Part shown: positions 1 to 64,000 of the stretch, piece after piece
Layout of the letters: the number at the start of each line of letters is the position of its first letter
Numbering within the stretch: position 1 is the first letter of the stretch
The notes under the pieces: generated by a model
Databases searched by the model: none
What the model was told of the DNA's origin: nothing
What the model saw: the letters and a program-made list of their open reading frames with translations, nothing else
Translations under genes and position numbers: made by a program
Assembly (NCBI RefSeq): GCF_003367905.1
Contig: NZ_CP029462.1
Location: forward strand, 1,860,001 to 1,924,000
DNA: 64,000 bases
Origin: Megasphaera stantonii
Lineage (GTDB): Bacteria; Bacillota; Negativicutes; Veillonellales; Megasphaeraceae
Direction of reading: 5' to 3'

Positions 1-1
1 C

Positions 2-1180
<1,179 letters not shown>

Positions 1181-1206
1181 GACTGAACATATAATAATAG
1201 AAATAT

Positions 1207-1256
1207 AAAAAGAACGGGACGTTCCTATGGTATCATAGAAATGTCCCGTTCTTTTT
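1207..1256 (+). terminator. Intrinsic terminator after serS
   Basis: A perfect 14-bp stem (1207-1220 with 1243-1256, core AAGAACGGGAC/GTCCCGTTCTT) encloses a 22-nt loop that holds a small CTATG/CATAG hairpin of its own. The 5' arm starts with A5 and the 3' arm ends with T5, so it could work in both directions. Confidence 0.85.
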
Positions 1257-1453
1257 CGATGCCCATGAACGATAGGAACATCTTTAGACTGCTTCGTATC
1301 GTATGGGTACTTTTGTTACAAAAGAGATAACCACCAGTAGCTCCCAACTATTGGCGACTACATCTAGCTGGCTGCAACCGTTTGTCGGTGCTATGCCTTT
1401 TTCAATTTTATCATATCGAGTTATCATAGAGCGGACAAGTACATTCTCACATC

Positions 1454-1482
1454 TTGCGTACACCCCGTAAATATAGTATAGT
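1454..1482 (+). promoter_or_regulatory. Candidate sigma-70-type promoter for the autotransporter
   Basis: TTGCGT, 17-bp spacer, TATAGT. A start near 1489 would give a leader of about 330 nt containing the G10 tract. A second, weaker option is the -10-like TATTAT at 1625-1630, for which the G10 tract would lie in the -35/-10 spacer. Confidence 0.5.
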
Positions 1483-1605
1483 AAAACCATACTTAATTGC
1501 AACAGAATGGGGGTGAACGAATATGAGATCTGTCCGGTTCCGTAGGCAGGAATGCCAAACAGCTGCACATCATACCAATCGGTATAATTATGTGAAATCA
1601 TATAC

Positions 1606-1615
1606 GGGGGGGGGG
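1606..1615 (+). repeat. Homopolymeric G10 tract
   Basis: Ten consecutive G about 205 bp before the autotransporter start codon, in otherwise mixed sequence. Tracts of this length slip during replication. Its position between candidate promoter elements and a surface-protein gene is the typical setting of phase variation by transcription, but which promoter is used is not known. Confidence 0.85.
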
Positions 1616-1818
1616 TGCGGTTCATATTATAGATATAGCCTGAAAACGCAGGGAGTTTCTGCCCTGCTGCATATAGCATACCCATACAGGCAGAGCGCAA
1701 GTTCTGCCCTTTTGTCGTGCCATTTTCCCGAAGCATACCCCTTGTCATACGGAGGACAGCTGCGTATGTAAGTAGTTTTTTAGGTATGCAATAGCATGTA
1801 ACTAAGGAGGAAAATAGC

Positions 1819-4800
1819 ATGAAAGGCAAACAATTACGAAAAGCCGTGCTGCTCGGCATGGCAATGAGCATGGCCATCTGGACGACGGGCATGGCGGAAG
1901 AAATTAGGATAGAAAATCCTATTGAAGTTAATCAAGATTATGGAGAAACATATAATAAGCCTACTGATAATTTTGTTATTGAAACATCTACAACAGCCAT
2001 TACGCAAGGACAAGATGAAACCGGTTCTTTAAAAATAACATCGCAAGAAAATGTTATTGATGCGGGGATTTCTGGTATACATGTAAATGGCAAGGGTGAA
2101 ATAACTTTACAAGCAACTCAAGGTGGTAACTATATTACCTCTGGGACTAGTGGAACGGGTATTTTAGCTAGTGGAGGAAGTGCGAATGTAACTTTAATTG
2201 GTGAGACCAATACTATTATAGCTGAGGGTGATCAATATCAAGCAGGTATTAAAGCTGGAAATGGTAGCACTGATACTAATAAAGTATCAGTAACCTCAAC
2301 TATTGGAGATATTACTATTACTGCTGGAAATAAAGAAAATCCCAGTGGAACCAGTAGAGGGATTATTGCATCTGGTGGAACCGTAGAATTAAATGCTCAA
2401 AATGATATTAACATACAATCTGCTAGCGATAACGGAAATTATGGCAGTGTAGAAGTTGATAATGGTGGGATAGTAAATCTTGACGCCGGACATGATGTTA
2501 TTATAGGAGCTGCTAATACTGGTTCAGGAACGTATGGTGTAAGTGTAGGCCTTTTGGATGATTTGGTTGGAACCGTAAAACCTTCGCTTATGACTATTAA
2601 TGCGGATAATGATATACATATTACATCTACTGGTACTAATAGTGGTAACATTCAGGGAATAAGTGTGGCGCACTCCAATCTCAAATTGGATGCAGGAAAT
2701 GAAATTACTATTCATGCATATGGATATCGACCAGAAAAACAAATCACACCTATTATTAATACTGTGGGCATATATAATTATAATGGTACTGCGCAATTAG
2801 GAACGCAAAATCAAAATGAAGATATAACTATTGCTGCGCATGGAAATGATACTGTTGCTTTAGGTATCCAAGCATATTCCACAAAAGAAACAGAAATTAC
2901 TATAAAAGGAAATGCTATTTCTATTACTGCTGATACAGAATGGAATAATGGACAAGCAGGAGGAATTTCAAACTATTCTGCGACAGGTATTGAAGCGCAA
3001 GGATATGGAAATAATAATGAAATTAAAGTTATAGCAAATTCAGACTTGACGATTTCTGGAAATATTGTGAATAACACAGATACTACTGCATATAGTTCTG
3101 GTATTACTGCTACATATAATAGCAATGTAAGTGTTGAATCTTTACAAGGCTCTACGTACATTAGTGGGTTAGGGCAAGGCAATGTCAATGGAACCGGTTT
3201 ACGTGCTCAAAATGGGGCTACTATCGGCGTAACAGCACGAGAAGGAATTAATAATGTGAACGCCAATAGCTACGGCGTATATGCGCTATATGACAATTCA
3301 CAAATAACTTTGCAAGGTAAAAACGGCAATAAAGTAGACGTTATCGGTGAAAGCGGATATGCTGTGCGTTCTTATGGTACCAATGCTAAGGTTTCCTTAA
3401 CTTCTGAAAAAGGAAATAATATTCTGACTTCAGCATACCGAGGAATTTTGGCCCAATCCAACGGTACAGTAAGCCTCTTAGCTCAAGAAGGAAGCAATAG
3501 TGTTAGTGCTGATAATGATTATGCTGCATTTGCTTCTGGCGAAACATTGATAGATATGGATGCTAAGTTAAATAATATCATCAAAGGTAATACTTATGGT
3601 ATTGTGGCAAAGCAAGGGATAGTGACATTGGATGCCGGCACAACGAATAGTGTTACAGGGATAAACGAAGGGGTATATGCCTATACTGGTGCAGATATTA
3701 ATATGACAGCTGGAACAAATAATAGCATCTTGGCTGGTGATACTACAACAGTGGCAGATTTTGGTACAAAGTATGGCATTGATGCTCTAAGCGGAAGTAC
3801 TGTTACCTTAGACGCAGGTAATCAAAACGCTGTCTTAGGTGCTGTTTATGCAAATGGTACCGATACGATTGTACAAGTAAGCGGTCTGGCAGATGAAAGC
3901 GGCAACTACGGAAATAGCCGCTATAACTATGTCGGTTCTGCCGCGGTGATAGCTAATGCCGGTAATCTGAATAAAGATAAAAGCGGTAAATTTACTGACA
4001 CAGATGTCGTTTCTGCCTTATATGCCGAAGACGGCGCAACCATCGTCGTATCTGGCGAACGGAACGAGTTTAGATCGTACGCTGCCGATCCCGGCGATAC
4101 GGGGACGTTGGAAAGAACGGTTTGGGCGTATGACGGCGCCAATATTGAAATCAACGGCAGTACGCTTATCAGTACGGATCGCTACGATGCGACGTTGACA
4201 GCGCAGCAAGGCAACAGCGCCGATATTGCCATCGCTGCCGGGACGGCTGTAAACTTGACGAACGACCAGGTTCTGGCAAATGCAGATCCTAAATCTACGG
4301 TAACATTGAATTACGGCGCAGGCAGCTCTATTACCGGCGACATCCTCTCGGCATATGCCGGTCAGGTAGATATTCAGGCTCAGGATGGCTCCGACGCAGG
4401 GATTGCTGTAAAAGGCAATATCCTTGCCGGTAACAACGGTGTCCTGAACATCGACCTCGGCAAGGGCGGATATTTGGAAGGCCGCGCCGATGATTATGGC
4501 GATGCGGGATTGGGGACGGTAGGAGAAGATATCGACCAAGGCCATGCAACGCACGAATTCTTTAACCCGGCCTTCAGCAGTACGATTTTCAAAGGCGGCG
4601 AAGTAAACCTCTCCATGGGCGAAGGCTCGCGCTGGAACGTCACAGGCCAGAGCTGGGTTACGCGCATCAATACGGAAAGCGCGGCTCTTGCAGACGACGT
4701 ACTGGCGGCTGAAAATCCTGTAGAAGCGATGAACCACATGGCGACGATCGACTTGGTAGAAGCCAATACGGACAGAAATACCAATGCCCATGCGCTGACT

Positions 4801-6255
4801 GTCTATGAAATGACTGGCGATGCCGTCTTCAATATGAGCCTTGACGCCGACCGCGACGTCAGCGATATGCTGTACATGAAGAGCGCCAATGGCGATTACA
4901 TTATCAATGTTGTCGACGCCGTAACGCTGGACGACATGTATGCCGAAGGCTTTGACGGCCTGCGCTTTGCTACGGTTGGCGAAGGTTCGAACGTATCCTT
5001 CCGGGCCGTGACGGTTGGTCAGGGTGTCTTCAACGTCGAATATGAAGTCGGTACGGACGCCTATGCCAATAATGATGAAAATCATGCGTACAACGGCGGC
5101 GAATCGGTCAGTGAAGACAAACCGGGTTCGGACTTGGTAGACGGGTTCTTTGAATCGACGCAGGAACCGGGTACTGCGGAAACGCAGGCTTCCCGTAAAC
5201 GGATGCGCATGGCCGCCATGGCTATGCCTGCCGCAGCGAACGACGGCGTCATGCTGCTGGACGATACGGCGGCTGCCGATGATACCGCTGCGGTTGACGG
5301 CTCTGTCGATGAAACGACGAACTTCAAGCTTATCGGCAGAAAAGATGAATCGACGTCTAACGCTGGCAAAACTATCATTGCCATGTCCAAAGTCAACTAC
5401 TCCAACGCCGTATACATGGATCGTCTGAACAAGCGTATGGGCGAAGCGCGGTACATCGACGGCGACGAAGGACTCTGGGTTCGTATGCGCCACGACCGCA
5501 TCGGCAAGTCCGATGCCTTCCGCAGCAAGAACACCATGTTCGAATTAGGCTATGACCGCAAGGTCGGCGACCGGGAAGACGGTGAACACCGTCAGGGCGT
5601 CGTATTCGACTACATGCGCGGCACGGCCGATTATCATAACGTAGCCGGTGAAGGCGATGTACGCCGCGGCGGCGTATGGTTCTACGATACGTGGCTGGGC
5701 AACAAGGGCCACTACACGGACTACGTATTGAAGTTCGGCCGCCTGTCCAATGATTTCGACATCTACAGCGAATTGGGCGAAAAGATTACCGGTGACTACA
5801 GCAACTTCGTCTACTCGGCCAGCGCTGAATACGGCCGCAAGAAATCCTTAGGCGGCGATTGGTACATCGAACCGCAGGCGCAGCTCCAGTATGCCCATGT
5901 GACCGACGCCGACTACACGACGAGCCAGGGTACGAGCGTACAACTCGACGCTATTGACAGCTTGATTGGCCGCGTCGGCTTCCGCCTCGGCAAGGACGTC
6001 AGCGACACGAGTACCTTCTATATTAAGGCCGACGTGCTCCATGAATTCTTAGGCGATCAGGATATCAGCGCCTTCGACGAAACGGGCCGCCTCGATACGA
6101 CCTACGAAAACGAAGGCACCTGGTACGACGTGGGCCTCGGCTTCTCCCATCAGTTCAGCAAGGGGACGTACATGTTCCTCGACGTAGAAAAGACCTTCGG
6201 CAATGACAACGAAGACACGTATCAATTCAACGTCGGCATGAACTGGAAGGTATAA
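1819..6255 (+). CDS. Autotransporter adhesin-like outer membrane protein
   Basis: A 1478-aa type Va secretion protein. Residues 1-26 form a signal peptide (basic MKGKQLRK, hydrophobic core, cleavage near GMAEE). Residues ~30-1150 are a long beta-helix-like passenger made of repeated Asn/Gly/Thr-rich turns such as LDAGHD, LDAGNE, LDAGTT and LDAGNQ. Residues ~1190-1478 are a C-terminal autotransporter barrel with alternating aromatic strands, ending VGMNWKV. It probably displays an adhesin on the cell surface; no protease triad was recognised. The passenger codons up to about base 4000 are AT-rich, while the rest has the GC-rich codon use of the neighbours, suggesting that the passenger was acquired or exchanged. 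The start has AAGGAGG 8 nt upstream. Confidence 0.92.
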   Translation: MKGKQLRKAVLLGMAMSMAIWTTGMAEEIRIENPIEVNQDYGETYNKPTDNFVIETSTTAITQGQDETGSLKITSQENVIDAGISGIHVNGKGEITLQATQGGNYITSGTSGTGILASGGSANVTLIGETNTIIAEGDQYQAGIKAGNGSTDTNKVSVTSTIGDITITAGNKENPSGTSRGIIASGGTVELNAQNDINIQSASDNGNYGSVEVDNGGIVNLDAGHDVIIGAANTGSGTYGVSVGLLDDLVGTVKPSLMTINADNDIHITSTGTNSGNIQGISVAHSNLKLDAGNEITIHAYGYRPEKQITPIINTVGIYNYNGTAQLGTQNQNEDITIAAHGNDTVALGIQAYSTKETEITIKGNAISITADTEWNNGQAGGISNYSATGIEAQGYGNNNEIKVIANSDLTISGNIVNNTDTTAYSSGITATYNSNVSVESLQGSTYISGLGQGNVNGTGLRAQNGATIGVTAREGINNVNANSYGVYALYDNSQITLQGKNGNKVDVIGESGYAVRSYGTNAKVSLTSEKGNNILTSAYRGILAQSNGTVSLLAQEGSNSVSADNDYAAFASGETLIDMDAKLNNIIKGNTYGIVAKQGIVTLDAGTTNSVTGINEGVYAYTGADINMTAGTNNSILAGDTTTVADFGTKYGIDALSGSTVTLDAGNQNAVLGAVYANGTDTIVQVSGLADESGNYGNSRYNYVGSAAVIANAGNLNKDKSGKFTDTDVVSALYAEDGATIVVSGERNEFRSYAADPGDTGTLERTVWAYDGANIEINGSTLISTDRYDATLTAQQGNSADIAIAAGTAVNLTNDQVLANADPKSTVTLNYGAGSSITGDILSAYAGQVDIQAQDGSDAGIAVKGNILAGNNGVLNIDLGKGGYLEGRADDYGDAGLGTVGEDIDQGHATHEFFNPAFSSTIFKGGEVNLSMGEGSRWNVTGQSWVTRINTESAALADDVLAAENPVEAMNHMATIDLVEANTDRNTNAHALTVYEMTGDAVFNMSLDADRDVSDMLYMKSANGDYIINVVDAVTLDDMYAEGFDGLRFATVGEGSNVSFRAVTVGQGVFNVEYEVGTDAYANNDENHAYNGGESVSEDKPGSDLVDGFFESTQEPGTAETQASRKRMRMAAMAMPAAANDGVMLLDDTAAADDTAAVDGSVDETTNFKLIGRKDESTSNAGKTIIAMSKVNYSNAVYMDRLNKRMGEARYIDGDEGLWVRMRHDRIGKSDAFRSKNTMFELGYDRKVGDREDGEHRQGVVFDYMRGTADYHNVAGEGDVRRGGVWFYDTWLGNKGHYTDYVLKFGRLSNDFDIYSELGEKITGDYSNFVYSASAEYGRKKSLGGDWYIEPQAQLQYAHVTDADYTTSQGTSVQLDAIDSLIGRVGFRLGKDVSDTSTFYIKADVLHEFLGDQDISAFDETGRLDTTYENEGTWYDVGLGFSHQFSKGTYMFLDVEKTFGNDNEDTYQFNVGMNWKV

Positions 6256-6261
6256 GGAGCA

Positions 6262-6690
6262 GTGGAGCGGGAAGCAATATGCCCGGTCTGCGGCAAACCC
6301 TTTATAGCCGACCGCATTTCGCAGAAGTATTGCAGTGCTGTCTGCCGGCGCTATGCGTACCGGCATCGCCATGAGGACGAAATGCCGCCGTCCCAGCGGG
6401 CAGCAGGAAAGACGCTTCGTACCTTCCGCTGCCTGCGCTGCGGCAAGCTGGTCGTGGTGAAACATAGGGCAGATAAGCGGAGAAAATTCTGCTCGCCCCA
6501 CTGCGAGCGGCTGTACTGGAAGCATTCTAAAAACGTGAAATCCCAGACCGTACAGAATACCTTCCACTGCCGGAACTGCGGCGTCCTCGTCGACATACGG
6601 GACGCCAAGGACAAGCGGACGGCCTTCTGCAGCGCCGACTGCCGCAAGCAATGGTTTTCCTTGCATAGAAGACATAGGAATCAGACGTAA
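6262..6690 (+). CDS. Small protein with three Cys-pair (zinc-finger-like) units
   Basis: A 142-aa basic protein of unrecognised family. It repeats one layout three times: CPVCGKPF...YCSAVCRRY, CLRCGKL...FCSPHCERLYW and CRNCGVL...FCSADCRKQWF, i.e. CxxC then CxxxC about 13-15 residues later, which would bind three zinc ions. It has no signal peptide or membrane segment, so it is probably cytoplasmic and may bind nucleic acid. The proposed start is GTG at 6262, with AGGAG only 2 nt away and overlapping the preceding stop; this spacing is poor and the start is uncertain. It follows the autotransporter gene by 6 nt, so the two are likely cotranscribed. Confidence 0.75.
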   Translation: MEREAICPVCGKPFIADRISQKYCSAVCRRYAYRHRHEDEMPPSQRAAGKTLRTFRCLRCGKLVVVKHRADKRRKFCSPHCERLYWKHSKNVKSQTVQNTFHCRNCGVLVDIRDAKDKRTAFCSADCRKQWFSLHRRHRNQT

Positions 6691-6697
6691 TATATGA

Positions 6698-6732
6698 CGA
6701 GAGCCGGACATCTCTGTGATGTCCGGCTCTCG
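6698..6732 (+). terminator. Terminator hairpin, abutted by an IS insertion
   Basis: A perfect 15-bp stem (6698-6712 with 6718-6732) with a TCTGT loop. The original downstream sequence was displaced by the ISLre2 insertion at 6734/6735: the 9-bp target GCTCTCGTT includes the end of the 3' arm, so duplication kept the stem intact. Confidence 0.8.
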
Positions 6733-6734
6733 TT
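6726..6734 (+). repeat. Left target-site duplication of the ISLre2 element
   Basis: GCTCTCGTT, identical to 8305-8313. It overlaps the 3' arm of the preceding terminator stem. Confidence 0.9.
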
Positions 6735-8304
6735 GTTAGTGTAAAATAATTGTGGGAAAACTTTACTGCACAAAAGTGAAGAACATATAAAAAGAGAAGG
6801 AACTTCTTTGGTATAATGAAATCACCACAATCTCACGCAAAGGAGTCCTTCTCATGAACATTATACAACAGATTCTTTCTCTCAGTACAGACTTTTTCAA
6901 CACAAATATGGAATCGTTAGTAACGGGCCAGGCGTCCCTGACCGACGTGACGCTGGCTGTACAAGAGTTTGTGCAGAACCTAGGGCGGGAGGTGTTGTCG
7001 GCAATGTTAGAACAGGCCGATGAAGCCATCTATGAAACGGTGAAGCCGCAACGTACCTATCAGATCAAAGAAACAGCCCGTTCGCGTACCTTGGTAACCA
7101 CGTTTGGAGAAATCACCTTTCACCGCCGGTATTACCGACAGAAAGACACGGGCCGCTACACCTATCTGCTGGACGAATGGTGCCAACTGCCGGCGTACAG
7201 CCGGATCGAGGCTTCCTGTCAGGCCCGAATGGCAGAACATGCCAAGGATATGAGTTATGCGAAAGCAGCCCAAGTAGCCACTCCGGTCCCGGTAAGCAAA
7301 CAGAGAGTGCGGAACGTCTTATGCCGGTTGGGGACGATCCCCAATACGGCGGCTCCCCTGCCGGAACGGAGGCCGAAGGTATCCGAACTGTTCATCGAAG
7401 CCGACGAAGACCATGTGGCTATGCAGCAGGGAAACAGCCGGCAGCTGCGGCTGGCCTATGTATATGAAGGGAAAGTAGCGGAGGGAAAAAAACGGAGAAC
7501 ACTGACAGCCAAACGGGTGTTTACGGGATATGGGATGCCTTGGAAGGAAATCAAGGAATATATCCAAACCGTATACGACAGTCCAGAGATTACGATTCTG
7601 GGAGACGGGGCGGCGTGGATACAGAGCGCGACGTCGTACCTGGAAAAGAGCCGCTGCGTCACGGACGGATTTCATGTTGTCAAATACTTGCGGCAGATAG
7701 CGGGGACGGAAACGATCCAACCTCTGTATGACGCCTTGCTGGCCAATGACCGGGAGCAATTCTGCCGGGAAGCTGAACAGAAGATACGGCACCGTCCGTA
7801 TCGGAGAAAAGCGATTCGAAGAGGTCAGCAATATATCCTGAACCATTGGGAAGGGATTCGGGACTGGCTGCAGAACCGGGAGACATTCGCCAGCAGTACG
7901 GAAGGGCATGTCAGTCATATCCTGTCGGCCCGGCTGAGCTCACGTGGAATGGGCTGGAGCAAAGACGGGGCGGAACGGATTGCCCGATTGCGGACGCTGG
8001 CAGAAAACGGCGGCGACGTGTGGCGCTATGCCTTAGATTGCCTGACGAAGAAACACTCCGATACAGTACCAGACCTGAATTCACAGGAACTGACGCGGCA
8101 ATGCCGACGCCAGCGGCTGCCGTACTGCGTGTATGATGCAGAGCACAGCTGCCGTATGCCGGGGAGCGAAGGCGCATTACACGGAAGATGGATGAAAGAT
8201 ATCCAAAACAGTGGATATCACCATATACATTAGATACTAAAAGGCCGGATTTACATGCCAAGATGTTTCTGTCAAATATATACCCACAACAACTTGACAC
8301 TGTC
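6735..8304 (+). mobile_element. Complete ISLre2-family insertion sequence
   Basis: A 1570-bp element with one transposase gene. Terminal inverted repeats are GTTAGTGTAAAATAATTGTG at the left (6735 onward) and, read on the other strand, GACAGTGTCAAGTTGTTGTG at the right (ending 8304); about three quarters of positions match. The 9-bp direct repeat GCTCTCGTT lies outside both ends (6726-6734 and 8305-8313). An open transposase frame, both ends and an exact target duplication together suggest a recent insertion of an intact copy. Confidence 0.93.
6854..8233 (+). CDS. ISLre2-family (UPF0236) transposase
   Basis: A 459-aa transposase that moves the surrounding element. It resembles the UPF0236/ISLre2 group by length, by the stretch EADEDHVAMQ (acidic catalytic region, around residue 180) and by LGDGAAWI with a following DGFHVVKYLR, which belongs to the second acidic region. 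The N-terminal ~130 residues carry the helical region with FGEITFHRRYY. The start ATG has AAAGGAG 8 nt upstream. There is no frameshift or early stop, so the enzyme looks functional. Confidence 0.92.
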   Translation: MNIIQQILSLSTDFFNTNMESLVTGQASLTDVTLAVQEFVQNLGREVLSAMLEQADEAIYETVKPQRTYQIKETARSRTLVTTFGEITFHRRYYRQKDTGRYTYLLDEWCQLPAYSRIEASCQARMAEHAKDMSYAKAAQVATPVPVSKQRVRNVLCRLGTIPNTAAPLPERRPKVSELFIEADEDHVAMQQGNSRQLRLAYVYEGKVAEGKKRRTLTAKRVFTGYGMPWKEIKEYIQTVYDSPEITILGDGAAWIQSATSYLEKSRCVTDGFHVVKYLRQIAGTETIQPLYDALLANDREQFCREAEQKIRHRPYRRKAIRRGQQYILNHWEGIRDWLQNRETFASSTEGHVSHILSARLSSRGMGWSKDGAERIARLRTLAENGGDVWRYALDCLTKKHSDTVPDLNSQELTRQCRRQRLPYCVYDAEHSCRMPGSEGALHGRWMKDIQNSGYHHIH

Positions 8305-8313
8305 GCTCTCGTT
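8305..8313 (+). repeat. Right target-site duplication of the ISLre2 element
   Basis: GCTCTCGTT, identical to 6726-6734. Confidence 0.9.
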
Positions 8314-8332
8314 CGTTATACAGAAAAGATAC

Positions 8333-8361
8333 TTGACGGCCGTCCCGTCATTTCGTACAAT
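8333..8361 (+). promoter_or_regulatory. Strong promoter without an obvious gene
   Basis: TTGACG, 17-bp spacer, TACAAT: near consensus. No credible coding frame follows before the terminator at 8423-8464, so it appears to drive a short RNA. Confidence 0.7.
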
Positions 8362-8367
8362 AAAGAT

Positions 8368-8464
8368 GAAAAAATAGGGTGCTGCGCCGACAAACGGCTA
8401 GCCCCATTTATTTACGAACAAGAGTAGTCGCAGTTGCTGGGGAGCAGGGCGGCTACTTTTGTTT
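8368..8464 (+). ncRNA. Candidate small RNA of about 95 nt
   Basis: This is the interval between a near-consensus promoter and an intrinsic terminator. Inside it GCCG and CGGC (about 8382-8394) can form a hairpin around ACAAA, flanked by GGG and CCCC blocks. I could not match it to SRP RNA, 6S RNA, tmRNA or a known riboswitch. The start at 8368 is estimated from the -10 box. Confidence 0.45.
8423..8464 (+). terminator. Intrinsic terminator of the candidate small RNA
   Basis: AGTAGTCGC (8423-8431) pairs with GCGGCTACT (8449-8457), with one G-U pair. A nested TGCT/AGCA hairpin with a GGGG loop sits inside, and TTTTGTTT follows. Confidence 0.7.
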
Positions 8465-8523
8465 ATGCGAAATGAGATAGAACAATACTATCAGTAAGAC
8501 TAGGGTAGCATTGATAGAATCCA

Positions 8524-8640
8524 TACGCATCCCCCCGATTCTGGGGCGCAATTACCGCCTGCCGTTTGGTGTACGCAACACCTCTCGGTATAGTGTACTG
8601 GACAGGGCGGGGGATGTCAACTGTATACAGAACGTATATT
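8524..8640 (+). ncRNA. Candidate structured leader or small RNA before glpX
   Basis: Nested pairings suggest a folded RNA. They are a closing stem GCATCCCCC (8527-8535) with GGGGGATGT (8609-8617), TACCG (8553-8557) with CGGTA (8586-8590), and GGTGT (8568-8572) with ACACC (8578-8582) around the loop ACGCA. A UUCG-loop terminator follows at 8661. No clear promoter was found directly upstream, and the fold matches no riboswitch I recognise. Confidence 0.35.
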
Positions 8641-8660
8641 TGCATTTTTGGCATGAGCGG

Positions 8661-8685
8661 CGCTTGCTTCGGCAGGCGTTTTTTT
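8661..8685 (+). terminator. Intrinsic terminator with TTCG loop
   Basis: CGCTTGC (8661-8667) and GCAGGCG (8672-8678) pair with one G-U around TTCG, followed by T7. It lies about 195 nt before the glpX start, so it ends an upstream transcript or attenuates one that enters glpX. Confidence 0.8.
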
Positions 8686-8879
8686 GTGCTTTCTCTTAAA
8701 TAAAGTGTACTATATTTATACAAACTCCTGGGGCAGGACTTTATCCGGATAGCGTAGAAGTAGTACAGCAGGAAAGGCATCGCACGATGCGGGATATGCT
8801 GCCGCAGGTCCGGCGAGCCGGCGGATTTGCGGGCAGGTACAGGCTCCGGCTTAATTGTACAGCAACAGGAGGCAGGAAT

Positions 8880-9845
8880 ATGGACAGAGTGCTCACACTG
8901 GAATTCGTTCGCGTTACGGAAGCGGCGGCCGTTAAAGCGGGCCGACTCATGGGGAAAGGCAACAAGATGGGAGCAGACCAGCTGGCTGTCGACGGCATGC
9001 ATTCGATCTTGTCGAGCGTGCCTATCGACGGGACCGTCGTCATTGGCGAAGGCGAAATGGACGAAGCACCGATGCTGTATATCGGCGAAAAAGTCGGCGC
9101 CGGCGGCACGCCCGTAGATATTGCCGTCGACCCTCTGGAAGGGACGAATTTAACGGCAAAGGGGCAGGATGGGTCTATCGCCGTTATCGCCATTGCCGGC
9201 AAGGGCAATCTGCTTCACGCGCCGGATATGTATATGGAAAAGCTCTGCGTCGGGCCGCGTGCCAAGGGGCGCATCGACTTGAACAAGCCCGTGCAGGAAA
9301 ACCTGCGCCGCATTGCCGAAGGGCTGGAACGGAGCATTGACGATTTGACCGTCGTCATCCTCGACCGCGAACGGCATCAGGAAATCATCAACGATTGCCG
9401 CGACGCCGGCGCGCGCATCAAGCTCATTACGGACGGCGACGTATCGCCAGCTGTCGACGTAGGTATTGAAGGCTCAGGCGTTCACGTCCTCATGGGAATC
9501 GGCGGCGCGCCGGAAGGCGTACTTGCTGCGGCGGCTCTCAAATGCCTCGGCGGCGATATGCAGGCCCGTCTGATTCCGTATACGGAAGAAGAGCGGAAGC
9601 GGTGCTACGAAATGGGCATCATGGACCTCAATAAGGTCATGACGATTGACGACTTGGTCAAAGGCGACGACTGCATCTTCTCGGCTACGGCCATTACGAA
9701 CACGCCGATGATGCGCGGCGTCCAGTATTTCGGCGGCGGCGCCCGCACCAACTCCGTCGTCATGCGCTATAAGAGCGGCACGATTCGTTTTATCGACACG
9801 TTCCACCGCTTCGACAAGAGCGCGAAATGGAGCATTCACTTGTAA
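8880..9845 (+). CDS. glpX: Fructose-1,6-bisphosphatase, class II
   Basis: 321 aa, hydrolysing fructose-1,6-bisphosphate to fructose-6-phosphate in gluconeogenesis, which matters for an organism growing on lactate or amino acids. Metal- and substrate-binding motifs are visible: VVIGEGEMDEAPM near residue 50 and DIAVDPLEGTN near residue 80, then FGGGARTNS close to the C-terminus. The start was chosen at ATG 8880 because AGGAGG lies 7 nt upstream and the protein then begins MDRVLTLEFVRVTE as in the family; an in-frame ATG at 8787 would add 31 unrelated residues. It is a single gene ended by its own terminator. Confidence 0.95.
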   Translation: MDRVLTLEFVRVTEAAAVKAGRLMGKGNKMGADQLAVDGMHSILSSVPIDGTVVIGEGEMDEAPMLYIGEKVGAGGTPVDIAVDPLEGTNLTAKGQDGSIAVIAIAGKGNLLHAPDMYMEKLCVGPRAKGRIDLNKPVQENLRRIAEGLERSIDDLTVVILDRERHQEIINDCRDAGARIKLITDGDVSPAVDVGIEGSGVHVLMGIGGAPEGVLAAAALKCLGGDMQARLIPYTEEERKRCYEMGIMDLNKVMTIDDLVKGDDCIFSATAITNTPMMRGVQYFGGGARTNSVVMRYKSGTIRFIDTFHRFDKSAKWSIHL

Positions 9846-9865
9846 TTCTGCTCGGCATAACGCGA

Positions 9866-9895
9866 AGGGACTCCTCACAAGGGAGTCTCTTTTTT
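9866..9895 (+). terminator. Intrinsic terminator after glpX
   Basis: AGGGACTCC (9866-9874) pairs with GGAGTCTCT (9882-9890), one G-U pair, then a T run to 9895. Confidence 0.85.
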
Positions 9896-10067
9896 GCAAT
9901 TAGGAAAACTCTTGGTTAGTAGATACTGCTATTGTTCAGGACTAATAGTATATATAAAATAAAAAGTTGTACAGTTACTTGCAGTCGACCCGAACCAAAG
10001 ATACTGTGCAGACAATGCCAAAAGACGCTTTTGAGCTGAAGTATGAAGCGGTGGAATTTTAAATTCG
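9896..10067 (+). other. AT-rich intergenic stretch before mazEF
   Basis: No supportable gene. The segment around 9966-10055 reads like the tail of a decayed coding sequence, but it has stops and no recognisable match. Confidence 0.4.
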
Positions 10068-10096
10068 TTGACGCTCTTCTTCTTGTAGTATATACT
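10068..10096 (+). promoter_or_regulatory. mazEF promoter
   Basis: TTGACG, 17-bp spacer, TATACT. The -10 box lies inside the left half of a repeated GTATATAC operator, so a bound repressor would block RNA polymerase. Confidence 0.8.
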
Positions 10097-10106
10097 ATGT
10101 ATATAC
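10088..10106 (+). promoter_or_regulatory. Probable MazE/MazEF operator
   Basis: GTATATAC-TAT-GTATATAC. Each 8-bp half is itself a palindrome, and the two are 11 bp apart centre to centre, about one helical turn. This suits side-by-side binding of two antitoxin dimers and autoregulation of the pair. Confidence 0.7.
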
Positions 10107-10123
10107 AGAAGGGAGTGAGAGGC

Positions 10124-10366
10124 ATGGCTGTTACGGTAAAAATTCAAAAATGGGGTAACTCTCAAGGCATCCGAATCCCGAAGAATATCATTGATATACT
10201 GGATTGGGATGATACCGAAGTGGTGGAAATGTCTGCGCAGGACGGCAACCTGATCATCAAACCGCACAAGAGGAAGACGATTGAGGAATTGTTTGCTAAT
10301 TATGACGGCACATACGAAAAAGAAACGATCGATTGGGGCGACCCGGTAGGTAAGGAAATATGGTAA
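10124..10366 (+). CDS. mazE: MazE-type antitoxin (AbrB/SpoVT fold)
   Basis: An 80-aa protein that should bind operator DNA through its N-terminal swapped-hairpin fold and neutralise the toxin with its C-terminal tail. The signature VKIQKWGNSQGIRIPKNI at residues 5-22 is typical, and the acidic/aromatic tail (KETIDWGDPVGKEIW) resembles toxin-wrapping tails. ATG 10124 was chosen because an AGGGAGTGAGAGG ribosome site precedes it; an in-frame upstream ATG at 10043 would begin before the promoter. It overlaps mazF by 7 bp, indicating coupled translation. Confidence 0.93.
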   Translation: MAVTVKIQKWGNSQGIRIPKNIIDILDWDDTEVVEMSAQDGNLIIKPHKRKTIEELFANYDGTYEKETIDWGDPVGKEIW

Positions 10367-10692
10367 AACAAGGAACAATTATCAAAGTAAATTTAAATCC
10401 CCGCGCAGGACATGAACAGGCATGGTATCGTCCAGCCGTTGTCGTTAGCAATGACACATTCAACGCAAAGACGAGCATGGTAATTGTTTGCCCTATCACA
10501 AATACGATGAATCATTTCCCTCTGCATGTGCCGCTGGATGAAAGAACGAAAACCACGGGATGTATTTTATGTGAGCATATCCGGGCTCTGGATATAGAGG
10601 CGAGAACCTATCGAGTCATAGAGCAATTACCTGACGATATTTTGCAACAAGTTATTAACATTATATTTGCTGAGATTGATACTCCGGTATAA
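10360..10692 (+). CDS. mazF: MazF endoribonuclease toxin
   Basis: 110 aa, of the PemK/MazF fold: a sequence-specific mRNA interferase released when MazE is degraded. Family marks are the start GTIIKVNLNPRAGHEQAWYRPAVVVSND, with the conserved Arg-Pro-Ala-Val after the first loop, and later TTGCILCEHIRALD, where the Thr/Ser and Arg of the active site lie. It follows mazE with a 7-bp overlap and ends at a strong terminator, so the pair forms a self-contained operon. Nothing suggests loss of function. The cleavage sequence cannot be predicted. Confidence 0.94.
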   Translation: MVKQGTIIKVNLNPRAGHEQAWYRPAVVVSNDTFNAKTSMVIVCPITNTMNHFPLHVPLDERTKTTGCILCEHIRALDIEARTYRVIEQLPDDILQQVINIIFAEIDTPV

Positions 10693-10694
10693 AC

Positions 10695-10746
10695 GGGGCT
10701 GTCGCCGAATGAAGAATTATTTCCTCTTCGTGCGGCAGCTCCATTT
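10695..10746 (+). terminator. Intrinsic terminator after mazF
   Basis: GGGGCTGTCGC (10695-10705) pairs with GCGGCAGCTCC (10732-10742) with G-U pairs; an inner GAAGA/TCTTC extends it. ATTTTTA follows. Confidence 0.75.
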
Positions 10747-11045
10747 TTACTTTACAGTAGGGAAAGAAGCGTAACGGTTGTATCAGAAAGGCCGGTCTGG
10801 TACTGGGACGGGCAATCTGCTTCGCACTAAAGACGTATTGCGATATATAACAAATCATTTTATATCAGGTAAATTGATTGTAAGAGCTTTATCTTTTCCC
10901 TGTCCACCTCTTTTAGTTTCGTACCTTTTATGGTACAATGACTTGATAGTAAATAAAATCACAATAGGCAGAGTGCCGCGTCTTTTTAGCTGCCGAAGCA
11001 TCCTGCCTGTCTTATATATCGAATTCTGTTTAGGAGGCACCGGAA
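10747..11045 (+). other. Intergenic region before murA
   Basis: About 300 bp with no gene that I can support. It contains an extended -10 promoter (TGG-TACAAT, 10931-10939; weak -35 TTTTAG at 10911) inside an inverted repeat GTACC-TTTTAT-GGTAC (10921-10936), and the AGGAGG ribosome site at 11032-11037. Confidence 0.55.
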
Positions 11046-12320
11046 TTGGAGAAGCTGGTTATTCATGGTGGAAAGCCCTTAATGGGTACTGTTCGCGTCA
11101 GCGGGGCTAAAAATGCCGTGCTGCCGATTATCGTCGCGTCCATGCTGGGAACGACGAAGAGCACATTGACGGAAATTCCGAAATTAGACGACGTCCATAC
11201 GGTCTGCGACGTCATCGAATCTCTTGGCGTTCATATAGAAAATCCGCAGAAGGGCGTGCTGGAAATCGACGCGTCGAATTTGTCGTCGACGTCGGCGCCG
11301 TACGACCTCGTGCGGCGCATGCGGGCGTCCTTCCTGGTCATGGGGCCTCTGCTGGCTCGCAAAGGCCGGGCGAAGATTTCCCTGCCCGGCGGCTGTTCCA
11401 TCGGCGCCCGGCCTATCGACCTGCATCTGAAGGCCTTCGAGGCGATGGGCGCCGTCATCAACCTGGAAAACGGCGACATCGAAGCGACGGTTCCTAACGG
11501 CCTGAAAGGGGCGCAGATTTACCTCGATTTCCCCAGCGTCGGCGCGACGGAAAACATCCTCATGGCCGCTTCGCTGGCTGAAGGCAAGACCGTTCTGGAA
11601 AACGCGGCGGAAGAGCCGGAAATCGTCGACCTGGCGACCTATCTGAACAGCATGGGGGCCAATATCCGCGGCGCCGGCACGAATGTCATCCGCATCGAAG
11701 GCGTCAAGGAGCTGCGCGGTGCGACGCATTCGGTTATTCCCGACCGCATCGAAGCGGGAACCTTTATGATCGGAGCGGCCATGTCCGGTGGCGACGTGTT
11801 CGTAGAAAATGCCTTGTCGGAGCACTTGAAGCCCGTCGTGGCGAAATTGAAGGAAGTAGGGGCCGAGGTCATCGAGGATATCGACGGCATCCGGGTTATC
11901 GGGCACCTGCCCATGCGCCCTGCCGACGTCAAGACCCTGCCCTATCCCGGCTTCCCGACAGATATGCAGGCCCAGTTCATGGCCTTGGCGACGATTTGCC
12001 AGGGTACGAGCGTCATTACGGAGACGGTCTTTGAAAACCGCTTCATGCACGTCGATGAATTTAAGCGCATGGGGGCGAAAATCCGCATTGAAGGGCGCAG
12101 CGCCATCGTAGAAGGCGTGCCGAAGCTCAAAGGGGCGGCGGTCAACGCGACGGACCTGCGCGCCGGCGCGGCTCTCGTCCTGGCGGGCCTCGTCGCTGAA
12201 GGCGAAACGGAAGTCGGATACTTGTACCATATCGACAGGGGCTACGATAATCTCGTATTGAAATTACAAAGGTTAGGTGCTGATATTGTTCGGGTCAATA
12301 TTGACGAAGAAGAAAACTAA
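11046..12320 (+). CDS. murA: UDP-N-acetylglucosamine 1-carboxyvinyltransferase
   Basis: 424 aa. It transfers enolpyruvate from PEP to UDP-GlcNAc, the first committed step of peptidoglycan synthesis, in the cytoplasm. The flexible active-site loop is [13 protein letters not shown] with the catalytic cysteine at residue 117 (the fosfomycin target), and the conserved lysine is in SGAKNAVLP near residue 22. The start is TTG at 11046, chosen for AGGAGG 8 nt upstream and a family-typical N-terminus. The 3' end overlaps the mreB frame by about 35 bp, so the two are translationally coupled. Confidence 0.97.
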
Positions 12321-13371
12321 GAAAAAAGCCCATTCCGGCCTGGCGCATTCACTGTCCCTGGCAAACTGGCTGGGCAGCGATATCGCCATCGACCTGGGTA
12401 CGACGAATGTCCTCGTCTATGTCAAGCATCAGGGCGTCGTCGTCAACGAGCCGGCGGTCATCGCCGTCGACAAGGCGACGAATCAGGTCATCGCCATCGG
12501 CAGGGAAGCCCAGTCGATGCTGGGGCGGACGCCGCGGCATATTCACGCCTACCATCCGATGCAGAACGGCGTCATCGCCGATTATGACGCGACAGAGTAC
12601 ATGCTGCAGTATTTTATCCGCAAGGCCATCGGCAAGGCGTTGTTTTTCAAGCCCCGGGTCATCATCTGCGTGCCGTCGGGCATTACGAATGTCGAACGGC
12701 GCGCCGTCATGGAAGCGGCCCGCAAGGCCGGGGCCCGCAAGACCGTCGTCATGGAGGAACCTCTGGCGGCGGCTATCGGCGCAGGCCTCGATATTGCCGA
12801 ATCGAACGGCTCCATGGTCATCGATATCGGCGGCGGTACGACGGACGTCGCTATTTTAAGCCTCAGCGGTATCGTCATCAGCGAATCCCTGCGCATCGGC
12901 AGCAATACCTTTGACGAAGCGATTATCCATTATTTGGAAAAGATAAAGCATATTACCATCGGCAGCCGCACGGCGGAAGAGCTGAAAATACTCATCGGCA
13001 CGGCCCTGCCCGACGGCCGCAGCCTTACGGCGGACGTCCGCGGCCGCAGTACGGAAACGGGACTGCCCGTCGTCATGGACATCGATTCCCAGGAAATACG
13101 CCGGGCTCTGGACGAGCCTATACAGCGGATTTTGCGGGCCGTCCTGTCCATTTTGGAAAAGACGCCGCCTGAGCTGGCGGCAGATATTGCCGACCACGGC
13201 ATCGTCCTGACCGGCGGCGGCATGCTCCTCGACGGACTGGACCGCCTCATTTCCCGGACGACGGGCATGGCGGCGTACCTGTGCGATGAGCCGCTGCTGT
13301 GCGTGGCTAACGGAGCCGGCAAGTCGCTCCAGGCCATGAATCAGCTGAAAGATAGTTTTGAAGATATATAA
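12286..13371 (+). CDS. mreB: MreB/Mbl-family actin-like cell shape protein
   Basis: About 361 aa. A bacterial actin that forms membrane-associated filaments guiding cell-wall synthesis. Seen: phosphate-1 loop [15 protein letters not shown], phosphate-2 [16 protein letters not shown] and adenosine motif [16 protein letters not shown] 12286 has AGGTG 6 nt upstream; GTG 12277 is the alternative. Before the usual start there is an unusual basic extension (TKKKTKKK within the first 20 residues, then an amphipathic-looking stretch), which may replace the normal membrane anchor. It lies between murA and two exported proteins. The murA-mbl neighbourhood of Bacillus points to an Mbl-like role, and I cannot tell MreB from Mbl here. 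Confidence 0.93.
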
Positions 13372-13396
13372 ACGTGTATCTAAGGAGGGATTTGAC

Positions 13397-13684
13397 ATGA
13401 AATGGCTGCGTACCCTGATGGTTTCCGCTGCCTTGTGCATGAGCGCCGCGGCGGCCTTTGCCGCCGACGTTTCGTATCCGTCTGTATTAGGCGGAACGGT
13501 CGTTTCCATTACTCCTGCCGGGACGGCAGTGAAGCAGGGCGACGTCCTGCTGACCGTCGATTCCCTGGCCGGCCCTATGCCGGCAGCGCGGGCCGCCTCC
13601 GACGGCATCGTAAAGCAGGTTTTGGTAGCCCCGGGAACGGCTGTCAAGCGGGGAACTGCCGTAATTATTGTGGAAGAGAAATAA
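13397..13684 (+). CDS. Exported small protein with biotin/lipoyl-like fold
   Basis: 95 aa with a clear signal peptide (MKWLRTLMVSAALCMSAAAAFA). The mature part, about 73 residues, has the two-fold pattern of a biotinyl/lipoyl barrel: GTAVKQGDVLLTVDS ... DGIVKQVLVAPGTAVKRG. The modified-lysine hairpin (EAMKM or DK) is replaced by AGPMPAARAA, so it probably carries no cofactor. It lies between mreB and the S55 peptidase, with AAGGAGG 8 nt before the start. It may act in the periplasm as a partner of envelope enzymes; that role is inferred only from position. No family name recognised. Confidence 0.85.
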   Translation: MKWLRTLMVSAALCMSAAAAFAADVSYPSVLGGTVVSITPAGTAVKQGDVLLTVDSLAGPMPAARAASDGIVKQVLVAPGTAVKRGTAVIIVEEK

Positions 13685-13700
13685 GAGGAAAAGAATCTTA

Positions 13701-15695
13701 ATGATACGATTACGCATGCTGCGGCGTCTCGCCGCGCGGACATGTCTGGCTGCCGTCTGCTGCGCCATGTCCCTCACTGCCTTTGCCCAGGACTTCATGA
13801 ACGTCAGCGAAGTGCGCGAAGGCATGACGGGATACGCCAAGACGGTAGTTCACGGCAATACGATAGAAACATTTCCCGTAGAAATATTGGGAGTCATGAA
13901 AAACAGCGGCCCGTCCGGCGATTTGATACTGGCGAAATTTTCCGGACCGCTCATAGAGGAAACGGGCGGCATCGCCCAGGGCATGAGCGGCAGCCCCGTG
14001 TATATCGACGGCAAGCTCGTCGGGGCTATCGCCTACGGCTGGTCCTTTACGAATTCCCGCGTCGGCATGATTACGCCTATCGGCGATATGCTCAAGCTGT
14101 GGAACGTGCCGACGAAGGAAGAAATCCGGCCGTTCAACGCCAGGGAATCGTCGCTGATTCCTATTGCCACACCGCTCATGGTGAGCGGCTTCGACGGCGT
14201 GTCGACCGAATGGATGACGTCCAAGCTGCCTCAGTACAACTTCATGCCCGTCAATACGGCCTCGGCGGCGGCCGACGAATCGCCTGTGCCCTTGGAAGCG
14301 GGCAGCTCCGTAGCCGCGTCGCTGGTCAACGGCGATATGAAGATGGGCGCTATCGGCACGGTGACCTACGTAGACGGCGACAACATCGTCGCCTTCGGCC
14401 ATCCGTTCCTGAAAAAAGGCAGCATGAATTACTTCATGCACAACGCCTATATATTTACCATTGTCAACAATATGTCCAGTTCCTTTAAACTGGGGTCCGT
14501 AGGCGCGGAAATCGGCCGCATTAATCAGGACCGGGGAGCGGGCATTGCCGGCCTGTACGGGCGGCTGACGGCGGGCATCCCCGTGACCATCAATATCCGC
14601 GACACCGATACGGGCGCGAATAACGTCAAGCGGGTCAAGATCATTGAAGACAACGAGCTGACGCCGGTCCTGGCTGCCACGACGGTGTACAACACGGTCA
14701 ACAAGACCATCGACCGCAGCGGCGGCGGCACGGCGACCTTATCCTATACGATCCGGTCGTCTAACGGCCGGGAGAAGGACATCAGCCGTCACAACATGTA
14801 CTACTCTGTCGACAATATCAACGAGAAGAGCATCGACGAGCTGTACAACGTACTGGATATACTCAAGCACAACGAATTCATCGACTATCCCGTACTGGAT
14901 ATTGAGATGAACGTCGATATTACGCAGGCTAAGAAAGAAGCGCGCATCGTCGACGCGACGGCGGCCCCCGTCGTCGTCAGCCCCGGCGACAACGTGTATT
15001 TCCGGGTCAAGCTCCACCCGTACCGCGGCGCCGATGAGGTGAAGACTATGAGCTTTACCGTCCCCAAGGACCAGCCCCTCGGCGATATGGTTCTGGAAAT
15101 CCGCGGCGGCGGCGTGATTCCCCTGCCGTACTTGATTGAAAAGCAGCGCTACAATTTGACTGACGAAATTCTCGAACGGCTGCGCCATTACAAGGATTTT
15201 GCTGATTTGAAGAAGACCATTGAAGGCGAAGACGCTAATAACGATTTGGTTATCGAAATTTTGCAGCAAGGCGTTAGCATGATTGACGACGGCGGCGAAA
15301 AGGTCGTGAAGGAAAAAATCCGCGGCAAAGAACCGCCGGTGCAGAATAAGGATATCGTCAAGCCCGACAAGCGCGGACTGAACGATACGGGCGACAGGGA
15401 AGACGCCAAGTCGTCTATCGCTACGCCTTACATCGTCAAGGGCGACGGGCAGATTACGATTAAGGTCGTATCTCCGGCTGAGCGCGACGCCTTCTTGGCT
15501 AAAAATCATCAGCTCAACGAAGCGAAGGCCGTCATCAGCGAAGAAGCTGACGAAGCTGCGGCGGCCAGCGACGAAGAGGCTGAAGATGAAAAGCCAAGGG
15601 AACATAAGAAAGACGCGCCTCATGGCGGCCAGGACGGCGGCGACGGACAGAAAAACGACGTCTTTCGCCTGGTAGACCTGGCGTCGAGGATGTAA
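13701..15695 (+). CDS. Exported S55 (SpoIVB-type) peptidase domain protein
   Basis: 664 aa with a signal peptide (residues 1-30, ending TAFAQ). Residues ~31-260 form an S55 serine peptidase-like domain: VVHGNTIETFPVEILGV (His51) and GGIAQGMSGSPVYIDGK (candidate nucleophile Ser96), then IVAFGHPFLKKGS near residue 235. The middle is beta-rich and unassigned; the last ~65 residues are low-complexity and charged. SpoIVB is a sporulation signalling protease, but this GMSGSP-first layout also occurs in non-sporulating phyla. ATG 13701 is preferred for AGAGGA upstream; an earlier frame start at 13668 overlaps the previous gene. It is cotranscribed with murA-mreB-13397. Confidence 0.85.
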   Translation: MIRLRMLRRLAARTCLAAVCCAMSLTAFAQDFMNVSEVREGMTGYAKTVVHGNTIETFPVEILGVMKNSGPSGDLILAKFSGPLIEETGGIAQGMSGSPVYIDGKLVGAIAYGWSFTNSRVGMITPIGDMLKLWNVPTKEEIRPFNARESSLIPIATPLMVSGFDGVSTEWMTSKLPQYNFMPVNTASAAADESPVPLEAGSSVAASLVNGDMKMGAIGTVTYVDGDNIVAFGHPFLKKGSMNYFMHNAYIFTIVNNMSSSFKLGSVGAEIGRINQDRGAGIAGLYGRLTAGIPVTINIRDTDTGANNVKRVKIIEDNELTPVLAATTVYNTVNKTIDRSGGGTATLSYTIRSSNGREKDISRHNMYYSVDNINEKSIDELYNVLDILKHNEFIDYPVLDIEMNVDITQAKKEARIVDATAAPVVVSPGDNVYFRVKLHPYRGADEVKTMSFTVPKDQPLGDMVLEIRGGGVIPLPYLIEKQRYNLTDEILERLRHYKDFADLKKTIEGEDANNDLVIEILQQGVSMIDDGGEKVVKEKIRGKEPPVQNKDIVKPDKRGLNDTGDREDAKSSIATPYIVKGDGQITIKVVSPAERDAFLAKNHQLNEAKAVISEEADEAAAASDEEAEDEKPREHKKDAPHGGQDGGDGQKNDVFRLVDLASRM

Positions 15696-15718
15696 TGCCA
15701 ACTCTATAGAGAAAGCTA

Positions 15719-15750
15719 AAAATGGGCAGGCCCGCAGGTCTGCCCATTTT
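15719..15750 (+). terminator. Bidirectional terminator between convergent genes
   Basis: AAAATGGGCAGGCC (15719-15732) and GGTCTGCCCATTTT (15737-15750) form a 14-bp stem with one G-U pair and a CGCA loop. A-rich and T-rich ends suit both the S55 gene and the facing HAD gene. Confidence 0.8.
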
Positions 15751-15770
15751 GTCGTAGTGCCTATAACATG

Positions 15771-16532
15771 TTATATCCAGCCGAATTTGACGCAGGCATG
15801 AAGGATGCCGCCTTTGTCGTTGTCGTCTGTAATATAGTCGGCCCGTTCTTTCAACTCCGCCTTGGCGTTGCCCATGGCGATGGAAAAGAAGGGCTTGCGG
15901 AACATGGAAATGTCGTTCAGCCCGTCACCGAAGACGACGGCGTCTTCGGGCCTGCCGCCGACGCGCTTCAGCATGTTGAGAATGCCCTTTCCCTTATCTG
16001 TCGGCTCGACGAGGTACGTATGGTCTAAGTAGGTCAGGTGCGGAAGGCCCTGCCGGTCCGGCTCGTTTTGTTCGTCTGCCGGCCGGGCGTAAGTAATCTT
16101 ATAGACTGCGTCGAGGCTGTCGATAGCGACGGGGCGCACGACCGTTTTCATGTAGTTCTTCGGGTCGGCACAGGGGTAGTCGGCGTAGGGCGTATAGCGG
16201 CATATCGTGTTGTCCGTCACGACGGCCCAGGGAAGGCGGCGTTCGTCCAGCTCGCGCAGGAGGGCTTTGCACGGCTCCAGGGGCAGCCCTTCCATTTCCA
16301 AGATTTCGCCGTCGAGGGACAGGCTGTTGCCGCCGTCGGATACGACGGCCGGAATGCTGTAGCGGTCGGCAAAATGCTGGGCGTCGCACTGCAGGCGGCC
16401 CGTGGCGATGGAAACGAAATGGCCCCGCCGCCGGAGCTGGCGCAGGCAGTAGGCCGTATCAGCCGGAATGATGCTGGAAATGCTGAGGCCTAAGGTGTTG
16501 TCGATATCGAAAAAGAAATATTTTTTATCCAT
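15771..16532 (-). CDS. HAD superfamily (Cof-type) phosphatase
   Basis: 253 aa, a cytoplasmic Mg-dependent phosphatase acting on small phosphorylated metabolites; the substrate is unknown. Motif I is FFFDIDNTLG (Asp9 and Asp11), motif II IATGRL, and motif III/IV VVFGDGLNDISMF, with the C2B cap inserted between them, as in Cof/YbiV proteins. The ATG at 16532 has AAAGGA 8 nt upstream; the in-frame ATG 14 codons earlier lies over a TATAAT box (16573-16578, reverse strand) and is unlikely. It is divergent from transketolase. Confidence 0.92.
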   Translation of the reverse strand: MDKKYFFFDIDNTLGLSISSIIPADTAYCLRQLRRRGHFVSIATGRLQCDAQHFADRYSIPAVVSDGGNSLSLDGEILEMEGLPLEPCKALLRELDERRLPWAVVTDNTICRYTPYADYPCADPKNYMKTVVRPVAIDSLDAVYKITYARPADEQNEPDRQGLPHLTYLDHTYLVEPTDKGKGILNMLKRVGGRPEDAVVFGDGLNDISMFRKPFFSIAMGNAKAELKERADYITDDNDKGGILHACVKFGWI

Positions 16533-16641
16533 GACAGGTCCTTTCTGATGACAAGATGTCCGTACGGTTTTCATTATACCCTATCCGGCGGAGAACATGA
16601 AGGCGATTCTGCAGCGGTCTCTGTTTTTTGCGAATTGAGGA

Positions 16642-16670
16642 TTGACAGAATCGCCGGGGTTTACCATAAT
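16642..16670 (+). promoter_or_regulatory. Transketolase promoter
   Basis: TTGACA, 17-bp spacer, CATAAT, ending 46 bp before the tkt start codon. Confidence 0.85.
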
Positions 16671-16716
16671 AAAGGTATGTATGTTTATAAGGAATGTATA
16701 AAGGAGAGAGTAAATC

Positions 16717-18705
16717 ATGAGTACAATTGACACGACTTGTGTAAATGCAATCCGCGTGTTGTCGGCAGACGCCATTCAAAAGGCAAACTCCGGCCATCCG
16801 GGCCTTCCCTTGGGCGCCGCGCCGATTGCATACGAATTGTGGGCTAACCATATGAAGCACAACGCTAAAAATCCGAAATGGGCCGATCGCGACCGCTTTA
16901 TCTTGTCCGGCGGCCACGGTTCCATGCTGCTCTATTCGCTGCTGCACCTCTTCGGCTACGGCCTGACCCTCGACGACGTGAAGCAGTTCCGCCAGGACGG
17001 CTCCCTGACGCCGGGCCATCCCGAATACGGCCACACCGTCGGCGTAGAAGCTACGACGGGCCCCCTGGGTGCCGGCATGTCCATGGCCGTCGGCATGGCA
17101 ATGGCCGAAGCTCATTTGGCAGCCGTATTCAACAAGCCCGAATATCCCGTCGTTGACCATTACACCTTCGTCCTCGGCGGCGACGGCTGCATGATGGAAG
17201 GCATCTCCTCGGAAGCCTTCTCTTTGGCAGGCACGCTGGGCCTGAGCAAGCTGATCGTCCTGTACGACAGCAACAACATCTCCATCGAAGGCGGCACGGA
17301 TATCGCCTTTACGGAAAACGTGCAGGAACGGATGCAGGCCTTCGGCTTCCAGACGCTGGAAGTTGCCGACGGCAACGATTTGGAAGCTATCGGCAAAGCC
17401 ATCGAAGAAGCGAAAGCCGATACGGAACATCCGTCCTTTATTACGATTCATACCCAGATCGGCTACGGCTGCCCGGCTAAGCAGGGCAAGGCTTCGGCTC
17501 ACGGATCGCCCCTAGGAGACGAAAACATCGTCGCCATGAAGGAAAACCTCGGCTGGCCGAGCACGGAACCGTTCTACGTTCCCGACGAAGTATACGCTCA
17601 TTATGAAGAATTGAGCAAAAAAGGCGCGGCGGCAGAAGATGCCTGGAACGCCTTGTTTGCTGACTACGCAGCGAAATATCCCGATATGAAAGCGAAATGG
17701 GACGCCTTCCACAGCGCCGTAGACGCGCAGGCTCTCTTGGAAAATGAAGACTTCTGGGCCTACGCCGACAAGCCGCAGGCCACGCGCAACCTGTCGGGCA
17801 TCATGATCAACCGCCTGAAAGACCTCGTGCCGCAGCTCATCGGCGGCAGCGCCGACCTGGCTCCGTCCAACAAGACGTACATGGACGACGCCGGCGATTT
17901 CAGCAAGGGCAACTATGGCGGCCGCAACTTCCACTTCGGCGTCCGCGAACTGGCCATGGGCGGCATGACCAACGGCCTGGCCCTCCACGGCGGCCTTCGT
18001 CCCTATGCCGGCACCTTCTTCGTATTCAGCGATTACATGAAGCCGATGATTCGCCTGGCCGCTTTGATGAAGCTGCCGACGACTTACGTATTGACCCACG
18101 ACAGCATCGGCGTCGGCGAAGACGGCCCGACGCACGAACCGATCGAACAGCTGGCTATGCTCCGGGCTACGCCGAACGTCAACGTATTCCGTCCGGCCGA
18201 CGCGACGGAAACGGCTGCCGGCTGGTATCTGGCCGTTACGAGCCAGGAAACGCCGACGGCTCTCGTCCTGACCCGCCAGAACCTGCCGCAGCTTGCCGGC
18301 AGCAGCAAGGAAGCCCTGAAGGGCGGCTATATCGTAGCCGACGCGGCGAAGGAAACGCCTGATGCAATCATCATCGCCAGCGGCTCCGAAGTATCTTTGG
18401 CTGTGGAAGCCAAGGATATGCTGGCGAAAGAAGGCGTCGACGTCCGCGTCGTCAGCATGCCCTGCATGGAACTCTTCGAGCAGCAGGACGACGTCTATAA
18501 GGCTCAGGTCCTTCCGGCCAATGTCCGCGCCCGCGTAGCCGTAGAAGCGGCTTCCGACTTCGGCTGGGGCAAATACGTCGGCCTCGACGGCGCGACCGTT
18601 ACGATGCAGGGCTTTGGCGCTTCGGCTCCGGCAGAACTGCTCTTCGAAAAATTCGGCTTCACGGCAGAAAACGTAGCTAACACGGTAAAGAGCGTATTAA
18701 AATAA
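16717..18705 (+). CDS. tkt: Transketolase
   Basis: 662 aa, full length. A thiamine-diphosphate enzyme exchanging two-carbon units between pentose phosphates and glycolytic sugars, supplying ribose and erythrose-4-phosphate. Seen: N-terminal [11 protein letters not shown], the ThDP motif [13 protein letters not shown]...NN near residue 155, the acceptor-site motif [16 protein letters not shown] near residue 465 and the C-terminal domain from about residue 540. The start has AAGGAG 10 nt upstream and its own near-consensus promoter. It is a monocistronic gene with a terminator after it. Confidence 0.97.
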
Positions 18706-18739
18706 TAGGGACCTATTTCACAGAGTCCCGATGTAACGG

Positions 18740-18773
18740 AAAAAGCTGCACGGCTCGTCCCGGCAGCTTTTTT
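18740..18773 (+). terminator. Intrinsic terminator after tkt
   Basis: AAAAAGCTGC (18740-18749) pairs with GCAGCTTTTT (18763-18772), and a T run follows. Confidence 0.85.
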
Positions 18774-18879
18774 CGTTTGCCAAGTCCTGCAATACAAGAT
18801 ATTCCTTGCTTTTGCGTACAAGTATTTCTTAAATGCATAAGAAATATGCATGGAACAAAGAGGAATAAATTGTCAAGGC

Positions 18880-18908
18880 TTGATTTTACAATCGTTTTTT
18901 ATTATACT
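18880..18908 (+). promoter_or_regulatory. 6S RNA promoter
   Basis: TTGATT, 17-bp spacer, TATACT, placed just before the predicted 5' end of the 6S RNA. Confidence 0.75.
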
Positions 18909-18911
18909 AGG

Positions 18912-19107
18912 AACAAGAGAAAACCCTACTGTGTACGTAAATGGTCTCGATGTTTTGAACCAACATCTTTTACATTGGGAGTCCGGACTCTGCATAGCGA
19001 AGCAATGCCTTCACTGGACTGCTGACCTCTGTAGGAGGACACCCACCTGCTTAGGCAGGCTCAAAACTCGGTTTATAAACGGCATGGTGGGGCTTCTTTT
19101 CTTGTTT
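18912..19107 (+). ncRNA. ssrS: 6S RNA (RNA polymerase regulator)
   Basis: A ~196-nt RNA that binds sigma-70 RNA polymerase by imitating an open promoter. The ends can form the long closing stem: AACAAGAGAAAACCCTAC at 18912 onward pairs with GTGGGGCTTCTTTTCTTGTT ending about 19107, with a few bulges. Short paired segments (e.g. GGAGTCC/GGACTC) flank a large internal bubble. It has its own promoter. Its location directly upstream of rarA is the usual place of bsrA/6S-1 in Firmicutes, which strongly supports the call. End positions are estimated to a few bases. Confidence 0.82.
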
Positions 19108-19183
19108 ATAATACGTACGTTTTACATACATGTCGCCGCTAAGATTTCTTGGCGGCGTTCTATTTAGTCTGAGGAGCAAACAA

Positions 19184-20503
19184 ATGAGCGGAGACGATTT
19201 ATTTTCTATGGCCAGCGAGCGGCAGAAGGCATCCTTCGAGCCCTTAGCCGTCCGGATGAGGCCGCAGACATTAGATGAAATATACGGGCAGGAACAGATT
19301 GTCGGGGCGGGAACGTTCCTGCGGGCTATGATCGAGCGCGACACCATTCCTTCCCTGCTGCTGTACGGGCCGTCGGGCGTCGGCAAGACGACCTTGGCTC
19401 ACGTCATTGCCTGCGAAACGAACAGCCGCTTCGTCCGCCTGAATGCCGTCACAGCCGGCACGGCGGAGCTGCGCAAGGTCATTCAGGAAGCGAAGGACGC
19501 CGTGCACCTGTATCAGCGGCGGACGATTTTATTTATCGACGAAATCCATCGCTTCAACAAGGGACAGCAGGACGTCCTGCTGCCCTATGTGGAAGACGGT
19601 ACGGTCATCCTCGTCGGAGCGACGACGGAGAACCCTTATTTTGAAGTGAACCGGCCCCTGTTGTCGCGGCTGCGCGTCGTGCCCCTGTCGCCCCTATCGG
19701 AAGAAGCTATTGCCGCCGTGCTGCGTCGTGCCCTGGGGGATACGGAAAAAGGGCTGGGAGTTCATCATCTCGCCGCGTCGGAAGAAGTCCTGCGGACGAT
19801 GGCCCGCCTGGCCGACTGCGACGCCCGCGTAGGGCTGAACCTGCTGGAGCAGGCGGCCATGCTCGTGCCCGACGGGGGAGAGCTGAGCCATGACGTCGTA
19901 GAAAAGGTGGCCGGCCGCAAGGTGTATACGTATGATAAAAAGGGCGACGCCCATTACGATACGGCGTCGGCCTTCATCAAGAGCATGCGCGGCTCCGATC
20001 CCGACGCGGCCCTCCACTATCTGGCCCGCATGATCGAAGGGGGCGAGCAGCCTTCCTTTATCGCCAGACGGCTGGTCATCTGCGCCGCCGAAGACGTAGG
20101 GCTGGCCGACCCGCAGGCCTTGGTCATTGCCAACGCGGCGGCTCAGGCCGTGCAGTTCGTCGGCTGGCCTGAAGGCCGGATTATCTTGGCGGAAGCCGTC
20201 GTGTACGTGGCCTGCGCGCCGAAGAGCAACAGCGCCTACATGGCTGTCGACGCGGCTCTGGCCGACGTGCGCCGCGGCGGCTGCGGCGACGTGCCGGCTT
20301 ATTTGCGGGACAGCCACTACAGCGGCGCCGCTTCCCTGGGACGGGGCGAGGGGTATCAGTATCCCCATTCGTTCCCCGGCGGCTGGGTAGAACAGCAGTA
20401 TTTGCCGGACCCGCTGAAAGACAAGACCTATTACAAGCCGTCGGCTTACGGCAAGGAAAAGGACATAGCCGCGCGCTGGCGAGAACGGCGGGGCGGCAAG
20501 TGA
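19184..20503 (+). CDS. rarA: Replication-associated recombination AAA ATPase RarA
   Basis: 439 aa, also called MgsA; acts at stalled replication forks and binds SSB. Seen: Walker A YGPSGVGKTTLAH near residue 60, Walker B LFIDEIHRFNKGQQD near residue 115, sensor-1 ATTENP, then the C-terminal helical tetramerisation part with SAFIKSMRGSDPDAALHYLARM. ATG 19184 was chosen for GAGGAG 7 nt upstream and the typical short N-terminus; the in-frame ATG at 19130 would add 18 residues just after the 6S RNA. It ends 19 nt before the ftsK start. Confidence 0.95.
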   Translation: MSGDDLFSMASERQKASFEPLAVRMRPQTLDEIYGQEQIVGAGTFLRAMIERDTIPSLLLYGPSGVGKTTLAHVIACETNSRFVRLNAVTAGTAELRKVIQEAKDAVHLYQRRTILFIDEIHRFNKGQQDVLLPYVEDGTVILVGATTENPYFEVNRPLLSRLRVVPLSPLSEEAIAAVLRRALGDTEKGLGVHHLAASEEVLRTMARLADCDARVGLNLLEQAAMLVPDGGELSHDVVEKVAGRKVYTYDKKGDAHYDTASAFIKSMRGSDPDAALHYLARMIEGGEQPSFIARRLVICAAEDVGLADPQALVIANAAAQAVQFVGWPEGRIILAEAVVYVACAPKSNSAYMAVDAALADVRRGGCGDVPAYLRDSHYSGAASLGRGEGYQYPHSFPGGWVEQQYLPDPLKDKTYYKPSAYGKEKDIAARWRERRGGK

Positions 20504-20522
20504 GATATAGAAGGTGAATGGA

Positions 20523-22988
20523 ATGGCAGAACGTAAGACCCGCAAGACTAGCCGGACGGCGGGACGGAGAAAGAAAACGGGGACGGCGAAGCAAGGTGCG
20601 TCCCTGCTGAAATTTGAAATTATCGGATTAGTCTGTATCTTTTTGGGAATTTTTGCGACGATTGGTATTATCGGCGTCGACACGGGCAGCATCGGCTATT
20701 CTCTGGACGGGCTGCTGGCCTATGGCTTTGGCTTCGGCCGCATCGTTGCGTCCTTGTCCCTCATCGTGCTGGGGCTGAAGTATATCATGGTCCGCAAGGC
20801 CTGCCCTGTTACGAAGCAATGGCTGGTCGGATTTTGGATATACAGTTTGTTTTTGACCTGGATTCACGTCGTCTTCATTCCCGAAGGGACAGAATTCATG
20901 CCGGCGAGCCTGCGCGTCGGCGGTGGCGTCATCGGGGCGGTGCTGTCTTCGGCCCTGCGGGAGCTTCTGGGACAGTTCGGCGCCGTACTGGTGCTTATCA
21001 TCGCCTGCGTCGTGACGGCGATTATATGGAAAAAATGGTCTATTTCCAAGCCCGTGACGATTGTGTCGCATAAGGCGTCGGAGGAAGTGTCCAAAATGTC
21101 GGACAAAGCAGTCGAAGGCCTGCAGGGCGCGTCTACGGCCCTAAAAGAATGGCACCGGCCCCATATTTTTGATTTTCAGAAGGAAGAAGAAAAGGAACGG
21201 GCGGCCTTGGACCTGCCGAAGACACCTTTGCCGTTGGAGCCTGCGCCGCCTGAAAGAGCAGAGGAAGACGACGTGGCCTATACGCCTGTCTATGCCGAAA
21301 GCGGCGCGGCGCGCGTCGATTTGGCCGACGATGCTGATATAGTCCGGGAAGAGGCTTATGAGCTGCCGGAAGACGAACGGGACTTTGAACTGGAAGATGA
21401 GAACTGTGACGCTGAAGAGGCCGGTGAAGACCGGCCGTCTCTCGCTGGTACGACGGACGTGCTGGACGAAGAGCTGGCCCACATCAAGCCCGTCGAAGTA
21501 GAGCAGACGGCGACGGCGGCCGATATCGGCCCGGTCGGAGCTAGCGCAGTGCCCAAGGCGCAGGGGGAACGGACGTACCGCCTGCCGCCGTTGTCCATCT
21601 TGCAGCATGGCAAGGATCAGAGCGGCGGCGTGAGCGACGAAGTGCGGCAGAACGCCCGCATCCTGCAGGAAACGCTGCAGAGCTTCAACATCGACGCCAA
21701 AATCCTGAACGCCAGCCAGGGCCCGGCCGTTACGCGGTATGAATTAGAGCCGGCGGCAGGCGTCAAGGTCAGCAAGATCGTCCACCTGGCCGACGATTTG
21801 GCCTTGAAACTGGCGGCGACGGATATCCGCATTGAAGCGCCTATTCCCGGAAAGGCCGCCGTGGGCATCGAAGTGCCGAATAAAAAATTATCCGGCGTCA
21901 TGCTCCGCGACGTATTGGACACGGACGCTTTCCGGCTGGCTGCCGGCGGCGTGCCCGTCAGCCTGGGCAAGGATATTGCCGGCAACCCGGTCATCGCCGA
22001 TTTGACGAAGATGCCTCATCTTCTCGTCGCCGGCTCGACGGGCTCGGGCAAGAGCGTATGCATCAATACCTTCATTGCCAGCATCTTGTTTAAGCAGCGG
22101 CCGGAGGACGTCAAGCTCATCCTCATCGACCCGAAGGTCGTTGAATTGTCGAATTACAACGGCCTGCCCCATTTGCTGACGCCTGTCGTGACGGACCCGA
22201 AAAAAGCGGCCAGCGTCCTCCGCTGGGCCGTGCGGGAAATGGACGACCGCTACAAGCGGTTTGCCGATACGAAGACCCGCGATATTTCGCGGTATAACGA
22301 GCTGCATCCGGAAACGGCCATGCCCTTTGTCGTCATCATCATCGACGAATTGGCCGACTTGATGATGGTTGCGTCCAGCGACGTAGAAGAGTCGATTTGC
22401 CGTCTGGCCCAGAAAGCCCGGGCCTGCGGCATGCACCTCGTCCTGGCGACGCAGCGCCCGTCTGTCGACGTGCTGACCGGATTGATCAAGGCCAACGTGC
22501 CGAGCCGCATTGCCTTTGCCGTATCGAGCCAGGTCGATTCGCGGACGATTCTCGATATGGCCGGCGCCGAAAAGCTCATCGGCAAGGGCGACATGCTCTT
22601 TTACCCCATGGGCGCGTCGAAGCCCCTGCGCGTGCAGGGCGCCTTTATTTCCGACGGAGAAATCGACAAGGTCGTCGAATACATCAAAGCCCAGAGCCGT
22701 CCGCAGTACAGCGAGTCCGTCCAGAAGGCGCAGGAAGAAACAGGCGGCGGAGAAGGCGAATTCTTTGAAGACGACCTCATGCCCCAGGCTATCGACATGG
22801 TGCTGGAAACGGGACAGGCCTCGGCCTCCATGCTGCAGCGCCGTTTCCGCGTGGGCTACACCCGGGCTGCCCGCATGATCGACATGATGGAAGCCATGGG
22901 CATCGTCGGCCCGAATAACGGCAGCAAGGCCAGAGATATATTGATGACTGCCGACGAAGTACAGCAGAAATATTTGAGCAATATGTAG
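20523..22988 (+). CDS. ftsK: DNA translocase FtsK/SpoIIIE
   Basis: 821 aa. Inner-membrane anchored motor that pumps chromosome ends through the closing septum. Domains: basic N-terminus (1-25), four membrane helices (about 30-165), an acidic linker with proline and alanine (about 200-340), the alpha/beta motor with Walker [15 protein letters not shown] near residue 510 and Walker [15 protein letters not shown] near residue 605, and the C-terminal gamma winged helix (about 755-821) that reads orientation sites. ATG 20523 has AAGGTG 6 nt upstream; the GTG nine bases earlier is within that ribosome site. Confidence 0.96.
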
Positions 22989-23053
22989 AACAGTTCCCAT
23001 CTTCTGCCATATGGTATATAATAAAAAGATACAACGTAAGAGGAGGGGATAGA

Positions 23054-23461
23054 ATGCCAACTGTTGGAGAAGTTTTGCGAACGGAACGGGAACGGCAGGG
23101 GCGGACATTGAAGGAAATTTCCGATGCGTTGAATATTAAGCGCCAGTACCTGGCCGCACTGGAAGAAGATAGATATGACGATATTCCCGGCGTCGTCTTC
23201 GTCAAGGGCTTTATCCGAAATTACGGAAACTGCCTGGGAATGGACGGCGGCGCGCTGGTGGACACGTATAAGGCGTCGCTGACCGGGCGGACGCCGCAGC
23301 CGGAGGTGCGGGCCGCCATGCCCGTACGCCGGAGCAAAGACAAGAAACGAGCGAAACACAAGGAAGCAAAGAAAAAAGGCAGAAATGGAAAATGGCCGGA
23401 AATTACGATTATTGCCGGCGTGATTCTGTTCCTGCTGTTAATTGTGTGGATTATGATATAA
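23054..23461 (+). CDS. RodZ-like helix-turn-helix membrane protein
   Basis: 135 aa. Residues 4-70 are the RodZ/HTH_25 domain (VGEVLRTERERQGRTLKEIS ... FVKGFIRNYG), followed by a strongly basic linker (~100-115) and one C-terminal membrane helix (ITIIAGVILFLLLIVWIMI). RodZ ties MreB filaments to the membrane. This one stops straight after the membrane helix and lacks the periplasmic domain of longer RodZ proteins. It has a GAGGAGGGG ribosome site and a TATAAT box at 23017-23022, and is followed 10 nt later by the radical SAM gene. Confidence 0.88.
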   Translation: MPTVGEVLRTERERQGRTLKEISDALNIKRQYLAALEEDRYDDIPGVVFVKGFIRNYGNCLGMDGGALVDTYKASLTGRTPQPEVRAAMPVRRSKDKKRAKHKEAKKKGRNGKWPEITIIAGVILFLLLIVWIMI

Positions 23462-23471
23462 GAGGAGAAGT

Positions 23472-25361
23472 ATGAGCAGTCAATTTTTAGTGACCAGCCG
23501 CCGGGATATGGAAGAACGGGGCTGGGACCAACTCGACTTCGTATATATTAACGGCGACGCTTACGTCGACCACCCCAGCTTTGCCGCGGCGGTCATCGGC
23601 CGCGTCCTGGAGAGCCGGGGATACCGCGTCGGCATCATATCCCAGCCGGACTGGCACAGCGCAGAGCCTTTCAAGGCTTTGGGCAGGCCGCGCCTGGCGG
23701 CGTTGATTACGGCGGGAAATCTCGACTCCATGCTGAATGAAAAGACGGCGGCGAAGAAGTTCCGCAGCCGCGACAACTATTCGCCGGGAGGAGAAACGGG
23801 ACGCCGGCCTGAACGGGCGACGATCGTCTACGCCAACCGCATGCGCGAAGCCTATAAGGACGTGCCGATCATTATCGGCGGCATTGAAGCCAGCCTGCGG
23901 CGCTTCGCCCATTACGATTACTGGTCCAATAAGGTCCGCCATTCGATCTTGTTGGACAGCAAGGCCGATATTTTAAGCTACGGCATGGGTGAGCGGTCCG
24001 TCGCCGAGATTGCCGATGCCCTGGCCGAAGGGAAGACGACGGCGGAAATGTACGACATACGCGGCATCTGCTATGTGACGAGCCGCGCGCCCTTGTCGGA
24101 TAAAGCCGTCATGTGCCCGTCCTATGAAGAGGTCCGGGACGACAAAAAAGCCTTTGCCGAGGCCTTTAAAATCCAATATGAAGAGCAGGATCCCTATCAC
24201 GGCCGGACGATTATCCAGCCGTCGGAAAATCGCTTTGTCGTGCAGACGCCGCCGGCCCTGCCGCTGACGACGGAGGAAATGGACGCCATTTACGAGCTGC
24301 CCTTTCAGCGGCGCTGGCATCCCATGTACGACGAGGCCGGCGGCGTGCCGGCCCTGCAGGAAGTACAGTTCAGCCTGACGAGCCAGCGCGGCTGCTTCGG
24401 CCACTGTCACTTTTGCGCTATTACGAGCCATCAGGGCCGGATTATCCAGCACCGCAGCCACGAATCGCTGTTGCGGGAAGCGAAGCGGATGACCGAGCTG
24501 CCTGACTTTAAAGGATACATTCACGATGTCGGCGGCCCGACGGCCAATTTCCGTCATGAAGCCTGCGGCAAGCAGCGCATATCCGGTGCCTGCCGCAACC
24601 GCCACTGCATCGGCAGCGAAGTCTGCCCGAATCTCGATACGTCCCATGAGGATTACCGCCGACTCCTGCGGGAAATCCGGCAGGTTCCGGGCGTGAAAAA
24701 GGTCTTTGTCCGCTCGGGGCTGCGGTATGACTACGTACTGGCGGATCATAATAAGAAATTCGTTGAAGAATTGTGTCAGTATCACGTCAGCGGCCAGCTG
24801 AAGGTAGCGCCGGAGCACGTCGTCAAGCACGTGACGGACTTGATGGGAAAAGCTGACGCACAGGCCTTTTTGAAATTTAAGGAATGGTTTGACGAGGCGA
24901 ACCGCAAGCTGGGCAAAAAACAGTACCTCGTGCCTTATTTTATGTCCAGCCATCCAGGCTGTACGCTCCGCGACGCCGTGGAGCTGGCTGAATTTCTGCG
25001 GGACATGCATATGCAGCCCGAACAGGTGCAGGACTTTATTCCCACGCCGGGCAGCTTGTCGACGGCCATGTACTATACGGGCATGAATCCGCTTACGGGC
25101 GAAAAGGTATACGTCGCCCGCAGGCCGGAAGAAAAGCAGATGCAGCGGGCTCTTATGCAGTATAAGAACCCGGCGAACTACGATATCGTGTACAAGGCCC
25201 TGTGCCAGGCCGGACGGCGGGATCTCATCGGCTTTGGGCCGAAATGTCTCATTCCGCCGCGCCGTCTTAAAGGAACGCGGCCGGAACAGACGCCGCAGCG
25301 CCGCGGCAGCTTGCAGCTGCCGAAGAAGACGAGGCGCAGGGATACGAGGGGAAGAAAATGA
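23472..25361 (+). CDS. YgiQ family (UPF0313) radical SAM protein
   Basis: 629 aa. Radical S-adenosylmethionine protein; the reaction of the YgiQ family is not established. The cluster-binding motif is CFGHCHFC (CxxxCxxC) near residue 315 within SQRGCFGHCHFCAITSHQ. The N-terminal YgiQ domain includes INGDAYVDHPSFAAAVIGR, and IIIGGIEASLRRFAHYDYW follows in the second quarter. A basic, low-complexity tail ends the protein. RBS AGAGGAG lies 5 nt upstream. It overlaps the next gene by 4 bp (ATGA). Confidence 0.93.
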   Translation: MSSQFLVTSRRDMEERGWDQLDFVYINGDAYVDHPSFAAAVIGRVLESRGYRVGIISQPDWHSAEPFKALGRPRLAALITAGNLDSMLNEKTAAKKFRSRDNYSPGGETGRRPERATIVYANRMREAYKDVPIIIGGIEASLRRFAHYDYWSNKVRHSILLDSKADILSYGMGERSVAEIADALAEGKTTAEMYDIRGICYVTSRAPLSDKAVMCPSYEEVRDDKKAFAEAFKIQYEEQDPYHGRTIIQPSENRFVVQTPPALPLTTEEMDAIYELPFQRRWHPMYDEAGGVPALQEVQFSLTSQRGCFGHCHFCAITSHQGRIIQHRSHESLLREAKRMTELPDFKGYIHDVGGPTANFRHEACGKQRISGACRNRHCIGSEVCPNLDTSHEDYRRLLREIRQVPGVKKVFVRSGLRYDYVLADHNKKFVEELCQYHVSGQLKVAPEHVVKHVTDLMGKADAQAFLKFKEWFDEANRKLGKKQYLVPYFMSSHPGCTLRDAVELAEFLRDMHMQPEQVQDFIPTPGSLSTAMYYTGMNPLTGEKVYVARRPEEKQMQRALMQYKNPANYDIVYKALCQAGRRDLIGFGPKCLIPPRRLKGTRPEQTPQRRGSLQLPKKTRRRDTRGRK

Positions 25362-26404
25362 AACGATATATGCCATGGATGGCCGTGGCGGTATTCATCC
25401 TGGCGCTGCTGGGATTGAGCTGCTACGTATGGGAAAAACAAAAGCAGGCAGAGGAGCAGGCCGCGTATGAAGCCGAACGGCACCTCGTCGTATATTCGGC
25501 CATGCCCGACGACGTAAACAGGGGGCTGGCCGACGAATTTTATAAAAAGACGGGCTGGCGCGTGCAGGTGCAGACCCGCACGGACGGGCAGATCCGACGG
25601 CTCCTGAAGACGCCGGATTTAGCGTCGCCGCCGGATATGATTATCGCGTCGGAACAGGTGCTGCAGGATCAAAAGAAGGACAGCATGCTTCAGGCCTATA
25701 CGTCGCCTCAGACCGACGCCGTGCCGCCGGCCTTGAAGGACGCCGGCGGGTACTGGACCGGACTGTGGCTGAATCCCATGGTGTTTATCATCAGCAGCAG
25801 CTATTATGAACGCAACGGATTGTCTCCCCAGACGTGGGATGAACTGCTCCAGGATCCGAACCTGACCCTCGTCTTTCCCGACTTGGCGGCCATGGATATG
25901 GCCGGCGATTTCCTCTGCTCTTTTGTGGAAATGCGGGGCAGAGACGGTGCGGGAAGATATCTGCGCGAGCTGCAGCGCCACGTGACGTCCTATTCCCAGT
26001 CTATGTCGTCGAACGTGCGCATCGTAGCCGGAGGAGACGCCGACGCCGGCGTCGTCGACGCGGCTATGGCCCGTCAATACAGCAAAGACGGCGCGCCGAT
26101 TTACATTATCTATCCGCGCGACGGCACGTCGTACTGGCTGACCGGCGCGGCTATTACCAAGTGGTGCACCGACGGCGAAATGGCCTACGCGTTCCTGAAC
26201 TGGCTGTTTTCAGACGACGTAGACGGCATCCTGCGCAGAAACCACATCTATTTGACCTATACCAGCGATACGGGAAAGAACGTGCTGGACGCCAAAGGGG
26301 ACGGCCTGGCGCTGTTCCCGGTGAAAAAACAATATACGGCCGAAGGCCGCCGGTCCCTGCAGGATTGGTGGATCAAGTCGGTCCGCTTCGGAAAGGAGCC
26401 GTAA
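25358..26404 (+). CDS. Orphan periplasmic solute-binding protein (iron/polyamine type)
   Basis: 348 aa. An N-terminal hydrophobic segment (PWMAVAVFILALLGLSCYVW) acts as signal or anchor; a lipobox is not clean (GLSC). The rest matches type 2 periplasmic binding proteins of the Fe(III)/thiamine/polyamine kind: HLVVYSAMPDDVNRGLADEFYKKTGW at the N-terminal lobe and GAPIYIIYPRDGTSYWLTGAAI near residue 245. No permease or ATPase gene is adjacent, so it either uses a transporter encoded elsewhere or has become a sensor. It overlaps ygiQ by 4 bp, and rimO begins right after its stop. Confidence 0.85.
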   Translation: MKRYMPWMAVAVFILALLGLSCYVWEKQKQAEEQAAYEAERHLVVYSAMPDDVNRGLADEFYKKTGWRVQVQTRTDGQIRRLLKTPDLASPPDMIIASEQVLQDQKKDSMLQAYTSPQTDAVPPALKDAGGYWTGLWLNPMVFIISSSYYERNGLSPQTWDELLQDPNLTLVFPDLAAMDMAGDFLCSFVEMRGRDGAGRYLRELQRHVTSYSQSMSSNVRIVAGGDADAGVVDAAMARQYSKDGAPIYIIYPRDGTSYWLTGAAITKWCTDGEMAYAFLNWLFSDDVDGILRRNHIYLTYTSDTGKNVLDAKGDGLALFPVKKQYTAEGRRSLQDWWIKSVRFGKEP

Positions 26405-27736
26405 ATGGAAAAAATTGGATTCGTCAGCCTGGGCTGCTCGAAAAACCTCATCGATACGGAAGTAATGCTTGGCATTCTTCGCGATAAACATATGGAAATT
26501 ACCGACGATTTGGCCGATGCCGATATCATTATCGTCAATACGTGTACCTTTATTGAAAAGGCGAAGGAAGAATCGGTCAATACGATTTTGCAGGCCGCTG
26601 AATATAAGAAAACAGGCAAATGCCGCCTGCTGATCGTGACGGGCTGCCTCAGCCAGCAGTATAAGGAAGAATTGCTGAAGGAAATGCCTGAAATCGACGC
26701 CCTGCTGGGTACGGGCTCTTGGAACCGGATATGGGAGGCCGTCGAAGTGGCAAATCAGGGCGAACGGGCCTGCTTCATGGACGACGTGAGCCACTTGTAC
26801 GACGAGCACACGAGCCGCATGCGCACGACGCCGTCGTACAGCGCCTACGTCAAGATAGCCGAAGGCTGCAACAACGGCTGCTCCTTCTGCATCATTCCGC
26901 ACGTGCGGGGGCGCTTGTGCAGCCGTCCTGTCGCGTCGGTCGTAGAAGAGGTAAAGCAGCTGGCTGCCGACGGCGTGAAGGAAATCAATATCATCGCCCA
27001 GGATACGACGAGCTATGGCGTCGATTTGGCCGGCCGCTCCCTCCTGCCCGATTTGCTGCGGGAGCTGGTTAAAATAGACGGCGTCCGCTGGATCCGCTTG
27101 TTTTATTTATATCCGTCTTATTTTACGGACGAATTGATGAATCTCATCGTCGAAGAAGAAAAGATTTGCCCCTACGTCGACCTGCCGCTGCAGCACATTT
27201 CCCAGTCCGTGCTTAAACGCATGAACCGCCGCGATTCGGAAGAAGACGTGCGCAATCTGATGAAGAAGCTTTGTAGCCACGGCCGCAAGCTGACCCTGCG
27301 TTCGACCTTTATCGTCGGCTTTCCCGGCGAAACGGAAGAAGAATTCCAGGAATTGTGCGATTTTGTCGACGAAACGGAATTCGACGACGTCGGCGTCTTT
27401 ACGTATTCCCAGGAAGAAGGCACTGCAGCGGCACGGATGGACGGCCAGATTCCGGAAGACGTCAAGGAAGAACGGTATCACGCGCTCATGGCTATTCAGG
27501 CCAAGGTATCGGAACGGCGCAATCAGGAGCTGGAGGGGACGATTCATACCTTTCTCGTCGAAAGCATTCAGGAAGAAGGCGGCGTGCGCCAGGCCGTAGG
27601 CCGCATTGAGGTGCAGGCTCCGGAAGTAGACGGCCTGACCTATCTGGAAGATGCGGAAACGGTGCAGCCCGGCGATATGGTGCAGGTGCGCATCGTTCAG
27701 GGCTTTGCTTACGATTTAGTAGCGGAGCTGGTATGA
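26405..27736 (+). CDS. rimO: Ribosomal protein S12 methylthiotransferase
   Basis: 443 aa. Adds a methylthio group to an aspartate of ribosomal protein S12 using two iron-sulfur clusters and SAM. The N-terminal UPF0004 domain has SLGCSKNLIDTE and further cysteines at NTCTF and TGCLSQ; the radical SAM motif is GCNNGCSFCIIP (CxxxCxxC) near residue 155; a C-terminal TRAM domain runs from about residue 375. The start codon comes directly after the previous stop, with AAAGGAG upstream inside the preceding gene. It forms an operon with ygiQ, the binding protein and cinA. Confidence 0.96.
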   Translation: MEKIGFVSLGCSKNLIDTEVMLGILRDKHMEITDDLADADIIIVNTCTFIEKAKEESVNTILQAAEYKKTGKCRLLIVTGCLSQQYKEELLKEMPEIDALLGTGSWNRIWEAVEVANQGERACFMDDVSHLYDEHTSRMRTTPSYSAYVKIAEGCNNGCSFCIIPHVRGRLCSRPVASVVEEVKQLAADGVKEINIIAQDTTSYGVDLAGRSLLPDLLRELVKIDGVRWIRLFYLYPSYFTDELMNLIVEEEKICPYVDLPLQHISQSVLKRMNRRDSEEDVRNLMKKLCSHGRKLTLRSTFIVGFPGETEEEFQELCDFVDETEFDDVGVFTYSQEEGTAAARMDGQIPEDVKEERYHALMAIQAKVSERRNQELEGTIHTFLVESIQEEGGVRQAVGRIEVQAPEVDGLTYLEDAETVQPGDMVQVRIVQGFAYDLVAELV

Positions 27737-27752
27737 CGGCGAGGTGAATCCA

Positions 27753-29006
27753 GTGTTAGTAGAACTCATTACGACGGGCTCGGAGCTGCTGCTCGGAGAA
27801 ATCGTCAACGAGAATTCGCGGTATTTGTCTAAAGAACTCAATCGGCTCGGCTATTCCGTCGTATACCACACGACGGTCGGCGATAATCCCGAGCGGATGG
27901 AGCAGGTATTCCGCACGGCCCTGTTGCGGGCCGATATCGTCATCACGACGGGCGGCCTCGGGCCGACGCAGGGCGACGTGACGAAAATCGTCGGCGCCAA
28001 GGTCATGGATGCGCCGCTGGAATATCACCCCGACATCGTCGAAGGCATACGCCAGTGGGTGAAGGAGCATCATCCCAGCCGGGAGCTGACGGAAAATCAG
28101 AAGCGTCAGGCCATGATTCCCGCCGGAGCCGATATCTTTTCCAACGGAGCCGGCACTGCGCCGGGCGTAGCCATCCATAAGGGCGGCAAGCTCCTCGTCC
28201 ACCTGCCGGGGCCGCCGACGGAAATGCGCTGGATGTACGAGCACCGGCTGAAGCCCTATTTGCTTCGTACCTTTGGCTCCCAGGGCTATATCCAGTCGCT
28301 GTACATCAAGATTTACGACATGGGCGAAGCCTTCATTGAAGAAAAGCTCATGGATTTAGTGACGAAGCAGTCGAACCCGACGATTGCCATGTACGCCCGC
28401 CCGGGATTCGTCGAAGTGCGCATTACGGCGCGGGCCCGGACGGAAGCGGAGGCTAAGGCCATGCTGTCGCCGCTGGGAGAAGAAATGCGCCGCCGCCTGC
28501 AGCGGACGGCCGTAGCCTACGACGATGAAACAGTCGCTCACGTATTGGGGAGGGAAGCCCTGCGCCGGAATTTGACGATCAGCGCGGCTGAATCCTGTAC
28601 GGGCGGCCTCGTCGGCTCCCTGATTACGGACGTGCCCGGTGCGTCGGCCTACTTCCGCGGTTCGGCCGGCACGTACTGCAATGAAATGAAAGAACAGATA
28701 CTCGGCGTATCTCATGAGACGCTGGAACGGTATACGGCAGTGAGCGCCCAGACGGCCTGCGAAATGGCCCAGGGCAGCAGGCGGCTGTACGGCTCGGATG
28801 TCGCCATCAGCACGACGGGCATCGCCGGACCGGACGGAGGTACGGCAGAGCAGCCTGTAGGCCTCGTATATACGGGCATAGACGGGCCGTGGGGCACCGT
28901 ATCCCATCGCGACATCTATCCCGGCGACAGGGCGGAGGTCAAGCGCCGGGCGGCGGCTCGGGCCATTTATTATGCCGTTCAATATATCTTGAAACAAGGA
29001 GAATAA
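27753..29006 (+). CDS. cinA: CinA: competence/damage-inducible protein with NMN amidohydrolase domain
   Basis: 417 aa. N-terminal MoCF-like domain ([18 protein letters not shown], then [13 protein letters not shown]) and C-terminal CinA domain ([21 protein letters not shown], later [13 protein letters not shown]), which in the family deamidates nicotinamide mononucleotide; the two-domain form also has ADP-ribose pyrophosphatase activity. GTG 27753 was chosen because GAGGTG lies 6 nt upstream; the GTG at 27744 is part of that site. cinA next to recA is a conserved pairing in Firmicutes. Confidence 0.95.
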
Positions 29007-29017
29007 GGAGACATATT

Positions 29018-30088
29018 ATGGATGCGAAACAAACTGCGCTTGAAAACGCAATGCGCAAGATCGAGAAGGATTTCGGCAAGGGCGCGATCATGCGTCTCGG
29101 CGATATAGCCGACAAGATGAATATGGAAGTCATTTCTTCCGGTTCCCTGGCCGTTGACCTGGCAGTCGGCGTCGGCGGCTATCCCCGCGGCCGCGTCATC
29201 GAAATTTACGGCCCCGAATCGTCCGGTAAGACGACGCTGGCCCTTCACGCCATCGCTTCGGCCCAAAAGAGCGGCGGCATTGCGGCCTTCATCGACGCGG
29301 AACATGCCTTAGACCCGGTCTATGCCCGTCATCTCGGCGTCGATACGGCGGAGCTGCTCATCTCCCAGCCGGACAACGGCGAGCAGGCTCTGGAAATTAC
29401 GGAAGAACTGGTACGCAGCGGCGCTGTAGACATCATCGTCGTCGACTCCGTAGCCGCCCTGGTGCCGAAGGCGGAAATCGAAGGGGAAATGGGCGATTCC
29501 CACGTCGGCCTGCAGGCCCGCCTCATGAGCCAGGCCCTGCGTAAGCTGACCGGCATTATCGCTAAATCGAAGGCCATCGTCATCTTTATCAACCAGCTCC
29601 GTGAAAAGGTCGGCGTCATGTTCGGCAACCCCGAAACGACGACGGGCGGCCGGGCCCTGAAATTCTACGCCTCTATCCGCATGGAAATCCGCAAGGGCGA
29701 AGCCATTAAGGCCGGCGGCGACGTCATCGGCAACCGGGCCCGGGTTAAGGTCGTAAAAAATAAAGTCGCGCCGCCGTTCCGAAACTGCGAATTCGACATC
29801 ATGTACGGCACGGGTATTTCCCGCGAAGGGACGATTCTCGATTTGGGCGCGTCCATGGACATCATCGAAAAGAGCGGCACCTGGTATTCGTATAAGGGCG
29901 AACGGCTGGGCCAGGGCAAGGAAAACGTCAAGGTATTCCTGAAAGAGCACGGCGACATTGCCGACGAAATTGAACAGATTATCCGCGATACCTTAGCCGC
30001 CGAGCCGGAAAAATTTGAAGACGTGATGGAAGAACCGATGCAGGCCGACGACTTGCCCGACACGCTGGCAGAAACTGACGGCGAATAA
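29018..30088 (+). CDS. recA: Recombinase RecA
   Basis: 356 aa. ATP-dependent strand exchange protein in recombination and the SOS response. Seen: Walker [10 protein letters not shown] near residue 65, [28 protein letters not shown] (Walker B and loop 1) and [21 protein letters not shown] (loop 2). ATG 29018 has AAGGAG 7 nt upstream. It follows cinA by 11 nt and precedes recX by 2 nt. I found no clear LexA/Cheo box in front of it; transcription probably comes from upstream genes. Confidence 0.98.
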
Positions 30089-30090
30089 GC

Positions 30091-30510
30091 ATGGACTATA
30101 AGGAAGCCTATGCAAAATCGCTGCGCCTGCTGAACGTCCGCTTTCTCAGCGAAGGCGAGCTGCGCCGCAAGCTGGAGCGGCATGATGCCGACGGCGAGGT
30201 AATAGATGCCGTCATCGCCAAGCTGAAGGAGGAGCGGTTCGTCGACGACGAGCGCCTGGCCCGAGCCGTGTACAAGCAGTATGCCCAGAAGGGCCGGTAC
30301 GGCCATTTGTATATCGTCAACTGCCTGCGCCGCCGGGACCTTCCCGTTCCCGACGAGCTGGAGCGGCCCGACGAGGACGAAACGGCGCGGCGGTTGGTGG
30401 CCCAGCGCTTCAAAGGCGGAGGGGACGCGCGGAAAATCGCCCGTTTTCTTCAATACCGCGGCTTTTCACCCTCGGTGATTCGAAACGTCGTGGATGACTT
30501 TTATTCTTGA
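30091..30510 (+). CDS. recX: RecX, regulator of RecA
   Basis: 139 aa, on the short side for RecX. Family features are three-helix repeats: LNVRFLSEGELRRKLER and VIAKLKEERFVDDERLARA are clear, then a C-terminal repeat ending FSPSVIRNVVDDFYS. It binds RecA filaments and limits their activity. Start two bases after the recA stop, so translation is coupled. The TGA stop overlaps the -35 hexamer of the next promoter. Confidence 0.93.
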   Translation: MDYKEAYAKSLRLLNVRFLSEGELRRKLERHDADGEVIDAVIAKLKEERFVDDERLARAVYKQYAQKGRYGHLYIVNCLRRRDLPVPDELERPDEDETARRLVAQRFKGGGDARKIARFLQYRGFSPSVIRNVVDDFYS

Positions 30511-30535
30511 CATAGTTATCAAAAAATTTTACAAT
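30507..30535 (+). promoter_or_regulatory. Promoter P1 before rny
   Basis: TTGACA, 17-bp spacer, TACAAT: close to perfect. The -35 box overlaps the recX stop codon. Confidence 0.85.
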
Positions 30536-30547
30536 TAAATGAGCCGG

Positions 30548-30575
30548 TTGACACTGGTCAAATATTTTGCATAAT
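30548..30575 (+). promoter_or_regulatory. Promoter P2 before rny
   Basis: TTGACA, 16-bp spacer, CATAAT. A start near 30582 gives about 65 nt of RNA before the end of the hairpin at 30618-30648. Confidence 0.75.
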
Positions 30576-30617
30576 TGTAGGTTTTTTGAAGATGACGTAA
30601 ACAACACATACTCATAT

Positions 30618-30648
30618 AAAAAAGCCGGACTGCCGTTCGGCTTTTTTT
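30618..30648 (+). terminator. Hairpin terminator between the rny promoters and rny
   Basis: AAAAAAGCCGGAC (30618-30630) pairs with GTTCGGCTTTTTT (30635-30647), one G-U, loop TGCC, with a T7 tract. It ends only 25 nt before the rny start and lies downstream of both promoters, so it could serve as an attenuator as well as the recX terminator. Confidence 0.85.
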
Positions 30649-30673
30649 GATGAAGGGGAGGTGAAATCAGTAC

Positions 30674-32209
30674 ATGTTAGCTAGCATTGTCGCAGCAATC
30701 GTCTGCGGCGTCATAGGCGTAGGCGCAGGGTATATTTACCGCAAGAACATTGCCGAAGGCAAGATCGGGCAGGCCGAAGTAGAAGCGCAGCGGATTATTT
30801 CCACGGCGCAGCAGAACGCGGAAGCCCGCAAGAAGGAACTGGTCCTGGAAGGCAAGGAAGAAGTGCATAAACTGCGTACGGACGCCGAACGGGAAAATAA
30901 GGAGCGCCGCAGCGAATTACAACGCATGGAACGGCGGTTGCTGCAGAAGGAAGAACATTTAGACAAGAAATTTGAGTCCATAGAAAAGAAAGAGGAATCG
31001 TTGCAGCGTAAGGAAGACGAAGTGACGAAAATCCAGGAGAAGATCGAAGCGCTTCACGCCCAGGAAATGGCTGAACTGGAACGGATTTCGGGCCTTACAT
31101 ACGACGAGGCGAAGGAGCTCCTCCTTTGCAACGTGCAGTCGGAGGTAAAGCACGAAACGGCTCAAATGATCAAGATGATGGAAGACGAAGCGAAGGAAGA
31201 AGCCGAAGGAAAGGCGCGGGAAATTATTGCCACGGCGATTCAGCGCTGCGCTGCCGACCACGTAGCGGAAACGACGGTCTCCGTCGTATCCCTGCCGAAC
31301 GACGAAATGAAAGGCCGTATTATCGGCCGGGAAGGCCGTAATATCCGGGCTATCGAAACCCTGACGGGCGTCGACCTCATCATCGACGATACGCCGGAAG
31401 CCGTCATCTTGTCGTGCTTCGACCCCATTCGCCGCGAAATCGCCCGCATCGCCTTGGAAAAGCTCATCGCCGACGGACGTATTCATCCGGCGCGCATTGA
31501 AGAAATGGTGGAAAAAGCCCGCAAGGAAGTCAACCAGAAGATCCGCGAAGCCGGCGAACAGGCGACGTATGAAACAGGCGTTCACGGCCTGCATCCGGAA
31601 CTCATCAAGATCCTGGGGCGTCTGCGGTACCGTACGAGCTACGGCCAGAACGTACTGCGCCATTCTATCGAAGTATCCCAGCTGGCGGGCATTATGGCCG
31701 CCGAGCTCGGCGTAGACGAAACGCTGGCCAAGCGGGCCGGTTTGATTCATGATATCGGCAAAGCCCTGGATCATGAATTGGAAGGCACCCACGTATCTAT
31801 CGGCGCGGAAGTCGCCAAGAAGTACGGCGAATCCAAGCTGAGCATCAACTGTATTTCCGCGCACCACGGCGACGAAGAGCCGCGGAGCATCGAAGCCGTC
31901 CTCGTGTCGGCGGCGGACGCCGTATCGGCGGCGCGGCCAGGTGCAAGACGGGAAACGCTGGAAAACTACCTGAAGCGATTGACAAAACTGGAAGAAATCG
32001 CAAAATCTTTCGACGGCGTCGAAGATTGCTTTGCCATACAGGCCGGACGCGAAATCCGCGTCATGGTCAAACCGGAAAAGATCGACGAATCGGACTGCGT
32101 TCTCCTCGTTCACGACATCGTCAAGCGGATCGAGGCCGAACTGGAATATCCCGGTCAGATCAAAGTCGTCGTCATTCGGGAAACGCGAATGATCGATTAT
32201 GCAAAATAA
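30674..32209 (+). CDS. rny: Ribonuclease Y
   Basis: 511 aa. Membrane-anchored endoribonuclease that starts mRNA decay in many Firmicutes. Order: N-terminal membrane helix (residues 2-22), long charged coiled coil (~30-200), KH domain ([21 protein letters not shown] near residue 215), HD domain ([18 protein letters not shown] ... [14 protein letters not shown] near residue 360; metal ligands His-Asp) and the C-terminal domain. The SD is GGGGAGGTG. It is monocistronic between its own promoters and terminator. Confidence 0.97.
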
Positions 32210-32222
32210 TATGGAATACAAG

Positions 32223-32255
32223 TCCCTTGCCCCTGTCCGGGCAGGGGATTTTTTT
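32223..32255 (+). terminator. Intrinsic terminator after rny
   Basis: TCCCTTGCCC (32223-32232) pairs with GGGCAGGGGA (32239-32248), one G-U, then T7. Confidence 0.9.
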
Positions 32256-32327
32256 CGCCTGATACGAGGGGCGAACGGGGTTCTGGAAAGGGAATGAGCA
32301 AATTATAAAAAAAATGAAAAAAAGGGC

Positions 32328-32356
32328 TTGCCAAAACGAGTGGGACATGGTAGAAT
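32328..32356 (+). promoter_or_regulatory. Promoter of the tRNA cluster
   Basis: TTGCCA, 17-bp spacer, TAGAAT, about 42 bp before tRNA-Asp. Confidence 0.8.
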
Positions 32357-32397
32357 ACTTTTTGTCGGAACGCGAGAGGTTCCGATAAGTATGAAAC

Positions 32398-32474
32398 GGC
32401 CCCGTGGTGTAGCGGTTTAACATGTCGCCCTGTCACGGCGAAGATCGTCGGTTCAAATCCGATCGGGGTCGCCA
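32398..32474 (+). tRNA. tRNA-Asp (GTC)
   Basis: 77 nt with encoded CCA. Acceptor GGCCCCG/CGGGGTC (one G-U), anticodon loop CTGTCAC with anticodon GTC, T loop GTTCAAATC. First of five tRNAs in one transcript. Confidence 0.95.
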
Positions 32475-32480
32475 TATTTT

Positions 32481-32556
32481 GCTCAGGTAGCTCAGTCGGT
32501 AGAGCAGGGGACTGAAAATCCCCGTGTCGGCGGTTCAATTCCGTCCCTGAGCACCA
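32481..32556 (+). tRNA. tRNA-Phe (GAA)
   Basis: 76 nt with encoded CCA. Acceptor GCTCAGG/CCTGAGC, anticodon loop CTGAAAA, T arm GGTTCAATTCC. Confidence 0.95.
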
Positions 32557-32563
32557 TCTACAT

Positions 32564-32638
32564 GCGGAAGTAGCTCAGTGGTAGAGCACCACCTTGCCAA
32601 GGTGGGGGTCGCGAGTTCGAGCCTCGTTTTCCGCTCCA
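32564..32638 (+). tRNA. tRNA-Gly (GCC)
   Basis: 75 nt with encoded CCA. Acceptor GCGGAAG/TTTCCGC, anticodon stem CACCT/GGTGG with anticodon GCC, T arm GAGTTCGAGCCTC. Confidence 0.95.
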
Positions 32639-32644
32639 TAATAT

Positions 32645-32718
32645 GGCGGCATAGCCAAGCGGTAAGGCAGAGGTCTGCAAAACCTTCATCCCCAGTTCGA
32701 TTCTGGGTGCCGCCTCCA
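32645..32718 (+). tRNA. tRNA-Cys (GCA)
   Basis: 74 nt with encoded CCA. Acceptor GGCGGCA/TGCCGCC, anticodon loop CTGCAAA, T arm CAGTTCGATTCTG. Confidence 0.95.
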
Positions 32719-32731
32719 TATTTCTCGTCGT

Positions 32732-32820
32732 GCCGAGGTGGCGGAACTGGCAGACGCAACGGACTTAAAATCCGTCGGATAGAAATATCCGTACCGGTTC
32801 GATTCCGGTCCCCGGCACCA
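32732..32820 (+). tRNA. tRNA-Leu (TAA)
   Basis: 89 nt with encoded CCA and a long class II variable arm (TCGGATAGAAATATCCGTA). Anticodon TAA in CTTAAAA. The acceptor stem has one A-C mismatch (GCCGAGG/CCCCGGC). Confidence 0.95.
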
Positions 32821-32883
32821 AATGAATAACACAGTACTGTGAGTGTTACGTTGGCTTCAGCCGGCACGTCTTACAGAATGTTT

Positions 32884-32915
32884 AAAAGGTTTGGATGGAA
32901 ATCCAAACCTTTTTT
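32884..32915 (+). terminator. Terminator of the tRNA cluster
   Basis: Perfect 13-bp stem AAAAGGTTTGGAT (32884-32896)/ATCCAAACCTTTT (32901-32913), GGAA loop, T run. Confidence 0.92.
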
Positions 32916-32942
32916 GTAATATTCTTTCATTTAATTTATAAT
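32914..32942 (+). promoter_or_regulatory. scpA promoter, possibly giving a leaderless mRNA
   Basis: TTGTAA, 17-bp spacer, TATAAT. The expected start (7 bp after the -10 box) falls on the ATG at 32949, which is in frame with scpA. Confidence 0.65.
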
Positions 32943-32960
32943 ATAAGAATGGCGGTCTGT

Positions 32961-33689
32961 ATGGAAGCATATCAGTACAAAGTATCTGATTTCGAAGGGC
33001 CTTTGGATTTGCTGTTGTATTTAATCGAAAAAAATAAAGTCGATATTTACAATATTCCCATAGCGGAGATTACCGATCAGTTCAACGCCTACGTCGACCA
33101 GCTCGACGGCTTCGACGTCAATTACGCCAGCAAGTTTTTCGTCATGGCGGCGACGCTGCTGCAGATTAAGTCGCGCCTGCTGCTGCCTAAACCGCCTAAG
33201 GCGGAGCCGGAAGAAGACGAAGAAGATCTGCAGGACCAGTTAGTCCGCCAGCTCGTCGAGTACAAGCGGATGAAAGAAATTTCCGGCGTCATGGGCGCGT
33301 TGTGGGAGCAGCGGAGCCATATGCTGGAACGGCCGGCGACGCCTATGCCCTATCAGGCCCGCTTTGTCGGGAAGATCGAGCGCGACGCCTTATATCGGGC
33401 TTTTCGCCTCGTATATCGGGCGCTGGAAGAAAAAAAGCCGCCGGAGGTTCATATCCGACAGGAAATATACAGCGTGGAAGAGTGCATGCAGCGCGTCGTG
33501 TACCAGCTGCGCCAAACGGCGCGGCCGGCTTCCGTGCTGGCCGTATTTCGCCGGTGCCGCTCCAAGGTCGAGCTCGTCGTCACCTTCCTGGCCGTATTGG
33601 AGCTCATTAAGCTGGGAACCTGCCATACTGTTTCGGAGGGAGAGGATGGGAATGCCGTTGCCTTGCGGTATGCCGGCGCATACGCATAA
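32961..33689 (+). CDS. scpA: Segregation and condensation protein A
   Basis: 242 aa from ATG 32961 (MEAYQYKVSDFEGPLDLLLYLIEKN), or 246 aa from ATG 32949. Kleisin subunit that bridges the two SMC heads in the chromosome-condensing SMC-ScpAB complex. The N-terminal kleisin helix and the C-terminal winged helix (ASVLAVFRRCRSKVELVVTFLAVLELIK) are both present. Neither start has a good Shine-Dalgarno, and the promoter would start transcription at about 32949, so leaderless translation is possible. It overlaps scpB by 44 bp. Confidence 0.93.
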   Translation: MEAYQYKVSDFEGPLDLLLYLIEKNKVDIYNIPIAEITDQFNAYVDQLDGFDVNYASKFFVMAATLLQIKSRLLLPKPPKAEPEEDEEDLQDQLVRQLVEYKRMKEISGVMGALWEQRSHMLERPATPMPYQARFVGKIERDALYRAFRLVYRALEEKKPPEVHIRQEIYSVEECMQRVVYQLRQTARPASVLAVFRRCRSKVELVVTFLAVLELIKLGTCHTVSEGEDGNAVALRYAGAYA

Positions 33690-34248
33690 GCCGGAAGCGC
33701 TGCTCGAGGCGCTGCTGTTTCTCAGCGGCCAGCCTATGACGGCGGCCGATATTTGCGCCCATACGGGCTGGAGCCGCGAAGAAACGGAAGCGGCGGCTTC
33801 GGCGCTGGAGCAGGTTCTCGACGAACGGCGCGGCCTCAAGCTCATCCGCGTTGCCGGAGGGTATCAGCTGGTCACGCGGCCCGAGCTGTACGACGCAGTC
33901 AAATGGGTGCGGACAGGCGCGGCGGAGCTGTCGCCCATGGCCTTGGAGGTACTGGCTATCGTGGCCTTCAAGCAGCCTGTCACGCGGGCCGATATCGAAA
34001 AGCTGCGCGGCGTGTCGTCGGAGCGCATTTTATCGTCTCTGCTGCAGCAGGGGCTGATCGTAGATTTGGGACGGAAGGACAGTCCGGGACGGCCGATCAT
34101 GTACGGCACGTCGGCATATTTTTTGGAATGCATCGGCATGGATTCGCTGGAAGAACTGGCCGGCCGCGTGCCGCCGGAACTGACGGCGCCTGCCGGCGAA
34201 GAGATACAGGAGGATATAGATGGAAAGGCTACAGAAGGTAATGAGTAA
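33646..34248 (+). CDS. scpB: Segregation and condensation protein B
   Basis: 200 aa. Tandem winged-helix protein that dimerises on ScpA in the SMC complex. Family marks: EALLEALLFLSGQPMTAADI near residue 20, GYQLVTRPELYDAVKW, and SPMALEVLAIVAFKQPVTRADIEKLRGV near residue 105, ending in FLECIGMDSLEEL. ATG 33646 has GGAGG 6 nt upstream. Overlaps with both scpA (44 bp) and the next gene (29 bp) indicate tight translational coupling. Confidence 0.95.
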   Translation: MGMPLPCGMPAHTHKPEALLEALLFLSGQPMTAADICAHTGWSREETEAAASALEQVLDERRGLKLIRVAGGYQLVTRPELYDAVKWVRTGAAELSPMALEVLAIVAFKQPVTRADIEKLRGVSSERILSSLLQQGLIVDLGRKDSPGRPIMYGTSAYFLECIGMDSLEELAGRVPPELTAPAGEEIQEDIDGKATEGNE

Positions 34249-34936
34249 CTGCGGCATCGCGTCGCGCCGCGCATCGGAGCAGATGATTTTAGACGGACGG
34301 GTCCGGGTAAACGGCGTCATCGTCCGCGAGCTCGGGACGAAGGTAAATCCCGATAAGGATATCATCCTCGTCGACGGCAAACGGCTGGAAGCGCAGCCGA
34401 AGCATTATTACTTATTTAATAAGCCCAAGGGCGTCATTACGACGTCCAGCGACGACCAGGGCCGGCCGACGGTCATGGATTATTTCCGCAAGGAAAAGGA
34501 CCGCATTTACGCCGTAGGGCGGCTGGACCAAAATACGGAAGGCCTCCTGCTCATGACCAACGACGGCGAGCTGGCCAACATCCTCATGCATCCCAGCACG
34601 ATGGTCGATAAGACCTACGAAGTCAAGGTCAAAGGACGCATTTCCGATACGATACTGCAGAATCTGGCCGACGGCGTACCGCTGGAAGACGGCATGACGG
34701 CTCCTGCCGACGTATATTACGTCGGCTTCGACAGCAAGAGCGGCCTGACGACGATAGAAATTACGATTCACGAAGGGAAAAACCGCCAGGTACGCCGCAT
34801 GATCGAGCATTTCGGCTTTCAGGTGCACAATTTGCGCCGCGTCCAGTACGCCTTCTTGACCCTGAGCGGCGTCAAGCGCGGCTCGTACCGCAGCCTGAAG
34901 CCTGAAGAAGTCGCTGAACTGTATAAATACAAATAA
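34220..34936 (+). CDS. rluB: RluB-family 23S rRNA pseudouridine synthase
   Basis: 238 aa. Converts a uridine of 23S rRNA (near 2605 in E. coli numbering) to pseudouridine. N-terminal S4 RNA-binding domain (MERLQKVMSNCGIASRRASEQMILDGRVRVNG), then the catalytic domain with YLFNKPKGVITTSSD and GRLDQNTEGLLLMTNDG, whose Asp is the catalytic residue, and GKNRQVRRMIEHFG. The choice of RluB over RsuA/RluF rests on overall similarity and on the scpAB neighbourhood, which is typical of Firmicute rluB. Confidence 0.92.
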   Translation: MERLQKVMSNCGIASRRASEQMILDGRVRVNGVIVRELGTKVNPDKDIILVDGKRLEAQPKHYYLFNKPKGVITTSSDDQGRPTVMDYFRKEKDRIYAVGRLDQNTEGLLLMTNDGELANILMHPSTMVDKTYEVKVKGRISDTILQNLADGVPLEDGMTAPADVYYVGFDSKSGLTTIEITIHEGKNRQVRRMIEHFGFQVHNLRRVQYAFLTLSGVKRGSYRSLKPEEVAELYKYK

Positions 34937-34953
34937 AAGGGCGGGAACGTCTG

Positions 34954-36189
34954 ATGAAACACGTCATTATCATCGGCGCCGGCGCCGCCGGCATCATGGC
35001 TGCCTTGGCTGCGGCCGGACAGGGCGCGTCGGTTACGCTGCTGGAAAAAAATAATATTGTCGGAAAAAAGATGGGCATTACCGGCAAGGGCCGCTGCAAT
35101 TTGACCAATGCCTGCGCCATGGACGAGTTCGTCGCCCATACGCCGGGAAACGGGAAATTTCTGTACAGCGCCTACGGCCAGTTTTCCAATGAAAACCTGC
35201 TGGACTTGCTGCATCAGTGGGGACTGGAAACGAAAGTAGAACGCGGCGGCCGCGTTTTTCCCCAGTCGGACAGCGCCATTGAAGTGCGCAAGCTCTTATA
35301 CGACCGTCTCTGCCGCGTCGGCGTGCATATCCGCCTGAACGAGGCGGCGACGGCCGTGCAGCGCTGGGGCGATACTTTTGCGGTCCGTACGCAGGCCGGG
35401 CAGTATGAAGGCGACGCCTGCATTATTACGACGGGCGGCATGTCCTATCCCGTCACGGGTTCTAGCGGCGACGGATACGGCTTTGCTAAGAGCCTGGGCC
35501 ATGCCGTGACAGAGCTCAAGCCGTCGCTCATTCCCTTTACGACGAAGGAAACGTGGCCTCATGCCTTGTCGGGCTTGTCGCTGCGCAACGTCGAGGCCTC
35601 CTTGTGGAAGCGGGGGAAGATGCTCGCCTCGCAGTTCGGCGAAATGCTTTTCACCCATTTCGGCGTATCGGGGCCGATTATCCTCATGCTCAGCGCGGCG
35701 GCGGCGCACAAGAAGCAATGCCAATATCCCATGCAGCTGCGCATCAATTTAAAGCCGGCCTTGTCTAAGGAAACGCTGGATCAGCGCGTACAGCGCGATT
35801 TCCAGAAATACATCCGCAAGGAAGCGGAAAACGCCATGAAAGACCTGCTGCCGCAGCGGCTCATTCCCATCGTGTTGGAACAGGCCGGCATCGACGGCCG
35901 CTGTCAGGTCAACCAGATTTCCCGCGAGCAGCGGCAGGATCTGGTCGATTCGCTGCAGGCGCTGACCCTGACGATTACGGGGACGCGGCCTATCGAGGAA
36001 GCCATCGTTACGGCCGGCGGAGTCAGCGTGCGGGAAATCAATCCCAAGACGATGGAATCCAAGCTGACGCCGAGACTGTATTTTGCCGGCGAGGTAATGG
36101 ACATAGACGCCTATACGGGCGGATATAATCTGCAGGCTGCCTTTTCGACGGGCTACGTAGCCGGCATGGCAGCGGCAAAGGAGGAATAA
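34954..36189 (+). CDS. HI0933/YhiN-family FAD-dependent oxidoreductase
   Basis: 411 aa. Flavoprotein of unknown substrate. N-terminal dinucleotide-binding motif VIIIGAGAAGIMAALAAAGQG with LLEKNNIVGKKMGITGKGRCNLTN, the family signature; C-terminal FAD contact LYFAGEVMDIDAYTGGYNLQAAFSTGYVAG. It lies between rluB and cmk in a close operon. No unusual features. Confidence 0.92.
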   Translation: MKHVIIIGAGAAGIMAALAAAGQGASVTLLEKNNIVGKKMGITGKGRCNLTNACAMDEFVAHTPGNGKFLYSAYGQFSNENLLDLLHQWGLETKVERGGRVFPQSDSAIEVRKLLYDRLCRVGVHIRLNEAATAVQRWGDTFAVRTQAGQYEGDACIITTGGMSYPVTGSSGDGYGFAKSLGHAVTELKPSLIPFTTKETWPHALSGLSLRNVEASLWKRGKMLASQFGEMLFTHFGVSGPIILMLSAAAAHKKQCQYPMQLRINLKPALSKETLDQRVQRDFQKYIRKEAENAMKDLLPQRLIPIVLEQAGIDGRCQVNQISREQRQDLVDSLQALTLTITGTRPIEEAIVTAGGVSVREINPKTMESKLTPRLYFAGEVMDIDAYTGGYNLQAAFSTGYVAGMAAAKEE

Positions 36190-36192
36190 GGG

Positions 36193-36864
36193 ATGGAACG
36201 TTTGACCGTAGCCATCGACGGGCCGGCCGGAGCCGGAAAGAGCAGCGCCGCCCGCCTGGTGGCCAAGAGACTGGGGTATTTGTACATTGATACGGGCGCC
36301 ATGTACCGGGCCTTTACCTGGGCGATGCTGCAGGAAAAAATCGATATAGGAGACGCGGAGGCCGTCAGGGCGCTGACGGAGCGCATCGACATCCGGCTGG
36401 AGCCGCTGGAAGATAAGTGCCGCGTGTTCGTCGGCGAAAGGGAAGTTACCGACGCCATCCGCACGCAGGATATATCTTCTCGCGTATCTTCCGTTTCAGC
36501 TCTTGCAGTCGTACGGGAAAAACTGGTACAATTACAGAGGAACATGGCCGAAGGAGGCGGCGTCATTTTGGACGGCCGCGACATCGGCACCGTCGTGCTG
36601 CCGAAGGCCGATTTGAAGATATTCTTAACGGCGTCCGTCGAATCGCGGGCCCGCCGCCGCTACCTGGAAGTACAGGCGAAAGGCGGTACGGAAACGCTGG
36701 AGGACATTGCGGCCAGCATAGCGTCCCGCGACGATATGGATTCTCACCGCGCCGTCAGTCCCTTGCGACAGGCCGACGACGCGATCCTTCTCGACAACAG
36801 CGAATTAAATCTGGAAGAAACGGCCGATGCGATTACCGATTTAATTCAGCAGCGCTGTCGATGA
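36193..36864 (+). CDS. cmk: Cytidylate kinase
   Basis: 223 aa. Phosphorylates CMP/dCMP with ATP. P-loop AIDGPAGAGKSSAAR near residue 8; YIDTGAMYRAFTW; DGRDIGTVVLPKADLKIFLTAS near residue 130; lid arginines ESRARRR. Start 3 bp after the flavoprotein stop; the stop overlaps the plsC start (ATGA). The cmk-plsC-ispH-rpsA order is well conserved in Firmicutes. Confidence 0.96.
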   Translation: MERLTVAIDGPAGAGKSSAARLVAKRLGYLYIDTGAMYRAFTWAMLQEKIDIGDAEAVRALTERIDIRLEPLEDKCRVFVGEREVTDAIRTQDISSRVSSVSALAVVREKLVQLQRNMAEGGGVILDGRDIGTVVLPKADLKIFLTASVESRARRRYLEVQAKGGTETLEDIAASIASRDDMDSHRAVSPLRQADDAILLDNSELNLEETADAITDLIQQRCR

Positions 36865-37475
36865 AAGCCATTTCGTATTGGATTATCCGCCGGATATTCA
36901 ACTTCGTGACTTACACACTCATCGGCATGAAAGTCTACGGCGAAGAGCATATTCCGGCTGAGGGGCCTTTTATCATCGTGTGCAATCACGCCAGCTACTT
37001 CGACCCGCCTTTGCTGGGAACGGCGGTGCGCCATCGCCTCATCCACTTCATGGCGAAAGAAGAGCTGTTCCGCAACCCGATTATGAATTGGTTTCTGCGG
37101 TATGTCCATACCTTTCCCGTCCATCGGGGCCGCATCGATAAAAAGGCCATTGTAGAATCGTTCCGCGTGCTGAAAAGCGGCGGCGTTCTTGGCATTTTTC
37201 CCGAAGGGACGCGCAAGTGCCAGGGCATACTCGGGCCGTTTCACGACGGCTTCGCCGGTATTGCCATCAAGGCAGGCGTGCCGGTCCTTCCGGCAGTCGT
37301 CGTCAATTCGAGAGAGCTGCCGAAGAAAACGGGACCCGTGCAGATCGTATTCGGCGAACCGGTCATGCCGCCGGCAGATAAAAAGGCCGATAAGGAAGCG
37401 ATACGGCAATTTTCAGAAGAAATTCGGGAAATTGTCTTAGCTATGCTAAATCGGCATGGAGGGACAGAAAAATGA
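36861..37475 (+). CDS. plsC: 1-acyl-sn-glycerol-3-phosphate acyltransferase
   Basis: 204 aa. Makes phosphatidic acid at the inner membrane. The catalytic NHASYFD (HX4D) is near residue 35 and the glycerol-phosphate-binding FPEGTR near residue 114; an N-terminal hydrophobic helix anchors it. The start codon overlaps the cmk stop (ATGA) and the stop overlaps the ispH-rpsA start in the same way. Confidence 0.94.
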   Translation: MKAISYWIIRRIFNFVTYTLIGMKVYGEEHIPAEGPFIIVCNHASYFDPPLLGTAVRHRLIHFMAKEELFRNPIMNWFLRYVHTFPVHRGRIDKKAIVESFRVLKSGGVLGIFPEGTRKCQGILGPFHDGFAGIAIKAGVPVLPAVVVNSRELPKKTGPVQIVFGEPVMPPADKKADKEAIRQFSEEIREIVLAMLNRHGGTEK

Positions 37476-39448
37476 AGGTAACTATTGCCGAGGCCTGCGG
37501 TTTTTGCTACGGTGTGCGCCGGGCCGTGGACATGGCGTCGCAGGCGGAAACGGGGACGAAAACCCTGGGGCCCATCATTCATAACCCACAGGTCGTAGCC
37601 CGTCTATCCGCACAGGGAGTGGCTCCCGTCGATTCTCTCGACGAAGTGGGCGATGGCGAAACGGTCCTGATCCGCTCGCACGGCGTTGGCCCCAGCGTCT
37701 ATGAAGAAGCTTCCCGGCGGGGCATACGCGTCATCGACGCGACGTGTCCCCATGTCAAAAAAGCACAGCAAGACGCGAAAAAAATCGTCGAAGAAGGAAA
37801 AAATTTAGTAATTATAGGCGAAAAAGCCCATCCTGAAGTAATTAGTATTTCACAATGGGGGGCAAATCGTGCTATTATAATAGATAGGGAAATTGAAGCA
37901 GAACAAATTCCCTTTTCTGAATCACTGGGAGTCGTCGTCCAGACGACTTTTTCCCAAGAGCAATTCAAGCGCATTGCCGAAATCCTGAAGACGAAGACGA
38001 ACGATTTAGACGTGCACATGACTATCTGCACGGCGACGCAGCAGCGCCAGAACGCCGCTGTGGAATTGGCCGGCAAGGTAGACGCCATGATCGTCGTCGG
38101 CGGCAGGAACAGCGCCAATACGGGAAGGCTGGCGCAGGTATGCAGAGAACAGGGTTGCCCTACATACCATATTGAAACGGCGGCTGAATTAGACACGGCG
38201 GCCTTTCGTGGTATGAATCATATAGGCATTACAGCCGGTGCTTCCACACCGGATTGGATAATACAGGAGGTTGTTGATATTATGGAAAATTTGCAAGCTG
38301 AAGGCACAGAAGTAATGAGTGAAGAATTGTTGGATCAGTACGACTATGAAGAAAATCCAAAGAAAGGCGACGTGGTAAAGGGCACGGTTATTTCTGTGAA
38401 CGATGATGCTGCCTATGTTTCCATCGGTACGAAAGCAGAAGCCATTCTGCCGAAGAAGGAAATTGCCGTTCCTGCTCCGGAAAAAGCCAGCGACGTCATT
38501 CACGTCGGCGACGAACTGACCGTAGAAATTGCCAACAATATTAAAGAAGAAGGCTCTATCGTCGTGTCTCTCGTCAAGATGAAGAAAGTCGAAGACTGGA
38601 AAGAAGTACGCGACGCGTTTGAAAACGATCAGCTCGTCGAATGCGTAGGCAAAGAAACAAACAAGGCAGGCCTTGTCGTTTCCATTAAATCCCTGCGCGG
38701 ATTTATTCCCCTGTCCCAGGGCGATGTTAAATTCGTAAAATCCTTGGATAATCTCGTCGGCGAGACCTTCCAGGTCAAAGTCATCGACATTGACGAACAC
38801 AAAAACCGTCTCGTCTTGTCCCGTAAAGCCGTTTTGGAAGCAGAACGGGAACAGAAACGGGCTGAAGCGCTGCAGAATATCGAAGAAGGCGCAGTTCTCG
38901 AAGGCACAGTCGTTAAAATCATGCCGTACGGCGCGTTTATCGACTTGGGCGGCGTAGAAGGCCTGCTCCACATTTCCGACATTTCCTGGAAGCGCGTAAG
39001 CTCCGTCGACGCTGTTCTTCAGGTCGGCGAAAAGCTTAACGTATTGGTACAGAAATTCGATCAGGAACGGAACCGCATTTCCTTGTCTTTGAAAGCGCTC
39101 CAGAAGAATCCCTGGATCGCTGCTATCGAAAAATTTGAAGTCGGCGACGTCGTAAAAGGCGAAGTTAAGAAGCTCCTTCCCTTTGGCGCTATTTTGGCGA
39201 TCGATCCCGAACTCCAGGGCTTGCTCCACGTATCCGAACTGACGGAAAAACGCGGTGCCGTCGTTAAAGACCTGGTCAACATCGGCGACGTTATGAACGT
39301 CAAGATCATCGGCATCGACACGGATAAAAAGAAAATATCCTTGAGTGTCTTGGCTATTCAGAAAGATGAAGAAGAACAGGAAGTTCGCAACTATCTGGAC
39401 AAACAAGAACAGGCCGAAGCAGCCGACGACGCTGTAGAAGGCGAATAA
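37472..39448 (+). CDS. ispH-rpsA: IspH fused to ribosomal protein S1
   Basis: 658 aa bifunctional protein. Residues 1-280 are 4-hydroxy-3-methylbut-2-enyl diphosphate reductase, the last step of the MEP isoprenoid pathway, with the three iron-sulfur cysteines in place (Cys12, Cys92, Cys186) and TATQQRQ. Residues ~298-640 hold four S1 RNA-binding repeats (starts near 298, 385, 470 and 556; the third is VLEGTVVKIMPYGAFIDLGG). This fusion is known in Clostridia and Negativicutes. A short acidic tail follows. The start has GGAGGG about 9 nt upstream. Confidence 0.96.
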   Translation: MKVTIAEACGFCYGVRRAVDMASQAETGTKTLGPIIHNPQVVARLSAQGVAPVDSLDEVGDGETVLIRSHGVGPSVYEEASRRGIRVIDATCPHVKKAQQDAKKIVEEGKNLVIIGEKAHPEVISISQWGANRAIIIDREIEAEQIPFSESLGVVVQTTFSQEQFKRIAEILKTKTNDLDVHMTICTATQQRQNAAVELAGKVDAMIVVGGRNSANTGRLAQVCREQGCPTYHIETAAELDTAAFRGMNHIGITAGASTPDWIIQEVVDIMENLQAEGTEVMSEELLDQYDYEENPKKGDVVKGTVISVNDDAAYVSIGTKAEAILPKKEIAVPAPEKASDVIHVGDELTVEIANNIKEEGSIVVSLVKMKKVEDWKEVRDAFENDQLVECVGKETNKAGLVVSIKSLRGFIPLSQGDVKFVKSLDNLVGETFQVKVIDIDEHKNRLVLSRKAVLEAEREQKRAEALQNIEEGAVLEGTVVKIMPYGAFIDLGGVEGLLHISDISWKRVSSVDAVLQVGEKLNVLVQKFDQERNRISLSLKALQKNPWIAAIEKFEVGDVVKGEVKKLLPFGAILAIDPELQGLLHVSELTEKRGAVVKDLVNIGDVMNVKIIGIDTDKKKISLSVLAIQKDEEEQEVRNYLDKQEQAEAADDAVEGE

Positions 39449-39462
39449 TTTTCAACGAAGGG

Positions 39463-39493
39463 GGATAGCCGGCATGCCCGGTTATCCTTTTTT
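39463..39493 (+). terminator. Intrinsic terminator after ispH-rpsA
   Basis: GGATAGCCGG (39463-39472) pairs with CCGGTTATCC (39478-39487), one G-U, loop CATGC, T6. Confidence 0.88.
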
Positions 39494-39523
39494 CATATTA
39501 AGAAAGGACAACAGGAAACTGGT

Positions 39524-40855
39524 ATGTATAAACCGTTAGTAGCTATCGTCGGCCGGCCGAACGTAGGCAAGTCGACGTTATTCAACGCTATTGTCAAGAA
39601 GCGCATTTCTATCGTAGAGGATATTCCCGGCGTCACGCGGGACCGCATTTACTATGACGCAGAATGGCTCAATCAGGAATTTACTATGATCGATACGGGC
39701 GGCATCGAATTCGTCGATTCGGAAAATCATATCTTCACGAGCATGCGCTATCAGGCAGAGCTGGCTATCCGCGAAGCCGACGTCATCCTGTACGTCGTCG
39801 ATGGGAAAGCCGGCGTTCAGCCTCAGGATGAAGATATCGCCCGCATCCTCCGCTCCAGCGGCAAGCCGGTCATTTTGGTAGTCAACAAAATCGACAGCGT
39901 AGAGCTGTCCATGAACATTTATGAATTTTACAGCCTCGGCCTGGGCGATCCCATCGGCATTTCGGCTGTCAACCTCATGAACCTGGGCGACCTGCTGGAC
40001 GAAGTGCTAAAGCACATCAAAAACGTGCCCTATGAAGAAGACGACGAAGAAACGATACACATCGCCCTCGTCGGCCGTCCGAACGTAGGCAAATCATCTA
40101 TGACCAACGCCCTGCTGGGGCAGAACCGGGTTATCGTCAGCAATATGCCCGGCACGACCCGCGATTCTATCGACACCCATTGGGAATACGAAGGATCTAA
40201 GTTCGTCCTCATCGATACGGCAGGCATGCGCCGCAAGGGGAAAATCGACATTCCCGTCGAACGGTACAGCGTCGTCCGCGCCCTGCGGGCCGTAGACCGC
40301 TGCGACGTGGCTGTCCTTGTACTGGACGGCGTCGAAGGCGTAACGGAACAGGATAAGAAAATTGCCGGCTACGTCCACGAAGCGGGCAAGGGATGCGTCA
40401 TCGTCGTCAATAAATGGGACCTGGTGACCAAGGACAGCAAGACGAGCCAGAAGTACGAAGAAGACATCCGCCGCGAGCTGGCGTTCCTGCAGTACGCGCC
40501 GATCTTGTTCGCTTCGGCCCTGACTAAGCAGCGCATCAACCGTTTGGCCGACATGGTCAAATTCGTATCGGAACAGCAGCATATGCGCGTGTCGACGAGC
40601 GTACTGAACGAGCTCATCGAAGACGCCCAGCTGACCAATCCGCCGCCGGCCAAGGGCGGCAAGCTGCTGAAAATCTATTATATGACGCAGGCCTCCGTGC
40701 AGCCGCCGACGTTCATTTTGTTTGTCAACGAGCCGCAGCTCATGCATTTCTCCTATCTGCGCTTTTTGGAAAACCGGCTGCGCGAAACCTTCGGCTTTGA
40801 AGGTACGCCGATTCGCCTGATACTGCGGGGAAAGAAGGATGGTGACGCCCTATGA
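39524..40855 (+). CDS. der: Ribosome assembly GTPase Der (EngA)
   Basis: 443 aa. Tandem GTPase needed for 50S subunit maturation. Two complete G domains: G1 GRPNVGKSTLF with DTGG and NKID in the first, GRPNVGKSSMT with DTAGMRRKGK and NKWDLV in the second, then the KH-like domain ending GTPIRLILRGKK. Its start is 30 bp after the ispH-rpsA terminator, so some readthrough or a weak promoter must feed it. It overlaps plsY by 4 bp. Confidence 0.97.
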   Translation: MYKPLVAIVGRPNVGKSTLFNAIVKKRISIVEDIPGVTRDRIYYDAEWLNQEFTMIDTGGIEFVDSENHIFTSMRYQAELAIREADVILYVVDGKAGVQPQDEDIARILRSSGKPVILVVNKIDSVELSMNIYEFYSLGLGDPIGISAVNLMNLGDLLDEVLKHIKNVPYEEDDEETIHIALVGRPNVGKSSMTNALLGQNRVIVSNMPGTTRDSIDTHWEYEGSKFVLIDTAGMRRKGKIDIPVERYSVVRALRAVDRCDVAVLVLDGVEGVTEQDKKIAGYVHEAGKGCVIVVNKWDLVTKDSKTSQKYEEDIRRELAFLQYAPILFASALTKQRINRLADMVKFVSEQQHMRVSTSVLNELIEDAQLTNPPPAKGGKLLKIYYMTQASVQPPTFILFVNEPQLMHFSYLRFLENRLRETFGFEGTPIRLILRGKKDGDAL

Positions 40856-41475
40856 TGATGGGAATCGCTTGCTTGCTCTTAGCGTATATCGCGGGCTCCT
40901 TTCCGAGCGGCCTGGTCATCGGCAAGGCCATTTACCATACGGACCCGCGGGACTACGGCAGCCATAATACGGGCGCGACGAACGCCTACCGCGTCTTCGG
41001 CGCCGCCGGCGGCCTGGCCGTCCTCATCCTGGACGTCGCCAAGGGTATGCTCGGCGTGTATTTGGGGCAAGTCGCCGCTTCGGCGATGGCCATGCCGGAA
41101 GACCAGCGCATCTACCTCATGGTGCTCGGCGGCTGCGTGGCTCTCGTCGGCCATTCCTGCTCTATTTTCCTGAAATTTAAAGGCGGCAAGGGCGTGGCCA
41201 CCGGTCTGGGCATCATCTTGTTCCTGGCTCCTTGGGAAACGCTCATCGTCTTCGCCATATGGTGTGCTATCGTCGCGGCGACGCGCATCGTATCTCTCGG
41301 CTCTATCGTCGCCGCCGTACTGGTGCCGGTTTTGATGTACTTCTTCGACGAGCCCCTGCCGCTTACGATATTCGGTTTGATTGCGGCCGTCCTCGTCGTC
41401 GTGCGCCATAAGGACAACATCATCCGCCTCATGCAGGGACGGGAGCTGAAGGTAGAGAGAATCAAGAAAAACTAA
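40852..41475 (+). CDS. plsY: Glycerol-3-phosphate acyltransferase PlsY
   Basis: 207 aa integral membrane protein that transfers acyl groups from acyl-phosphate to glycerol-3-phosphate, the first step of phospholipid synthesis. Motifs: AGSFPSGLVIGKA, GSHNTGATNAYRVFG, and FKGGKGVATGLG, the family's catalytic and phosphate-binding loops. About five hydrophobic segments. Overlaps the der stop (ATGA). The plsC-plsY proximity groups phospholipid synthesis in this region. Confidence 0.95.
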   Translation: MMMGIACLLLAYIAGSFPSGLVIGKAIYHTDPRDYGSHNTGATNAYRVFGAAGGLAVLILDVAKGMLGVYLGQVAASAMAMPEDQRIYLMVLGGCVALVGHSCSIFLKFKGGKGVATGLGIILFLAPWETLIVFAIWCAIVAATRIVSLGSIVAAVLVPVLMYFFDEPLPLTIFGLIAAVLVVVRHKDNIIRLMQGRELKVERIKKN

Positions 41476-41510
41476 GGAAAAATTTTCTTTTTCTTATGGG
41501 CCTTTGCTAT

Positions 41511-41538
41511 TTGATATGTAAAGAAAAACGTGTATAAT
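41511..41538 (+). promoter_or_regulatory. Promoter for rsmD-coaD
   Basis: TTGATA, 16-bp spacer, TATAAT, ending 26 bp before the rsmD start. Confidence 0.75.
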
Positions 41539-41563
41539 TGTTTGTGTACGAGCAGGTGATTAT

Positions 41564-42124
41564 GTGAGAATCATATCCGGCAGTGCAAAAGGGAGAATAT
41601 TGAAATCGCCGAAAGGCATGCTGACGAGGCCGACGCTGGACCGTACGAGGGAAAGCTTGTTCAACATATTGGCCAACGGCGTGCTGGAAGGTGCTTCTGT
41701 GCTGGACATCTTTGCCGGCACGGGAGCCTTGGGCCTGGAAGCCCTGAGCCGCGGCGCGGCGCACTGCGTGTTTATCGACCACTACACGCAGGCCCTGATT
41801 CGGCAGAACGCCGAATTGTGCGGCTTTGGCGGGCAGTATGAAATCCTCCGCATGGAGGCCGGCAAGGCCTTGGCGCGGCTGCAGGGACGTCAATTTCAAT
41901 ATATTTTTGCGGATCCACCGTATAATAAGAATTTGGTGAATAGTACGATTGCTTTAATATGTCAATACGATTTGCTGGCTCCTGACGGATTACTTCTCAT
42001 GGAACACAGCAGGGACGAAGAGATAGCAGACAGCCTGCTGTATGAGATCATCAGAGAAAAAGCCTATGGAAAGGATACGCGCATCGCCTTTATCCGCAGG
42101 CATCAGGGAGGAATTGAATCGTGA
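41564..42124 (+). CDS. rsmD: 16S rRNA (guanine966-N2)-methyltransferase
   Basis: 186 aa. Rossmann-fold SAM methyltransferase of the small subunit rRNA. SAM site VLDIFAGTGALGLEALSRGA near residue 48 and catalytic ADPPYNKNLV near residue 119; N-terminal RIISGSAKGRILKSP is typical. GTG start at 41564 with GCAGGTG upstream. Overlaps coaD by 4 bp; rsmD-coaD is a standard pairing. Confidence 0.95.
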   Translation: MRIISGSAKGRILKSPKGMLTRPTLDRTRESLFNILANGVLEGASVLDIFAGTGALGLEALSRGAAHCVFIDHYTQALIRQNAELCGFGGQYEILRMEAGKALARLQGRQFQYIFADPPYNKNLVNSTIALICQYDLLAPDGLLLMEHSRDEEIADSLLYEIIREKAYGKDTRIAFIRRHQGGIES

Positions 42125-42612
42125 AAATCGGAATTTGTCCGGGCAGCTTCGACCCCGTGACGAATGGACACATTGATATTTTTGAACGCAGCAGCAAATT
42201 AGTAGATAAGCTTATTATCGCCGTATTTGAAAATCCGTCGAAAAAGCCGCTGTTTACGATGGAGGAACGGGAAGACATGCTTCGGGAAACGACGCGTCAT
42301 ATTCCCAATATCGAAGTAGCCAGCTTTCACGGCTTGCTGAACGAATACGCCATCGAACACGGCGCGACGATCATTATACGCGGCTTGCGGGCCCTCAGCG
42401 ATTTTGAATACGAATTCCAGCGGGCGCTGCTCATGAAAAAAGTCGAACCGGATATTGAAACCGTATTTATTATGACGAGTACAAAGTATTCCTTTATCAG
42501 CTCTACAGGCATCCGCGAACTGGCGTGCTTCGGCGGCAAGCTCGACGACATGGTGCCCGCGTACGTAGAACAGAAGTTGAAAGAAAAGTTCAAAGATAAA
42601 TATCAGGCGTAG
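42121..42612 (+). CDS. coaD: Phosphopantetheine adenylyltransferase
   Basis: 163 aa. Fourth step of coenzyme A synthesis. Nucleotidyltransferase motifs CPGSFDPVTNGHIDIFERS (TxGH variant TNGH) near residue 5 and FISSTGIRELACFGG near residue 125. GTG start overlapping the rsmD stop (GTGA). Typical length. Confidence 0.97.
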   Translation: MKIGICPGSFDPVTNGHIDIFERSSKLVDKLIIAVFENPSKKPLFTMEEREDMLRETTRHIPNIEVASFHGLLNEYAIEHGATIIIRGLRALSDFEYEFQRALLMKKVEPDIETVFIMTSTKYSFISSTGIRELACFGGKLDDMVPAYVEQKLKEKFKDKYQA

Positions 42613-42623
42613 GGGTGGAAGAC

Positions 42624-43088
42624 ATGAATTCGGATAAATTGTTGGAAGATTTGGAAAGCTTGGTAATGAACGCATCGAAGGTGCCTTTTACGAATAAAAA
42701 GATGATTGAGGAAGAAGAACTCCTGCAGATCATCGACGACTTGAAGGAATCCATGCCGGCTGAGCTGGAACAGTCGAAAAAGGTACTGGCCGAAAAAGAT
42801 AAGATTATTGCCGACGCGCAGCATCATGCCGACAGCATGGTGGCGCAGGCCAAGGACTATATTGCCAAATTGACGGAAGAAAGCGAACTGGTGCGCCAGG
42901 CGCAGAAACGGGCGAATCAGATTATTCTGGACGCCAATCAGTCTTCGGAAGAATTGAAGAGCAGTTCCATTACATACGCCGGCGACGTCTTGAAATACGT
43001 CGAATCGACGTTGGAAAAGACCTTGTCCAGCATCAAGCAGAATCGCGACAGCTTACTGCAGTCCAACCGGCAGGATGAGACGAAGTAA
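42624..43088 (+). CDS. Coiled-coil protein of unknown function
   Basis: 154 aa, acidic and almost wholly helical. The middle (about residues 50-130) has long heptad-like stretches (KKVLAEKDKIIADAQHHADSMVAQAKDYIAKL, split by no prolines) resembling DivIVA- or ATP-synthase-b-like coiled coils. No signal peptide or membrane helix. ATG 42624 has GGGGTGG upstream; GTG 42615 is an alternative. It follows coaD by 11 nt. I recognise no specific family; a scaffold role is only a guess. Confidence 0.8.
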   Translation: MNSDKLLEDLESLVMNASKVPFTNKKMIEEEELLQIIDDLKESMPAELEQSKKVLAEKDKIIADAQHHADSMVAQAKDYIAKLTEESELVRQAQKRANQIILDANQSSEELKSSSITYAGDVLKYVESTLEKTLSSIKQNRDSLLQSNRQDETK

Positions 43089-43103
43089 GGCAGATACGCA
43101 GTA

Positions 43104-43135
43104 TAAGTGCAATATCCAGAGGGGTATTGCACTTA
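43104..43135 (+). terminator. Hairpin after the coiled-coil gene
   Basis: Perfect 11-bp stem TAAGTGCAATA (43104-43114)/TATTGCACTTA (43125-43135). The T tract is short (TTTAAG), so termination may be partial. Confidence 0.6.
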
Positions 43136-43162
43136 TTTAAGTTATGGGCAGAGGAGTCAGAT

Positions 43163-44008
43163 ATGCAGGAAAACAAGTATGAAACGATGAAATCCATTAC
43201 GTCCCGCGACAATCAATGGATCAAAAAAGCCTGCTCGCTGAAGCAGAAAAAGGGACGGCAGCAGGAGCGGATGGTCTTCGTCGAAGGAATGCGCGTCGTC
43301 AGAGATGCAGCGGAAAGCGGCATTCGCCGTGCTGTTTGCTTTCTTTCGCCGAAGGGCAGGGAACATGAGAAGTTTCAAGACATATACGACATGGGGCGGG
43401 CCCTGGACTGGACGTTTTTTTCCGTGACGGACAGCGTGTACGACAAGCTGAAGGACACGAAAGCGCCGCAGGGTATCGCAGCGATGCTGCCATATGTCAC
43501 AGTGTCTCTCGACGAACTGAATGGCCTTGCGCCGCGTCAGGCCGTCGTGTATTTGCAGGCCGTTCAGGACCCGGGAAATTTAGGGACGATTATCCGGACG
43601 GCGGCCGCGGCGAATGCCGCGGCGATTTTGCTGAGCGAAGGCAGCGTCGACGTATATAATGACAAGACCATCCGCAGTGCTATGGGAGCCATATTCAAAG
43701 TTCCTATTGTGCAGGATGTCAGTGAAGCGCAGCTGATTGAATTTTGCCGTCAGCAGGGGAGGGTTTTGTTGGGAACAGCACCGCAGGGGACAACATCGTA
43801 CGCTCAGGCGGCGTATGCACGGCCTGTCGTACTGGCCTTCGGCAATGAAGGAAACGGCTTATCTGATACGCTGATTGAACAGTGCAGCGAGGTGCTGACC
43901 ATTCCTATGCGCAGCGATACGGAATCATTGAATCTTTCCATGTCTGTAGGCGTTATTGTGTATAAGGCCTGGGAAGCAAATGGATTTAAGGAGAAATATG
44001 ATGAATAA
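43163..44008 (+). CDS. SPOUT-family (TrmH/SpoU) RNA methyltransferase
   Basis: 281 aa. 2'-O-methylates a ribose in rRNA or tRNA. N-terminal substrate-binding domain (ITSRDNQWIKKACSLKQKKGR, VFVEGMRVVRDA) and C-terminal SPOUT knot: LQAVQDPGNLGTIIRTAAA (motif 1), LAFGNEGNGLSD (motif 2) and IPMRSDTESLNLSMSVGVIVY (motif 3). ATG 43163 has GAGGAG 6 nt upstream. The target nucleotide cannot be told from sequence. It overlaps larB by 8 bp. Confidence 0.93.
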   Translation: MQENKYETMKSITSRDNQWIKKACSLKQKKGRQQERMVFVEGMRVVRDAAESGIRRAVCFLSPKGREHEKFQDIYDMGRALDWTFFSVTDSVYDKLKDTKAPQGIAAMLPYVTVSLDELNGLAPRQAVVYLQAVQDPGNLGTIIRTAAAANAAAILLSEGSVDVYNDKTIRSAMGAIFKVPIVQDVSEAQLIEFCRQQGRVLLGTAPQGTTSYAQAAYARPVVLAFGNEGNGLSDTLIEQCSEVLTIPMRSDTESLNLSMSVGVIVYKAWEANGFKEKYDE

Positions 44009-44756
44009 TACGATAGAAATGATTTTGCAGCAGTATAAGGAGGGCGCGCTGACACTGGAAGCAGCAACAGCTGCTTTGCAGCATGATGAACCGTCTGTTC
44101 TTAATTTGGGTTTTGCTAATCTGGATTTACAGCGCCAGAAGCGGTGCGGTTTTCCGGAGGTCGTCTACTGTGCCGGAAAGACTGTCGGACAGTCGGTGCA
44201 GATTCTGCGCGTTCTCATGAAGCAGTATGATAACGTCATCGGCACGCGGGCTTCCAAAGACGTGTATGACAAGCTTGCGCCGGAAATCCCCGACGCGCAG
44301 TACGACGAACTGGCCCGCATGGTCTACCAGTTTAAGGATAAAACCGTCGTCAACGGCGACCGGGTCATCGCCGTCATCACCGCCGGTACCAGCGATATTC
44401 CTGTTGCCGAAGAAGCGGCGTTGACGGCGGAAATCATGGGAAATAAAGTAGAGCGCATTTACGACGTCGGTGTTGCCGGCCTGCACCGCCTGCTGAATCG
44501 CAGCGAAGAGATCCGCCGGGCTAACGTCTGCGTCGTCGTTGCTGGTATGGAAGGTGCCTTGGCCAGCGTCGTCGGCGGCCTCGTAGACAAACCGGTCGTC
44601 GCCGTGCCGACGAGCATCGGCTACGGCGCTAATTTTCACGGCTTGTCGGCTTTGCTGGCCATGCTGAACAGCTGCGCCGCCGGCGTGTCCGTCGTCAATA
44701 TCGACAACGGTTTCGGCGCCGGCCGCATGGCCGATATGATCAATCGGATGAGGTGA
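44001..44756 (+). CDS. larB: Nickel-pincer cofactor biosynthesis protein LarB
   Basis: 251 aa. LarB carboxylates and hydrolyses nicotinic acid adenine dinucleotide in the first step to the nickel-pincer cofactor of lactate racemase. The PurE-like C-terminal half shows VIAVITAGTSDIPVAEEA and VVAGMEGALASVVGGLVDKPVVAVPTSIGYG. ATG 44001 has AAGGAG 7 nt upstream (the ATG three bases earlier is also possible). It is followed 4 nt later by a LarC C-terminal-half gene. Lactate racemisation fits a lactate-using Megasphaera-like organism. Confidence 0.94.
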   Translation: MNNTIEMILQQYKEGALTLEAATAALQHDEPSVLNLGFANLDLQRQKRCGFPEVVYCAGKTVGQSVQILRVLMKQYDNVIGTRASKDVYDKLAPEIPDAQYDELARMVYQFKDKTVVNGDRVIAVITAGTSDIPVAEEAALTAEIMGNKVERIYDVGVAGLHRLLNRSEEIRRANVCVVVAGMEGALASVVGGLVDKPVVAVPTSIGYGANFHGLSALLAMLNSCAAGVSVVNIDNGFGAGRMADMINRMR

Positions 44757-44760
44757 GGTC

Positions 44761-45225
44761 ATGGAAACGTTGTGGCAAATAGAAGCCAATATTGACGATA
44801 TGAATCCGCAGAACATGGAATACGTATTTCAAAAGCTGCTGGACTTGGGCGTCAACGACGTGTGGGCTATGCCCATGATGATGAAAAAATGCCGCATGGC
44901 CTCTATGCTGTGCGTATTGTGCCCGGAGGAACTGATAGAGAATGCTGCGGCCATTATATTTGCTGAAACGACGTCCATCGGCATCCGTTATTTTCCTGTC
45001 CGGCGCAGGATTTGCAGCCGGGAAATCGAGACGGTCTGCATAGATGGCGAACAGATTCGCTGCAAGATAAGCTCTTACGACGGAAAGGTTACGAATATTT
45101 CCGCCGAATACGACGACTGCCGTGCCGCTGCCGCGCGGACCGGGACGGCGCTGAAGGAATGGCAGCGAAAGGCGAAGGAAGAGGCGTATAGACTATATGG
45201 ATGTAAAACTGCAACCAATTGTTGA
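44761..45225 (+). CDS. larC2: LarC C-terminal half (LarC2) as a separate gene
   Basis: 154 aa, matching only the C-terminal half of LarC, the CTP-dependent enzyme that inserts nickel into the pincer cofactor: IEANIDDMNPQNMEYVFQKLLDLG, MPMMMKKCRM, then AETTSIGIRYFPVRRR. In lactobacilli LarC is made from two frames (larC1 and larC2) joined by a ribosomal frameshift. Here larB lies directly upstream and there is no larC1 in any nearby frame. It has its own GAGGTGAGGTC ribosome site and ATG, so it is a stand-alone gene and not a frameshift product. It overlaps rnhC by 29 bp. Confidence 0.85.
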   Translation: METLWQIEANIDDMNPQNMEYVFQKLLDLGVNDVWAMPMMMKKCRMASMLCVLCPEELIENAAAIIFAETTSIGIRYFPVRRRICSREIETVCIDGEQIRCKISSYDGKVTNISAEYDDCRAAAARTGTALKEWQRKAKEEAYRLYGCKTATNC

Positions 45226-46132
45226 AGATTTTAAACGCAAGCTCGCTGCGGCGCAGATTCGCTGCGTGCGGGAAAAGGACATAAATTATGGGCATCAAGT
45301 CGTCTGCGCCCAGGGTACGGCCGAAGGGACGGTCAATTTTTACTACGGCAAAAAGGGCCTGTCCGTCGTCGTGCAGGGAAAAGACGGAGCGCTGAAACAG
45401 ACCTTAACGGCTCTGGCGACGGGAGAAAAGGCAGAGGATCCTGCTGTAGCTCCGCTGTACAGTGCAGAGGGACTGCATCCGCAGGGAATTTCCTGCTGGA
45501 TGGGCTGCGACGAATCAGGGAAGGGCGACGTATTCGGACCGCTGGTCGCGGCGGCCTGCCTGATTCAGGCTGATGAAGAAGCGCCGCTCCGCCGTCTCGG
45601 CGTCTGCGACAGCAAGATGCTGACGGACGATGCGATTGCCCGTCTGGCTGCAGAGATACGGGAGATGCTGGGAGACCGCTGCGTCGTCTCCGTTCTCATG
45701 CCGGAGGAATATAACGCCCGGTACCAGGCCATTAAGCAAAGACGAAAAAATTTGAACCATCTCCTGGGCAGTATACATGGACATAACATACGTGTACTAT
45801 TGTCAAAATACGAATGTCCATGTATAATAGTCGATAAGTTCGGTAAAGAGGAATATGTTTTAGCTGAGCTGCAAGACGAAGCATCGTCACATCAAATCAT
45901 CCAGGTTACGAAGGGCGAACGGGATACGGCCGTCGCGGCGGCATCTATCCTGGCCCGGAAGGCTTTCGTCGACGCCATGGCCCGTTTGGCTCAGCAGTAC
46001 GGCATGACCTTTCCCAAGGGAGCCTATATGGGCATCGCTTCGGCTATTGCCGCCTTCCGAAAGACTTACGGCGACGGTGAATTGTCCAGCGTAGGGAAAT
46101 TGAATTTTAAAAATTTCGATTTTTTACGGTGA
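45197..46132 (+). CDS. rnhC: Ribonuclease HIII
   Basis: 311 aa. Removes RNA from RNA-DNA hybrids. An N-terminal TBP-like substrate-binding domain (1-85) identifies type HIII over HII. The catalytic domain begins GCDESGKGDVFGPLV with Asp105 and Glu106; CDSKMLTD follows near residue 145, and the C-terminal VTKGERDTAVAAASILAR contains another acidic ligand. Its start overlaps larC2 in another frame. Usual length for the family. Confidence 0.94.
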   Translation: MDVKLQPIVEDFKRKLAAAQIRCVREKDINYGHQVVCAQGTAEGTVNFYYGKKGLSVVVQGKDGALKQTLTALATGEKAEDPAVAPLYSAEGLHPQGISCWMGCDESGKGDVFGPLVAAACLIQADEEAPLRRLGVCDSKMLTDDAIARLAAEIREMLGDRCVVSVLMPEEYNARYQAIKQRRKNLNHLLGSIHGHNIRVLLSKYECPCIIVDKFGKEEYVLAELQDEASSHQIIQVTKGERDTAVAAASILARKAFVDAMARLAQQYGMTFPKGAYMGIASAIAAFRKTYGDGELSSVGKLNFKNFDFLR

Positions 46133-46138
46133 CCTGAG

Positions 46139-46987
46139 ATGAACAGAGTAATTATCAACGCCGATGATTTCGGCATTCATACGGAAGTAAACAGGGCCGT
46201 CATAGAGGCCCATGAAAAGGGACTGCTGCTGAGCACATCGCTTCTGGCGTCGGGGCCGGCCTTTGACGAGGCCGCCGCGTTGGCGCGGCAATATCCCGGG
46301 CTTGGCGTCGGCATTCATTTGTGCCTTGTCGGCGCCTTGCCGCCGGTGTTATCGCCGAAAGAAGTTCCGACCTTAGTCGACGACAACGGATTGCTGCCGG
46401 AAAGCTACGTCCCTCTCGTAAAGCGCATGTGGACGGGCCGGATAGACTTCGAGCAGGTATATCGGGAGCTGGATGCGCAGATGGAAAAAATCATGAGCGC
46501 CGGCCTGAACGTTACCCACGTCGACAGCCATCAGCACATGCATATGCTGCCGCCGGTGTGGAAGATCGTGCAGGCTTTGATGAAAAAATACGGCCTCCAT
46601 CGTCTCCGCATTCCGAAGGAATCCTATTCGTTTAAAGTCATGGCGGCGAGTCCGGGCCGCGTCATGGGGCGGGACGGTTTGACGTATTTGGCGAGAAAAG
46701 CCATGTCCGATGTCAAGCGTCTTCGGTTTACGACGACGGACTATTTTTGGGGCATGGTCGATGGCGGCCATATGACCGAGGCGAACTTAGCGCATATTCT
46801 GCGGCATATGCCTTTCGGCGTCCATGAAATCATGATGCATCCGGGGCGGAGCACGGCCGTTCTTTCCCAATCCTTTTCCTGGGGGTATCATTGGGAAGAG
46901 GAATTTCATGCGTTAATCTCGCCGCGCATACGGCAGCTCATGAAAGAGCAGAATATAGAACCAATCCATTACGGCCAGCTGCCGTAA
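46139..46987 (+). CDS. YdjC/ChbG-family carbohydrate deacetylase
   Basis: 282 aa. Metal-dependent N-deacetylase of acetylated sugars or, in HpnK relatives, of hopanoid or glycolipid intermediates. Family motifs: IINADDFGIHTEVNRAV (metal Asp pair), GVGIHLCLVG, HVDSHQHMHMLPPVW (histidine ligands) and EIMMHPG near the C-terminus. No signal peptide, so cytoplasmic. It is followed by a sugar-nucleotide epimerase, which suggests a glycan or glycolipid role. The start is 6 nt after the rnhC stop. Confidence 0.88.
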   Translation: MNRVIINADDFGIHTEVNRAVIEAHEKGLLLSTSLLASGPAFDEAAALARQYPGLGVGIHLCLVGALPPVLSPKEVPTLVDDNGLLPESYVPLVKRMWTGRIDFEQVYRELDAQMEKIMSAGLNVTHVDSHQHMHMLPPVWKIVQALMKKYGLHRLRIPKESYSFKVMAASPGRVMGRDGLTYLARKAMSDVKRLRFTTTDYFWGMVDGGHMTEANLAHILRHMPFGVHEIMMHPGRSTAVLSQSFSWGYHWEEEFHALISPRIRQLMKEQNIEPIHYGQLP

Positions 46988-47011
46988 ATGCAGTACAGGG
47001 AGTGACATATA

Positions 47012-47941
47012 TTGAACATATTAGTAACAGGCGGAGCCGGATTTATTGGCTCTCATCTGGTTGACGGTCTCGTCGAAGCCGGCCATCATGTCGTCGTAGT
47101 AGACAACTTGAGTACCGGCTGCCGGGAACACGTCCATGACCAGGCCGTATTTTATGAAATGGATATATTGCAGAAGGACGAGCTGGCCCGTATTTTTGCA
47201 AACGGTGCTTTTGACATCGTCTTTCATGAAGCAGCGCAGACCTTGGTGCCCTATTCGATGGAGCACCCCCGTGAGGATGCAGAACTCAATATCATGGGGC
47301 TGCTGAATGTATTGGAGCTATGCCGGCAGTTTGGCGTGAAAAAATTTCTCTTTTCTTCTTCGGCTGCCGTATATGGGGACAATGTGCAGGTGCCGCTGGC
47401 AGAAAACGCGCCCCTTCAGCCAACATCCTTTTATGGTTTGACGAAGGTGACGGCTGAAAAGTATATTCAGATGTACCATGACGTGTTCGGCCTTTCCTAC
47501 GCAATTCTGCGCTACTCCAACGTCTACGGCGAACGGCAGGGCAGCCACGGCGAAGGCGGCGTCGTCTATATCTTTTCCGACGCTATTGCAGAAGGCCGGG
47601 AGATTACCATATTCGGCGACGGCGACCAGTCCCGCGACTTTATTTATGTCAAAGACGTCGTCCGGGCCAACATGGCCGCCATGGATGAAACGGCGCCGTC
47701 GGGAATCTATAATATCAGCACCAACATCGAAACGACGGTTAACGCGCTGAAGGAAATCCTGTTTTATTTTTCCCAGACAGCCGTGCCCGTTTCCTATGCA
47801 GAGGCCCGCAGCGGCGATATTTACCGCTCGGCTCTGGATAATGCATTGGCGAAGCAGACACTGCGCTGGCGTCCGGCGACTAAGCTGCTTGAGGGGCTGC
47901 AGCAGACGTATTTCTATTTTGCAGGGAGGAAACAGACATGA
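47012..47941 (+). CDS. NAD-dependent sugar-nucleotide epimerase (extended SDR)
   Basis: 309 aa, GalE-like. The NAD site is ILVTGGAGFIGSHLVDGL at the N-terminus; catalytic Ser/Tyr/Lys are in SSSAAVYGD and SFYGLTKVTAEKY (YxxxK); YSNVYGERQG follows. It probably epimerises UDP-glucose or a related nucleotide sugar for surface glycans. TTG start with AGGGAGTG about 8 nt upstream. The stop overlaps the next start (ATGA). Confidence 0.92.
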   Translation: MNILVTGGAGFIGSHLVDGLVEAGHHVVVVDNLSTGCREHVHDQAVFYEMDILQKDELARIFANGAFDIVFHEAAQTLVPYSMEHPREDAELNIMGLLNVLELCRQFGVKKFLFSSSAAVYGDNVQVPLAENAPLQPTSFYGLTKVTAEKYIQMYHDVFGLSYAILRYSNVYGERQGSHGEGGVVYIFSDAIAEGREITIFGDGDQSRDFIYVKDVVRANMAAMDETAPSGIYNISTNIETTVNALKEILFYFSQTAVPVSYAEARSGDIYRSALDNALAKQTLRWRPATKLLEGLQQTYFYFAGRKQT

Positions 47942-48387
47942 AGGAAGAAAAAGACTACAAATTTTACTTAGTACGAGAAGATATTCTTCCCGAAGCAATT
48001 AAGAAGACGATTCGGGTAAAAGAGTTTTTAAAGCATAATCAGAAGACGACGATCAACGAAGCGGTGCGCCTTATGGACTTGAGCCGCAGCGCCTACTATA
48101 AGTATAAGGATTACGTCTTTCCCTTCCATGATGTAACACAAGGGCGCGTCGTGACGATTTCTCTTATGGTATTGGACAAGCCAGGCGAGTTGTCGCAGAT
48201 ATTAAATGCCGTAGCGGAAAGCAACTGCAGTATCCTGACGATTAATCAGGGCATTCCGCTGCAGGGTATTGCCGATGTCAGCATTTCCATTGAAACGAAG
48301 GAAATGACCATTGCCGTCGATGATTTGATTAAACGGCTGGAAGATCTGTCCGGCGTCCGCAAGGTAGAAATCATCGGCCAGGCGTGA
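47938..48387 (+). CDS. PheB-type ACT-domain protein
   Basis: 149 aa. N-terminal helix-turn-helix-like region (TTINEAVRLMDLSRSAYYKYKDYVFPF) and C-terminal ACT domain (VVTISLMVLDKPGELSQILNAVAESNCSILTINQ), the layout of UPF0735/PheB proteins. The ACT domain probably senses an amino acid. Its place just before hom and thrB suggests control of threonine or methionine synthesis, an inference from position. Start overlaps the epimerase stop. Confidence 0.9.
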   Translation: MKEEKDYKFYLVREDILPEAIKKTIRVKEFLKHNQKTTINEAVRLMDLSRSAYYKYKDYVFPFHDVTQGRVVTISLMVLDKPGELSQILNAVAESNCSILTINQGIPLQGIADVSISIETKEMTIAVDDLIKRLEDLSGVRKVEIIGQA

Positions 48388-48419
48388 GAATATAGACAAG
48401 ATTCAGAAGGGGGATTATT

Positions 48420-49706
48420 ATGAAAAAAGTGTCGATTGCATTATTGGGGTGCGGTACCGTTGGAAAAGGCGTCATCGATTTGCTGGCCATGAACGGCCCG
48501 CTGATTGAAGAACAGCTCGATACGGAAATTACGATTAAGCGCGTCTTGATTCGGGATATGCCGAAATATGAACAGATGGAATTGCCTGACGATATTTTGC
48601 TTACGACGGACTTTGCCGATATCGTCAACGATGACGAAATAGAGATTGTCGTTGAAGTCATGGGCAGCGCCGATTTTGCCAAGGACTGCATTGAGCAGTG
48701 CTTCAAAAAAGGCAAGAGCGTAGTCAGCGCCAACAAGGACCTCATTGCCGATTACGGTATGCCTTTGCTGAAGATGGCTAAGGAATGCAACGTAGACTTC
48801 CAGTTTGAAGCCAGCGTCGCCGGCGGGATTCCCATCGTGCGGCCTATGTACTCCTCTCTCAACAGCAATACGATGGAAGAAATCATCGGCATCATGAACG
48901 GCACGACAAACTATATTTTGTCGAATATGACCGATACGGGCATGTCCTATGAAACGGCGCTGAAGGAAGCTCAGGAAAAGGGCTACGCTGAAGCAGACCC
49001 GACAAACGACGTCAGCGGCTACGATGCAGGACGTAAAATCGCCATATTGGCTACGCTGGGCTTCCATTCGGCTCTTACCTTCAACGACGTATCCGTCGAA
49101 GGGATTGAAAACATCGCCCAGGAAGACATTCAGCATGCCCGGGAAATGGGCTATGTCATTAAGCTGCTGGCTATCGCCCGCCAGGATGGGGACGGCATAT
49201 CCTTGAACGTCCATCCGGCCTTTATCCGCAAGGGCCACCCGCTGGCCAATGTCGGCGGCGCGTATAATGCCGTATACGTCCGCGGCAACTGCGTAGGCGA
49301 CGTCATGTTCTATGGTCAGGGCGCAGGGTCCCTTCCGACGGCCAGCGCCGTCGTCAGCGACGTTATGAACGTCATTCTCCACTGCAACATCAACATTACG
49401 GGCAGCCGCGATTTCGTATGGCACGACCCGAAGCTGAAGCCGCAGGACTCGATTTGCGCGCCTTATTACCTGCGCATGGTTGTAGACAATGCGCCCGGCG
49501 TATTATCCAGCATTTCCGCTGTCCTGGCGCAGCATAAAATCAGTATCCGCTCTTTGATCCAGAAAGATGAGACGACGGAAATCGCCGAAATCGTCATCTT
49601 GATCGACAGCTCGGCGGCTGGCCTGGTTAACCAGTCCTTGAAAGAAATTGAAGACCTGGCCTGCGTCCGCAAGATTGCCAACGCGATCCGCGTTATCGAG
49701 GTATAA
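48420..49706 (+). CDS. hom: Homoserine dehydrogenase
   Basis: 428 aa. Reduces aspartate semialdehyde to homoserine, the branch point to threonine and methionine. NAD(P) motif IALLGCGTVGKGVIDLL, catalytic core MNGTTNYILSNM and DPTNDVSGYDAGRKIAIL, and a C-terminal ACT domain (LRMVVDNAPGVLSSISAVLAQHKISIRSL) for threonine feedback. GGGGG ribosome site upstream. It is followed 2 nt later by thrB. Confidence 0.97.
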   Translation: MKKVSIALLGCGTVGKGVIDLLAMNGPLIEEQLDTEITIKRVLIRDMPKYEQMELPDDILLTTDFADIVNDDEIEIVVEVMGSADFAKDCIEQCFKKGKSVVSANKDLIADYGMPLLKMAKECNVDFQFEASVAGGIPIVRPMYSSLNSNTMEEIIGIMNGTTNYILSNMTDTGMSYETALKEAQEKGYAEADPTNDVSGYDAGRKIAILATLGFHSALTFNDVSVEGIENIAQEDIQHAREMGYVIKLLAIARQDGDGISLNVHPAFIRKGHPLANVGGAYNAVYVRGNCVGDVMFYGQGAGSLPTASAVVSDVMNVILHCNINITGSRDFVWHDPKLKPQDSICAPYYLRMVVDNAPGVLSSISAVLAQHKISIRSLIQKDETTEIAEIVILIDSSAAGLVNQSLKEIEDLACVRKIANAIRVIEV

Positions 49707-49708
49707 TT

Positions 49709-50626
49709 ATGACGACAAGAACACTGCACGTGCAGGTGCCGGCCACATCGGCGAATCTCGGCTCGGGATTCGACGCCGTCGGCATTGCTCTCAACTATTT
49801 CAACGAAATATATTTTACAGAAGATGATAAAGAGTTTATTTCCGTAGAAATCGAAGGCTTGGGAAAGGGTGAAATTCCCGAAACCTTTGCCGATAATATG
49901 GTCGGCCAGGCTATGGAACGGGCCGCCGCGTACAACGGCGAGTCCCTGCCTAAAGGCGGCGCAGTGAAGCTCGTCAACCGCATCCCGCCGGGACGGGGCA
50001 TGGGCAGCAGCTCGTCGGCCATTATCGGCGGCATCCTCATCGGCGACGCCTTGACGGGCTCCAAGATGAGCAAGGAAGACATGCTGTCCCTAGCTACGGA
50101 AATCGAAGGTCATCCGGACAACGTCGCGCCGGCCTTGCTGGGAGGCCTGACAATTTCTATTATGGACGGCGGTAAGACCATGACCAACGTCGTGCCTGTC
50201 GGAGATGATTTATCCTTTATTACCGTATCTCCCGACGTGGAAGTCTTTACGGAAGACGCCCGTGCCGTTCTGCCTAAGGAAATCGCCTATAAGGACGCCG
50301 TGTTCAACGTGAGCCGCGTCAGCTTCCTCGTCTCCTCCCTCGTTACGAAGCAGTACGACCGGCTGCAATACGGCCTGCAGGATAAACTCCACGTGCCGTA
50401 CCGCATCGGCCTCATTCCCGGCGGAGAGTCTGTCCTGAAAGCAGCCGAAGACGCCGGCGCCCTGGGTGCGACGATCAGCGGCTCCGGCTCGACGCTCATC
50501 GCCTTCGCCGTGCAGAACGAACAGGCGATTATGGAAGCTATGATGAACGAGTTCAAAATACGGGGCATCGACTCGGAAGGCCATATCTTGAAATGCTGGA
50601 ACGAGGGAGCGCAGATTCTCCCATGA
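49709..50626 (+). CDS. thrB: Homoserine kinase
   Basis: 305 aa GHMP kinase producing O-phosphohomoserine for threonine synthesis. Motif 1 VPATSANLGSGFDAVGIAL, motif 2 (ATP loop) IPPGRGMGSSSSAIIGGI near residue 95, and motif 3 LGATISGSGSTLIAF. The stop overlaps the nudC start (ATGA). No thrC is in the window. Confidence 0.96.
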   Translation: MTTRTLHVQVPATSANLGSGFDAVGIALNYFNEIYFTEDDKEFISVEIEGLGKGEIPETFADNMVGQAMERAAAYNGESLPKGGAVKLVNRIPPGRGMGSSSSAIIGGILIGDALTGSKMSKEDMLSLATEIEGHPDNVAPALLGGLTISIMDGGKTMTNVVPVGDDLSFITVSPDVEVFTEDARAVLPKEIAYKDAVFNVSRVSFLVSSLVTKQYDRLQYGLQDKLHVPYRIGLIPGGESVLKAAEDAGALGATISGSGSTLIAFAVQNEQAIMEAMMNEFKIRGIDSEGHILKCWNEGAQILP

Positions 50627-51453
50627 TACAAGACATAGCGCCTCATCAATACCATACGGAATACAACCCTGTCCCCGTCCAGGACGACGGCGTGATTCTC
50701 GCCTATCGGGGCCGGACCGTCTTAGTGCGGCTGGAAGGAGAGGACAAGTCCTTTTCCTATCCGACCTACGCCGATTTGGCCGATGTGCCGGCAGAACGCT
50801 TTCGCTGGCTGTTCCGTGAAGACGACATCAATTATTTTTTAGCCTTGGAAGATATTCCGGAAGGCAGGGGCTTTGCCTATATATCCATCAACTTCATGCG
50901 CGCCGCCCGGCCCCGCTTTCAGGCCTTTGCCGGCGTGGCCGGCCTGTCCCTGCACAACTGGTACAGCAACCATCGCTTCTGCGGCCAGTGCGGCCGTCCG
51001 ATGGCCCACAGCGACGTCGAGCGCATGGTGTACTGCGGCCATTGCCATACGATGATTTATCCGCGCATCTGCCCGGCTGTCATCGTTGCCGTGCGCAACG
51101 GAGACAAGCTCCTTGTATCGACCTACGCCGGCCGGGAATATACGCGGGCCGCTCTCATCGCCGGCTTTGCCGAGGTGGGAGAAACAATCGAACAGACCGT
51201 CCATCGCGAAGTCATGGAGGAAGTAGGCGTCAAGGTCAAGAACCTCCGCTTCTACAAGAGCCAGCCTTGGTGCTTCACCGACACCCTCTTATTCGGCTTT
51301 TTCTGCGACCTGGACGGCGACGAAACCCTGCGCGTCGACCACAACGAGCTGGCTACGGCACAATGGGTGGAACGGCACGACCTGCCGGACGACCCGGAAC
51401 AGGCCAGCCTGACTATGGAAATGATTACCTTGTTTAAGCAGGGGAAGATGTAG
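50623..51453 (+). CDS. nudC: NAD+ diphosphatase / NADH pyrophosphatase
   Basis: 276 aa. Hydrolyses NADH to NMNH and AMP and can remove NAD caps from RNA. Zinc ribbon with Cys120/Cys123 (CGQC) and Cys138/Cys141 (CGHC), and a Nudix box GFAEVGETIEQTVHREVMEE around residues 181-200. The specificity motif SQPWPF of the family reads SQPWCF here (213-218). The ATG at 50623 overlaps the thrB stop; an in-frame ATG at 50593 is also possible. It is the last gene before an AT-rich accessory patch. Confidence 0.93.
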   Translation: MIQDIAPHQYHTEYNPVPVQDDGVILAYRGRTVLVRLEGEDKSFSYPTYADLADVPAERFRWLFREDDINYFLALEDIPEGRGFAYISINFMRAARPRFQAFAGVAGLSLHNWYSNHRFCGQCGRPMAHSDVERMVYCGHCHTMIYPRICPAVIVAVRNGDKLLVSTYAGREYTRAALIAGFAEVGETIEQTVHREVMEEVGVKVKNLRFYKSQPWCFTDTLLFGFFCDLDGDETLRVDHNELATAQWVERHDLPDDPEQASLTMEMITLFKQGKM

Positions 51454-51829
51454 TAATTTTAATAGCCTTAAAGGAGACTTCTGTTTAATATTTTTCCTTT
51501 GGCAATATTCTGCAAATAACGTTCTGATAAAGATTGATGGAATTGATTATTCATGTATCTGTAGGGAAGAAATATGAAATGTGCTTTAAGATTTGATTCC
51601 AGTGTATTGGTTAGACAATTAGAACACTACAGTTAAAAGATGTGAAATAAAAATAATAATATTTTAAAATATTTTTTAGAATGTATTTACTTTAAAAATG
51701 TGCTGCATAACAAATGTGCAAAAACGATAAGATATATAATGAGAAATTGGCAGAGAGCATAGTAACTAATATGTCAGCATGAGGTAACTGAAATCGTATT
51801 TGTAAAATAGTTTTGGAGAGTGTTTATTT
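51454..51829 (+). other. AT-rich gene-free spacer
   Basis: 376 bp of clearly AT-rich DNA unlike the preceding genes. I see no coding frame, no clean terminator and no recognisable RNA. It marks the left edge of an accessory segment that runs to about 53.96 kb. Confidence 0.55.
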
Positions 51830-52522
51830 ATGACTTCATTAGGTAAAAAAGCAATAGCATGTAGTTTATGCGCAATAATAATGATAATACCGGCAATTAA
51901 TTCGTCTATTGTTTCAGCAATGAGTAATTCACTTAGTAGTGAAAATAGTACTTATAAGCCGTTTAAATCGGCTGTTATGGAAGCAGAACGACAGAAAGAG
52001 CAAGAAATTTTAAGGCGAATACCAAAAGGAAATGCATATATTCCAGCTGAAACAATTTTAAACATAGAATTAACAGAGAATATTTCTTCAAAAACGATGA
52101 AAAAAGGGAACCCTGTTCCGCTTAAGACATTAGATCATGTCATTATTAATGATGTCATTGTTATTCCTGCTGGTACTCCGGTAGAAGGCGTTGTCACAAA
52201 AGCGAAAAAGTCAGGTATGTTCGGGCGTTCAGGAAAATTGGAATTTACTATAAATTCTGTAAATACAATAAATAATGTTCGAGTACCACTTCAATATAGT
52301 GCAATGAAAGAGGCAGGAAGTGATGGTGGAGCTGTGGCAGTTGCTGCTGTAGTAAGTCTTGTTGGAGGATTGTTTATGAAAGGTAAGAATGTTGAATTTC
52401 CGGCAGGGACTCATTTTCAAGCAAAGGTTACAGCGGATACCGATTTGCATGTAACTTTAAAGGAGTTACCCGATGCAATGAATCCAGATAAACCTCATGG
52501 AATATCAATTACATTGAAATAA
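51830..52522 (+). CDS. Exported protein of unknown function, AT-rich gene
   Basis: 230 aa with an N-terminal signal sequence (residues ~6-30, SLCAIIMIIPAINSSIVSA). The mature part is beta-rich: IPAETILNIELTENISS, VIPAGTPVEGVVTKAKKSGMF and FPAGTHFQAKVTADTDLHV, a pattern I associate with an unnamed periplasmic domain distantly like the VirB10 C-terminal barrel. A Gly/Ala/Val stretch (~165-185) could insert in a membrane. Codon use is strongly AT-rich compared with its neighbours, and a mobile element lies 18 bp downstream, so transfer is likely. GGAGAG precedes the start. Confidence 0.8.
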   Translation: MTSLGKKAIACSLCAIIMIIPAINSSIVSAMSNSLSSENSTYKPFKSAVMEAERQKEQEILRRIPKGNAYIPAETILNIELTENISSKTMKKGNPVPLKTLDHVIINDVIVIPAGTPVEGVVTKAKKSGMFGRSGKLEFTINSVNTINNVRVPLQYSAMKEAGSDGGAVAVAAVVSLVGGLFMKGKNVEFPAGTHFQAKVTADTDLHVTLKELPDAMNPDKPHGISITLK

Positions 52523-52696
52523 TTATTCAGATAAAAATGTGATAGCGTAAAATAATTGTGGGAAAACTTTAATGCACAAAGTAAAGAATATATAGCGTAA
52601 CGGTAATGCTAGTGTCAGCACGTTGCTGTATGCTGTCTATAACGTAACTATAGTAGTAATATTAACAGGTTAAAAGAACTATCAAAAATGGCCTGT

Positions 52697-52710
52697 CAAA
52701 AAATTCCCAC
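52697..52710 (+). repeat. 14-bp direct repeat left of IS30
   Basis: CAAAAAATTCCCAC, identical to 53929-53942. Likely a long target duplication within the right end of the older element. Confidence 0.8.
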
Positions 52711-53928
52711 GGTAAATTGCAAGTTGAATTTGAACAACCATAATCAGGAAACACACTCACTAGCATAAACTTCATCGAGGAATGCATCAAATAGCTCTGA
52801 CGGCGTATGGTAGCCCAAAACACGCCGTGGGCGCTGGTTCAGCGTATCTGCCATGTTCAGGATATCCTCATCAGAGAACCGCTCCATGGACATGCCCTTT
52901 GGGATGAAATCCCTCAGCAGGCCATTGTGGCGTTCGTTCTGAGCCCGCTCCCATGAGCTGTACGGATGTGTAAAGTATATCTTAGTACCGAGGCTCTCGA
53001 ACTGCGATAAGTTCTCAAACTCTGGACCGTTATCGGCCGTCATCGTCTTAAAGATCTGGCTGAAGTACTCTGCGCCATATCGCTCCTGCAACTGTGCAAG
53101 AGCAGCTTCAACGCCGGCGCAGGTACGTCCAGGAATTCGGATAGCGATGTAGTTGCGCGTAACCTTTTCAACAGCGGTGAAGACTACTGCTTCACGACCT
53201 GCGCGCCGACCAACGACCGTATCCACTTCCCAGTGGCCCATCTCGGTACCATCATCGACGACGGCAGGACGTTCCTCAATGGAGCGGCCCTTCATACGTT
53301 TGTTCTTACGCACCCATTTGCGGCGGCGTTTGTGCTTCAAGACCTGCGGTACCTCGAAGAGTGACAGTGGAAGTTTGTTAGCCCAAAGCATGTTGTAGAG
53401 CGTCTTGGTACAGGGAATCTGTTCCGGAGTAAATAGCTTATTTCGCCTAGCATAGCCAACGCAGGCATCCAGTGACCAGCGTTCCTGGCGGACTCGTTCC
53501 ACCATCCATTGGATAAACAGCTCGCAGTCGTCATGATCGATTTTACAAGGCTTCCTGGAGTTCTTGCGATTCTCTGCATAAGCCTTCTGACCGCGCTTTG
53601 CCATATACTGAGGGGCACGACCGTGCTTGCTTTTCCGATCCGGCGTTCCACGCCGAAGTTCATAGAAAACAGTCGTATGAGCACATCCTACTGCAGCAGC
53701 GATGTTGCGAAGGGAAAGCCCCTGGCGATGCAGGGCCTGAATCATGCCACGTTCCTCCAAAGAAAGATGGCGGCCGGGTGTACGTACGTCCTCAATTGTG
53801 TTAGAATGGATGTGATCCATAGTGATTGCTCCTTTGTTGATGATTTCTCGCAAAACCATTTTAACATGAAGCTTCACTATGGATTTTTGTTTTTTTGATT
53901 ACCTGTTCAAATTCATTTTACAATTAAC
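52711..53928 (-). mobile_element. IS30-family insertion sequence
   Basis: About 1.22 kb with one transposase gene on the reverse strand. Terminal inverted repeats of ~25 bp: left GTAAATTGCAAGTTGAATTT (52712 onward) and right, on the other strand, GTTAATTGTAAAATGAATTT (from 53928), each continuing GAACA; 21 of 25 positions agree. Both ends and the gene are intact. Confidence 0.9.
52744..53820 (-). CDS. IS30-family transposase
   Basis: 358 aa. N-terminal helix-turn-helix (HLSLEERGMIQALHRQGLSLRNIAAAVGCAHTTVFYEL) that binds the element's ends, and a DDE domain: GHWEVDTVVG (first Asp), MTADNGPEF (second Asp) and ERAQNERHNGLLRDFIPKG (Glu), followed by the IS30 pattern NQRPRRVLGYHTPSELF. The ATG at 53820 has AAAGGAG 8 nt upstream; an in-frame ATG 19 codons earlier is less likely. 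No stop or frameshift is seen. Confidence 0.95.
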   Translation of the reverse strand: MDHIHSNTIEDVRTPGRHLSLEERGMIQALHRQGLSLRNIAAAVGCAHTTVFYELRRGTPDRKSKHGRAPQYMAKRGQKAYAENRKNSRKPCKIDHDDCELFIQWMVERVRQERWSLDACVGYARRNKLFTPEQIPCTKTLYNMLWANKLPLSLFEVPQVLKHKRRRKWVRKNKRMKGRSIEERPAVVDDGTEMGHWEVDTVVGRRAGREAVVFTAVEKVTRNYIAIRIPGRTCAGVEAALAQLQERYGAEYFSQIFKTMTADNGPEFENLSQFESLGTKIYFTHPYSSWERAQNERHNGLLRDFIPKGMSMERFSDEDILNMADTLNQRPRRVLGYHTPSELFDAFLDEVYASECVS

Positions 53929-53942
53929 CAAAAAATTCCCAC
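53929..53942 (+). repeat. 14-bp direct repeat right of IS30
   Basis: CAAAAAATTCCCAC, identical to 52697-52710. Confidence 0.8.
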
Positions 53943-53975
53943 AATAACTTTACACTATCTAAAAATACAAAATCA

Positions 53976-54004
53976 TTGACAAGACTTTGCAAACTTGTTA
54001 GAAT
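53976..54004 (+). promoter_or_regulatory. valS promoter
   Basis: TTGACA, 17-bp spacer, TAGAAT, starting 16 bp beyond the end of the mobile-element remnant. Confidence 0.88.
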
Positions 54005-54010
54005 ATTTAT

Positions 54011-54262
54011 CAACACAAAAGCGATGAGCGGAAGAAGCTGCATGGCGCTATGGCAGAGAGGTGCCGGATTGGTGCGAAGGCATTCATAGCGAAGGCGGCG
54101 CGTCACCCGTGAGCCGGCAGGAGGAAAGGCCTGCCCGGATTGCAGCCGTTATTTGCATGATGAAGGGGCTTCGGCCGAGCCGGGGCAATTTAGGTGGTAC
54201 CGCGGAAGATACAGCGTTCTTTCGTCCTAAGAGAGCTTAGGACGAAGGGGCGCTCTTTTTTA
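54011..54262 (+). promoter_or_regulatory. T-box riboswitch controlling valS (Val specifier GTC)
   Basis: A leader of about 250 nt that reads the charging state of tRNA-Val. The stem I apical motif is near ATTGGTGCGAAGGC (54069-54081). The specifier is GTC at 54102-54104 in GCGTCACCCGTGAGC, a valine codon followed by ACC as in other T-boxes. The T-box core AGGTGGTACCGCG is at 54192-54204. Terminator stem TTCGTCCTAAG (54221-54231)/CTTAGGACGAA (54236-54246) with outer extension and T6 ending 54261. Uncharged tRNA-Val would favour the antiterminator and valS expression. Confidence 0.93.
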
Positions 54263-54282
54263 TGGTTACAGGAGGGTTTGCA

Positions 54283-56946
54283 ATGAAGTGGAACAAGGAA
54301 AGCTTAGGAACGTATTCGCCGAACGACATTGAAATGAAATGGTATGATTTCTGGGAACAAAACGGGTATTTTCATCAGGACGCCGATCCGTCGAGAAAGC
54401 CCTTCAGCATCGTCATGCCGCCGCCGAACGTCACGGGGCAGCTGCATATGGGCCATGCCCTGGACAATACACTGCAGGATATTCTCGTCCGGTTTAAGCG
54501 CATGGAAGGCTATAACGTGGCCTGGATTCCGGGGACGGACCATGCCGGCATCGCGACGCAGGTAAAGGTAGAACAGCAGCTGGCTAAAGAAGAAGGCAAG
54601 ACTCGCTACGACATTGGCCGCGAAGAATTTTTGAAACGCGTATGGGCCTGGAAGGAACAGTACGGCAATCGTATTGAACAGCAGGTCCGCCGTTTGGGCT
54701 CGTCGTGCGACTGGAGCCGCAAGCGCTTTACCATGGACGATATCTGCGCCCGCGCCGTCCGCGAAGTATTCGTGTCTCTTTATGAAAAGGGCCTGATTTA
54801 TCAGGGCCAGCGCATTACGAACTGGTGCCCTCACTGCCATACGGCCTTGAGCGATATCGAAGTCGACCATTCGGACGTACAGGGCCATTTGTGGTATGTC
54901 AAATACCCCGTCGTCGGCGAAGACGACTACATCATGATCGCCACGACCCGCCCGGAAACGATCATGGGCGATACGGCCGTCGCCGTAAACCCTGAAGACG
55001 AACGGATGAAGAAGTTTATCGGCAAAAAGGTCGTCATCCCTCTCGTAAACCGCGAAGTCGAAGTCATTGCCGACGACTATGTCGACATCGGATTCGGGAC
55101 AGGCGCCGTAAAGATTACGCCGGCCCACGACCCGAACGACTTTGAAATGGGCCAGCGCCACAACCTGGAATCCATTATGATCATGAACCTCGACGGCACG
55201 ATGAACGCCGAAGCCGGCGCGAAGTACGAAGGCATGACCCGCGAAGACTGCCGCAAGGCCGTCGTCGCCGATTTGGAAGAGTTGGGCCTGCTGGATCACG
55301 TCGAAGAATTGAATCACGCCGTCGGCCACTGCTCGCGCTGCAAGACGACGGTTGAACCGTTCTCGACGAAGCAGTGGTTCGTCAAGATGAAGCCCCTCAC
55401 GACGGCTGCCTTGAAAGCCGTTGCCGATAAGGAAACGCAGTTTGTGCCGGACCGCTTCGTCAAGACCTACAATCACTGGCTGGAAGACGTTCACGACTGG
55501 TGCATTTCCCGTCAGCTCTGGTGGGGCCATCAGATTCCGGCCTGGTACTGCGACGACTGCGGTGAAACGTCGGTCAGCCGCACGGACTTGACGGAATGCC
55601 CGCACTGCCACAGCAAGCACATCCATCAGGATCCGGACGTCCTCGATACGTGGTTCAGCTCGGCCCTGTGGCCCTTCTCGACGATGGGCTGGCCCGACAC
55701 GACGGAAGATATTAAGCAGTTCTTCCCGACGAGCGTCCTCGTCACGGGCTACGACATCATCTTCTTCTGGGTCGCCCGCATGATGTTTACGACGTGCGAA
55801 TTCATGAAGGACGTCCCCTTCCGCCACGTATTTATCCATGGCCTCGTCCGCGACAGCCAGGGCCGCAAGATGAGCAAGTCCCTGGGCAACGGCATCGATC
55901 CCTTGGGCGTATGCGAAGAATACGGCGCCGACGCCTTGCGCTTTACTCTCGTGACAGGCAACACGCCGGGCAACGACATGCGGTTCTACATGGAACGGGT
56001 CGAAGCAAACCGCAACTTTGCCAATAAGATTTGGAACGCTTCCAAGTTCGTCATCATGAACTTGACGGATTACGACGAAACCTTTGTGCCCGAAGAATCG
56101 GATTTGACCCTGGCCGACCGCTGGATTTTGACCTCCTTCAACGACACGGTCCGCAAGGTGACGGCTGATTTCGACAACTTCGAATTGGGCGACGCTGCCG
56201 ACGCCGTATACAACTTCATTTGGAACTCCTACTGCGACTGGTACATCGAGTTGGCGAAACAGCGCCTGTATAAATCCGAAGATGAACGGAGCAAGCGGAC
56301 TGTACAGTACGTCCTCGTATACGTCCTGACGCATACGCTGGAAATGCTCCATCCCTTCATGCCCTTCGTTACGGAGCACCTGTGGCAGCACCTGCCTCAC
56401 GAAGGGGAAAGCCTCATCGTAGCGCCGTGGCCCCAGGCGCAGTCTCACTGGGATTTCGCCGCCGACGCCGCGACGATGAATACGCTCATGGAAGCTATCA
56501 AGGGTATCCGCAACATGCGCGCCGAATCGAACGTGCCTATGGGCAAGAAGGCTCCGGTCATCATGGCTCCTGCGACGGACGATATGGCTAAGACGTTGAA
56601 GACCTACGAATCGTACTTCCATACGCTGGCCTTCGCCGACCACGTAACCTTGCTGGCTCCGGGCGAAGCGAAGCCGGAAAACGCCGTCGTAACGGTCGTG
56701 CCGGGCATCGAAGTATACCTCCAGCTCAAGGATTTGATCGACGTCGAAAAAGAAACGGCCCGCGTCCATAAGGAACAGGAAAAGATGGGTAAAGAAATCG
56801 AACGCCTCAACAAAAAGCTGTCCAACCAGGGCTTCTTAGCCAAGGCGCCGGCAGACGTCGTAGAAAAGGAAAAGGCCAAGTTAGCCGATTATACGGAAAA
56901 GATGGCCGCTCTCACGAAGCGTCTGGAAGATTTGGCAAAACTCTAA
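54283..56946 (+). CDS. valS: Valyl-tRNA synthetase
   Basis: 887 aa class I synthetase with editing domain. HIGH motif PPPNVTGQLHMGHALDN near residue 45 and KMSKS motif GRKMSKSLGNGIDP near residue 525; editing (CP1) domain around residues 190-350 with TTRPETIMGDTAVAV; the C-terminal coiled-coil tRNA arm (about 820-887) is rich in Lys and Glu. ATG 54283 has GGAGG 7 nt upstream; the ATG at 54262 is part of the terminator end. Regulated by the T-box leader. folC follows after 13 bp. Confidence 0.98.
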   Translation: MKWNKESLGTYSPNDIEMKWYDFWEQNGYFHQDADPSRKPFSIVMPPPNVTGQLHMGHALDNTLQDILVRFKRMEGYNVAWIPGTDHAGIATQVKVEQQLAKEEGKTRYDIGREEFLKRVWAWKEQYGNRIEQQVRRLGSSCDWSRKRFTMDDICARAVREVFVSLYEKGLIYQGQRITNWCPHCHTALSDIEVDHSDVQGHLWYVKYPVVGEDDYIMIATTRPETIMGDTAVAVNPEDERMKKFIGKKVVIPLVNREVEVIADDYVDIGFGTGAVKITPAHDPNDFEMGQRHNLESIMIMNLDGTMNAEAGAKYEGMTREDCRKAVVADLEELGLLDHVEELNHAVGHCSRCKTTVEPFSTKQWFVKMKPLTTAALKAVADKETQFVPDRFVKTYNHWLEDVHDWCISRQLWWGHQIPAWYCDDCGETSVSRTDLTECPHCHSKHIHQDPDVLDTWFSSALWPFSTMGWPDTTEDIKQFFPTSVLVTGYDIIFFWVARMMFTTCEFMKDVPFRHVFIHGLVRDSQGRKMSKSLGNGIDPLGVCEEYGADALRFTLVTGNTPGNDMRFYMERVEANRNFANKIWNASKFVIMNLTDYDETFVPEESDLTLADRWILTSFNDTVRKVTADFDNFELGDAADAVYNFIWNSYCDWYIELAKQRLYKSEDERSKRTVQYVLVYVLTHTLEMLHPFMPFVTEHLWQHLPHEGESLIVAPWPQAQSHWDFAADAATMNTLMEAIKGIRNMRAESNVPMGKKAPVIMAPATDDMAKTLKTYESYFHTLAFADHVTLLAPGEAKPENAVVTVVPGIEVYLQLKDLIDVEKETARVHKEQEKMGKEIERLNKKLSNQGFLAKAPADVVEKEKAKLADYTEKMAALTKRLEDLAKL

Positions 56947-56959
56947 AAGAAGGCATAGT

Positions 56960-58264
56960 ATGACCTACGAAGAAGCGATATATTATTTGGAACATGCCAG
57001 CCAATTCGGCATCCAAATGGGGCTCGGGCGCATTCGGGAACTCCTGAAGCGCCTGGACAATCCCCAGATGAAATATAAGACCGTCCATGTGACGGGGACG
57101 AATGGCAAGGGTTCCGTTACGGCTATGATCGCCAGCGCCCTGTGCTGTGCCGGCATCCGGACGGGCCGGTACACGTCGCCCCATCTGGAAGACTATACGG
57201 AGCGAATCCACGTCGACGGGGAAGACATCAGCCGGGCAGACTTCGCCGAAGCCGTAGCCGTCGTGTCTCAGGCCGTGGAAGCTATGGTAGCCGACGGCGT
57301 GGAGCGGCCGACGGAATTTGAAATGATTACGGCGGCGGCGTTCTGGCACTTTGCTAAGGCCGGCGTGGAATACGCCGTCGTCGAGGTGGGCTTAGGCGGT
57401 CTTCTCGATTCGACGAACGTCGTCGTGCCGGAAGTGTCGGTCATTACCAACGTGGCAATGGACCACATGAAGTACTGCGGCAATACGATAGAAGAAATCG
57501 CCGTCCAGAAGGCCGGCACCATCAAGGAAGGCGTGCCCGTCGTGACGACGGCGGAAGAACCGGCCTTGTCGGTCATCGCCCGCAAGGCCTATGAAATGAA
57601 GAGCCGCCTCTACGCTCTGGACCGCAGCTTCGACGTCGTAGGCAACGCCGGGCCGGCCGATCCGTCCGTCGGTCAGATGGTGACGGTGAGAGAGCGGTAC
57701 GGCCGCGATATTACGGCGACGATTCCCCTCGTGGGCAAGCACCAGCGCGTTAACTGCGCCGCCGCCGTCATGGCCCTGCTGCTCATTGCCAGCCATGAAA
57801 AGCGGCTGACCCGCACGGCTTTGGAACAAGGCCTGTCGCAGGTACAATGGCCGGGACGGTTTCAGGTGCTGCGCTGCGGCGGCGTGGACGTCGTCATCGA
57901 CGGAGCCCACAACCCGGCCGGCATAGATACGTTCTGCAAAACCTACGACGATGTCTTCGGCACGCGGAAGAGAGTATTTCTCTTTTCCGTGCTGGCCGAT
58001 AAGGACTACACCCACATGGTGCAGGAATTGTTCCATGAAGACGATTACGTCGTCTGTGCGCCGGCTCCGACGCCGCGGACGGCGGACCCGCGGCAGATGG
58101 CGGCTATGCTGCCGTGCCGCGCCGACTGGGCGGACTCTCTGGACGCCGGGCTGGACAAGGCCTTTGCCTCCGTGAAGGACGGAGAGGTCCTGTGCATCGT
58201 CGGTTCCCTGTATATCCAGGGCGACGTGCGGCGGTATTTGCGGAAGCATTACCGGCAGGAATAA
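56960..58264 (+). CDS. folC: Folylpolyglutamate synthase / dihydrofolate synthase
   Basis: 434 aa Mur-ligase-like enzyme adding glutamate to folates. ATP loop VTGTNGKGSVTAMI near residue 45, folate-proximal YTSPHLEDYTERI, VVEVGLGGLLDSTNV, the carbamylated-lysine region EIAVQKAGTIKEGVPVV and the C-terminal domain start VDVVIDGAHNPAGI. Downstream of valS as in many Firmicutes. Confidence 0.95.
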   Translation: MTYEEAIYYLEHASQFGIQMGLGRIRELLKRLDNPQMKYKTVHVTGTNGKGSVTAMIASALCCAGIRTGRYTSPHLEDYTERIHVDGEDISRADFAEAVAVVSQAVEAMVADGVERPTEFEMITAAAFWHFAKAGVEYAVVEVGLGGLLDSTNVVVPEVSVITNVAMDHMKYCGNTIEEIAVQKAGTIKEGVPVVTTAEEPALSVIARKAYEMKSRLYALDRSFDVVGNAGPADPSVGQMVTVRERYGRDITATIPLVGKHQRVNCAAAVMALLLIASHEKRLTRTALEQGLSQVQWPGRFQVLRCGGVDVVIDGAHNPAGIDTFCKTYDDVFGTRKRVFLFSVLADKDYTHMVQELFHEDDYVVCAPAPTPRTADPRQMAAMLPCRADWADSLDAGLDKAFASVKDGEVLCIVGSLYIQGDVRRYLRKHYRQE

Positions 58265-58348
58265 GGGGAGGATTTTGTCCGGCCCAGCCGGAGCGCTCTA
58301 GACCCCTTGTGTTATTTTTAGTATAATACAAGGCAAAGGAGCGATATC

Positions 58349-59629
58349 ATGAACCCCGTGATGAATCAATATAAGATGAGCAGTCCCGCAGAACGGGCAC
58401 GCCTCCGCGTGGTGTATGCCCTTCTGGGGACTGTCTTTTTTATGCCGGTCAATCTCATCGCCATGGAGATATGCCTGGCCCTGGCCGTCGTCTTTGCCGC
58501 CTTCTGCGGCTGGAAATACGGATTCGGCCCGGCGCCGTCCATTCCCTTGCTCGTGCCGGCGGCAGGCTTTTGTTTTGCGGCCCTGCTGTCCCTCGTCGGC
58601 TCGCCTCACGGGCTGATGGGATTTGCCTTTTATTGCTTTACCATCGTGCAATACGCCTTGTTGTATATGCTGGTCATCTTCTTCGTACGCGGCCAGGCCG
58701 AGCGCCATCTGCTGCTGACGGGGCTGTTCGTCAGCGCCGCAGTGGTCTGCCTGTACGGCTTGTACCAGTACGCCCACATGCTGACGCTGGGAGAGGCGGC
58801 GTGGGTCGATAACTCGGCTTTTCCCCTCCTGCAGCGCCGCATGTATTCGACGCTGTACAATCCCAACTTGCTGTCGGCCTTTCTCCTCATGGTCATGGGG
58901 GCTGCGGCTTCGATGACGATCTGCACCGGCCATCGGTCGCACCGCTGGCTGTACGTCGGCTTATTTGCCGCCTTGTCCCTGTGCCTGATCCTGACGTATT
59001 CCCGCGGCGCATGGCTCAGCGCGGCGGCGCTGGTGCTGTTCTTCGGCTTTGTCTGGGATAAGCGGCTGTGGGCCCTGTTTCTCCTCGTGCCGCCGGTACT
59101 GCTGTTTTACCGCGGCGGCGTAACGAACCGGCTTATGTCGATTTTTTCGTACAGCGAAGCCGATACGTCTGTATCCATGCGCCTGGACATGTGGAACGGC
59201 GCTCTGGAAATGCTGGGAGACCATCCCGTCCTGGGCATCGGCTGGGGAGCTTTTAAGTATATGTATCCCGTGTACAACGAGTTTATTCAGCAGGCCGGCA
59301 TTACGATTTATCACGCTCACAATATGTTTTTCAACATTGCGGCGGAGACGGGGCTGGCAGGATTTTTCTTCTTCCTGTGGTTTTTCCTGGGCTGCGGGTG
59401 GTACGGACTGAAGGTTTTGCGGCGCGGCGGTTTGTCCCATTTCGACCGGGCCGCGGCCATGACGATGAGCGCCGCCGTCATATCGCAGGCCGTATGCGGG
59501 TTAGGAGATTATGATTTATTTAGTACCCAAATTTCACTTACTTTTTGGCTGCTATGCGGCATATTTTCTAATATGTTCATTGATATTCAAAAAAATAAGA
59601 AAAAAAGTTTGCGAAATAATTCACAATGA
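58349..59629 (+). CDS. O-antigen ligase/polymerase-like membrane protein
   Basis: 426 aa with about ten to twelve membrane helices. The Wzy_C-type periplasmic loop is recognised around VSMRLDMWNGALEMLGDHPVLGIGWGAFK near residue 275, with YHAHNMFFNIAAETGLAGFF further on. Proteins of this superfamily join O-antigen to lipid A-core or polymerise surface glycans; ligase and polymerase cannot be separated here. AAAGGAG lies 8 nt upstream of ATG 58349 and a TATAAT box at 58322-58327. The last codons contain the Rex operator of the next gene. Confidence 0.87.
   Translation: MNPVMNQYKMSSPAERARLRVVYALLGTVFFMPVNLIAMEICLALAVVFAAFCGWKYGFGPAPSIPLLVPAAGFCFAALLSLVGSPHGLMGFAFYCFTIVQYALLYMLVIFFVRGQAERHLLLTGLFVSAAVVCLYGLYQYAHMLTLGEAAWVDNSAFPLLQRRMYSTLYNPNLLSAFLLMVMGAAASMTICTGHRSHRWLYVGLFAALSLCLILTYSRGAWLSAAALVLFFGFVWDKRLWALFLLVPPVLLFYRGGVTNRLMSIFSYSEADTSVSMRLDMWNGALEMLGDHPVLGIGWGAFKYMYPVYNEFIQQAGITIYHAHNMFFNIAAETGLAGFFFFLWFFLGCGWYGLKVLRRGGLSHFDRAAAMTMSAAVISQAVCGLGDYDLFSTQISLTFWLLCGIFSNMFIDIQKNKKKSLRNNSQ
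59609..59626 (+). promoter_or_regulatory. Rex operator (autoregulatory)
   Basis: TTGCGAA-ATAA-TTCACAA differs at one base from the Rex consensus TTGTGAA-N4-TTCACAA. It lies inside the last codons of the upstream coding sequence and contains the -35 hexamer of the rex promoter. Confidence 0.8.
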
Positions 59630-59637
59630 TATATAAT
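59609..59637 (+). promoter_or_regulatory. rex promoter
   Basis: TTGCGA, 17-bp spacer, TATAAT. The -35 is the left half of the Rex operator, so Rex binding should block it. Confidence 0.78.
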
Positions 59638-59716
59638 ATTCGTATGGGTGTTATAAAGAATTATAATGGCGTGTTATAGCTGAAAAGAATAGATTGAATT
59701 TTGGGAGGATTTTTCT

Positions 59717-60355
59717 ATGAGACAAAAAAAGGCTATATCAGATGCCGTCATCGAAAGATTGCCCTTGTATTACAGAGATTTATTGTTATTGCAAGATGCA
59801 GGGATTGATATTATATCGTCCGAGAAATTAGGTGAACGGCTGGGCATTACGCCGGAACAGATCCGCAAGGATTTGACGTGTTTCGGCGCGTTTGGAAAGA
59901 AAGGCGTAGGGTATTACGTCAGCGAGCTGTGTCAGCAGATCGTGGAAATCATCGGGCTGCAGCAGCATTGGAAAATCGGCATTGCCGGCATCGGCCATCT
60001 GGGCTGGGCCTTGGCTAACTATAAGACCTTCGGACGCCTGGGATTCCGTACGGCCGGCCTGTTCGACGTCGACCACCGGATTATCGGACAGAACGTCGGA
60101 GGCGTCGTCGTCACGCCTATTGCCGACATGAAGGACGTCATCCGGAAGGAAGGCATTCAAATCGGCATCATTACGACGCCTGCCGCCGTCGCGCAGCAGG
60201 TGGCGGACCAAATGGTGGAAGCGGGCATTCAGGGGATTTTTTCCTTCGCGCCCCTGCGCCTCACCGTGCCGGACAATATCTTCGTATTCCGCGAAGACCT
60301 GTCCATCGGCCTGAGCCGCATTTCCTATTATTTGACCAATAAAAAAGAAGACTGA
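59717..60355 (+). CDS. rex: Redox-sensing transcriptional repressor Rex
   Basis: 212 aa. DNA-binding repressor released when NADH rises; governs fermentation and respiration genes. N-terminal winged helix (residues ~5-80; GITPEQIRKDLTCFGAFGKKGVGYYV is the recognition region) and Rossmann domain with IGIAGIGHLGWALANY (GxGxxG) and the C-terminal swapped helix (EDLSIGLSRISYYL). GGGAGGA ribosome site. An autoregulatory Rex site lies upstream. It is convergent with the transglycosylase gene. Confidence 0.97.
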   Translation: MRQKKAISDAVIERLPLYYRDLLLLQDAGIDIISSEKLGERLGITPEQIRKDLTCFGAFGKKGVGYYVSELCQQIVEIIGLQQHWKIGIAGIGHLGWALANYKTFGRLGFRTAGLFDVDHRIIGQNVGGVVVTPIADMKDVIRKEGIQIGIITTPAAVAQQVADQMVEAGIQGIFSFAPLRLTVPDNIFVFREDLSIGLSRISYYLTNKKED

Positions 60356-60375
60356 CCGTCCTGCGGGAACGTAAG

Positions 60376-60406
60376 AGAGCCCGGCGCCGATGCGCCAGGC
60401 TCTTTT
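60376..60406 (+). terminator. Bidirectional terminator between rex and mtgA-like gene
   Basis: AGAGCCCGGCGC (60376-60387) pairs with GCGCCAGGCTCT (60392-60403) with one C-A mismatch, loop CGAT, TTTT after; on the other strand the gene's RNA meets the same stem. Confidence 0.75.
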
Positions 60407-60415
60407 GATGTTGGA

Positions 60416-61222
60416 TTAATTTGTTTCGCTGCCGTCTCCGCTGAGTCCCAGGTCGTCGCGATAGGCCTGCGTGGCCTGGCTGGCAGAGATATAGCCTTGC
60501 TCGGCCATGAGAGCCAGGACGACTTGCTGCCGCTTGCGGGCGGCGTCGTAGTGTTCCAGGGGATTATAATAGGTCGGAGCCTGCAGCAGTCCGGCCAGCA
60601 TAGACGACTGGGACAGGCGCAGCTCGTCGGGGCCGATGCCGTAATAGGTACGGCACGCTTCGTAGAGGCCCGTGGCGTTGGCGCCAAAATAAGCCGTATT
60701 CAGATAAATTTCCAATATGTCGTCCTTGCTGTAGTAGTGCTCCAGCAGAAAGGCCAGTATGACTTCCTGCACCTTGCGGCTCAGCGTTCGTTCGTGGGAC
60801 AGGAATACGTTTTTGACGACCTGCTGGCTGATGGTGCTGCCGCCTTCTACGGTTTCGCCGGAATAGAGGTTGACTGCGGCGGCGCGGATGATGCCGATAG
60901 GGTCGATGGCCCCGTGGCTGTAAAACCGCCGGTCCTCCGTGGCGATGACGGCCTGGCGCAGGGACTGCGGTACGATGTTGATGGACACGTACATGGGAAT
61001 ACGGGCCATCTTGGCATCCATGGCCTCTTCAAAGTGGAGATAGACGTAAGCCTTTTCTTCCAGCGGTTTCAGCGGCGTCAGCCAGGACGATATAAATGCT
61101 GCCGGCGCGGAACGTTCCGTGCGGCCTCCCGTATCCGGGCCGGAAATGAAGTCGGCAATCAGATTCCAGGAGCTGCAGGCGGCGAAGGCCAGCAAAAAGA
61201 CGAGCAGTAATTTTTTCTTCAT
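60416..61222 (-). CDS. mtgA: Monofunctional peptidoglycan glycosyltransferase (GT51)
   Basis: 268 aa. Polymerises lipid II into glycan strands on the periplasmic side. GT51 motifs in order: VIATEDRRFYSHGAIDPIGI (catalytic Glu, near residue 95), VEGGSTISQQVVKNVFLS, RTLSRKVQEVILAFLLE, and DDILEIYLNTAYFGANATG (second Glu). A single N-terminal hydrophobic segment (LLLVFLLAFAAC) could be an anchor or a weak lipobox. No transpeptidase domain. On the opposite strand from its neighbours. Confidence 0.92.
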   Translation of the reverse strand: MKKKLLLVFLLAFAACSSWNLIADFISGPDTGGRTERSAPAAFISSWLTPLKPLEEKAYVYLHFEEAMDAKMARIPMYVSINIVPQSLRQAVIATEDRRFYSHGAIDPIGIIRAAAVNLYSGETVEGGSTISQQVVKNVFLSHERTLSRKVQEVILAFLLEHYYSKDDILEIYLNTAYFGANATGLYEACRTYYGIGPDELRLSQSSMLAGLLQAPTYYNPLEHYDAARKRQQVVLALMAEQGYISASQATQAYRDDLGLSGDGSETN

Positions 61223-61333
61223 AATACCTCCATGATTCCTTATTATACCATAAGTCGGGCCGGACGAGGCAATACGGAGGCAGAAATGTGGGGCAGCGAG
61301 GGCGGATCGGCGCGATTTCTGCGGCTGCGAGTA

Positions 61334-61363
61334 TTGGCAAGTCCCCTGTAAATAATGTATAAT
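61334..61363 (+). promoter_or_regulatory. lpxC promoter
   Basis: TTGGCA, 18-bp spacer, TATAAT, ending 53 bp before the lpxC start. Confidence 0.75.
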
Positions 61364-61416
61364 AATTTAGTATGGGAAACTATGTTATTTCTAACAAGAG
61401 AAAGGAGGGCATATTT

Positions 61417-62250
61417 ATGTCTAATGTGGCGCAAACTACCTTGGCGAAGTCCGTATCGTACAGCGGTATCGGCCTGCACGCGGCCGAGGAAGTCCACATG
61501 GTGCTGTGCCCTGCTCCGGCTAATACAGGCATTGTATTCATCCGTACCGACTTGCCGGGCCGTCCGTCCGTAAAGGCCCATTTGTCCAATGTGACCAATA
61601 CGATGCGGGCGACGACGCTGGAAGACGGCGAAGCGAAGGTGTTTACGGTAGAGCATGTATTGTCGGCGTTGAACGGATTGCAAATAGATAACTGCATCAT
61701 AGAAATGGATTCGGCAGAGCCGCCCGTAGCGGACGGCAGCAGCCTGAATTTCGTCGAACTTATCGAACAGGCCGGCGTGAAGGAGCTGGACGAGCCGCGG
61801 CGGGAATTGGTCGTGCGCCGGCAGCATCTCGTGCAGGAAGACGATAAGTTCATCGCCATCGTGCCGTACGACGGCTTCCGCATCACCTTTACGTCCATCA
61901 ACCCCCATCCGTTGCTGGGCGTGCAGTTTTTCGACGCGGAAATCACCAAGGAGTCCTATGTGAAGGAAATCGCCTACGCCCGCACCATCGCCTTTACGGA
62001 AGAGCTGGAAATGATGAAGAAGCTGGGATTAGGCAAGGGCGGCACCCTGGAAAACGTCGTCGTATACGACAAGGAGGAATGCCTGTCGGTACCTCGCGTC
62101 GACGACGAGCTGGTACGCCATAAGGTGCTGGATATCATCGGAGACATGGCAATGATCGGGCGTCCCCTGAAGGGGCATATCATTGCCGTAAAATCAAGCC
62201 ATAAATTGAACAGTCTTCTGACGAATAAAATTGCGGAAGAATTAGATTAA
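61417..62250 (+). CDS. lpxC: UDP-3-O-acyl-N-acetylglucosamine deacetylase
   Basis: 277 aa zinc enzyme, first committed step of lipid A synthesis; this alone shows an LPS-type outer membrane. Zinc ligands are His80 (TVEHVLSAL) and the His/Asp of HKVLDIIGD near residue 235; the general acid/base is in LKGHIIAVKSSHKLN. ATG 61417 has AAAGGAGG 8 nt upstream; an in-frame ATG at 61372 lies close to the promoter start and is unlikely. fabZ begins 12 bp later. Confidence 0.97.
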   Translation: MSNVAQTTLAKSVSYSGIGLHAAEEVHMVLCPAPANTGIVFIRTDLPGRPSVKAHLSNVTNTMRATTLEDGEAKVFTVEHVLSALNGLQIDNCIIEMDSAEPPVADGSSLNFVELIEQAGVKELDEPRRELVVRRQHLVQEDDKFIAIVPYDGFRITFTSINPHPLLGVQFFDAEITKESYVKEIAYARTIAFTEELEMMKKLGLGKGGTLENVVVYDKEECLSVPRVDDELVRHKVLDIIGDMAMIGRPLKGHIIAVKSSHKLNSLLTNKIAEELD

Positions 62251-62262
62251 GGAGGAATTCAT

Positions 62263-62709
62263 ATGATTTTGGAAGTAACGGATATTATGGAAATTTTGCC
62301 TCATCGCTATCCTATGCTGCTCGTAGACCGCATCATTGAGCTGGAACCGATGAAATACGCTATCGGCATTAAGAACGCGACGTTCAACGAACTGTTTTTC
62401 CAGGGCCACTTCCCGGGCCAGCCGGTTATGCCGGGCGTGCTGCTGGCGGAAGCCATGGCCCAGGTCGGCGGCGTCACGCTGCTCTATCCGGAAGAAAACC
62501 GCGGCCTGATTCCGTATTTTACGGGCATCGACAAGCTGCGCTTCCGTCACCCCGTCCATCCGGGCGATCAGGTCATCATGCGCGCCGATATTGAAAAGAT
62601 CAAAGGCCGCATGGGCAAGGTAAAAGCGCAGTGCCACGTAGGCGACACCCTTTGCGCCGAAGGCGAATACTTATTCGCTCTCATGCCGGGTCAGAACAGC
62701 AAGAAATAA
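62263..62709 (+). CDS. fabZ: 3-hydroxyacyl-ACP dehydratase FabZ
   Basis: 148 aa hot-dog-fold enzyme of fatty acid synthesis. ILPHRYPMLLVDRI near residue 10 and the catalytic GHFPGQPVMPGVLLAEAMAQ (His and Glu) near residue 48. AAGGAGG ribosome site. It shares the lpxC transcript, balancing fatty acid and lipid A precursor use. Confidence 0.96.
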   Translation: MILEVTDIMEILPHRYPMLLVDRIIELEPMKYAIGIKNATFNELFFQGHFPGQPVMPGVLLAEAMAQVGGVTLLYPEENRGLIPYFTGIDKLRFRHPVHPGDQVIMRADIEKIKGRMGKVKAQCHVGDTLCAEGEYLFALMPGQNSKK

Positions 62710-62899
62710 TTTTATTGCATTTTTGTCGGATGTAAGAGAAAAACGGCGAAAATGGGAGATAGGTAAATAAAATGTGCTGTTTTTAAAGTGAAAAAGAGGG
62801 CATATTTTTCTTTTTGACATACGACTATATACCGTAGAGAGGGATTAATTTAAACAAGCTCCTGCTGTGGCGGCGGCAGGAACGCGAGGAGTGACTTGA

Positions 62900-63712
62900 A
62901 TGACCGAGGAAAAAGAAACTATGCGGCAAAGCATAATACATCCAACGGCTGTTATAGATCCGGCGGCGCAGATCGGCGCCGGCGTAAAAATTGGCCCTTA
63001 TGCCGTGATTGGCCCGAACGTCGTCATCGGCGACGGCACGGAAATTATGGCTCATGTTACGATCGACGGTTGGACGAGAATCGGCAAGAACTGCCGGTTC
63101 TTCCCCAGCGCGTCCATCGGCTCGGAACCGCAGGATTTGAAATTTAAAGGCGAAAAAAGCTATGTCATCATCGGCGACCGCTCCGTATTCCGCGAATTCG
63201 TAACGGTCAGCCGCGCTACGGGCGAAGAAGAGGAAACGCGGATCGGCAACGACTGCCTGTTCCAGGCGTGCACCCATGTCGCCCATAACTGCATTATCGG
63301 CAATAACGTTATCATGAGCAACTGCGCCGGCTTGGCCGGCCACGTCGTCGTAGAAGACCGCGTCGTTATCGGCGGCATCGCCGGCGTGCATCAATTCGTC
63401 AAGATCGGCAGAAACAGCATGATCGGCGGCTTAGCCAAAGTCGTGCAGGATATTCCGCCCTTCGTCATCGCCGACGGCCAGCCGGCGCGCTGCATCGGCC
63501 TGAACAGCGTAGGCCTGTCGCGCGCGGGGATTCCTGAAAACGTGCGGCGCGAGCTGAAAAAGGCCTTCCGCCTGCTCTACCGTTCCGGCTTGAACTTAGG
63601 CCAGGCGATTGCCGAAATGGAACAGGAGCTGGACAGCTCGGAAGAAGTTGAACATTTTCTCCGGTTCCTCCGCAATGCTGATCGGGGCATTTGCCGGGGC
63701 ACGAAAGACTGA
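62900..63712 (+). CDS. lpxA: UDP-N-acetylglucosamine acyltransferase
   Basis: 270 aa left-handed beta-helix acyltransferase starting lipid A synthesis. Hexapeptide repeats from IHPTAVIDPAAQIGAGVKIG onward, catalytic His in ACTHVAHNCIIG near residue 130, and the C-terminal helical region with GLNSVGLSRAGI. ATG 62900 has GAGGAG 8 nt upstream. A 190-bp AT-rich gap separates it from fabZ; I see TTGACA at 62814-62819 there but no convincing -10 at the right distance. Confidence 0.96.
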   Translation: MTEEKETMRQSIIHPTAVIDPAAQIGAGVKIGPYAVIGPNVVIGDGTEIMAHVTIDGWTRIGKNCRFFPSASIGSEPQDLKFKGEKSYVIIGDRSVFREFVTVSRATGEEEETRIGNDCLFQACTHVAHNCIIGNNVIMSNCAGLAGHVVVEDRVVIGGIAGVHQFVKIGRNSMIGGLAKVVQDIPPFVIADGQPARCIGLNSVGLSRAGIPENVRRELKKAFRLLYRSGLNLGQAIAEMEQELDSSEEVEHFLRFLRNADRGICRGTKD

Positions 63713-63720
63713 CGGATACG

Positions 63721-63757
63721 AAAAAGGAGGGAGATGCGTTCTCGCCTCCTTTTTTTC
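63721..63757 (+). terminator. Intrinsic terminator after lpxA
   Basis: AAAAAGGAGG (63721-63730) pairs with CCTCCTTTTT (63745-63754), with inner GAG/CTC, and T7. Confidence 0.85.
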
Positions 63758-63777
63758 TTGTAATATGTGCTGTATTA

Positions 63778-63806
63778 CTGACATACGGCGCATTTTTTTG
63801 TATAAT
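63778..63806 (+). promoter_or_regulatory. lpxI promoter
   Basis: CTGACA, 17-bp spacer, TATAAT, about 41 bp before the lpxI start. Confidence 0.75.
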
Positions 63807-63847
63807 ATAAAAATGGATATTTTATTCATTTGTAAGGGTGATACGCA

Positions 63848-64000
63848 ATGGAAAAAGTCGGATTGTTCGCTGGCGTAGGCCAGCTGCCTGTAGAATTTAT
63901 GCGCGCCGCCAAGATGCTGGGCCATGAAGTTGTAGTCATCGCCGTCGTCGACGGCGTAGCGCCGGAGTTGGAGCAAGAAGCCGACGCTTACTACGCCATC
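63848..64000 (+). CDS. lpxI: UDP-2,3-diacylglucosamine pyrophosphatase LpxI, 3' end cut by window
   Basis: Only the first 51 codons are present (MEKVGLFAGVGQLPVEFMRA ... ). The start LFAGVGQLPVEFMRAAKMLGHEVVVIA matches the N-terminal domain of LpxI (DUF1009), which cleaves UDP-2,3-diacylglucosamine to lipid X in bacteria without LpxH. Position after lpxA supports this. AAGGGTG lies 8-9 nt before the ATG. Confidence 0.85.
   Translation, partial: MEKVGLFAGVGQLPVEFMRAAKMLGHEVVVIAVVDGVAPELEQEADAYYAI

Follow-up and report, generated by a model that had tools for sequence, protein, structure and literature searches.

The ten G residues which precede a 1478-aa adhesin gene of Megasphaera stantonii are likely to be the slippage site of a phase-variable, frame-dependent leader attenuator, in which tracts of 3n+1 residues alone would carry ribosomes over the attenuator. 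The window (the whole stretch of 64,000 nucleotides analyzed) is probably a real and functional phase-variation locus. A first-pass annotation had placed ten G about 205 bp before the adhesin gene, and the sequence confirms it: the run, flanked by TATAC on the 5' side and by T on the 3' side, has its start and end 213 and 204 bp, respectively, 5' of the adhesin ATG. The same annotation regarded the tract as a candidate phase-variation switch, located in the leader of one candidate promoter or in the spacer of another. The switch itself is strongly supported by the presence of 9–11 G tracts at nine type V adhesin genes, one of which (L036) is a promoter-spacer tract. The mode of action has to be replaced: the tract resides within a translated leader ORF, not in a promoter spacer or an untranslated leader, and length modulo 3, not promoter spacing, would be what matters. 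The elements of the locus are listed in Table 1.

Table 1. Elements of the adhesin unit and of its surroundings in the window
Feature	Position	Strand	Description	Basis
Upstream-gene terminator	1207-1256		23-nt inverted repeat, arms 1207-1229 / 1234-1256, 91% complementary; separates upstream gene from adhesin unit	
Candidate promoter	1454-1482	+	-35 TTGCGT 1454-1459, 17-nt spacer, -10 TATAGT 1477-1482	Sequence read
Leader Shine-Dalgarno (SD)	1509-1516	+	GGGGGTGA; GGNGGTGA before start codon in 9/9 leaders	
Leader ORF	1523-1771	+	ATG 1523, 82 codons in 3n+1 (G10) phase	
G10 slippage tract (proposed switch)	1606-1615	+	Inside leader ORF	Sequence read
Hairpin GCAGGG/CCCTGC	1648-1667	+	Between tract and terminator	
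Terminator-like hairpin	1689-1708, tail to 1716	+	GGCAGAGC-GCAA-GTTCTGCC, 8 pairs; tail CTTTTGTC	
Anti-SD arm	1715-1728	+	Predicted to pair with adhesin SD/start 1809-1822 when untranslated; within long-frame ORF	
Adhesin Shine-Dalgarno	1804-1810	+	AAGGAGG	Sequence read
Autotransporter adhesin, 1478 aa	1819-6255	+	PF03797 at residues 1224-1457, 2.6e-40, 139 bits	
Small zinc-finger-like ORF, 142 aa	6262-6690	+	zf-MYND match 3e-5	

Runs of G or C in the window include 20 of 5 nt, two of 6 nt, none of 7–9 nt, and one of 10 nt. The first-order Markov expectation for G runs of at least 10 nt in the window is 0.095, from a model which overpredicts long G runs here. In the genome as a whole (2.65 Mb) runs of exactly 8 G are missing, and runs of 9–11 G are 11, the opposite of a geometric decay. 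As a geometric decay would favour the shortest class, the reverse trend observed indicates that this genome either retains long G tracts or produces them. Regions of 10–14 kb were read around each of the eleven tracts, and type V adhesin anchors, corresponding to eight PF03797 and nine PF03895 matches, were located genome-wide. Nine of the eleven tracts are found directly at the start of type V adhesin genes; the simple repeat is over-represented and placed at surface genes, as in SSR phase variation. The window adhesin has the C-terminal beta-barrel domain (PF03797) of type Va proteins.

The nine adhesin-linked tracts have been sorted into three types, promoter-spacer (L036), coding (L035), and leader (seven loci). 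Promoter-spacer homopolymers are known from Neisseria (porA/opc/fetA type), and L036 is of this form, the window tract is not. At L036:5700-5740 (G000:C1, ~1806.7 kb) the arrangement TTGACA-G11TATGAAG-TATATT, with a spacer of 18 nt, lies 5' of the gene of a 1210-aa autotransporter, and reads as a textbook promoter-spacer switch; 10 G would make the spacer 17 nt long. The G10 tract at L035:5688-5697 (G000:C1, ~1720.7 kb) resides where an autotransporter ORF of 1422 aa encodes the signal-peptide region, is in frame as assembled, and has the make-up of a standard coding-type switch. Of the two tracts not associated with adhesins, one (L034) falls within a 563-aa ORF. The other, a G11 tract at L038:5282-5292 (G000:C1, ~2083.3 kb), is located in the ORF of a sigma-54 activator, between the AAA+ and the Fis-type HTH domains, so that the regulator could lose its DNA-binding domain through slippage. 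Tracts occur also in other Megasphaera. G9–G12 runs are found just past the signal peptide of TonB-dependent-receptor-like genes (L041, L053 in G011, L054, L063 in G014), and are candidate coding-type switches by sequence. In the congener G010 two distinct outer-membrane genes (L045, L056) have a common upstream element, encoding MSDWIILCPNGVEK.., and a G9 tract; a similar stretch devoid of the tract (MSVWSIFRPNGVER) is found at L043, 5' of a TonB-receptor-like gene.

The leader design recurs at seven loci of the genome, the window, L030, L031, L032 (these three on the reverse strand), L033, L039 and L040, which have in common SD, start codon, TACG(9–11)GT motif, hairpin and adhesin. The leader ORF starts 65–83 nt before the tract, behind GGGGGTGA or GGAGGTGA, the context of the tract is invariably TACG(n)GT, and a hairpin with a T run is located 3' of the tract. 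In five leaders the hairpin is AGGCAGCATNNNNNTATGCTGTCTTTTTT, with a TTTTTT tail; in the window leader and in a copy found at 996 kb it is GGCAGAGC-GCAA-GTTCTGCC-CTTTTGTC. An element resembling GGGATNCGTGNGCCC is found between tract and terminator in most other leaders, and the window has GCAGGG/CCCTGC instead, possibly a pause hairpin which keeps ribosome and polymerase together. Rfam returned nothing relevant in the window leader and in several sister leaders, and no Pfam family matches the leader ORF. An antisense 202-aa ORF (1284-1892) is also present, its being open the sole evidence for it. ORFs of 113–152 aa, zinc-finger-like (weak zf-MYND matches), are found near almost every tract-controlled adhesin (window, L030, L032, L033, L036, L039, L040, L125), 5' of YadA-like genes and 3' of autotransporters. 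The YadA-like adhesin at L039:6417-11194 spans two ORFs of 641 and 954 aa which overlap, owing to either a genuine break of frame or a mistake in the assembly.

Two additional leaders were found by a leader-pattern scan of the genome collection and by whole-genome scans of the class and of the order. The leader of Megasphaera cerevisiae DSM 20462 (L093) has the same design, with a G13 tract in the open phase and, by inspection, another hairpin at the equivalent place; the contig ends shortly past the leader. The second (L081/L125) was found in a MAG from a different family of the Veillonellales, and has a G9 tract in the closed phase and the hairpin AAGGCTGC..GCGGCCTTTTTT; it is followed by a small zinc-finger ORF and by a 1464-aa autotransporter-like ORF. 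Most other class-wide matches to the pattern, judged by the matched DNA, appear to be tracts within signal peptides or other coding sequence, and were set aside. Matches of the genome collection outside the Veillonellales were attributed to chance, as the sequence around the tract is devoid of the series SD, leader, tract and terminator before an adhesin gene; one match in a viral contig (L142) also lacks the design.

In the window leader the frame set by 10 G is open for a further 156 nt past the tract, through the hairpin. With 9 or 12 G a stop is found near position 1643, 28 nt past the tract, with 11 G near position 1632, 17 nt past the tract, and these short frames end 46–57 nt before the hairpin. 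The geometry is the same in all nine leaders: of the three possible frames past the tract, a single one is open through the downstream terminator hairpin, and the two short ones stop some 40 nt or more upstream of it. In the seven leaders of the genome the open phase is 3n+1 (120–231 nt past the tract), and the 3n and 3n+2 phases stop 5–49 nt past the tract. Tract-to-terminator segments were dinucleotide-shuffled, counting eight leaders as independent. The product of the shuffle probabilities is 1.6e-5 for each of the eight having one open frame and no more, 2e-8 adding the common phase; the values are indicative, as the leaders are treated as independent, yet five have a common hairpin sequence. 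Assembled tracts measure 9, 10, 11 or 13 G, and may be off by one, so that the assignment of three leaders to the predicted ON state and of six to the predicted OFF state is provisional. The open phase is featured by the window and L030 (G10) and by L093 (G13), the closed phase by L031, L032, L033 and L040 (G11), L039 (G9) and the MAG leader (G9).

The -35 hexamer of the candidate window promoter matches the consensus at 3 of 6 positions, under the threshold of the promoter scan; elements of the form TTGNNN-17/18-TANNNT are found shortly before the SD in all nine leaders. The first-pass annotation had proposed TATTAT (1625-1630) as part of one of two candidate promoters, with the tract in the spacer; in such a placement TATTAT would be the -10 hexamer, and slippage would change promoter strength. 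The genome does contain a tract of this class, at the 1210-aa autotransporter gene (L036), where the G residues separate -35 and -10 hexamers. At the window tract no -35-like hexamer was found by the promoter scan 16–18 nt 5' of TATTAT, which is present but reads TATTGT in the near-identical paralogous leader, and is therefore not conserved; moreover, other leaders keep a promoter-like element 5' of the SD instead. A promoter spacer at this place is extremely improbable.

A DNA search of 60 relatives with the window leader retrieved the 996-kb copy only. The two are 95% identical, and the leader ORFs differ by 11 substitutions, of which 9 change an amino acid and none creates a stop, without insertions or deletions. 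Residues 1687-1771, spanning hairpin and anti-SD arm, are identical. Judged from this pair, the leader has retained its translation and its RNA elements but not its peptide sequence; the promoter and the hairpins of the window are backed by this one near-identical paralogue only. The similarity fits also the view that the tract has no regulatory role and is a relic of mutation that spread as leader DNA was duplicated, and the two leaders do represent one event. The other leaders are too diverged for DNA search, yet they retain tract, phase and geometry, and 9 of 11 tracts of the genome lie at adhesins, which makes a relic highly improbable.

According to RNA folding the window leader has a z-score of -3.35. 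The pairing probability of the hairpin is 1.00 in the untranslated RNA and falls to 0 with ribosomes over the long frame; that of the adhesin SD/start region falls from 0.86 to 0.34. The unit may hence be gated at both transcription and translation, as modeled. The U tract of the window terminator is weak (CUUUUGUC) compared to the TTTTTT of sister leaders; termination there may be incomplete, and a larger part may be played by SD masking or by Rho. The window adhesin has its own SD, 47 nt past the leader stop, of which a portion would be masked, together with the start codon, by the pairing of 1715-1728 with 1809-1822. In five leaders (L032, L033, L039, L040 and L125) the open frame terminates on the start codon of the gene that follows, with stop and start overlapping (TAATG, ATGA), or within the first 10 nt of that gene, and no SD is evident at these starts. 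The combination suggests termination-reinitiation coupling.

The leader frame could act by translational coupling, or by unmasking the start of the next gene, and nothing else, the hairpin being non-terminating. The stops found at or near the next start codon in five leaders, the pairing of the window adhesin SD/start when untranslated, and the weak U tract would all fit. Hairpins with a TTTTTT tail lie at matching places in five leaders and nowhere else in the genome; the AGGCAGCATNNNNNTATGCTGTCTTTTTT terminator motif, searched in 15 genomes of the genus, was found at these five leader sites and is absent from the 14 congeners. In addition, the M. cerevisiae and MAG leaders have different hairpins at this position. 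Coupling by itself is thus unlikely, and attenuation dependent on the leader frame is the preferred reading.

The attenuator model builds on the tract, the leader ORF and its SD, the frame geometry, the predicted hairpins, and their recurrence at nine leaders; it supposes that tract length changes by slippage in living cells, that the promoter is active, that transcription ends at the hairpin, and that expression follows the phase. Transcription would start about 30 nt 5' of the strong ribosome-binding site, and the leader ORF would be translated through the G tract. With 3n+1 residues (10 as assembled, or 13) the ribosome would cross both the terminator-like hairpin and the anti-SD arm; the arm would be kept off the adhesin SD, transcription would go on, and the adhesin would be translated (ON). 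With 3n or 3n+2 residues the ribosome would halt early and the hairpin would form; most transcripts would end there, and the adhesin SD would stay paired (OFF). The state of each adhesin would flip randomly between ON and OFF with the gain or loss of one G.

Leader translation decides which RNA hairpin forms also in trp-type attenuators and in erm-type translational attenuation. There the signal is the stalling of the ribosome by a metabolite or a drug, in the window it would be a heritable change of frame. The closest known system is the attenuation of pil1 and pil3 in Streptococcus gallolyticus, in which GCAGA repeats within a leader peptide, when their number changes out of frame, let ribosomes cover a terminator, a mechanism backed for pil1 by mutants of the terminator, the leader start and the stops (PMC3894217). 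As in pil1/pil3, the repeat resides in a leader ORF, a frameshift gives a longer leader with the stop in or past the terminator hairpin, and a surface adhesin structure is controlled (PMC3894217). Correspondingly, the window repeat is found within a leader ORF endowed with its own ribosome-binding site, a predicted terminator hairpin (with a weak U tract) separates leader and target gene, and in all nine leaders one frame ends in or past the hairpin and the others clearly before it. Short leaders stop ~28–39 nt before the hairpin in pil1/pil3 (PMC3894217), ~40 nt or more here. The streptococcal systems feature a GCAGA pentanucleotide, a Gram-positive host, pili, and two loci (PMC3894217); the leaders described here feature a G homopolymer, a diderm Negativicute, autotransporters and YadA-like adhesins, seven loci, and the stop/start overlap with the next gene. 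As the repeat unit is G instead of GCAGA, the window system would work like pil1 and is not a homologue of it; the logic is shared, and no sequence homology is expected.

G tracts of variable length are known to act also regardless of frame. In Moraxella catarrhalis a poly-G tract of 8–12 residues upstream of the ORF of the type V adhesin uspA1 is associated with high or low expression, according to the relevant passages of PMC7302503, which report a graded effect on transcription and mention no leader ORF plus terminator; a frame-dependent leader is proposed for the window. In Helicobacter pylori tlpB-hp0102 the G-repeat of the leader pairs with the RepG small RNA, in a range of ~9–12 G and independently of frame (PMC8295292); the variable tract is in the mRNA leader as in the window, but acts through sRNA pairing. 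That the window tract alters transcription or sRNA binding regardless of frame is supported by these precedents, uspA1 encoding a trimeric autotransporter (PMC7302503, same passages; PMC8295292). Such action predicts neither the single open frame through the terminator of each leader, nor the common phase, nor the stop/start overlap, and is very improbable.

No description of this design was found in the open-licence literature on phase variation in Megasphaera, Veillonella and Negativicutes, and phase-variable attenuation was restricted, in the literature found, to a pair of pilus operons in a single streptococcus. It is fairly likely that at least seven adhesin units of M. stantonii are under independent, stochastic, homopolymer-based and ribosome-coupled attenuators sharing the ON phase (3n+1), which exist alongside promoter- and coding-type tracts and give a combinatorial surface coat, and that the design arose independently of streptococcal pil1. 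As a G-tract version is present at seven loci in a diderm Negativicute, and also in two relatives, attenuation of this kind is apparently a more widely used solution, which ordinary scans for phase-variable genes would overlook, the tract being hidden in an unannotated leader ORF. With length modulo 3 as a simple rule, the adhesins in the ON state could be predicted from reads.
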